Positions 1 to 30,635 of a stretch of DNA of 30,635 nt are shown in pieces (position 1 is the first letter of the stretch; each line of letters starts with the position of its first letter). The translations under genes were made by a program, and so were the position numbers. Source of the DNA: a virus; IMG/VR virus record IMGVR_UViG_3300009418_000072, positions 1 to 30,635 of that record; one strand, written 5' to 3'. The notes under the pieces are model-generated. The model saw nothing but the letters and a program-made list of their open reading frames with translations. It was not told the origin of the DNA and did not search any database.

Positions 1-20
1 AAATTACATAATAACAAGTT

Positions 21-38
21 TATAAATCTATATAAAAT
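21..38 (+). promoter_or_regulatory. Candidate late promoter TATA boxes before the tail unit
   Basis: TATAAATC at 21-28 and TATAAAAT at 31-38 both resemble the T4 late consensus TATAAATA and precede the first gene of the tail run by 12-22 bases. T4-type late promoters need only this box and a gp55-type sigma factor, and a gp55-like gene is present in this window. AT-rich DNA gives chance matches, so the call is tentative. Confidence 0.35.
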
Positions 39-49
39 AAGGAGCTTTC

Positions 50-643
50 ATGAGTAATAGACAAATAACAGGACACCTTACGGTAACTAAGGTATATAAA
101 AATGGAATCAAAGAGACTATTTTTGATGATTCCAATGTTATTGTATCTGGAATGGGTGTAGGCTTGTCCTATCTTTTTGCTGGATCGGGGTCAACAACCA
201 TTACAGACTATCAATTAGATAGATTTCAGTTGGGGGTTTCGGGGAATCCTATTAGTTTAGATCCTTCTACCTTTGAACTTTCTGGTCCATTATCATCTAT
301 TGCAGAATACACGGATACTTCTGGTAGCCTATCTGCATTATCTGGAAAACAAGTAAAGACTGGAGTAGTTTCAACTTCTGTATTTGCGTTAATTCCTTTT
401 AGCCAAACTACTAGAGTAGATGAGAGCTCAGTAAAATTTACTATAACAATTGATGAGGACTCAGCTAATAATATCCTTAGAGATGCGACCGCTGCTTCTT
501 TAAATGAAATTGGATTATTTATGAAAAACCCAATAGGAACATTAACTGAGGATAGATCTTTCTTGGTTGCTTTTAGAACTTTTTCTAATATTGTAAAGTC
601 TAATGATTTTAGTCTTATTTTTGATTGGACATTAAATTTTTAA
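50..643 (+). CDS. Small beta-rich virion protein, probably baseplate or tail fibre associated
   Basis: The 197-residue protein starts at an ATG preceded by a good AAGGAG ribosome binding site at 39-44. It has no signal peptide or membrane segment and is rich in Ser, Thr and short hydrophobic stretches, as in beta-sandwich virion proteins. Its C-terminal part, with NEIGLFMKNP near residue 153 followed by a stretch ending in FSLIFDWTLNF, resembles the closing strands of many small phage tail proteins (NEIGLF ... VKTssFSLtFrWti-type endings). That resemblance is from memory and not tested. It is the first gene of a run of tail genes ending with a PAAR tip protein, which supports a baseplate or fibre role. 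The exact function is unknown. Confidence 0.6.
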   Translation: MSNRQITGHLTVTKVYKNGIKETIFDDSNVIVSGMGVGLSYLFAGSGSTTITDYQLDRFQLGVSGNPISLDPSTFELSGPLSSIAEYTDTSGSLSALSGKQVKTGVVSTSVFALIPFSQTTRVDESSVKFTITIDEDSANNILRDATAASLNEIGLFMKNPIGTLTEDRSFLVAFRTFSNIVKSNDFSLIFDWTLNF

Positions 644-646
644 GTT

Positions 647-3600
647 ATGCCTTTTTTACAAAACGATACTTACTGTAGCGGAGGAAGTGTACAGTTAGGA
701 AGCTTCTGGCAACCTACTGTATTCAAATTTGATACAAGCTCTTTCTATAACTGGGAGCAGGATAATGAGCCTATCTATGATTTAGAAGATAGAACAGGCT
801 ATCTTTGGGAGAAGGCGGGGTTTCCTGCATCCTCTTTAGAGAATACTGGCGTTACTTTAGTAGTTTCTGGCACAGCTTCTGGGGCTCCTGCCGCAGTACC
901 AACACATGGAAATATTTATACTAGTGTTTCTGCTGCTATAGAAGCTCTTCCTGATGTACTTAGGTTTCCAACAAAGATTGAGGTTGCTATTTATAGTTCA
1001 GATGTTAGTTCCGCTACCAATCCTAGGGGTACTTTGGGTAATCTTAATTTACAAAATATTAAGTTTGCAAATAATGGATGTTTAGAAATTGTTAATAGGG
1101 TATTCGCTCGTCCCCTGAGTCAGTCCATAGGGATAGATAATACTTTAATTAAAGCTATATCTACTAAAAATATTACACAGGTTTCATCTTTAGACACCAG
1201 CAATACGCTTGCTGATGCTTCTGCTGTGAGTGTATATAGGTCTATTTATGACATGGCAAAGTGGAATACTATGAACAGAGTATTCCTTCAAAAGCCAGAA
1301 TTTAACGGCACTACTGCACAAACAAATATTCTTTCCGTTGGGGTAGATCATACTGCTCTGATTAGTAGTGCAGAAAATACTTTTAATATTACACCTTATG
1401 GTTCGGTAAATGATGGAACTGTTGGAGCTTACGATGTTTCTGTTACTCATACTGTTAGTGCACTTGAAATTTCTAGAGATAATCCTGTAGTAGACCAACA
1501 CGCTATTGGTTTAATGTATGGAAACTTTTTAGATAAGATTAAAGTTGAAAACTGTAATGGTCCTATTTATATTAGAAACTTTTGTGTAGATGGAGGAGAT
1601 GATAACGGTGCTGCTAGTGCTATACATACTAAAGAAATCGGAATAGAGATCAATAATTCTAATGTTGTTCTTGAAAACTGTGCGGCTATGCGCTGTAATA
1701 AGGCAGGCATTGAACTTAATAATTCTAAAGTTATTCTAAATAGAGGAGTTGTAGCCTATAGAAACTATGAATTTTCTGGGGCAAGTACTTCTGCCAGAAA
1801 TATTAATAACGATACCCCAGGACTTAGGGCAAATAATAGCTATGTAATTGTAAGCTCTACTGATGAGAAAAATACCGTCCAAGGTAGAGACACTATTCTA
1901 TCTTTTTCTCAAAATGCAATCGGTATAGAACTTAATAACTCTGTACTTACAGGAGGACTTAATAGAGGGGTAGATTCTAGCGGAGGACTTCCTGTATTTA
2001 GTGTAAATAGCACCAATTCAAATAACAAGATGCTTTATCTCCAAGCCTTTAATAATACTAAGGCTGGGATTGTTGCAAATAATTCTCTTATTGATGTAAA
2101 AGCTAGACTTTCTATATTCCAAAATCTAGAAGGCTGTATTTTAATTAACTCTTGTGCTAAATTAAGAGAAGCAAAGATTGAAATAAATCAAAATATTGGA
2201 TTATCTTTACATAATTCTAAGGTTAGATATAACTCTGATTTGTGGCCTGCTTCAGGAACAAATAGCGCACTTGGAACTCAGCTATATTTTAATCTAAATG
2301 GACAACACCTTTCTTGCGAAAATTCAGAATTTCTTCCAACTCTTGCTGCTTCTGCAAATCATCACGGAAGTTTAGATACTAGTACACTTTTTGGAATGCC
2401 TAATCTTTATGGTCTTCTTCAATTTACTAAATCTCATGGAGGTGCAAAAAATGGAGCTGGTTCAAAGATTTCCCTTCCATCAATCTCACTTAAAAATAAT
2501 TCTAAAGCTGATTTCGTTCATTGTAGAATTGATACTGAAACTGGCGGTGGCTTTTCCATTCCAACTGGTGAAGCTGTTTTCGGTGCTGGAATATCCGTGG
2601 ATAATGGGTCTTCTGCTAAGTTCAATGGATCTAAAACAGGTACTACTATTTTACTTGGACCTGCTGGGGCTAAAAGAAATTTGGCTGGGATGTATGTGAA
2701 TAATAATTCTAATATATCTTTTGCTGGTCCTACAATTCTTGGGCAATGTGGAGTAAATGTATTAGCTGATAATAATTCCAAAGTATTATTTTCTCCTCAT
2801 ACAAACTTATTAGGAAATTATGATCCTAGTTCTTGGCAATTAAGTGATACAGGAAATCATACATCTGTCGAACTGCATTCTACTAGATCTTGTCTTGTAG
2901 CTGATCATGGTTCTAAGATTGCTATGGAGGATCTTGGAGATTACCATGAGCACTGGTCTGATGATATTCTACATACTTTAGTTAGTGGTGCAGCAGGAGC
3001 AGAGCTAGGGGACTATAATGCAAAGAATCCTACTGGATTGTCTAGCATAACTACTAGTGGCTATGTACAATTTTATCCAAACCCCCAACAGCAAAACAGC
3101 AACTTTGATGATGCTGTTGATGGAAATTCAACGCATACACTAGGAACAGTAGCGAATACTGCAACTTACTTAGTAAATCCTGAAACAGGAACCACTGCAA
3201 ATCATTCAACCTATTCACTAGGAGGAACTTGTGTCCGCGCTTTAAGAGGGAGTGAAGTAAAAGTAAAAAATGTTCATTTCCCTGCTGGATGGTTAAATCC
3301 CTCTGGTATCGTTTATGATGTGAGTGACCTTTGTAGTAGACTATACATTTGGAATATTGCTGATGATTCTGAATTAAACGCTTCATACTGCTCTGTTAGT
3401 GCGTCTTGGCCCGCCAGCGCGGTTTATCACGGACCTAGTTCTGTATATTCTAGCGGAACTTATCTTATAGCAAGTGGAGCACCTAGCTCCACCCCAGACA
3501 CCTCTTCTTTAAGTATTTTAGATTCTTTCGGCAATGGGACTAGCGGTTTGGGAAATAACACTTATGGAAAAAGTACTTTTGATAATAGAGGACCGTTTAG

Positions 3601-4102
3601 GCTTTACTTCTCACCAATGGGGCCAGCAAAATGGCTTGGTTATGCTTCTGGAACAGCGTCTGTTAATGTTATTCATGGTGCTCCTTATCAAGTTTTAGCT
3701 CAAGGATATAATCCTTCTGGAGATTGTAGTTCTACGGTATCGGGAGTTGATTGGTCTGGTACAGGAGAAATTTATCAGGAACTATTCCCTGGATTAAAGG
3801 CAGGTGGTGGAGTTGTTCTTAATATTGCTAATTATTTGAGCGATAATGCTGCTAGTAGTTTCTTTTATGGATCTGAAATGACCGATAAATCCACTAGAAA
3901 TAGGGTTAGGTTAGATGATTCTGCTATGAATGTTTGGGCAAATGCTAAAAATGCCACATTAGGAACTTCAGGTAGAAATAAACTTGTTACTTACTATAGA
4001 GCTTTGATTGCTCCACAAGGAGAGGGTTTTGATGCTGACCAAATAGGACATGGATTAGGGTTCCTTTCTGCTAACGAGTTTGATTTAAATAGGAAAAATT
4101 AA
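647..4102 (+). CDS. Large beta-helix tail fibre or tailspike-like protein
   Basis: This 1151-residue protein begins 3 bases after the preceding stop, with no clear ribosome binding site, so translation is probably coupled. Residues 33-56 carry a Trp-Glu-x-Asp-Asn-x-Pro motif also found at the start of the next gene. From about residue 325 to 720 there are irregular repeats of 20-40 residues built on Asn-Asn-Ser turns (for example GIELNNSKVIL and AGIVANNSLIDV), the pattern of a right-handed parallel beta-helix of the pectin-lyase type. Such folds are common in phage tailspikes and fibres. The remaining C-terminal part is Gly/Ser/Asn rich. No catalytic residues for polysaccharide cleavage could be assigned. 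It is likely a host-contacting or baseplate-attached fibre; depolymerase activity is possible but unsupported. Confidence 0.7.
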   Translation: MPFLQNDTYCSGGSVQLGSFWQPTVFKFDTSSFYNWEQDNEPIYDLEDRTGYLWEKAGFPASSLENTGVTLVVSGTASGAPAAVPTHGNIYTSVSAAIEALPDVLRFPTKIEVAIYSSDVSSATNPRGTLGNLNLQNIKFANNGCLEIVNRVFARPLSQSIGIDNTLIKAISTKNITQVSSLDTSNTLADASAVSVYRSIYDMAKWNTMNRVFLQKPEFNGTTAQTNILSVGVDHTALISSAENTFNITPYGSVNDGTVGAYDVSVTHTVSALEISRDNPVVDQHAIGLMYGNFLDKIKVENCNGPIYIRNFCVDGGDDNGAASAIHTKEIGIEINNSNVVLENCAAMRCNKAGIELNNSKVILNRGVVAYRNYEFSGASTSARNINNDTPGLRANNSYVIVSSTDEKNTVQGRDTILSFSQNAIGIELNNSVLTGGLNRGVDSSGGLPVFSVNSTNSNNKMLYLQAFNNTKAGIVANNSLIDVKARLSIFQNLEGCILINSCAKLREAKIEINQNIGLSLHNSKVRYNSDLWPASGTNSALGTQLYFNLNGQHLSCENSEFLPTLAASANHHGSLDTSTLFGMPNLYGLLQFTKSHGGAKNGAGSKISLPSISLKNNSKADFVHCRIDTETGGGFSIPTGEAVFGAGISVDNGSSAKFNGSKTGTTILLGPAGAKRNLAGMYVNNNSNISFAGPTILGQCGVNVLADNNSKVLFSPHTNLLGNYDPSSWQLSDTGNHTSVELHSTRSCLVADHGSKIAMEDLGDYHEHWSDDILHTLVSGAAGAELGDYNAKNPTGLSSITTSGYVQFYPNPQQQNSNFDDAVDGNSTHTLGTVANTATYLVNPETGTTANHSTYSLGGTCVRALRGSEVKVKNVHFPAGWLNPSGIVYDVSDLCSRLYIWNIADDSELNASYCSVSASWPASAVYHGPSSVYSSGTYLIASGAPSSTPDTSSLSILDSFGNGTSGLGNNTYGKSTFDNRGPFRLYFSPMGPAKWLGYASGTASVNVIHGAPYQVLAQGYNPSGDCSSTVSGVDWSGTGEIYQELFPGLKAGGGVVLNIANYLSDNAASSFFYGSEMTDKSTRNRVRLDDSAMNVWANAKNATLGTSGRNKLVTYYRALIAPQGEGFDADQIGHGLGFLSANEFDLNRKN

Positions 4103-4104
4103 AA

Positions 4105-6603
4105 ATGCCACACGATGTAACGCCAACTACTACTCATGTTTTTACGGACCCTGTTAGATATTTTAAATCTAATGATCCTTATTATTGGGAAGTTGATAAT
4201 ATTCCACTAAAACAGCTTCAAGAAAACTGTCTATACTTAAAAGATGCTCTAACTCCTGGCATATCGTCTACAATCCATCCTAATGGGATTAAAGGAGAAG
4301 TTGACCGTACTGATTTGGGAGAGTTAAGACCTCACTTCCTAGGAAATGATAGAAAGCTTAATGTTCATCCTGGCAGGTATATGGCTAGAGTTAATGATGC
4401 TTATAAAAAGCAAAGACTTCAAGAACTTCGCTGGATTAAAGATGGTTCTGGGAAATATATAAGCGATGCTTTACAAACCTCTGGGGCTATTTCTACTATC
4501 TTAGATGGTGCGTTAAAAGGTACAAGTGTATTTAATTTTAATGGTCTTGATGATAGAATTAGGGTTTGGGCTCAACTTGATCCTCTTAATGCCCAGGCAA
4601 GTATTGCTACTTCTGGCTCTGGTAGAGCAGGATCTTCTCCTCCTACTTCTCTAGGAAGCTCTTTGTATCCTAAAGCTTGGCCTTTACTTTTTAGTGTTCC
4701 GTTTAATGATAATTTTAATTTAGGAGGAGTAATTTCCTATATTAATTTTAATTTTATTCAAGAACTATCAATGAACTTAATTCGTCATTGGAGGGGGGTA
4801 GCGAGAACTGCTGTAGTGGATATTCCTAATACCCTAACTGTAGATATCCCAGACTTTGATGCTAACGATTTCTTTTACATTGCTGAAGATGGAACTAAAA
4901 CATACCCTACTGCTCCTGCTTTTAGAATTGATATGGTTTTTGTTTATACAAAGCCTGTAGATGATGATAGTACTACGATTAATACTTTCGATTCTGGAGG
5001 GAATCCAACAACCATAACTGCACCAACTTTAGGTATAGTTAAGGGAGCAGGATTGGGTGCTAACTTTAGTTCTGGAGGTAGCAAAAGATCTCTTGATGTT
5101 GCTGGGCTTGACGATGATGCTCCTTTACAAGATACCGCAGGCAATACTTTAATGGCAGCTAATGTAAAAGATGCTGATAGCACTACAAACGGTTTCCTAG
5201 CAGGACCATTTACTAATAGCGAAGTACATGGATCTTTTCCTTCTCCAGAGGATTTAATGAATTTATCTCCAAACTTAATGGAGAATTTAGAGAGTACGGA
5301 TCTTCAACTTATTGGACAAAGTATACTTCCTATTTGCTATGTTTTAGTTCCCAGCACTGGAACTATAAACGCAGCTTCTCAGGTAGTTTTAACAAATGCT
5401 AATCTTTTAGATATTCGTCCATTCCTTCGTACAGCAGAACTTGCTTTCAATGAAAGAGCAGGAATCGCAGCCGCAGTCCCTCAACTGTCTTTTGCAAATC
5501 CTGCTGTAGGAGAGATTCAATTAAAGGATGAAGTTCAAAGAGTTCATGATAAACTCAACGCCGATATAACTACCGCTATTACTGGGGATATCGCTACTAA
5601 CCCTAGAAGTATTGCAAAAGGTATTATTTGGGGAGGACTATTGTATGGACCAGAAGGTGCATTGTTTAAATTAAAGCAAGGAACTGGAGACATTGCAAGC
5701 TGTTTCGAAGGAGGGGTTGAATCAGGAGGACCATCAGAAGCGTTAAAGCAGATTATTGGTTTAGAGTTTGCTGATGCAAACTGTTCAATGCAGATTCCTG
5801 TTTTTCCTAGTTGGGATTTTCCAAAGTGGGCAGAAACTAAAGCTGATCGAGGTAAGTTTGCTCCAGACTGGATTCATGAAAGATATATGGGAGCTTATAA
5901 AAATACATGGACATCTGCATCTTTAGGATTTTATGGAATTACTAGAGATGCTGTTTTCGGGGGATCTAATTCAGATATTGGATTTACTCACGGAGGTTTT
6001 GGGCCAGGGGCGCGGCCTTTAGTTATAAGGTATTGTAGAAAAGAGATTACTATTACGGATATCCCAGATCATATTAGAGATATTCAAATTTTAACAAATT
6101 ATGTTAATTGTCTACCAATTTCAGAAGAAGGAGGGGATGATCAAAGTGATGCTGAAGACAAGCAGGCGTTTCAGCATATGCGAGGAGTTAGTACTAGTAA
6201 ATCTCAAATTTTTGAAAGACAGCTAAATCCTAATTTATCTACAAATTCAAGATCTTGTAATATTAGGATTACTTCTTACTTCCCAGGAGTAGGAATGAGA
6301 GAGGGTGTTGGTACTGCTGCGGTCACATCTCGTAGGGCTAATCCATCGGATTTCTTAGCTCATATTGCTTTTAGTGGAGATATATCCCCTGGTGATCCCG
6401 ATGTTGGTGCTAATGTTGGGCTTTGTATGTATCCAACAGTAGAGTTTGATATTGTTGGATATCCTGAATCTAGTGTTAATCCAGATCAAAATAATTATGG
6501 AATTTCTATAGCAAATAAAACAATTACTGAACTTGATCCTAATAACTTTTCTATTGCTGCTGAAAATACCCAGGACATACATTCTCAACTAAAAGCTAGA
6601 TAA
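4105..6603 (+). CDS. Large tail or baseplate structural protein with WExDNxP N-terminal module
   Basis: The 832-residue protein starts two bases after the beta-helix gene, with AGGAAAAATT as a ribosome binding site. Residues 26-48 contain a Tyr-Trp-Glu-x-Asp-Asn-x-Pro-Leu segment followed by a Leu/Tyr-rich helix, matching residues 33-56 of the preceding gene product. This looks like a shared docking module. The rest is soluble, mixed alpha/beta, without membrane segments. The segment near residue 650 (RYCRKEITITDIPDHIRD) looks like a structured beta-rich domain. The gene overlaps the next one by a TAATG stop-start. Position among tail genes suggests a baseplate or fibre-connector protein. The family beyond the N-terminal motif was not recognised. 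Confidence 0.6.
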   Translation: MPHDVTPTTTHVFTDPVRYFKSNDPYYWEVDNIPLKQLQENCLYLKDALTPGISSTIHPNGIKGEVDRTDLGELRPHFLGNDRKLNVHPGRYMARVNDAYKKQRLQELRWIKDGSGKYISDALQTSGAISTILDGALKGTSVFNFNGLDDRIRVWAQLDPLNAQASIATSGSGRAGSSPPTSLGSSLYPKAWPLLFSVPFNDNFNLGGVISYINFNFIQELSMNLIRHWRGVARTAVVDIPNTLTVDIPDFDANDFFYIAEDGTKTYPTAPAFRIDMVFVYTKPVDDDSTTINTFDSGGNPTTITAPTLGIVKGAGLGANFSSGGSKRSLDVAGLDDDAPLQDTAGNTLMAANVKDADSTTNGFLAGPFTNSEVHGSFPSPEDLMNLSPNLMENLESTDLQLIGQSILPICYVLVPSTGTINAASQVVLTNANLLDIRPFLRTAELAFNERAGIAAAVPQLSFANPAVGEIQLKDEVQRVHDKLNADITTAITGDIATNPRSIAKGIIWGGLLYGPEGALFKLKQGTGDIASCFEGGVESGGPSEALKQIIGLEFADANCSMQIPVFPSWDFPKWAETKADRGKFAPDWIHERYMGAYKNTWTSASLGFYGITRDAVFGGSNSDIGFTHGGFGPGARPLVIRYCRKEITITDIPDHIRDIQILTNYVNCLPISEEGGDDQSDAEDKQAFQHMRGVSTSKSQIFERQLNPNLSTNSRSCNIRITSYFPGVGMREGVGTAAVTSRRANPSDFLAHIAFSGDISPGDPDVGANVGLCMYPTVEFDIVGYPESSVNPDQNNYGISIANKTITELDPNNFSIAAENTQDIHSQLKAR

Positions 6604-8807
6604 TGGCTATTGTTGATCCCAATACCTGTGGAGATTTTTTCCCTGGGTTTGGGCCTAGTCCTCCTCCTAGTATCCTGCCTCCTGATCTTGGAGGTGGTGG
6701 GACGGTTGACCCAATAGACCCCCCGCCCCATGATCCTGACGAGCCACAAGAGCCAGGATACCCAGGAGGCCCAGGAGGCCCAGGAGGCGTTGAAATACCC
6801 AACCCTCTTCTTACCAATGTTAGAAATATCCCTAAAGATGATCCTAGTACTTCCTTTTCCGCGCAGGGTACTGGGACGACCGCTTTTCAACCTAGGTATG
6901 ATGATAGGAATAGCTATTTAGCTAGAGATACAAACTTTGGAGTACCTGAAACAAATTTAGTAGGAGGAGCTACTTTTAAGTTTACTCCTAATGCTCCTTT
7001 CTCTAAAACCTTTATTAAAACAGTAAGTTCTCAGAAGATAACGGGAGATTCAGGAAACTTTAAATGGGATGAAGCTAATAACTACTTTAAGTCTGATCCT
7101 ACAGGTTTTTTTAGACCAGTATCTAATACTAGATTTTTAAATGTATTACATGGAATAATTCATGATAACTTTCAAACCGTTTTAAAAGAGCATGATTTAA
7201 GTAATACATTTACTCCATCAAGTTTAGATGATATTCCTAATCAAGCTATTATTTGGAGCATTAGACCTGATATTGTAGAAGATTTTCAAAAAGTTAGAGA
7301 TAGCTTAGGAAGACCTCTCAAACTATCAAATTTAGCAAATTCAATTCGTAATCTCCTTCTCTCTAATCGTTTATCTGACATTAATATAGAACATATTCAA
7401 AATTTAGTTACTAATTCTCAACCATTTGATTTAGATAAAAATAATCTATTAAAACTAAGACCAAATGAGTTAGAGATATTGTCTTATATTTTAGATAACT
7501 CTAGGTCTATTGATCCTAATAATGAAATTTATTCTGTAAATCAGAAATCTGTTTTAGAAACTTTTTGGCTTAGACCTACAGAAATATTTGAAAAAGTAAA
7601 AATTGAAACTGTAGATGGATCAAACGCTCTTATTTCTGTTTCTGATTCTGGGGAGGCTAGTGCTTTGTTATTTAATGGAAGTGCTGTAGTTTTAGAAGAG
7701 TTGAATGAGGATCATACTTTTAATATTACTTTATTTGATGGAACTAAAAAGAGAATTTCAACTGATAATAATATAAGTAATACAAAAGTTTTATCCAATT
7801 TTGATAAAGGATTACTGTTACACTGGCTAGGACAAAAAAATAATTTTACTCTAACCGCTTCTGGTCCTATAGGAGATGATGTAGAATTTACTTATGATCT
7901 TAGTTCTCCCCCTGGAGATGTGTATGTATTAAAATTAGATAGGAAAACAAGCTATTCTAAGGTTGACCAACAGGAATCCTCTTTGGTTGCTTCTGTTTCT
8001 GGCGAATACACCCTTGTTACAGACCCCTCATCTACTGTATTTAATGAGTTTATTAAGTACAGATCTTCTCCTTATCAGGTTTTTTATATAAGTAATCAAG
8101 ACCCAGTAACTGGTTATTTTGATAATTCTTCTACAAAAGTTACTCTTGAGTACAAAACTCCATCCTTAGCTGCCTTCTCTACAGTAAAAGGCGAGACTTC
8201 TCTTTCAACAAGTATTCCTATATACTTATTTATTATTACATCTGATAGGATTGATCGTATACCGTTTGTAGGGTATTCACAGCTAGTGGTTAACGAAGAG
8301 GATAATACGCTGATTAATAAAAGAAAATTAGTAATAACTCCTTCTCTAGATAAAGGATCTTTTAGCCCTGGGCTATCCACTCCTTTGAAATTTAATTTTT
8401 CTCAAAATATAGGAAATAGTACTGATATTCATGGAAATAATAATTCTCAAGCGGTGGAGTTTAGTTTTAATTCTAGTTCTAACTTACTTGCGAATTCTAC
8501 AAACTACGGAGGTACTAAGCCCACAACAAGAGATGAGTTTGGTGTTAGAACTTTTAATTTAGTTGTAAGTGGACTTGTTAATAATTTTGAACTTGTAGAT
8601 AAAGATTTTACGCATAAAGATGTGTTCTCCAGACTAGATAATACTTTATATTTTAATCTATTTAATACTGCAAAGAAGGATATCTTAGATGCAATCTTAG
8701 ATAAGTATGAAGTTTCTCTAACTAATGTCCCAATTAACTCATCAATAACTACAAAGATTGGACCAGAAATTACAGCAACAGTAATCCCCCCACCAACAGG
8801 AAGATAA
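6603..8807 (+). CDS. Tail structural protein with Pro/Gly-rich N-terminus
   Basis: The 734-residue protein starts inside the stop codon of the previous gene (TAATG), so it is translationally coupled. Residues about 15-70 are rich in Pro and Gly and include three Pro-Gly-Gly triplets in a row, a very short collagen-like stretch encoded by a 9-base tandem repeat. The remainder is hydrophilic with many Asn, Ser and Asp. A helical middle region (about residues 190-310) is followed by beta-rich repeats, and the end is again Pro-rich. The low-complexity start may be a flexible linker that anchors the protein in the baseplate. The family was not recognised; a tail role is inferred from its place between fibre-like genes and the PAAR protein. 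Confidence 0.55.
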   Translation: MAIVDPNTCGDFFPGFGPSPPPSILPPDLGGGGTVDPIDPPPHDPDEPQEPGYPGGPGGPGGVEIPNPLLTNVRNIPKDDPSTSFSAQGTGTTAFQPRYDDRNSYLARDTNFGVPETNLVGGATFKFTPNAPFSKTFIKTVSSQKITGDSGNFKWDEANNYFKSDPTGFFRPVSNTRFLNVLHGIIHDNFQTVLKEHDLSNTFTPSSLDDIPNQAIIWSIRPDIVEDFQKVRDSLGRPLKLSNLANSIRNLLLSNRLSDINIEHIQNLVTNSQPFDLDKNNLLKLRPNELEILSYILDNSRSIDPNNEIYSVNQKSVLETFWLRPTEIFEKVKIETVDGSNALISVSDSGEASALLFNGSAVVLEELNEDHTFNITLFDGTKKRISTDNNISNTKVLSNFDKGLLLHWLGQKNNFTLTASGPIGDDVEFTYDLSSPPGDVYVLKLDRKTSYSKVDQQESSLVASVSGEYTLVTDPSSTVFNEFIKYRSSPYQVFYISNQDPVTGYFDNSSTKVTLEYKTPSLAAFSTVKGETSLSTSIPIYLFIITSDRIDRIPFVGYSQLVVNEEDNTLINKRKLVITPSLDKGSFSPGLSTPLKFNFSQNIGNSTDIHGNNNSQAVEFSFNSSSNLLANSTNYGGTKPTTRDEFGVRTFNLVVSGLVNNFELVDKDFTHKDVFSRLDNTLYFNLFNTAKKDILDAILDKYEVSLTNVPINSSITTKIGPEITATVIPPPTGR
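6761..6787 (+). repeat. Three perfect tandem copies of CCCAGGAGG
   Basis: Three direct 9-base copies lie back to back within the coding sequence of the 734-residue tail protein and encode Pro-Gly-Gly triplets. The stretch is much more GC-rich than its surroundings. It could expand or contract by slippage without changing frame. Confidence 0.9.
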
Positions 8808-8808
8808 T

Positions 8809-9114
8809 ATGCCAGGAATAGTGAGAGCATTGACGGATAGTGATTTAGGACATGGAGGAACTTTTTCTCCTATAACTAAACCTTCGTCTACTGCTATAAA
8901 AACAAAAATTAATGGACAATCTCCCGTAAGGATTGGAGATAGCTATCCATCTCATACTTTAATTTCAGGAGAGGATGTTCATCCAATAAGGGCAGCAAGT
9001 ACGGGCAGTTCAAAGGTTAAAATAGAAGGATCCTTTGTTCATAGAGCAACAGATTCTATAAGTTGTGGTGATACTGCTGCGACTGGATCTGATGATGTGA
9101 TTGTAAATAGTTAA
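8809..9114 (+). CDS. PAAR-motif tail spike tip protein
   Basis: The 101-residue protein has the features of the PAAR family, which caps the central spike of contractile tails and type VI secretion systems (T4 gp5.4 is the phage example). Visible are the start MPGIVR, a GHGG segment, NGQSPVRIGD (the NGxPV.R.GD strand), His residues at SHTLI and DVHPI, an SSKVKIEG strand, a second R-x-x-D-S-I-S-C-G turn, and a final beta strand ending VIVNS. His and Cys residues at these points usually bind one metal ion near the tip. Full length is typical. The ribosome binding site AGGAAGATAAT precedes the start, which follows the previous stop by one base. It is the last gene of the tail unit. Confidence 0.85.
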   Translation: MPGIVRALTDSDLGHGGTFSPITKPSSTAIKTKINGQSPVRIGDSYPSHTLISGEDVHPIRAASTGSSKVKIEGSFVHRATDSISCGDTAATGSDDVIVNS

Positions 9115-9148
9115 AAACAAAAAATAAAAATAATTTACTTGTTTTTAG
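9111..9148. repeat. AT-rich inverted repeat after the PAAR gene
   Basis: TTAAAAACAA at 9111-9120 pairs with TTGTTTTTAG at 9139-9148 around an 18-base loop. It overlaps the stop codon of the PAAR gene. The stem is nearly all A-T and is not followed by a clean T run, so it is at best a weak terminator or a chance feature. Confidence 0.25.
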
Positions 9149-9150
9149 CT

Positions 9151-9158
9151 TATAACTA
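9151..9158 (+). promoter_or_regulatory. Candidate late promoter TATA box before the prohead unit
   Basis: TATAACTA lies in the only gap (9115-9209) between the tail and prohead units and differs from TATAAATA at one main position. Start-site prediction would place the transcript beginning near 9165, leaving a leader of about 45 bases before the ATG at 9210. Confidence 0.35.
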
Positions 9159-9209
9159 GATATGTATAGAGATAAAATATCTCCACTTTTATATAAAAAG
9201 GAAATTAAT

Positions 9210-9515
9210 ATGGATCATATTAAGGTTGAAAAGGAATTTCTTGATAATCTCTTTGAGTCCGCTGCTTGGAATCAAGTGGGCGTTAAGCCTGCTGTAGAAG
9301 AAGCAGCACCTGAAGTATTTGAAGAAGAGTCTTCTGTTGTAGAAGAAGCTGAAGAGGTCGCAACTCACAGTTGCCCTGTTTGTGAATCAACTCTTGAGGA
9401 AGAACTTTCTGATGATGTCCTTCGTGAGCATCTTAGCAAAGTTTTTGATGTCATTGACGAAGCTTTCGAGGTTATCGAAGAAGAAGAAGAAGCGTCTGAA
9501 GAAGACGAAGACTGA
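9210..9515 (+). CDS. Acidic small protein, putative prohead core component
   Basis: The ATG at 9210 is preferred over an upstream one at 9162 because AAGGAAATTA sits at the right distance before it. The 101-residue product is very acidic, with long Glu/Asp runs at its C-terminus and one Cys-x-x-Cys pair (SCPVCE). Its N-terminus (MDHIKVEKEFLDNLFES) contains an L-F-E site after residue 16, matching the (I/L)xE cleavage rule of T4-type prohead proteases. It lies just before other core-like genes and the protease, the place of T4 gene 67, whose product is also small and acidic. That equivalence rests on position and composition only, not on sequence similarity. Confidence 0.5.
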   Translation: MDHIKVEKEFLDNLFESAAWNQVGVKPAVEEAAPEVFEEESSVVEEAEEVATHSCPVCESTLEEELSDDVLREHLSKVFDVIDEAFEVIEEEEEASEEDED

Positions 9516-9536
9516 ATTAAATAAGGGGAATTTGCC

Positions 9537-10085
9537 GTGAACACAATTGGATCATTTGCTGAAAAGCTTTTATTAGAAGAGATTGACCAGATTAAAGACG
9601 GTAAATCCCTTATTTCTTCTGTAGCTCCAGAAGAGAATCAAAAAGATATTAGGGGTATTACAGTTCCTGATAGCTTTATTCAGGCTATTACGGAAGGAAA
9701 AGCACATAAGTATACTCCCGTACTAGAAGATCAAATCGAAGATCCTGTTTCTGAAGTAGAAGAAAAAGAAACACCCGAACTTTCAGATCTTATTAGCCGC
9801 TTTAATAAACTAGTTATTGAGGCTACAGAGCTATTTTCTCTTATTAAAGAAAATACCTCTGTAGGAATGTTAAGTACTAAGCAAGCCTCTGCTTTGGTTG
9901 GTACTCCTCATGATGTACTTCATAAAATTAAGGGATATATGGACCCTGAAAAGGTTGATGTTAGTTTAAAAAAAATTAATCATAAAAAGGGCTGGAAGGC
10001 CAAGATTATGAAGAAGAAAAATTTAAAGGTAGAAGATATTTTAAGGGAAAGATTAAGTAAAAGAAAAGCTGAAAGAAGAAAATGA
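9537..10085 (+). CDS. Putative prohead core or internal head protein
   Basis: The gene starts at GTG, with AAGGGG about 10 bases upstream. The 182-residue product has an N-terminal helix (MNTIGSFAEKLLLEE) containing an L-L-E candidate cleavage site after residue 14, a hydrophilic middle, a leucine-rich helix around residues 80-105, and a strongly basic C-terminal 50 residues rich in Lys and Arg. This charge pattern suits a protein that sits inside the prohead and contacts DNA. It overlaps the next gene by ATGA. No family was recognised; the core role is inferred from its place upstream of gp21, gp22 and gp23 homologues. Confidence 0.5.
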   Translation: MNTIGSFAEKLLLEEIDQIKDGKSLISSVAPEENQKDIRGITVPDSFIQAITEGKAHKYTPVLEDQIEDPVSEVEEKETPELSDLISRFNKLVIEATELFSLIKENTSVGMLSTKQASALVGTPHDVLHKIKGYMDPEKVDVSLKKINHKKGWKAKIMKKKNLKVEDILRERLSKRKAERRK

Positions 10086-10498
10086 ATTTAGTTGATATTT
10101 TACAAATCCTTTCTGAAGCTTCTGCCAAAGTAACTACCCCAAAGACTGCTTCTAAAGTGGTCAAGTCTAGAAAAGGTAGAGTAAAGGTTTATAAATCTAT
10201 TAAAGATGCTTTATCTCAAGGAAGCTACGGACAAATTTTCTCAACAGAAGGTGCTGGTAGGCTTTATGTAATTAGCAAGCCTAAGTGGGGAAAGAAAAGT
10301 ACTGCGGGAGGAAATCAAAAGATTGCAAAAGGGTTTACCCCTGGAGCTGCAACTCCTTCTGCTAAATGGGATAGTATTAAAGCTCATGCTGTAAGAACCC
10401 TTCTCAGGCATGGAAAGGCTAAGTCTAAGAGACTAACTCAAAAATACACTACTGGATCTGAAGGAAAAAAAGAGGAAAAAACAAATGTTGCTGACTGA
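10082..10498 (+). CDS. Basic small protein, putative prohead core component
   Basis: The 138-residue product is strongly basic (many Lys, Arg and Ser), with an N-terminal hydrophobic helix, MNLVDILQILSEAS, carrying an L-S-E site after residue 12 that fits the T4-type maturation protease. T4 gp68, a basic core protein of similar length, occupies the same position before gene 21, but no sequence match can be claimed. The gene overlaps the previous one by ATGA and the next by 14 bases, so it belongs to the same transcript as the protease. It may bind DNA inside the head after its leader is removed. Confidence 0.5.
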   Translation: MNLVDILQILSEASAKVTTPKTASKVVKSRKGRVKVYKSIKDALSQGSYGQIFSTEGAGRLYVISKPKWGKKSTAGGNQKIAKGFTPGAATPSAKWDSIKAHAVRTLLRHGKAKSKRLTQKYTTGSEGKKEEKTNVAD

Positions 10499-11648
10499 TG
10501 TTCAAATTTTAGATAAAATTCATATTCTAGAAGAGTCTAAATCTAAAGGTACAATGAAGATTCGTGGAATATTCCAAAGAGCAGACGAAGCGAATAACAA
10601 TAAGAGAGTGTACCCTGGTTTACTTCTTACTAGAGAAATGACCAAGCTTACTGAAAATATTAAAGGAAGAAGGCTTATGGGGGAACTAGATCACCCTACC
10701 AATGATTCGGTAAAGCTTTCTAATGTTTCTCATCTTATTACGAATCTAAATATGAAGGGTAATGAAATGGTTGGCGAGGCAGAACTTCTTAATACTCCTG
10801 CTGGCCTAACTGCTCAAGCCCTTATTAGAGGAGGAGTTAGTATTGGGATTTCTTCAAGAGGAATGGGAACTTTATCAGAAGGAGAAAATGGAACCAAAGT
10901 CGTCAATGAAGACTTTAAGCTTATTACTTTTGATCTTGTTGCCGATCCTTCTACCAGGGGGGCTTACCCATCTATGTGTGAATCAACTGAGGCGAAAGCG
11001 ATTGTTGAAGAGACTATGGATAAAGCTGTCAAGGAAAAAGTTTTCTTAACTCTTCTTAAGAATAAGATTAATGAGAAAAAGGAATCACCTAGGGAAGCCC
11101 ATAGAGCTTGGAAACAAGAACAAGACGATAAGAATAAGAAAGACCAAAAAGCAACCCAAGCAGCTATGAAAGCACATCTCGCTTCGCAAAAGAAAAAGAG
11201 TGGGGTTACCCGAACAGAGGAAGCACAGACCCCAGCCCAAAGGCAAGAATTGATTAGACAGGCTGCTATCGCCACAAGAAAAAGAGAGTTAGAAGCTAGT
11301 AAAGCGTCCAATAAAGACGCACTGAAACCTCAGACTAAGAGATCTTCTGAAGAAGGTACTTACAAGGTAAGAGAAACTTTTACTAACCTTTTCATTAAAA
11401 AAGTAAGAGAGATGAGTAGATCTCACCGTGATGATCCCATTATAGATGTTAAGGATAAAGGAAGGTTCAATGAGCCTACCCCTGAACAATTAGAAAGAGC
11501 AGCCAAAAGGCTAAAAGCAAGAAAAGACAAGGATGCGAAGGCTGCGAAGGCTGCCGCTGATGCAGATGAAAAAGATAAAGCAGATGAAAAAGAGGGGGAT
11601 CTTAACCCCAGAATTCAAAAAGCAGCTACTTGGAGAAGAAAAGGTTAG
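10485..11648 (+). CDS. 21: T4 gp21-type prohead maturation protease with long charged C-terminal extension
   Basis: Residues about 22-165 match the T4 gp21 protease family: MKIRGIFQRADEANNNKRVY, then GELDHP with the catalytic His at 70, the segment GGVSIGISSRGMG with the nucleophilic Ser (Ser119 or Ser123), and LVADPS near residue 151. This serine protease cuts scaffold, core and major capsid proteins after (I/L)xE during head maturation. An I-L-E site at residues 14-16 could be a self-cleavage site. The protein is 387 residues, whereas T4 gp21 is about 210. The extra roughly 200 residues are almost entirely charged, Lys/Glu/Ala-rich helix. A ribosome binding site GAGGAAAA precedes the start, which overlaps the upstream gene. 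Confidence 0.88.
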   Translation: MLLTDVQILDKIHILEESKSKGTMKIRGIFQRADEANNNKRVYPGLLLTREMTKLTENIKGRRLMGELDHPTNDSVKLSNVSHLITNLNMKGNEMVGEAELLNTPAGLTAQALIRGGVSIGISSRGMGTLSEGENGTKVVNEDFKLITFDLVADPSTRGAYPSMCESTEAKAIVEETMDKAVKEKVFLTLLKNKINEKKESPREAHRAWKQEQDDKNKKDQKATQAAMKAHLASQKKKSGVTRTEEAQTPAQRQELIRQAAIATRKRELEASKASNKDALKPQTKRSSEEGTYKVRETFTNLFIKKVREMSRSHRDDPIIDVKDKGRFNEPTPEQLERAAKRLKARKDKDAKAAKAAADADEKDKADEKEGDLNPRIQKAATWRRKG

Positions 11649-11696
11649 TATAATCTTACAAAAAAAATAAAAAATAAGTTAAGTATACAAACACCC

Positions 11697-11704
11697 TATA
11701 CATA
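11697..11704 (+). promoter_or_regulatory. Candidate late promoter TATA box before scaffold and capsid genes
   Basis: TATACATA, one mismatch from TATAAATA, lies in the 78-base gap between the protease and scaffold genes, 22 bases before the gp22 start. A separate strong promoter here would allow extra expression of scaffold and capsid protein relative to the protease. Confidence 0.4.
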
Positions 11705-11726
11705 ACTATAGAATTAGGAGTACCTT

Positions 11727-12335
11727 ATGACCAATAAATTCGATAACATTACCGAACTTCTTCCTGAAGGATTAACGGAAGCAACAGTAAGCCAGATCGC
11801 TGAACTTGTAGACTCTGTTATCTCCGAACAGGTTGAGGAAAAGGTTAAAGAACTAGAAGCCAAGGTTCAGGGTTTTCTTCGTCTAAGAGTTGACGAGGTT
11901 AAAGACCATGCTATGAAGGAACTAGAACTTGAAAATGATACATATAAAAATGCTAAACTTTTTGAGTCTATTAAAACCCTTATGGCAATTGAACTTGGTT
12001 CTAATGATGAAGATAGTGCAGTAGGTAAGATTTCTGGTGAGAATGTTCAGCTTGAAGAAGAAGTTGATGTTCTTACTGAGGAACTTAAAGCTGCTCTAAC
12101 TGAGAACTCTAATCTAGAAACTACAATCTATGCCCTGTCTGGTAAGATTGATAATCTAGAAGAGACTGAAAGAAAACTTCAAGGGAAAGTAGAGTACCTT
12201 GAAGAGGCTAAAGAAAAGCCATTTAAGTCTTCTGAAAAAGCAGTTGTAATTTCAGAAAACAATGATGAACCCAGGAGAATTTCCGAGAACGAATTTCTTT
12301 CTGAGGACATTATGAAATACATGCCATTTAATTAA
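11727..12335 (+). CDS. 22: gp22-type prohead scaffold protein
   Basis: The 202-residue protein is acidic and almost wholly helical, with heptad-like coiled coil from about residue 105 to 160. It lies directly between the gp21-type protease and the major capsid gene, the conserved place of gp22. The N-terminal half (LPEGLTEATVSQIAELVDS, later LFESIKTLMAIELG) fits the gp22 family pattern. It would form the core around which capsid protein assembles and then be digested by the protease; several (I/L)xE sites are present, including L-T-E at residues 16-18. It is shorter than T4 gp22 (about 270 residues). Ribosome binding site AGGAG sits before the start. Confidence 0.8.
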   Translation: MTNKFDNITELLPEGLTEATVSQIAELVDSVISEQVEEKVKELEAKVQGFLRLRVDEVKDHAMKELELENDTYKNAKLFESIKTLMAIELGSNDEDSAVGKISGENVQLEEEVDVLTEELKAALTENSNLETTIYALSGKIDNLEETERKLQGKVEYLEEAKEKPFKSSEKAVVISENNDEPRRISENEFLSEDIMKYMPFN

Positions 12336-12351
12336 TTAAAAGGAGAAATTA

Positions 12352-13848
12352 ATGTATACAGTTGATAATGCTCTCGTTGAAAAGTGGGAGCCCGTCCTTG
12401 ATGGAATCAAGGAAGATTATACTAAAAGGGTAACAGCACAACTGCTAGAAAACCAAGCAAAGACCATCATAGCCGAGCGTTTAGACGAGGCTGGTGCTCC
12501 TACTACTGTAGGTAAACTTGGTGCTTTCCAGAAGTTTGCTTTCCCCCTTGTTCGTCGGGTTTACCCGAAACTAATCGCAAATAACATTTGCGGTGTCCAG
12601 CCTATGCAAGGCCCTGTAAGCCAAATTTTCTATCTCGGTCATAGTCGTGACTATGGTGGAACTGAGCAGTCCATCTACAGTAAGTATCAGCTTACTTACA
12701 GAGGATTCGTCACTAGTGGCGTATTTAACGCTGCTAATATTGATCTTGATGTCAGTGGCATCGCGTCACTCGGATCCGGCGATCCTGCGGCACCTGATAC
12801 CAGTGGCATTCTTACGACTGGTTCTGGTGCGCCTTCTACCACTTTTGGTGGTCAGATTGCTGCCTTCCCTGATAGTACGAAGATTTGGGGTGTAAATGTT
12901 TCTGCTGGTGAAAACCTTACTGGTACTGGTATTCCAGAGATTAACTTCCATATCGAGCAACAGCCTGTCGTGGCTAGAACTCGTAAAATGCGAGCACTCT
13001 GGACTCTAGAAGCTGCCCAAGACCTCCGTGCATACCATAACATGGATCTTGAGCGTGAGCTTACTGATCTTCTTGGAAAAGAACTTCAACTAGAGATTGA
13101 CCGTGAACTTATTGAAGACCTTCGTATGATTGCTTATGATGTTACGGGAACCTTTGGTGGTTTCAATCGCACCATGCTTGATTCAGGTGGTTCCAATAAC
13201 TTCCCCACGGATGGTGATGGTATGATCCCCGCTGATTGGCAGTACGAGTTTACTAGTGCTACCAACCCTGCTGGCGGTGATCGTAATGTGTTCCTAGTTG
13301 ATTTTACTTCTAGTGCTCTTTTTGGAGGAGCCCAGCATGTAGGCCATGTCTACGCTAACCTTCTTGCGGCAATCAACCTTGCTTCTCAAGATATCTATAA
13401 GACCACTATGCGTGGCCCAGGTACTTGGCTTGTTTGTGCGCCTATCGTTGCTTCTCTTCTTGAGTCTGCTGCGAAGCTTGAAGGTGGTATTGCTAGTAGT
13501 GATGGACCCTCCAATATGGGTGGGAACATTGAGTACAAAGGTAAGTTTGCAGGTAAGTATGATCTCTATATTGATCCTCTTTATCCTGAAGACGAAATCC
13601 TTATGGGTTATAAAGGTGCGAACGCTATGGACGCAGGTTATGTGTACGCTCCCTATATTCCGTTACAGCAACTTCCTACCATTGTAGATCCTGATACATT
13701 CCAGCCGAGAAAAGGTATTCTTACCCGTTACGGTAAGGCTGCTATTACTCCTGAGTCTCGTTTCTACCGTATAATTAGAATCGTTGGTCCAATTTCCAAC
13801 TTCTTGTTCCAGCCGTTCGGCTTGAACACTGCTACGGTTCCTGGCTGA
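12352..13848 (+). CDS. 23: gp23-type major capsid protein
   Basis: The 498-residue product matches T4-type major capsid proteins: a helical N-terminal leader, then LGAFQKFAFPLVRRVYPKL at about 56-74, a GVQPMQGP segment near residue 81, and a C-terminus with LTRYGKAAITPESRFYRI and SNFLFQPFG. The protease would remove the leader, probably after L-D-E at residues 44-46 (followed by Ala-Gly), comparable with the 65-residue leader of T4 gp23. Strong ribosome binding site AAAAGGAGAAATTA. Arginine codons are mostly CGT here, whereas neighbouring genes use AGA, which suggests selection for high expression. A strong terminator follows. No gp24 vertex homologue is seen nearby. Confidence 0.93.
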   Translation: MYTVDNALVEKWEPVLDGIKEDYTKRVTAQLLENQAKTIIAERLDEAGAPTTVGKLGAFQKFAFPLVRRVYPKLIANNICGVQPMQGPVSQIFYLGHSRDYGGTEQSIYSKYQLTYRGFVTSGVFNAANIDLDVSGIASLGSGDPAAPDTSGILTTGSGAPSTTFGGQIAAFPDSTKIWGVNVSAGENLTGTGIPEINFHIEQQPVVARTRKMRALWTLEAAQDLRAYHNMDLERELTDLLGKELQLEIDRELIEDLRMIAYDVTGTFGGFNRTMLDSGGSNNFPTDGDGMIPADWQYEFTSATNPAGGDRNVFLVDFTSSALFGGAQHVGHVYANLLAAINLASQDIYKTTMRGPGTWLVCAPIVASLLESAAKLEGGIASSDGPSNMGGNIEYKGKFAGKYDLYIDPLYPEDEILMGYKGANAMDAGYVYAPYIPLQQLPTIVDPDTFQPRKGILTRYGKAAITPESRFYRIIRIVGPISNFLFQPFGLNTATVPG

Positions 13849-13877
13849 TAGTAATTAAGTAGGAATAAGTAAATAAG

Positions 13878-13917
13878 GGGCTAGAAGCAAAAAAAGCTTC
13901 TAGCCCTTTCTCTTTTT
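13878..13917 (+). terminator. Strong intrinsic terminator after the major capsid gene
   Basis: A perfect 11-base stem (GGGCTAGAAGC at 13878-13888 with GCTTCTAGCCC at 13896-13906) around an A7 loop is followed by TTTCTCTTTTT. It would end transcripts of the prohead unit. Confidence 0.9.
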
Positions 13918-13920
13918 AGC

Positions 13921-13951
13921 TATATATTAGTGAGGCATAAATGTATACCTA
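13921..13951 (+). promoter_or_regulatory. Candidate late promoter region before the neck unit
   Basis: TATATATT at 13921-13928 and TATACCTA at 13944-13951 both resemble the late TATA box. They lie just downstream of the capsid terminator, where a new promoter is needed. If the second is used, translation would start at the inner ATG at 13974, which has AGG upstream. Confidence 0.28.
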
Positions 13952-14162
13952 TAGAAGTAAATGTAGGTTTAAAATGTTAATATTTGGGGACGGCAGAATT
14001 ATTGAAATATCTCCTAATCAGACAATTAAAACCATAAAACAAATTGATAATCCTCATTTAGTCCTTATTTCACCTAAGAAAAAACAAGCACCTGTTATAA
14101 AAGAAAATAGACAGGTAACAAAAATAAAAACAACAGAGGAAACCTTAGATGCCAGCACCTAA
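13941..14162 (+). CDS. Small unknown protein at the start of the neck unit
   Basis: The product is 73 residues from the ATG at 13941 (GAGG lies upstream), or 62 from the ATG at 13974 (AGGTTT lies upstream); the choice is uncertain. It is basic and soluble. The core, GDGRIIEISPNQTIKTIKQI followed by HLVLIS, is a strand, a Pro-x-Gln-Thr-Ile turn, a helix and another strand. A similar order is seen in the 59-residue protein encoded before the tail sheath gene, so the two may be related. It overlaps the gp13-like gene by 14 bases and is probably co-expressed with the neck proteins. Function unknown; a small virion or assembly protein is plausible. Confidence 0.55.
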   Translation: MYTYRSKCRFKMLIFGDGRIIEISPNQTIKTIKQIDNPHLVLISPKKKQAPVIKENRQVTKIKTTEETLDAST

Positions 14163-15024
14163 ACCAAAAGTTAGCGCATTTGGAAATTCTTTCGCAGACT
14201 TAGATAAGCCTTTTGGTCAAAGACTAGAAGAGCAGACCCCCAAGGGCCAGATAGATTCATCTAAACTTAATACTGGAACCTTAGCAGATTTAGTAGAGTT
14301 TAGCGATTTTGAAGAAATAATTCAAAGCTATGTTTTAGCTCAATTAGGACACCCTATAGTGCGTGTTGAGTTAACTTCTTTCCAGCTAAAGACTTGTATT
14401 GATGAAGCAACCACCAAAATGAGTTATCATGCTCCATTATGGACCAAGCAGTTTGCTACTTTTGATGCGTCTGCTGGTACGAATCTTTACGAACTCCCTC
14501 AGTATATCCTAGATAACTTAGAATATGTTGTGTATAAGAAGAGTCTTTTGGCAGTTCAGCACCAAGCAGGGACTCTGGAGCATGATTTCTTTATTAAATA
14601 CTTTCAGGACAACTTCCTTTTTGGTGAGTTTGCTGTTGGAGACTTCTACTTACTTCAACAGAATCTAGAAATGATTAGAAAGGTTCTAGGAATGGATGGA
14701 TCTTGGGATGTTATCAATGGTAAATTCCTACAAATATACCCTTCCCCTGTCCTAACTCCTGACCCTGTTATTTTAGAATATAGGGCTATTGATTCGAATA
14801 CTATTCATCCTGCATATAGAAACTGGATTCAAAGGTTTGCCCTTGCTTGTGCTAAATCAGTCCTAGGTCAAATAAGAGGAAAGTATGCTAATCTCCCCTC
14901 CCCAGGAGGAGGAGCATCACTAAACGGACAGCAACTAATTGAGGAGGCTACTAGAGAAAAAGATGCCTTAATTGAGGAACTTATCTCTGAGATTGAAGAA
15001 TTGCCTGCCTTCACAATGTTCTAA
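14149..15024 (+). CDS. 13: gp13-like neck (head completion) protein
   Basis: The 291-residue protein has the pattern of T4 gp13-type neck proteins: after a polar N-terminus, the segment LGHPIVRVELTSFQLKTCID at about 66-85, in which a Leu-Gly-x-Pro-x-Val strand leads into a helix with Asp-Glu-Ala. Further on are aromatic beta strands and a helical C-terminus with acidic heptads (about residues 260-285). In T4, gp13 joins gp14 to close the filled head and prepare it for the tail. Here the next two genes are gp14- and gp15-like, which strengthens the call. Ribosome binding site GAGGAAA lies within the upstream gene. Length is close to T4 gp13 (about 309). Confidence 0.68.
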   Translation: MPAPKPKVSAFGNSFADLDKPFGQRLEEQTPKGQIDSSKLNTGTLADLVEFSDFEEIIQSYVLAQLGHPIVRVELTSFQLKTCIDEATTKMSYHAPLWTKQFATFDASAGTNLYELPQYILDNLEYVVYKKSLLAVQHQAGTLEHDFFIKYFQDNFLFGEFAVGDFYLLQQNLEMIRKVLGMDGSWDVINGKFLQIYPSPVLTPDPVILEYRAIDSNTIHPAYRNWIQRFALACAKSVLGQIRGKYANLPSPGGGASLNGQQLIEEATREKDALIEELISEIEELPAFTMF

Positions 15025-15027
15025 TAG

Positions 15028-15597
15028 ATGAATAAAAAAAACTTCAAGATTACTACACAGGTTCCACCTCTTCCGAATACAGATGATCTTTCGGATAGCG
15101 AACTTAATCTCTTTGATCCTAATAATCCAGACATTGGATTGTTTAATCTAGTTGATGATGAGTTAATTAAATTGTCTGGATCAAAATTGCACTTTTATAA
15201 GTACTATCAGAGTGAAGAGTTTGATGAAGTTTATATGGAGTCTAGAAATAAGCCTATTGCAACTACTCCTTTGGTAGTCTACGCACACTATGAACCAAAG
15301 GTGCTGGAAGAGAATCTAACAGAGTTTGGCATAGAACTTACCAACGACCAATTATTTACTTTTAATAAGAGCTACATTGAACGAGTGATTGGCAGGCAGG
15401 TAATCCCTGGGGACATACTCAAACCCCACTTCCAGAACCAGAAATATGAAATATTTCAAGTGCAGGAGGACAGCTTTGAGTCGTATGGTGTTTACCACTT
15501 AATCTGCTCTGCTAGGCTCCTTCGGGACTCAGATGATATTCAAAATGAACCCCTTATGGATACTACAGATAACATAGATCCTTACTTGGAGAGATAA
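15028..15597 (+). CDS. 14: gp14-like neck protein
   Basis: The 189-residue protein lies between gp13- and gp15-like genes. The segment RQVIPGDILKPHFQNQKYEI followed by FQVQEDSFESYGVYHL (residues about 123-160) corresponds to the GDLI...FEI...V.P...G region of T4 gp14, where a Pro-Gly-Asp turn and an aromatic strand pair are conserved. It is shorter than T4 gp14 (about 256). gp14 works with gp13 in the neck to seal the head. The start follows the previous stop by 3 bases without a clear ribosome binding site, so coupling is likely. The match is moderate and supported mainly by order. Confidence 0.62.
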   Translation: MNKKNFKITTQVPPLPNTDDLSDSELNLFDPNNPDIGLFNLVDDELIKLSGSKLHFYKYYQSEEFDEVYMESRNKPIATTPLVVYAHYEPKVLEENLTEFGIELTNDQLFTFNKSYIERVIGRQVIPGDILKPHFQNQKYEIFQVQEDSFESYGVYHLICSARLLRDSDDIQNEPLMDTTDNIDPYLER

Positions 15598-15598
15598 C

Positions 15599-16333
15599 AT
15601 GAGTTTTGTAAGTAGTATAGAATTAGCAGGAACTCAAACAATTTCTGATATTGCTATTAAGAAAAGTGATTGGGCTTTCTTATCTGCTAGAAAATTTATT
15701 CAGAAAGCTACAACAAAGCAGAGTAAAATTAGTGATATTTATAGAGAAACTTTAAAAGTAGTATTAGGGATTTTTGGTAATTTTAATTATATTAATTCAG
15801 ATAATGAAATTGTAGGAATTAAGTGTATGCACTCAAATCCTGAGAGAACTATAGCTAAACTTAAACAAGAAAGTAATATCATTTTACCCGTAATCTCTGT
15901 AAGTCAAACTACAACACAGAGTAATGAAAACAGAATAAAGTATAGTGCTCTTCTTGTTCAAGAAAAGGCATTTGATACTGAGAAACAAAGGGCTGTGCGA
16001 GTTGTTAGTTTAGCTCCTAGATCTGTTGATATTATTTATAATATTAATATATGGACTAAGTATAAATCTAATATGGATCAAATAATTGAACAAATTAGAT
16101 CTGAATTTAATCCAAGTAGGAGAGTAAAAACTTCCTTTAATGAGTTTACTCAAGCTTTTCTTACAGAAGAGACTGATAATTCTCTTCTAAGAACAGGAGA
16201 TCGAGAGGATAGAATTTTAAGAAAAGGAATAACTATTTCTGTTGAAACTTATATCCCTTCTCCTAAGTTTATTCTAACATCAACTGGAAAAATTGAAACA
16301 TTTAACACAGAAATTCATATTATTTCTAATTAA
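15599..16333 (+). CDS. 15: gp15-like tail terminator / sheath stabiliser
   Basis: The 244-residue protein fits the T4 gp15 family that caps the tail tube and sheath and joins tail to neck. Residues about 48-115 give LPVISV-type strands after a DIYRETLKVVLG helix. The segment APRSVDIIYNINIWTKYKSN at about 139-158 followed by MDQIIEQIRSEFNP closely parallels T4 gp15's PSPIKMIYELSIFTRYEDDM then QIVEQI...F.P. It ends with a beta-rich region. The start has GGAGAG upstream and follows the previous stop by one base. It is the last gene of this unit and lies before a short gap and the sheath unit. Confidence 0.78.
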   Translation: MSFVSSIELAGTQTISDIAIKKSDWAFLSARKFIQKATTKQSKISDIYRETLKVVLGIFGNFNYINSDNEIVGIKCMHSNPERTIAKLKQESNIILPVISVSQTTTQSNENRIKYSALLVQEKAFDTEKQRAVRVVSLAPRSVDIIYNINIWTKYKSNMDQIIEQIRSEFNPSRRVKTSFNEFTQAFLTEETDNSLLRTGDREDRILRKGITISVETYIPSPKFILTSTGKIETFNTEIHIISN

Positions 16334-16372
16334 TCATGTTTTTTTACAAAAATAATCCAAAAATAGTAAAAA

Positions 16373-16380
16373 TATAGGAT
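16373..16380 (+). promoter_or_regulatory. Candidate late promoter box before the sheath unit
   Basis: TATAGGAT lies in the 70-base AT-rich gap between the gp15-like gene and the 59-residue gene, 23 bases before its start. It shares only TATA and a T at position 8's flank with the other boxes, so support is weak. Confidence 0.22.
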
Positions 16381-16403
16381 AGATAATATTTAGAGAGGTT
16401 CAT

Positions 16404-16583
16404 ATGAAACTAATAAAAAACGATGGAATCCAAGGTATCCAAGTCCTCCTTCTTACTCCCAAAGGATCAGAGTATCGTTACCTTAAACCAAGAGATTTCG
16501 TTGTAGTTCCAGAACAAAGTGTTTCTGAACAAATGAAAACCCTCAACCGCCGAAGAAGAATTCGGATTTCTAATTACAACTAA
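16404..16583 (+). CDS. 59-residue basic protein upstream of the tail sheath gene
   Basis: This short gene has a good ribosome binding site (GAGAGG, 16393-16398) and fills most of the space before the sheath gene. The product begins MKLIKNDGIQGIQVLLLTPK, continues with a YRYLKPRDFVVVPEQSV segment, and ends in an Arg-rich strand (RRRRIRISNYN). It looks like a small all-beta or beta-alpha-beta domain. The strand, Pro-x-Gln-Ser/Thr-Val/Ile turn, helix and final strand ending Ile-Ser resemble the small protein at 13941-14162. Function unknown. Its position in a structural operon suggests a minor virion or assembly protein. Confidence 0.7.
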   Translation: MKLIKNDGIQGIQVLLLTPKGSEYRYLKPRDFVVVPEQSVSEQMKTLNRRRRIRISNYN

Positions 16584-16595
16584 TAGGATAAACTA

Positions 16596-18710
16596 ATGCC
16601 AAATTTTGTAAGCCCAGGTATTTATGTTCTGGAAAAAGATATTTCCGAATATGCTCCAACAGTAAACTCTTCTGTTGTTGGTATTGTAGGTTTTGCTACA
16701 AAAGGAAAAACTAACACAGCTACTCTCATTACTTCTCCTGAAAATCTAGTAAATACCTTTGGAAGACCTTCTGAAAATATTACTGGTCAAGGTCTAGAAG
16801 GTGCTATTGAAGTTTTAGAAACAACTAACCAAGTATATTTCCTTAGAGCTGCTGTGGATGCATCTGCTAATGACGCATCTGCTCAGGTTCCCCTTGGCTC
16901 CTGCCCTGCTATGGAGGTTTCCAATGTTAGTGGTGGAGTTACAGGCTCTGGGAGTCTTTACTTTAAGATTTCTGTTAAAAATAATACTGGTACGGAGCAA
17001 TATACAGTAACAAACCCAAAAAGCTTTGCTGTTCCAGTTGGGACTGTACCCGCTGCGATGGGGGCTTCTGGACAAGCAACTGCTTTGAAAAAGATTATAG
17101 GTGGAGCATTAGACTCTGATAAGGTTGGAGTTACTGTTGCCTCTAATGGAACTGCTCATTTTATTGTAGGATCCTTTGCAGGATCAGGAGCTTCTATTTC
17201 TGTATCAGCGTATAATGAACCAACATACACTACAGGAACCTATGTTCTTCTGGCTACAAGTGGTGATGGTTTAGTTGCTGGTGCTGGAGCGGTCACCTCG
17301 CTGGCTTCTTCTTTAACAATTTACGGATCGACCTTCTACAACAAGGTAGCTAGTGGGATTGGTTATTTAGCTGAAACTATACACCCAGGGACTGGGTATA
17401 ATCTCTCAACTCTTGCAGATGGAAGTGTAAGAGGAAACTCAGTTGAGGTTGAAAATCTAGGTGGAGCTAATACTCTTATTACTGTAAACGATGAAGGAGT
17501 AGCTAAAGAAACTTTTAAAACCTCTTTCCTTGATGGAAATGGAACCTATATTGAAGATGTTATTAATACTGGAGAAACTAACCTAACCTCAGATATCATT
17601 AAAGGGAATCTCGTTTCTGGAGCGGGTTCTTCTGATTTTACTAATACTAAGTTGACCGCATTCGATAGCTATCTTTCCTCTATGGGTGTTATTGATCTAA
17701 GTGGAACTCAAGGAGGGGATGGGCTTGCCATTAGTGTTGATGGAGCTAGATTTATTAAACCTGTTGAAGGAAGTGTTAGTTTAGCTGGAGGTACTGATGG
17801 AACAGGATCCGATTCAGAGAATAATACTGCTTTAGTCGGCCTCGCAAACCTTGACCCAAAAACTGGGATGCAAGCATTAGATGATGATGCTCTTAATATT
17901 TCAGTTGCAATGGTTCCTGGGGTATACGATCAGACTGTTCAAGATAATCTTGTAACCTTAGCAGAGAGTACACAAAACTTCTTAGCTCTTGTTTCCCCTC
18001 CAGAAGGTGTAGGGACTGCCCAAGACGCTATTGATTGGTCTAATGGAGGTTCCGAAAGTAGGACTGCCTCTTTAAACAGTTCTTATGCTGCTATTTACTG
18101 GCCTCATGTTAAAGTCTTTAGCGTTTTTGATGGTAAGGATCGCTTCTATGATCCCGCTATCTTTGCTGCAAGACAAATGGCATTTACTGATAATAGTGCA
18201 GAAACATGGTTCGCTCCAGCAGGTTTTGTAAGAGGAAAGCTTAGTAAGCCAAGTGAGGTGGAAGTCAAACTGAACCAGGGTGATAGAGATTCCATGTATA
18301 GTGGAGGAAATGTAATTAATCCTATTGTTAATTTCCCTCAACAAGGAATTACAATCTTTGGTCAAAGAACTTCACAAAGAGATGCTAGTGCTCTTGATAG
18401 AGTAAATATTAGAAGAATGATGATTCTTATTAGAAAACAAATTCTTGCTTCAACTACAGCCTTTGTATTTGAACCAAATGATCCTATCACTTGGCAAAGA
18501 ATTGAAACTCTAATTAATCCTATGATGGATGATATCAAACAAAGAAGAGGAATTACGGAATTCAGAGTAGTTTGTGATGAAACCACAAATACTTCAGTCC
18601 GTATTGATAGAAACGAACTCTGGTGTAAGGTTCTTATCAAGCCAACCAAGACCGCAGAGATTCTAATCTTTGAAATTAACCTTACTAACCAGTCAGCTAA
18701 ACTAGGCTAA
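16596..18710 (+). CDS. 18: gp18-type contractile tail sheath protein
   Basis: The 704-residue product starts MPNFVSPGIYVLEKDISEYA, the typical start of T4-type sheath proteins (SPGIYV.E.D.S), followed by VVGIVGFATKGKTNTA. The C-terminal third has the conserved sheath core: helices with SALDRVNIRRMMILIRKQIL at about 597-616, a FEPNDPITWQRIE segment, and the closing NELWCKVLIKPTKTAEIL and strand. The central region, Gly/Ser/Thr rich (about residues 90-400), is the variable outer domain. Length is slightly more than T4 gp18 (659). The tail tube gene follows. The ribosome binding site AGGATAAA precedes the start. Confidence 0.95.
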   Translation: MPNFVSPGIYVLEKDISEYAPTVNSSVVGIVGFATKGKTNTATLITSPENLVNTFGRPSENITGQGLEGAIEVLETTNQVYFLRAAVDASANDASAQVPLGSCPAMEVSNVSGGVTGSGSLYFKISVKNNTGTEQYTVTNPKSFAVPVGTVPAAMGASGQATALKKIIGGALDSDKVGVTVASNGTAHFIVGSFAGSGASISVSAYNEPTYTTGTYVLLATSGDGLVAGAGAVTSLASSLTIYGSTFYNKVASGIGYLAETIHPGTGYNLSTLADGSVRGNSVEVENLGGANTLITVNDEGVAKETFKTSFLDGNGTYIEDVINTGETNLTSDIIKGNLVSGAGSSDFTNTKLTAFDSYLSSMGVIDLSGTQGGDGLAISVDGARFIKPVEGSVSLAGGTDGTGSDSENNTALVGLANLDPKTGMQALDDDALNISVAMVPGVYDQTVQDNLVTLAESTQNFLALVSPPEGVGTAQDAIDWSNGGSESRTASLNSSYAAIYWPHVKVFSVFDGKDRFYDPAIFAARQMAFTDNSAETWFAPAGFVRGKLSKPSEVEVKLNQGDRDSMYSGGNVINPIVNFPQQGITIFGQRTSQRDASALDRVNIRRMMILIRKQILASTTAFVFEPNDPITWQRIETLINPMMDDIKQRRGITEFRVVCDETTNTSVRIDRNELWCKVLIKPTKTAEILIFEINLTNQSAKLG

Positions 18711-18730
18711 CTATAAAGGAGATACTATAA

Positions 18731-19327
18731 ATGCCAACTAATCCAAAATACAAGGACGATTACCTTTCCTTTACCCCAGGACAGGAACTTCCTAGAATTT
18801 CCGAAGGTCTTGATTCAGTCAGGGCTTATCAATGGGAGATTCATTTTCTAGGTTTAGATCAGTTTGGAGTCGGAGAAATCCAATTTCCACAAGATTTAAC
18901 TCTAGCAGCAAAGCAAGTTAGCCAAGTAGGGTTTACTGTTGAAGATATTGAAGTACATCGTGTAAATGATCGTGTCTTCTATCCTGGCAAGCCCGCTCCT
19001 GAAGAACTAACTGTAACCTTTGATAATCTTTTTGCTACTAAATCAGGTTTAAATTTATGGAAATGGTTTACTCAGATTTATGACCCTCTTACTGGGGAAA
19101 TGACGAAGACTCTTGATGGTGGGCGTAATGGACAATTTAAACTTAAGAAAGTAGATATTATACAACTAGATAATAAACTTAAGCCGCATACTACTATGGA
19201 ACTCTATGGTGTGTACCCCAAGTCTTGGAAATCTGCTGAACTTAACTATTCTACAAACGAATTTAATACTGTTGAAGTAACTTTCCGCTACGACTTTATG
19301 CAGGTATCCGATTATAACTTAGCATAA
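18731..19327 (+). CDS. 19: gp19-type tail tube protein
   Basis: The 198-residue product directly follows the sheath gene and matches T4 gp19-type tube proteins: RAYQWEIHFLGLDQFG near residues 30-45, then ELTVTFDNLFATKSGLNLWK at about 95-114 and FTQIYDPLTGEM, followed by a C-terminal strand pair (TMELYGVYPKSWKSAELNYS, then NTVEVTFRYDFM). Tube subunits stack as hexameric rings through which DNA passes. It is somewhat longer than T4 gp19 (163). Ribosome binding site AAGGAG is well placed. A terminator follows, closing the sheath/tube unit. Confidence 0.93.
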   Translation: MPTNPKYKDDYLSFTPGQELPRISEGLDSVRAYQWEIHFLGLDQFGVGEIQFPQDLTLAAKQVSQVGFTVEDIEVHRVNDRVFYPGKPAPEELTVTFDNLFATKSGLNLWKWFTQIYDPLTGEMTKTLDGGRNGQFKLKKVDIIQLDNKLKPHTTMELYGVYPKSWKSAELNYSTNEFNTVEVTFRYDFMQVSDYNLA

Positions 19328-19359
19328 AACTGTTTATAAAATTACTTTTATGATTCTTT

Positions 19360-19394
19360 GCCCAGCCTGGATACTCTCTGGGTTGGGCTTTTTT
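19360..19394 (+). terminator. Intrinsic terminator after the tail tube gene
   Basis: GCCCAGCC at 19360-19367 pairs with GGTTGGGC at 19381-19388 (one G-T wobble) around a 13-base loop, followed by six T residues and a further T-rich stretch. It lies 32 bases after the tube stop codon. Confidence 0.87.
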
Positions 19395-19403
19395 CTTTTC
19401 CTC

Positions 19404-19410
19404 TATAATA
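19404..19410 (+). promoter_or_regulatory. TATAATA box immediately upstream of the 832-residue head-protein gene
   Basis: TATAATA ends 4 bases before the ATG at 19415, directly after the tube terminator. There is no ribosome binding site in between. If the box is a -10 or late promoter, the transcript would start at or inside the start codon and be almost leaderless. A chance AT-rich match is possible. Confidence 0.3.
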
Positions 19411-19414
19411 TAAA

Positions 19415-21913
19415 ATGAATTATTTCCAAGAACTATTAGATAGTTACAATAAACTTAAGAAGCGAGAGCTTAGAATAGGTATTACTGAAGCGGAAGATAA
19501 GAAGAAATCTGATAAAGAAGTGTCTGACGAAGAGGCTAAACAGAAGGCATTAGCAGCTTTTGCTGCTGCACAACCTGCTGACGCTGCCACAAGAGAGCCG
19601 CACTACATAAAAGGTAGCGCATTATTTTTCTATAGGCAAGCTATTAAGACAGATGCCAACGGGCAAGCAGGCGTAGGGAAAGTAATTGCCATAGGTGGAC
19701 CCTTTGCAGGTAGACCTAGTGCAGCGAAGTCTTCTTTTGAGGAACATGATGAGATGACCCAAAATAAAATAATTAATTATTTTAAAGAAGGGGGGAAAGA
19801 TGGTGAAGGGGTTCTTACTCCCGAAGACGCAGCAGAACAAAGTACAGCGGCAACAGCAGATAACCTTGAAATTATACAGGATGATTTTTTTAAAATACGA
19901 GAAGGAGAAGATTCCGCTGCTCGTACTGAAAGAGTCCGAAAAGTTTATCCTGGGTACGACCCAGAAAAAGACAGATCTCCAACAACAATTTCTGACCAAT
20001 CGGTATTATCAGATCATATAGATCCTGAGACTAGACAGAAAATTTATGAGAATGGTGCTAACTTATTTAATGCTTCCCAAAAACCAGCGGAGATGTCTGA
20101 TGAAGACCTAAGAGATTTATCTGGGAGAGTAAAGACCTCTACGCACGGTGTTTTATTTAAAGCGGAATCAACAGATGAGGATGGTAATGAAGTAGAAGAC
20201 TGGATTTTTATAAGATATAAGGTTGCTGGTAATAGATCGAGAGAAGATGATCTGTATTTAGCTATGGCTGCTAATGTAAATGAAGAAATTGAAAAGCGAA
20301 ATAACGCTGAAGTTGATTCTGACAAACATCTTCCTCTTATAAAAGATATGCCTAAACTTGATTCTGGTGGGGCCGATACAGCTAACAGGGGTGTAATAGT
20401 AGAAAAGTATGTTGTAATAGGTCTTCACATTAGTAACGCAGCCGAATGTAGAAAAAAGGGGGATGATGCGTGTGCAAAGAGAGAACTTGATTTAGCTTTT
20501 GCTGCGTATGAAGACGCTAGTAAACTTGACGAAAAAACTGGGAAAAGTATAATTGATAATATTGATGGAATCTTTCATCGGCAGATTAATGATTTGCTTA
20601 CATCTCAAGAAGGAGCAGAAGATGCTGAAAGAATGCAGCAAGCTACTACTAAGATTTGCGATGATAAAGGTTTATCTTCTGAAGATTGTGATAGAATTTC
20701 CAAGTGGAGTGCTAAAAGTGGAATGGGACTCGTTTTACTTACTGCTGTAAACGCGGAATGGAATACTGATGTTTATAATTTACTTGGAGTTAGGCCCAGT
20801 AGTGCTAAGGCTTCAGGACAGACGGATTCTACTTTATTAGGTAGAAAAGATGATATCCAATTATCTTTTAAAGATCTAAGCGAAGAACAGGGAAATCTTC
20901 TTACAGCTAATCTTGAGAAAAGATTTGGAGAGGATGCTCTTATTAGAGAGAATGAAAAGACTGGAGAGATTGTTGTAGCTATTGAAATGAAAATGCTTAC
21001 AGATGAATCTTCTAGACAGAAAGTTGGAGAGAGTGGTCACGATAAACAATCTGAGATTGTTTCTGGTAAGCACCCAGAAGATAGTGAAGATTATGCTTTT
21101 GTTGTGAAAGCACAACAAAGGGCTGTTGATGCAGGTCATTCGATTGAAGCAGCCCAAGCTTATCAGCAAAGGATTAAAGATCACCCAGGAACGCCGATTG
21201 TTACTGAACTTTTTGGGGATCCCGCCAAACTCTCTCCTGACCAAATAAAAGAACGCGATCTTGCAATTGATACCTTGTCAGATGTAGAAATAAATAGAGT
21301 AAAAAAACGAAGAGCTGAACAAATAGATTTGAAAACGGAAAAGGGTGATAAAAAAGCAGCCGAACTTGCTAAAAGGCTAGAAAAACTTAAAGAGCGTAAG
21401 AAGAAAGCCAAAGCGGGTGATAAGGGAATATTAAAAAAACTGAAAGCAAAAAGAGAAAGACAAATCATTTCTTCTCTGACTAATGATGGTGAGGTAACTG
21501 ATGAGGACACTAAGGCTTGGGTTGCCCACAGAATAAGTGTAGTAGGAGGTTCAGAAAAAGAAGTTTGGAAAGTCAAAAGAGTAATGGCTACTGATAGACA
21601 ATCCTCCTTTGCTAATAATCAAGAAATACAATCAGCTATGTCTGGGCTTACTACCCAAAACGGAAAGCCTTCTATAAATGTTATGACAAAAAGTGGAAGC
21701 ACTTATACTATTTCTCGTAGAGATGGAGATGCCTTGTTTACTTTTTCTATCGAAGATGCTAAAGGAGAAAACACAGATGTAGTTGCTGCTGGTAAAGGAG
21801 CAGGAGAGGATATTCCCAAAACAGCTAAGTCTAAAAAAGAGTCCACTAATTTTGAAGACTATTTAAACTCTCATATGAAATTGATGGAGATGGTTTTTAA
21901 TAAACTCAGCTAA
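19415..21913 (+). CDS. Large hydrophilic protein with predicted prohead cleavage site; possible internal head protein
   Basis: The 832-residue protein is highly charged, without membrane segments. Its N-terminus (MNYFQELLDSYNKLKKRELR, then IGITEAED) has the form of a T4 capsid-targeting leader: an amphipathic helix ended by I-T-E at residues 23-25 before Ala-Glu, a good site for the gp21-type protease. T4 internal proteins and Alt carry short leaders of this kind. The middle has a Thr-Asp-Ser (Asp471) ... Leu-Ser-Phe-Lys (Lys486) stretch faintly like a PD-(D/E)XK core, not enough for a call. Residues about 620-690 are a Lys/Arg/Glu-rich helix. The C-terminus is again an amphipathic helix. No ribosome binding site is seen. 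Family unknown; packaging into the head is inferred. Confidence 0.6.
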   Translation: MNYFQELLDSYNKLKKRELRIGITEAEDKKKSDKEVSDEEAKQKALAAFAAAQPADAATREPHYIKGSALFFYRQAIKTDANGQAGVGKVIAIGGPFAGRPSAAKSSFEEHDEMTQNKIINYFKEGGKDGEGVLTPEDAAEQSTAATADNLEIIQDDFFKIREGEDSAARTERVRKVYPGYDPEKDRSPTTISDQSVLSDHIDPETRQKIYENGANLFNASQKPAEMSDEDLRDLSGRVKTSTHGVLFKAESTDEDGNEVEDWIFIRYKVAGNRSREDDLYLAMAANVNEEIEKRNNAEVDSDKHLPLIKDMPKLDSGGADTANRGVIVEKYVVIGLHISNAAECRKKGDDACAKRELDLAFAAYEDASKLDEKTGKSIIDNIDGIFHRQINDLLTSQEGAEDAERMQQATTKICDDKGLSSEDCDRISKWSAKSGMGLVLLTAVNAEWNTDVYNLLGVRPSSAKASGQTDSTLLGRKDDIQLSFKDLSEEQGNLLTANLEKRFGEDALIRENEKTGEIVVAIEMKMLTDESSRQKVGESGHDKQSEIVSGKHPEDSEDYAFVVKAQQRAVDAGHSIEAAQAYQQRIKDHPGTPIVTELFGDPAKLSPDQIKERDLAIDTLSDVEINRVKKRRAEQIDLKTEKGDKKAAELAKRLEKLKERKKKAKAGDKGILKKLKAKRERQIISSLTNDGEVTDEDTKAWVAHRISVVGGSEKEVWKVKRVMATDRQSSFANNQEIQSAMSGLTTQNGKPSINVMTKSGSTYTISRRDGDALFTFSIEDAKGENTDVVAAGKGAGEDIPKTAKSKKESTNFEDYLNSHMKLMEMVFNKLS

Positions 21914-22430
21914 ACCAACAAGATCTCATATCTTCTAAAATATCCTCTAGTAAATATATTTTATGTTTAGTTATGTATCCATCTTTTTCTCTATCAAGTT
22001 GAATACTTTTAAGTGTATGTGAAAAGTTGTTGGCTGTTGTCATTGCTAGTGCAGGCTTTCTGTCCTGTTTAAAGATTAGAAGTGGTTCTTTTTCAGCCTT
22101 TTTAGAATCTTTTTCACATTGTTCATAGAATTTCCAGAAATCGCTGCTATAATCATATAAACTATTAATACTAAGTTTGTTGTATCCTTTTTTACATTCT
22201 ATACAGTATCTAAATTTCTCTGGAGTAATTAGATCTCCATATATTTTTAAATGTTTAGGTAATGAATGAGTAGTAGCATAAGCACCAGACCCTGGAGTTC
22301 TACTAAACTCTTTTGTATCAAAAGTCTCATTTAAAATCTTAGCAACCTGACGCTCAAACCCAGAACCCTTACTGCGGCTGTTGATGCGCTTCTTTTTATC
22401 CAACGGAGATAAATCGTAAATATCCTTCAT
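21906..22430 (-). CDS. Hjc-like Holliday junction resolvase (PD-(D/E)XK fold)
   Basis: Read leftward from the ATG at 22430, chosen over one at 22463 because AAGGGA lies before it and the upstream start would leave almost no space before the divergent gene. In the 174-residue product, residues 19-80 show the archaeal Hjc-type resolvase pattern: SRSKGSGFERQVAKIL with Glu26, SRTPGSGAY with Arg44 and Ser48, then GDLI with Asp66 and the CIECKKG strand with Glu78 and Lys80. These give the E...D...ExK metal site. Such enzymes cut four-way junctions, which a T4-type phage must resolve before packaging; T4 itself uses the unrelated endonuclease VII. The 3' end overlaps the convergent gene at 19415-21913 by 8 bases. 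Confidence 0.75.
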   Translation of the reverse strand: MKDIYDLSPLDKKKRINSRSKGSGFERQVAKILNETFDTKEFSRTPGSGAYATTHSLPKHLKIYGDLITPEKFRYCIECKKGYNKLSINSLYDYSSDFWKFYEQCEKDSKKAEKEPLLIFKQDRKPALAMTTANNFSHTLKSIQLDREKDGYITKHKIYLLEDILEDMRSCWFS

Positions 22431-22447
22431 ATTTTTTTCCCTTAGCC

Positions 22448-22456
22448 CTATTATAG
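22448..22456. promoter_or_regulatory. TATAATAG box in the 31-base divergent gap
   Basis: The minus strand reads TATAATAG at 22455-22448, 17 bases before the resolvase start, a normal -10 spacing. The plus strand of the same site reads TATTATAG, 5 bases before the ATG at 22462. One site may serve both directions, or only the resolvase. Confidence 0.35.
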
Positions 22457-22461
22457 ACAAC

Positions 22462-22791
22462 ATGGACGGACAAGCATTTAACCTAAAGAACTGGACAATT
22501 AAGGCCCAGGACAGAAAGAGAGAAAGAATGAAATTTCAAGTTAAACTAAATAAAGAAGAGACGCTTGCGTTTCAAAACTTCAAGAATGTTGTACAGCCTG
22601 CGGAGATCAGCGATGATGATTTCTTTCGTGCAATCTTCTTGAATGGTATTGAGGCCATGCAGAATAAACTCATGGAAGAGATGGAGAAGTATGCAGAAGA
22701 ACACCCTGAGATTCTTAAAGAGTCTGAGGAAGCTTCCGAGGAAGTTACTGAATCCGCAGACACCTCTTCTTCCGTAGAAATTATTGAATGA
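22462..22791 (+). CDS. Small unknown protein with acidic tail, possibly DNA binding
   Basis: The product is 109 residues from the ATG at 22462, or 87 from the inner ATG at 22528, which has a GAGAGAAAG stretch upstream. Neither start has a strong ribosome binding site. The inner part, MKFQVKLNKEETLAFQNFKN, forms a strand followed by a helix, then ISDDDFFRAIFLNGIEAMQN makes a second helix. This strand-helix-helix order is reminiscent of ribbon-helix-helix DNA-binding domains, an unverified impression. The last 35 residues are rich in Glu and Ser. It overlaps the next gene by ATGA and diverges from the resolvase gene, so the two units share a 31-base spacer. Confidence 0.6.
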   Translation: MDGQAFNLKNWTIKAQDRKRERMKFQVKLNKEETLAFQNFKNVVQPAEISDDDFFRAIFLNGIEAMQNKLMEEMEKYAEEHPEILKESEEASEEVTESADTSSSVEIIE

Positions 22792-23108
22792 AGCACCAAC
22801 TTAAGTTTCTTTCCAAAGAGAATGAGCTTAACAAGGTTCTCAAACAACAAAAGAGAACCCAAGAGAGATGTAAGCTTTTATTCACCTCCCTGTGGGATAG
22901 TCCCAGCGACACCCTCATCTCCAAACTTAAGGAGAGGTACGGAGAGAGTGATAGAGGAGAGCCTGTTTACATTATAAACAGTTTTTATATGCCTCATTCC
23001 TTTGTGATTTTTTCTACCACTAAGATTCCCCACCTTATTAAGCTTGGGGACCAAGATGATATTAGTGAAGATTACCTTCCTTCGATCTACAGGAAACTAG
23101 GACTTTAG
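22788..23108 (+). CDS. Unknown 106-residue protein
   Basis: The start overlaps the previous stop (ATGA), so it is coupled. The product has a basic helical N-terminus (about residues 1-33, many Lys, Gln and Arg) and a mixed alpha/beta C-terminal part with VYIINSFYMPHSFVIFSTTK, then an acidic stretch ending DYLPSIYRKLGL. No family was recognised. Its 3' end overlaps by 12 bases the convergent gp55-like sigma factor gene, and neither gene has room for a terminator. In T4, late transcription also needs the small co-activator gp33; a role of that kind would fit the neighbourhood, but nothing in the sequence supports it. Confidence 0.55.
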   Translation: MKHQLKFLSKENELNKVLKQQKRTQERCKLLFTSLWDSPSDTLISKLKERYGESDRGEPVYIINSFYMPHSFVIFSTTKIPHLIKLGDQDDISEDYLPSIYRKLGL

Positions 23109-23438
23109 TTTTTGGTTTTCTATATAGTCGTTAATCTTTTCCGTGTACTTCTTGTTCTTACTGTAAATCAGTTTTAAATTGTTTACAATAACTGTGGTAA
23201 AATAATTAAACGCACTACCATTTTCGGGATTAAAATTCTTCAAAGTTTTTAGGATAAGCACATAGCAGTCTTGTTTAGCGTCTTCCATATCAACCTTGAA
23301 ATTAAATGATGTAAGTATGTTAGTGATTAATATATCAAACATTCCTACTAACTCATCCTCATGTTCCCGAGGGTTTTGTTTGTACAGCGATATCAATTCT
23401 TCAAATCTTTTATTATCTATGTAATTTTTATTGCTCAT
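23097..23438 (-). CDS. 55: gp55-like late sigma factor (short form)
   Basis: The 113-residue minus-strand product has a sigma region 2 pattern. After a helical N-terminus, residues about 51-90 read MEDAKQDCYVLILKTLKNFN then PENGSAFNYFTTVIVNN, which follows the sigma-70 region 2.2 pattern (D..Q.G...L.KA...FDP..G..F..Y....I) and also T4 gp55. There is no region 4, as in gp55. T4 gp55 is 185 residues and has a C-terminal sliding-clamp motif; here the protein ends soon after region 2 (ENQKLKS), with no obvious clamp motif. It would direct host RNA polymerase to TATA-type late promoters. No ribosome binding site is seen, and its ATG is 16 bases from that of the divergent polymerase gene. Confidence 0.7.
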   Translation of the reverse strand: MSNKNYIDNKRFEELISLYKQNPREHEDELVGMFDILITNILTSFNFKVDMEDAKQDCYVLILKTLKNFNPENGSAFNYFTTVIVNNLKLIYSKNKKYTEKINDYIENQKLKS

Positions 23439-23442
23439 GGCT

Positions 23443-23450
23443 TATAATAG
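23443..23450. promoter_or_regulatory. TATAATAG box in the 16-base divergent gap
   Basis: TATAATAG on the plus strand ends 4 bases before the ATG at 23455. On the minus strand the same place reads TATTATAA, 4 bases before the sigma-factor ATG at 23438. With only 16 bases between two divergent start codons, any promoter must reach into coding sequence or give leaderless messages. Confidence 0.3.
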
Positions 23451-23454
23451 TAAG

Positions 23455-24474
23455 ATGAGTACCCTAGAAGATCTTTATTCTGAGCATAAGTCTTGTGGAG
23501 ACAATGATTTATGTAATGGCTGTAGTATTCTGAACAAATCTAAACCTGTTCACGCAGTCATGGATTACGAGAAAAAGGCTCAATGCGATGTACTTTTTCT
23601 TTCAGATTCCCTTACCCATAAGTTTGGAGATACAAAAGCATTCTCCAACCAAGAGTATGATCTTATTAAAGAATGTGCTAAAGGTGAGTTTGAAACTGCT
23701 GCCTCTGTAAAGTGTCCTTCAGTTAGAGAATTAGATATGTCCCCAGCGAATATGAAAATTTGCAGGCAGCACTTAGAGGATACGCTTGATAAGATTCAGC
23801 CTAAGTTAGTTTTCCCTTGTGGTAACTTGGCTATGAAGATGCTTATTAAGAAAAGCGGTATAACTAATAAGCGAGGAAGGTCGTATACCTTTGAGACGGA
23901 AAAGGGGCATGAGGTAGTTGTAGTTCCTATCTTTCATCCCTTTTCTGTTCTTCAAGAGCCTAAAAATAGATATCTCTTTGAGACAGATATTCGGAATGCT
24001 TACGAGAAGTATATCCAACACAAGACCTGTGAGAATAAGTTTACCTACAATGTTGTAGATACTAAAGAAAAGCTTAGAGATCTCGCCAACAAATTAAGTA
24101 GTATTACTGAACCTGTTGCTTGTGATATTGAAACTACTGGTCTTGATTTTAGAAGAGATAAGATTATGACCATAGCCTTCTCTACTGATGAGGGTAATTG
24201 GGTTGTACCTTGTGAGCATAAAGATACCCCTTTTACAGAACCAGATCAGAAAGCTGCCTTGTGGTTTAGCATTAGAAAGATTTTAGAAAATGAGAAAAGT
24301 AGGAAAATCTTTCATAATGCTAAGTTTGATCTGAAGTTCCTAATTAACTATGGAATTTATCCTAGTAACATTTGGGATACAAAAATCCTTCATCATATCC
24401 TAAATGAGAATACACCTAAAGGCTTGATGGATTTAGTTAAACTTTATTTTTCTGATGAGTTGGAGAATCTGTAA
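23455..24474 (+). CDS. DNA polymerase family A, part 1: UDG-like Fe-S domain and most of the 3'-5' exonuclease
   Basis: The ATG at 23455 is preferred; in-frame TTG 23431 and ATG 23437 would overlap the divergent sigma gene. The product is 339 residues. Residues 1-190 resemble family 4 uracil-DNA glycosylase: Cys20-x-x-Cys23, Cys87 (SVKCP) and Cys103 (MKIC) are placed like its iron-sulphur ligands, with PKLVFPCGNLAMKML and a HPF motif (His161). The usual GEAPG catalytic loop is replaced by LSDSLTH, so glycosylase activity is doubtful. Residues 215-339 are a DEDD proofreading exonuclease: Asp224 and Glu226 (CDIETTGLDF), Asp292 (FHNAKFDLKF). The domain stops before its third motif, which is encoded in the next frame. 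The same UDG-exonuclease order occurs in SPO1-type polymerases. Confidence 0.85.
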   Translation: MSTLEDLYSEHKSCGDNDLCNGCSILNKSKPVHAVMDYEKKAQCDVLFLSDSLTHKFGDTKAFSNQEYDLIKECAKGEFETAASVKCPSVRELDMSPANMKICRQHLEDTLDKIQPKLVFPCGNLAMKMLIKKSGITNKRGRSYTFETEKGHEVVVVPIFHPFSVLQEPKNRYLFETDIRNAYEKYIQHKTCENKFTYNVVDTKEKLRDLANKLSSITEPVACDIETTGLDFRRDKIMTIAFSTDEGNWVVPCEHKDTPFTEPDQKAALWFSIRKILENEKSRKIFHNAKFDLKFLINYGIYPSNIWDTKILHHILNENTPKGLMDLVKLYFSDELENL

Positions 24475-24950
24475 TGCTTACCATCCTTAATCCTAAAACT
24501 TATAACTGGGCTGAGATGCCTTTGTCTGATTGCTACGAAGGGAATGCAGCGGATAGTTACTTTACTCTGAAGCTTTATCATTTAATTATGGAGAAGTTGG
24601 GAGGGTTAGGTAATACAAAACTTCTTGAGCAGATTATTTCTCCTGTTCTTCCTGTATTTGCTGAGATGGAATTTGAAGGTTTGGATGTAGATATGAAACA
24701 GTTATCGGTTGTGGGAAAGCAACTAAAAGATACAAACATAGATGTTACCGACAGCCTGTATGAATACAAGCAGGTATCTAATACTCAAAACCTATCCAGC
24801 AATACTGATCTTATTGATATCTTGTATACGGATGAAAAGGGTTTTGCACTATACCCCCCAGACATGACACCAAAAGGTAAGCCTTCCGTGTCTGCACCTA
24901 CTTTAAAACTTTTGTTGGACCAAATTAATGCAGAGCTGATAAAGAGATGA
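24474..24950 (+). CDS. DNA polymerase family A, part 2: end of exonuclease and start of polymerase domain
   Basis: This 158-residue frame begins in the stop codon of part 1 (TAATG), one base back in frame. Its first 40 residues complete the exonuclease: CYEGNAADSYFTLKLY contains the third motif with Asp27, the position of Asp501 in E. coli DNA polymerase I. Residues 44-90 (QIISPVLPVFAEMEFEGLDV) match the helix joining exonuclease to polymerase in family A enzymes, and TPKGKPSVSAPTLKLLLDQ matches the polymerase I thumb-entry segment TKKGxPSTxxxxLxxL. It cannot work as a polymerase or exonuclease on its own. It ends in ATGA, overlapping part 3. Confidence 0.82.
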   Translation: MLTILNPKTYNWAEMPLSDCYEGNAADSYFTLKLYHLIMEKLGGLGNTKLLEQIISPVLPVFAEMEFEGLDVDMKQLSVVGKQLKDTNIDVTDSLYEYKQVSNTQNLSSNTDLIDILYTDEKGFALYPPDMTPKGKPSVSAPTLKLLLDQINAELIKR

Positions 24951-26065
24951 GCAAGAAGTGGCAATATAGAGATGAAAGTAAGGACATTAGTAAGTCCGTA
25001 CTTGAGAATAAATCTACTCAGGAGTTGGAGGATGCTAGAGACTTTATTAGTGGATTGCTAGGTCTTAGAAAATTAGAGAAATTAGTTAAGACTTATATAA
25101 ATGGTACATCTGCTGCGGTTGAGTACAATGAGAAGGAGAAAGTTTTCGTTGATTATAGGATTGATGGAACTTCCACGGGAAGACTCAGTTGTGCTGCATA
25201 TACCGCAGGGCAAAAGATGGGTGTTAGTTTTCACACTCTTCCTAGAGAGACGGAGAACAATATTAGAAGTATTTTCGTTGCTCCTCCCAATCATGCCTTT
25301 ATAACTGTAGACTATTCTGCTATGGAGTTGCGTGTACTTGCCCATATTGCCAGGGAAGGCAGGATGCAGCAAGCATTCTGTTCGGGAAAGGATCTTCACA
25401 CATATACTGCTAGGTTGCTTTTTGATAAGGAAGTTATCAGTAAGGAGGAGAGGCAGATTGCAAAAACTGTATCTTTCCTTATTGTTTATGGTGGAGGTGC
25501 CTATAATTTAGCAGAAACTATGTCGATCCCTCTCAAGAGGGCAGAGAAAATCATTAATAACTACAAGAATGTCTACCCAGGCGTTTTTGAGTTCATGGAG
25601 TTTGTAAATGAATTTATTAAAACTAATAAGTATGCCTATACTATTTTTGGTCGCAGGAGGAATCTTCCTAATGTTGATTCACGGCATCGTGCTGTGGTCA
25701 ATCGGGCATATAGGCAAGGGCTTAACTTTACGATTCAAAGCTCTTCTAGTGATATTTTATTATGTTCTCTTCTTGGCATTTATAATGAGTTTAAAACTCT
25801 TGGTATGAAGTCCAAGATTGTTAGCACAGTTCATGATAGTATTGAACTTATTGCTCCATATGATGAGATAAAAGATGCGTGTGATATTATATATAATCAG
25901 ATGGTAAACTATCCTTTAATGAAGGAAAAGTTTAATATCCATTTTGATATTCCGTTTGCAATAGAAACTATTGTAGGAAAAAGTTTTGGAGATGGAGTTG
26001 AGGTTAAATATGAAGATGGAAAAGCAATTAACATTTCGGATGTTAGAAAATATCTTGAAGTATAG
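24947..26065 (+). CDS. DNA polymerase family A, part 3: palm and fingers
   Basis: The 372-residue product carries the full polymerase catalytic core: STGRLS at 76-81, motif A VDYSAMELR with Asp122, the O-helix RQIAKTVSFLIVYGGG with Arg169, Lys173, Phe177 and Tyr181 (equivalent to Arg754, Lys758, Phe762 and Tyr766 of E. coli polymerase I), and motif C TVHDSIE with His296-Asp297. Phe at the 762 position is typical of enzymes that exclude dideoxynucleotides. It starts by ATGA overlap, again one base back from part 2, without an obvious ribosome binding site. All catalytic residues are intact, so the split is not simple decay. Its first 50 residues are thumb sequence continuing from part 2. Confidence 0.9.
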   Translation: MSKKWQYRDESKDISKSVLENKSTQELEDARDFISGLLGLRKLEKLVKTYINGTSAAVEYNEKEKVFVDYRIDGTSTGRLSCAAYTAGQKMGVSFHTLPRETENNIRSIFVAPPNHAFITVDYSAMELRVLAHIAREGRMQQAFCSGKDLHTYTARLLFDKEVISKEERQIAKTVSFLIVYGGGAYNLAETMSIPLKRAEKIINNYKNVYPGVFEFMEFVNEFIKTNKYAYTIFGRRRNLPNVDSRHRAVVNRAYRQGLNFTIQSSSSDILLCSLLGIYNEFKTLGMKSKIVSTVHDSIELIAPYDEIKDACDIIYNQMVNYPLMKEKFNIHFDIPFAIETIVGKSFGDGVEVKYEDGKAINISDVRKYLEV

Positions 26066-26068
26066 TAC

Positions 26069-27070
26069 ATGAAGACTCTAGTTTTAGGAGATCTTCATAT
26101 CCATAATACGGATACAGAGTTAGTGAGGGAACAGATAAAAACTGTTCTCAATATTGTTGACAAAGAAGATCCTGACGATATAGTATTGTTGGGCGATGTA
26201 ATTGATAAAAGGAAACCTTCGCCCGAATGCTTACTCCGAGTACGCTATCTTTTCACCGAACTGGAGGATAGAGGTAAAACTACTTATGTGCTAAGAGGTA
26301 ATCACGATTCCAGCACAAAAGCAGATGATGGCATTGCTGCTCTTAGCCTATTCAGTAGTGATCTAACAAAAATAATAGTACATACAACCAAGATTGGCAA
26401 CAGGGTATATGCTCCGCATTATGAAGATGATAGAAAAATTGAAAAGCTTTTGCACTCTGCCTCTAAAGATGATCTTCTTTTTGGTCATTTCGGTTATCAT
26501 GGGTGTATGGATTCTGCTGGGATCTGTGATTTTAATATTAATCCTAACATTTTTCGCTGTAGGGCTATCCTTGGGCATATTCATAGATTTAGTGAAAAGG
26601 GAAACATCACTATTCTTGGTACACCGTATACGACGAACTACACAGAATCAGGAAAAAAGAACTACTACGCAATCATTAAAGAGGACGAAGAAGAACTAGA
26701 GATAACTTACCATCCTATCACCCAGGGACCGAGGTATCTGGTCCTCTGCTATTCAGAGCTTGAGGACAATAAAAAACTTATTAATGACGACTCTTATTTC
26801 ACTTTTCTGAGAGTCTTAGTAGATCAGCTTTCAGATGCTAACACGGCAAATCTAGCCTCTGAATTACTTGAAAAATATAATATAGAGAGGCTGGATATAA
26901 AGTTCAAGCCTTTGATTGATGACCCCAAATCCATCAGTTCCTATGAAACTCAGAGGGATCTTTTTAGTATAAATGAGGTTATCATTGAGGATTATGTAGA
27001 TAATAACACAACTTCTTTGGACAAAGAATCCATTATGGAGGGGTATAGGATACTTAGGCATGAAAATTAA
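26069..27070 (+). CDS. 47: gp47/SbcD/Mre11-type recombination nuclease
   Basis: The 333-residue product has all metallophosphoesterase motifs in order: Asp8 and His10 (GDLHIH), Asp43 (LGDVIDKR), Asn78-His79-Asp80 (RGNHD), His140 (FGHF), and His170 with His172 (GHIH). The C-terminal 100 residues are the capping and partner-binding region, with no further motifs. Together with the gp46-like ATPase encoded next, it forms the nuclease that resects DNA ends for recombination-dependent replication in T4. Length equals T4 gp47 (339). The start is 3 bases after the polymerase stop and has no ribosome binding site. It overlaps the gp46-like gene by 11 bases. Confidence 0.93.
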   Translation: MKTLVLGDLHIHNTDTELVREQIKTVLNIVDKEDPDDIVLLGDVIDKRKPSPECLLRVRYLFTELEDRGKTTYVLRGNHDSSTKADDGIAALSLFSSDLTKIIVHTTKIGNRVYAPHYEDDRKIEKLLHSASKDDLLFGHFGYHGCMDSAGICDFNINPNIFRCRAILGHIHRFSEKGNITILGTPYTTNYTESGKKNYYAIIKEDEEELEITYHPITQGPRYLVLCYSELEDNKKLINDDSYFTFLRVLVDQLSDANTANLASELLEKYNIERLDIKFKPLIDDPKSISSYETQRDLFSINEVIIEDYVDNNTTSLDKESIMEGYRILRHEN

Positions 27071-28655
27071 CAAAATTTCTATACAAAATTTCTACTCGAT
27101 AAAAAATATAGAACTAGAACTTGATACCTATAGTGGTTTAGTTCTGATTAAGGGTAAAAATCTTGATACTGGTGGATCTAATGGGTCTGGTAAAAGTGCC
27201 ATTATTGAAGCAGTTTGTTGGGGGCTTACGGGCAAAACAATTCGGAAGTCCACAGAGGATGCCTTAATTAATTTTAAATCTAAAAGAAATTGTGTTGTAG
27301 AGATTACACTTAATGATGATTATGTAATTCGTAGATCTAAAAAGCCTACCAAGTTAGAGTTTTTTAAAGGAAAAGAGGCTCTGACCAAGGAAGGGGTTAT
27401 TGAGACTCAAAAAACGATTGATGCTACCTTTAAAATAAGCTACAAGACATTAATGGTGTCCATGTTCTTTGGACAGCATAACAACTTTAGCTTTCTAGAC
27501 GCTTCCCCAGACGATAAGCGGATAATCATTAGAAATTTTCTAAATCTAGATGAAGTCTTCTCAATGAGGGATAAGATTAGAAATTTTAAATCTAATTTTA
27601 ATCAGCAGGCTAAGACTAGCGAAGCGTTAATTAAAGAACACTCTTCTGGCTTAAAGGAACTTGAAGATAAAATTAGATCAATTAATGAAGATAAAGAAGA
27701 GTATAACTATTCTGAAGATTTCTCTGGGCTAACTTTAGAGAGTATTATTGCCACAGAAAACAAGAACAGAAACATAGATGAGAGTATTAAAAGTATTTCT
27801 TCTGACCTTTTTTCTATAGGAAAGGAGAAAGATCCCCTTGTTTATAAAATAACGAAAGGATCAGGAGAGTATTCAGACAGATGCGGAAGTTGTGGAAATA
27901 TAAAGGTGAAAGAAATCACCGAAAACGATATCGAGCATTGGGAAGGCGAGCTAACTAATTTAGAAAAGTACATAGCCCAGAAGGAAATAGAAATAGCTCT
28001 ATTACGAGAACAGAAGAGTAGTCTGAAGATTTCATCAGATGATTGGTCTAAGTTCAATGAATATAAGAATTTATGTGAAAAAGAGGCTCTGTTTTTGGAA
28101 ATGATAGATGATGTTCAGGATAAAATCTATATTGAGGAAGAAATAAAGAAAGACAGCATAAACCAGTACGAGGTGATGCGTTTCTGGGAAACTGCTTTCT
28201 CTGAAAAGGGTCTAATAAAATATGTTATTAGAAATGTACTACAATTCTTTAATGAAAAAAGTAATTATTATTTGTCCTATCTTACTGATAACAAGTACTT
28301 TATAGAATTTGATGAAGAATTAATCGAAAAAATTACAACAAATGGGGGTTTTATTCATTATATATCCTTATCGGGGGGAGAAAAAAGGAAGATCAATCTG
28401 GCAATTTTGCTTGCTATGAAAGATCTTCTTCACCTTACGGATAGCGAAGACTCTAATTTGTTGTTCTTCGATGAGGTTGCGGAAAATATTGATAAAGAGG
28501 GTATTGCTGGGCTGTACCAGCTGCTACAAGAAATTAAGAAAGATAAAACGATCTTCATAATAACTCATAATAAAGAATTGAAAACTCTGCTAGATTCTGT
28601 GCCTCGTATTTCTATTATGAAGCACAAAGGAACATCTACACTTAGTAGGAGATAA
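27060..28655 (+). CDS. 46: gp46/SbcC/Rad50-type recombination ATPase
   Basis: The 531-residue protein has Walker A GGSNGSGKS at 38-46, a Q-loop Gln139 (FFGQHNNF), coiled coil around residues 165-260 and 285-370, and between them a zinc-hook Cys275-x-x-Cys278 (RCGSCGN). It then has the ABC signature SLSGGEKRK at 436-444, Walker B LLFFDE with Asp471 and Glu472, and the H-loop His503 (IITHN). It would dimerise through the hook and drive the gp47-like nuclease. Length is close to T4 gp46 (560), with comparably short coiled coils. The start lies inside the gp47-like gene, with a GGAGGGG run about 14 bases upstream. Confidence 0.93.
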   Translation: MKINKISIQNFYSIKNIELELDTYSGLVLIKGKNLDTGGSNGSGKSAIIEAVCWGLTGKTIRKSTEDALINFKSKRNCVVEITLNDDYVIRRSKKPTKLEFFKGKEALTKEGVIETQKTIDATFKISYKTLMVSMFFGQHNNFSFLDASPDDKRIIIRNFLNLDEVFSMRDKIRNFKSNFNQQAKTSEALIKEHSSGLKELEDKIRSINEDKEEYNYSEDFSGLTLESIIATENKNRNIDESIKSISSDLFSIGKEKDPLVYKITKGSGEYSDRCGSCGNIKVKEITENDIEHWEGELTNLEKYIAQKEIEIALLREQKSSLKISSDDWSKFNEYKNLCEKEALFLEMIDDVQDKIYIEEEIKKDSINQYEVMRFWETAFSEKGLIKYVIRNVLQFFNEKSNYYLSYLTDNKYFIEFDEELIEKITTNGGFIHYISLSGGEKRKINLAILLAMKDLLHLTDSEDSNLLFFDEVAENIDKEGIAGLYQLLQEIKKDKTIFIITHNKELKTLLDSVPRISIMKHKGTSTLSRR

Positions 28656-28657
28656 AA

Positions 28658-30550
28658 ATGGCAATTACACAACTGACTGGTCTTGGACAAGAAATTTTTG
28701 AGAAACGCTACGCATACCCAGGGGAAACTAAGTGGTCAGAGAGAGCGAAGGTTGTTGCTAGAACAGCAGCCACAGCAGAGAAAGATGCAGATAAGGAAAA
28801 GGTTGAGAAATCTTTTTATGACGCTATCTCTTCTGGGGACTTCATCCCTGGAGGTAGGATCATTTTTGGAGCAGGAAGAAATGCTGGCAGGCACAACCTC
28901 CTTAACTGCTATGTTATTATCCCAGACGATAGTGTAGACTCAATTGGTAAGACCATTAGGGATATGTATAAAATCTCCTGTGCTGGTGGAGGTATTGGAT
29001 TTAATTTTAGTAAGATCCGACCAAAGGGAGATGATATTGGTAGTGTTGCTAATTCTGCCCCAGGTTCGATCTCTGTTATGAAGATGATTAATGAGATTGG
29101 GGACCATGTAAGAGCAGGAAAGAATCGCAGAACAGCTCTTATGGGCATTCTTAATGTCACTCACCCAGACCTTCTAGATTTCCTTCATGTGAAGTTGGAT
29201 AAGGGAGAGTTAAATAATTTTAATATCTCTGTTGCAATTACTGACCGTTTCTTGGAAGCGGTTGAGTTAGATGAGGACTGGTACTTTACTTTCAATAACA
29301 AAGAGTATCATCGGTATAACCTTGTAAGGAATGATAAAGATGTTGTGCAAGTAATTGCTCAGGATGAATCGGATGCCTTAGACAGAGCTAATAATTTCTA
29401 CAAAGAAGGGTGGGAAGATACTTTCGTTGTGGTAGGACAGGAAGATATGAAAGCCCGAGAATTGTGGGATATCATCTGGAAGAATTCTGTAGAGTCTGGT
29501 GATCCTGGCATTTATAATATTGATCTGGCGAATAAATACACGAATGTTTCTTACTTTGAAAGTCTGGATTCTACTAATCCGTGTGGAGAAATTTCCCTTC
29601 CTTCTTATGGAAACTGTTGCTTGGGAAATGTGAATCTCTCTAACATGGTGTTAGAGAACGGATTAGATGTTGATTGGAAACGATTAGCAAAAACTGTACG
29701 CACAGGGATTAGATTTTTAGATAATGTTTTAACAGTAAACCATTTCCCTACAGATACTTGCCGATCCGTTGCACAAGAATCAAGAAGAGTTGGGCTAGGA
29801 GTTATGGGTTTGCATTATATGCTTATTAAGCTTGGGATTAAGTACGGTAGTGAAAAGTGTTTAGAGTTTCTTGAGAGGCTCTTTGCTACGATTCGTGATG
29901 AAGCCTACAAGCAGAGTATTTACTTAGCAAGAGATAAGTCTCCGTTCTCAAAGTTTGATAGGGATAAGTATCTGAAGGAAGAGTTTGCAAAGAGCCTTCC
30001 TGCAAGGATTAGAATGCTTATTAAGCGTTATGGTATTCGTAATGCTGTTATGCTAACCATCCCTCCTACTGGAACGATTAGTATGCTTATGGGAGTATCC
30101 TCTGGTCTTGAACCTATCTTTTCTGCTATGTATCTTAGAAGATACAGGGATGGAAATGTTTGGAAAGAGCAGTTGGTAGTTGATCCTTTGTTTAGAGAAT
30201 ACTACGAAAAAGGAGAGGATTTAAAAAACTTTGTTGGTGCCTACGATGTGTCCCCAGAAGATCACATTAAAGTTCAAGCAACTATTCAAAGGTATGTGGA
30301 TTCCTGTATAAGTAAAACTATTAATCTTCCCCAAGAGGTTACTGCGGAAGAGTTTAGTAATGCTGCTCTAGAATACACTCCATATCTTAAAGGCTTAACT
30401 GTATATCGCGCAGGTTCAAAAGGTAATGAGCCTTTAACTGCTATCCCTCTCACTCAGGAAAATATTGATAAGCACATGAATGTTGGTTCTGAAACAGGGG
30501 TTGCAGATGGACAGGCTTGCTCTTTAGCAGAGGGAAGTTGTGGTGAGTGA
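28658..30550 (+). CDS. nrdJ: Class II (adenosylcobalamin-dependent) ribonucleotide reductase
   Basis: The 630-residue protein reduces ribonucleotides to deoxyribonucleotides for phage DNA synthesis. Visible motifs: FIPGGRIIFGAG at 62-73; Cys84 (LLNCYV), the first redox cysteine; the glycine loop AGGGIGFNFSKIRPKG at 109-124; NRRTALMGILNVTHPDLLDF; active-site NPCGE with Asn307, Cys309 and Glu311; Cys320 (GNCCLGNVNL), the second redox cysteine; and PPTGTISMLMG. The tail ends CSLAEGSCGE, a pair of cysteines likely to reload the site. The GGGIGF...RP and CxLG patterns point to class II, not class I; no NrdB-type gene follows in the window. It is shorter than many cellular NrdJ. Ribosome binding site AGGAGAT. 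Confidence 0.88.
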   Translation: MAITQLTGLGQEIFEKRYAYPGETKWSERAKVVARTAATAEKDADKEKVEKSFYDAISSGDFIPGGRIIFGAGRNAGRHNLLNCYVIIPDDSVDSIGKTIRDMYKISCAGGGIGFNFSKIRPKGDDIGSVANSAPGSISVMKMINEIGDHVRAGKNRRTALMGILNVTHPDLLDFLHVKLDKGELNNFNISVAITDRFLEAVELDEDWYFTFNNKEYHRYNLVRNDKDVVQVIAQDESDALDRANNFYKEGWEDTFVVVGQEDMKARELWDIIWKNSVESGDPGIYNIDLANKYTNVSYFESLDSTNPCGEISLPSYGNCCLGNVNLSNMVLENGLDVDWKRLAKTVRTGIRFLDNVLTVNHFPTDTCRSVAQESRRVGLGVMGLHYMLIKLGIKYGSEKCLEFLERLFATIRDEAYKQSIYLARDKSPFSKFDRDKYLKEEFAKSLPARIRMLIKRYGIRNAVMLTIPPTGTISMLMGVSSGLEPIFSAMYLRRYRDGNVWKEQLVVDPLFREYYEKGEDLKNFVGAYDVSPEDHIKVQATIQRYVDSCISKTINLPQEVTAEEFSNAALEYTPYLKGLTVYRAGSKGNEPLTAIPLTQENIDKHMNVGSETGVADGQACSLAEGSCGE

Positions 30551-30605
30551 AAAAGAAAAAGAGTGGCCCTCCTTACCTGAAGATGGAGACGATATAGAAG
30601 AATGA
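30543..30605 (+). CDS. Possible 20-residue acidic peptide after the reductase
   Basis: A GTG start lies inside the end of the reductase gene, after GAGGGAAG, and gives a short acidic peptide (VSEKEKEWPSLPEDGDDIEE) whose stop overlaps the next ATG (ATGA). It may simply couple translation of the following gene. It could also be noise. Confidence 0.3.
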   Translation: MSEKEKEWPSLPEDGDDIEE

Positions 30606-30635
30606 TTTACGAGTTTGTTTGTGAGGATTGTGAGC
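30602..30635 (+). CDS. Start of a zinc-ribbon protein (FmdB-like), cut by the window end
   Basis: The first 11 residues, MIYEFVCEDCE, match the N-terminus of the FmdB-type zinc-ribbon family (MPIYEYRCEDCG), with the first Cys-x-x-Cys of the zinc site. The frame runs off the window. Function of phage members is unclear; they are often regulators or small structural zinc domains. Only the start is visible. Confidence 0.5.
   Translation, partial: MIYEFVCEDCE

Follow-up and report, generated by a model that had tools for sequence, protein, structure and literature searches.

The window, that is, the whole 30,635-nt stretch of viral DNA that was analysed, encodes a family A DNA polymerase (PolA) in three overlapping reading frames, with the first break inside the 3'-5' exonuclease. 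The question raised by this locus is whether the enzyme is made as three separate polypeptides, or whether one chain is restored by frameshifting or splicing or was broken by errors in the sequence.

Three genes and two joins in the window

All three genes were located on the plus strand. The first, p1 (23455–24474; 339 aa), encodes a UDG-like N-terminal domain and the first two thirds of the exonuclease with the Exo I and Exo II motifs; an alternative upstream start, TTG at 23431, is possible. The second, p2 (24474–24950; 158 aa), carries the Exo III helix and the thumb helices H/H1/H2, and the third, p3 (24947–26065; 372 aa), carries thumb helix I, the palm and the fingers and represents the catalytic polymerase subunit. 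A TAATG stop/start overlap connects p1 with p2 (join 1, 24472–24476), and an ATGA overlap connects p2 with p3 (join 2, 24947–24950), both of them −1 frame steps. The division into three frames with these two overlaps, as given in the preliminary description, was confirmed. In a PHROG scan, p1, p2 and p3 aligned consecutively to the same family, phrog_17, at positions 482–785, 798–934 and 924–1242. An IMG/VR contig belonging to a different metagenome record (L002) was identical to the window over 6,722 nt, with zero mismatches and with both joins covered.

No slippery heptamer had been noticed at either join in the preliminary description. A slippery-type heptamer, TTTAAAA, does occur in the p2 frame at 24902; a stop codon in the p3 frame, 22 nt ahead of the p2 stop, makes it unproductive.

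Conserved breaks and inserted genes in the relatives

IMG/VR was scanned with p3, p2 and p1, and the p2-bearing loci collapsed to 82 distinct p2 sequences. About 80 distinct relatives, with 44–100% identity, had the same three genes and the same two breaks; related phages with identical breaks, a search for which had been proposed in the preliminary description, were thus found. In all 82 distinct sequences p2 started with ATG, nearly always with an in-frame stop codon nearby upstream. No cultured phage was closer than about 32% identity to p1 or p3 of the window, or to the fused p2p3 of the two-gene relatives described below.

Comparison of join 1 among the relatives demonstrated that it serves as a cargo insertion site. 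The TAATG form was present in 38 of them, the two genes abutted in one (L097), and an insert of 151–2403 nt was found in about 38, with all three frames represented among the insert lengths. Among the cargo were lipoprotein-like genes in antisense orientation, genes for glycosyltransferases and for a PD-(D/E)XK nuclease, thyX and glutamine synthetase, and the insert state changed at least 17 times on the three-gene tree. Of the 31 three-gene rows with an insert, 22 had an antisense CTATATATTA-like motif 2–3 nt ahead of the p2 start codon, versus none of the 45 insert-free ones. A near-identical 91-aa membrane-like protein was encoded at join 1 in L030 (gap 3247–3522) and L193 (gap 5005–5280), which belong to two distant branches; this suggests transfer or parallel insertion.

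Join 2 was also variable. A GTG-N2-TAA-like overlap (p3 in frame +1) was present in 55 relatives and an ATGA overlap (frame +2) in 21; relatives that differ from the window at this join have GTGNNTAA in a different frame or an inserted gene. Whole genes, for a DUF6445 protein and a dNMP-kinase-like protein, were found there in L150 and L198.

These data bear on the ways in which one chain might be concealed behind the three frames. Programmed ribosomal frameshifting leading to one full-length polymerase would agree with the −1 steps at both window joins and with the heptamer at 24902. However, that heptamer runs into a stop before p3, inserts of 151–2403 nt, including antisense genes, separate p1 from p2 in relatives, and join 2 occurs in two frames and also with inserted genes. 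Neither a productive slippery site nor a constant frame relation, the marks of a programmed frameshift, was found, and this explanation is exceedingly improbable. Sequencing or assembly indels in one continuous gene are a still weaker candidate and can be practically dismissed: one relative, L053, is clearly indel-ridden, but the identical contig from another record spans both joins, and both breaks are alike at the codon level in the approximately 80 relatives. The variable and antisense inserts and the two frame relations at join 2 refuted frameshifting and indels alike.

Splicing of the join 1 inserts at the RNA level (intron) or at the protein level (intein) would likewise restore a single chain, and phage polymerase genes with introns are known (PMC10580990). 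The insert-free members, however, retain the in-frame stop and the ATG, no match to Rfam intron families was found in seven loci (the window and six relatives, most with inserts), and what is inserted consists of ordinary genes, for example thyX, glutamine synthetase or a glycosyltransferase. The first two of these observations refuted a present-day intron, and splicing of either kind has about as negligible a likelihood as frameshifting. Among representative gap ORFs, no Pfam matches to homing endonucleases (HNH, GIY-YIG, LAGLIDADG) were detected, and a homing-endonuclease origin was rejected on this basis; a mobile element that was later lost may still have been the original cause of the cuts. 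Thus, of the four options offered in the preliminary description, the relatives removed frameshifting, indels and a present-day intron and supported the three-subunit enzyme. The split is real.

Several loci deviated from the general scheme. L053, L036 and L130 were considered as exceptions and rejected, since nothing but indels or an open frame on the antisense strand makes them look odd; L053, with many indels, and L036, with a broken p2, were uninformative. A difference of one base between L196 (5277–6122) and its near relatives places p2 and p3 in one frame; either break 2 may be reversible by re-fusion or the contig may contain an error.

Catalytic residues and their division among the three proteins

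In Pfam, p1 matched DNA_pol_A_exo1 (PF01612, 1e-22) and UDG (PF03167, 5e-7). Its UDG-like domain (residues 1–186; 23455–24012) resembled family-4 uracil-DNA glycosylases (4zbx, 1ui0), with a match of 5e-9 to 4zbx in the comparison with family-4 structures, and kept their four-Cys pattern: Cys20, Cys23, Cys87 and Cys103 were present in 73 of 73 scorable three-gene rows, in agreement with the family-4 Fe-S pattern. Unlike in the family-4 enzymes, catalytic motif A looked degenerate; the GEAPG-like position is presumably that occupied by LFLSDSLTHKFG in the window. The domain is probably not a glycosylase. At its C-terminus, p1 ended in ELENL* in the window and nearly always in ELE(N/S/D)L* in the relatives.

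No Pfam match was obtained for p2. A family profile built from ten p2 sequences matched Klenow (3.6e-8) over Exo III and the thumb, aligning to chain positions 164–294, or about residues 487–617; Klenow residue numbers were obtained with an offset of 323 in the matched chain, which agrees with the known active site. The search for the residues of a DEDDy exonuclease revealed all four metal-binding carboxylates, placed on the two proteins as the preliminary description had claimed: D224 and E226 of Exo I (24124–24132) and D292 of Exo II (24328–24330) on p1, and D27, corresponding to Asp501, in the Exo III motif GNAAD (24540–24554) on p2. All four were invariant across the break in the three-gene (76/76) and two-gene (13/13) rows. 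The Exo III tyrosine was absent; its position (Klenow Tyr497, G23 in p2) was occupied by Gly in all split enzymes (76/76 and 13/13) and by Tyr in most one-gene relatives. Judged by its residues, the exonuclease site is a DEDD site minus the Tyr, and as far as sampling shows, the Tyr was lost on the same stem on which the first cut was made. Because mutation of this Tyr in Klenow weakens the exonuclease without abolishing it, proofreading is probable, not certain; weakened by the Tyr loss, it may be weak or absent.

A dead exonuclease, with p1 retained as a UDG-like domain or scaffold and an active polymerase formed by p2 and p3, would be consistent with the Tyr-to-Gly replacement throughout the split enzymes, given that most one-gene relatives keep the Tyr. 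This reading of the three polypeptides is unlikely, though it deserves more weight than any of the single-chain explanations. Against it stand the four metal-binding carboxylates, invariant over 44–100% identity and across the break, the low median pairwise dN/dS of p1 (0.10), and the two-gene relatives, in which the UDG cysteines were lost and the exonuclease residues were nevertheless kept.

Structure models were obtained for two relatives in which adjacent pieces share a frame; they are single-chain stand-ins for the complex, not docked chains, and do not prove assembly. In L097, p1 and p2 share a frame and are separated by nothing more than a TAG, and the read-through chain was folded with the stop read as Gly. 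The AlphaFold model (33 rows) had a mean pLDDT of 78, with about 90 in the exonuclease core and the Exo III helix. In Foldseek it matched apPol, Klenow (1e-10 to 1e-9) and stand-alone DEDD exonucleases, the latter with TM scores of 0.73–0.74 by target length over approximately 225–230 columns. This match probably extends into p2, because the share of the exonuclease that p1 alone could fill is about 145 residues. The model of L196, in which one frame runs from p2 into the start of p3, matched Bst Pol I over 233 columns. Both models had low confidence at the junctions.

The third protein matched DNA_pol_A (PF00476, 2.3e-73) in Pfam as well as Klenow and Bst. In ten diverse relatives, D122, E127, R169, K173, F177, Y181, H296 and D297 of p3 were invariant, including the catalytic Asp122 of motif A (25310–25312) and Asp297 of motif C (25835–25837). 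Motifs A, B and C are intact, as had been stated in the preliminary description, and the catalytic Asp pair and the O-helix Arg, Lys, Phe and Tyr expected of family A are all present in p3. A polymerase domain on a single chain is usual for family A, although not strictly defining; here the thumb is shared by p2 and p3. Median pairwise dN/dS was 0.09 for p2 and 0.06 for p3, and together with the p1 value and the invariant Exo carboxylates this indicates that all three proteins are maintained under purifying selection.

Order of the cuts, known split enzymes and genomic setting

Gene states in deeper relatives were determined by a profile search of six-frame ORFs. One continuous gene was found at about 30% identity, including Bacillus phage phi18 and Caudoviricetes MW202455, and two genes (p1 and a fused p2p3), cut only inside the exonuclease, at 34–42% identity; three genes were present in everything closer than the two-gene relatives and in some deep branches. 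In an IQ-TREE analysis of 38 concatenated proteins, each state occupied one side of a branch with 100% bootstrap, and a quick tree of 56 rows agreed with this topology. Relatives with one continuous gene, which according to the preliminary description would speak against the split, therefore do exist, but only outside the split clade and at that low identity. In the two-gene clade (L208, L221, L223, L216, L218, L220 and L224–L227), thyX and glutamine synthetase genes were found inserted inside the split polymerase.

Break 1 was homologous in both split clades, with p1 ending in LMDLVKxxFPxELExF/L* and p2 starting with MLTVxxxxxxDWANMPL, followed later by GNAxD. It does lie within the exonuclease, as proposed earlier; the corresponding position of the one-gene enzymes is a loop, variable in length, that lies between Exo II and Exo III. 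The deepest two-gene member, L234, also has a stop/start overlap (gap −1), and this form may be ancestral for join 1. Break 2, which had been assigned to the thumb, was placed at the thumb tip. In enzymes encoded by one or two genes, this region is a compact turn. In the three-gene enzymes that were compared, p2 is extended at its C-terminus by an additional helix (24915–24947 in the window), which according to the junction alignment is absent from the other two types, and p3 begins with an arm of about 28 residues (24947–25030), mostly KWxxRDExKxISxSV, which is conserved and restricted to the three-gene clade. The simplest order suggested by these sequences is cut 1 followed by cut 2, because only the three-gene clade has the arms and the two-gene junction is compact like that of the one-gene enzymes. 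The reverse order, with three pieces first and re-fusion of p2 and p3 in the two-gene clade, draws on L196, where one base suffices for fusion. It would, however, cost one extra event on the tree, the two-gene junction is compact like that of the one-gene outgroup and lacks arms, and the basal two-gene enzymes have so far yielded no trace of three-gene arms at the p2/p3 junction; we consider this order improbable.

We therefore favour, as quite probable, a scenario in which the sole detected replicative polymerase of a T4-like marine myovirus lineage arose from an SPO1/phi18-type chain that was split stepwise into an obligate heterotrimer, the breaks later becoming cargo sites. The first cut would have been made in the surface loop that separates Exo II from Exo III and the second at the thumb tip, between helices H2 and I, both fissions being successive and inherited. 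The three proteins would be translated separately from one operon, with stop/start overlaps where no insert is present, and translation may be coupled at the joins. In the heterotrimer, the exonuclease site would be completed over the p1–p2 interface and the thumb over the p2–p3 interface, the new conserved terminal arms at join 2 possibly aiding reassembly; assembly of the pieces and polymerase activity are likely. Accessory genes would have been taken up later in the gaps. That the cuts are adaptive is a more speculative and, on balance, doubtful idea: with proofreading and the thumb put together from separate subunits, the phage might tune fidelity or processivity in the course of infection, the thumb-tip arms might form a docking element at a place comparable to that of the T7 thioredoxin-binding insert, and the breaks might act as tolerated cargo docks in the replication operon, also for antisense late genes that bring a promoter of their own beside the start codon of p2. 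The series of one, two and three genes makes it possible to test directly how an essential enzyme was split step by step, and the locus provides a natural template for split polymerases with an optional proofreading subunit.

Two-piece phage polymerases and reassembling "genes in pieces" are already known. The SPO1/phi18-type polymerase (phrog_17) has the same UDG-exo-pol domain order, but is encoded by one gene, keeps the Exo III Tyr and shows about 30% identity, whereas the window clade has separate genes and Gly. In the OM43 phages MEP401 and MEP402, a marine PolA is divided into two ORFs with a small gene between them, for which the authors suggest an intron; there, the cut lies within the polymerase domain and gives two pieces, exonuclease plus N-terminal polymerase and C-terminal polymerase (PMC10580990). 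The split gp43A/gp43B of Aeromonas phage 25 co-purify with polymerase activity, and the split NrdA of Aeh1 is active (PMC2988022). These cases (phages 25/44RR and Aeh1) resemble the present one in that a replication enzyme is made in separately translated, reassembling and working pieces, but they involve two pieces of a PolB or an RNR and go together with homing endonucleases or with an untranslated spacer (PMC2988022); neither was found here. Rhodothermus phage RM378, likewise a T4-like myovirus (130 kb) with a split polymerase, had been cited as a parallel in the preliminary description, which was misleading: its p024, annotated as DNA polymerase, has a family B exonuclease domain and its p092 the family B motifs DxxSLYPS and YxHTDS, so that whole domains reside on distant genes and the cut runs between them, not through the exonuclease. 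The open-licence papers and cultured-phage records searched contained neither a three-piece replicative polymerase nor one divided within the proofreading site. Another split PolA was observed in Weizmannia phage Youna2 (L161), with a 673-aa protein and a separate C-terminal piece that are divided by an unrelated ORF.

The virus encodes T4-like head protease, major head and tail-sheath proteins, and a gp47-like gene follows downstream; this structural module and the gp47-like gene accompany PolA in the window (12352–13848, 10485–11648, 16596–18710 and 26069–28655). Exactly one family A polymerase and no family B polymerase was found in each of nine long relatives of up to 130 kb. The split gene can serve as a marker: it identifies an abundant T4-like lineage of uncultured marine phages, which apparently replicates with PolA and not PolB. 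A 130,604-bp member of the lineage (L158, QCKN01000003.1) is a contig in the single-cell genome of Prochlorococcus sp. AG-409-P03, which gives only a hint of Prochlorococcus as the host; no psbA-family gene was found on this viral contig. A late-sigma-like (gp55-like) gene lies beside p1 on the minus strand (23097–23438). CTATAATA/CTATTATA/CTATATAT motifs occur directly upstream of gene starts in the window (22448, 22456, 23450, 19403 and 13920), and in insert-bearing relatives motifs of this type are also present upstream of the antisense inserts, 30 nt upstream of p2. They may be late promoters of the T4 kind, to which the gp55-like sigma gene would correspond.
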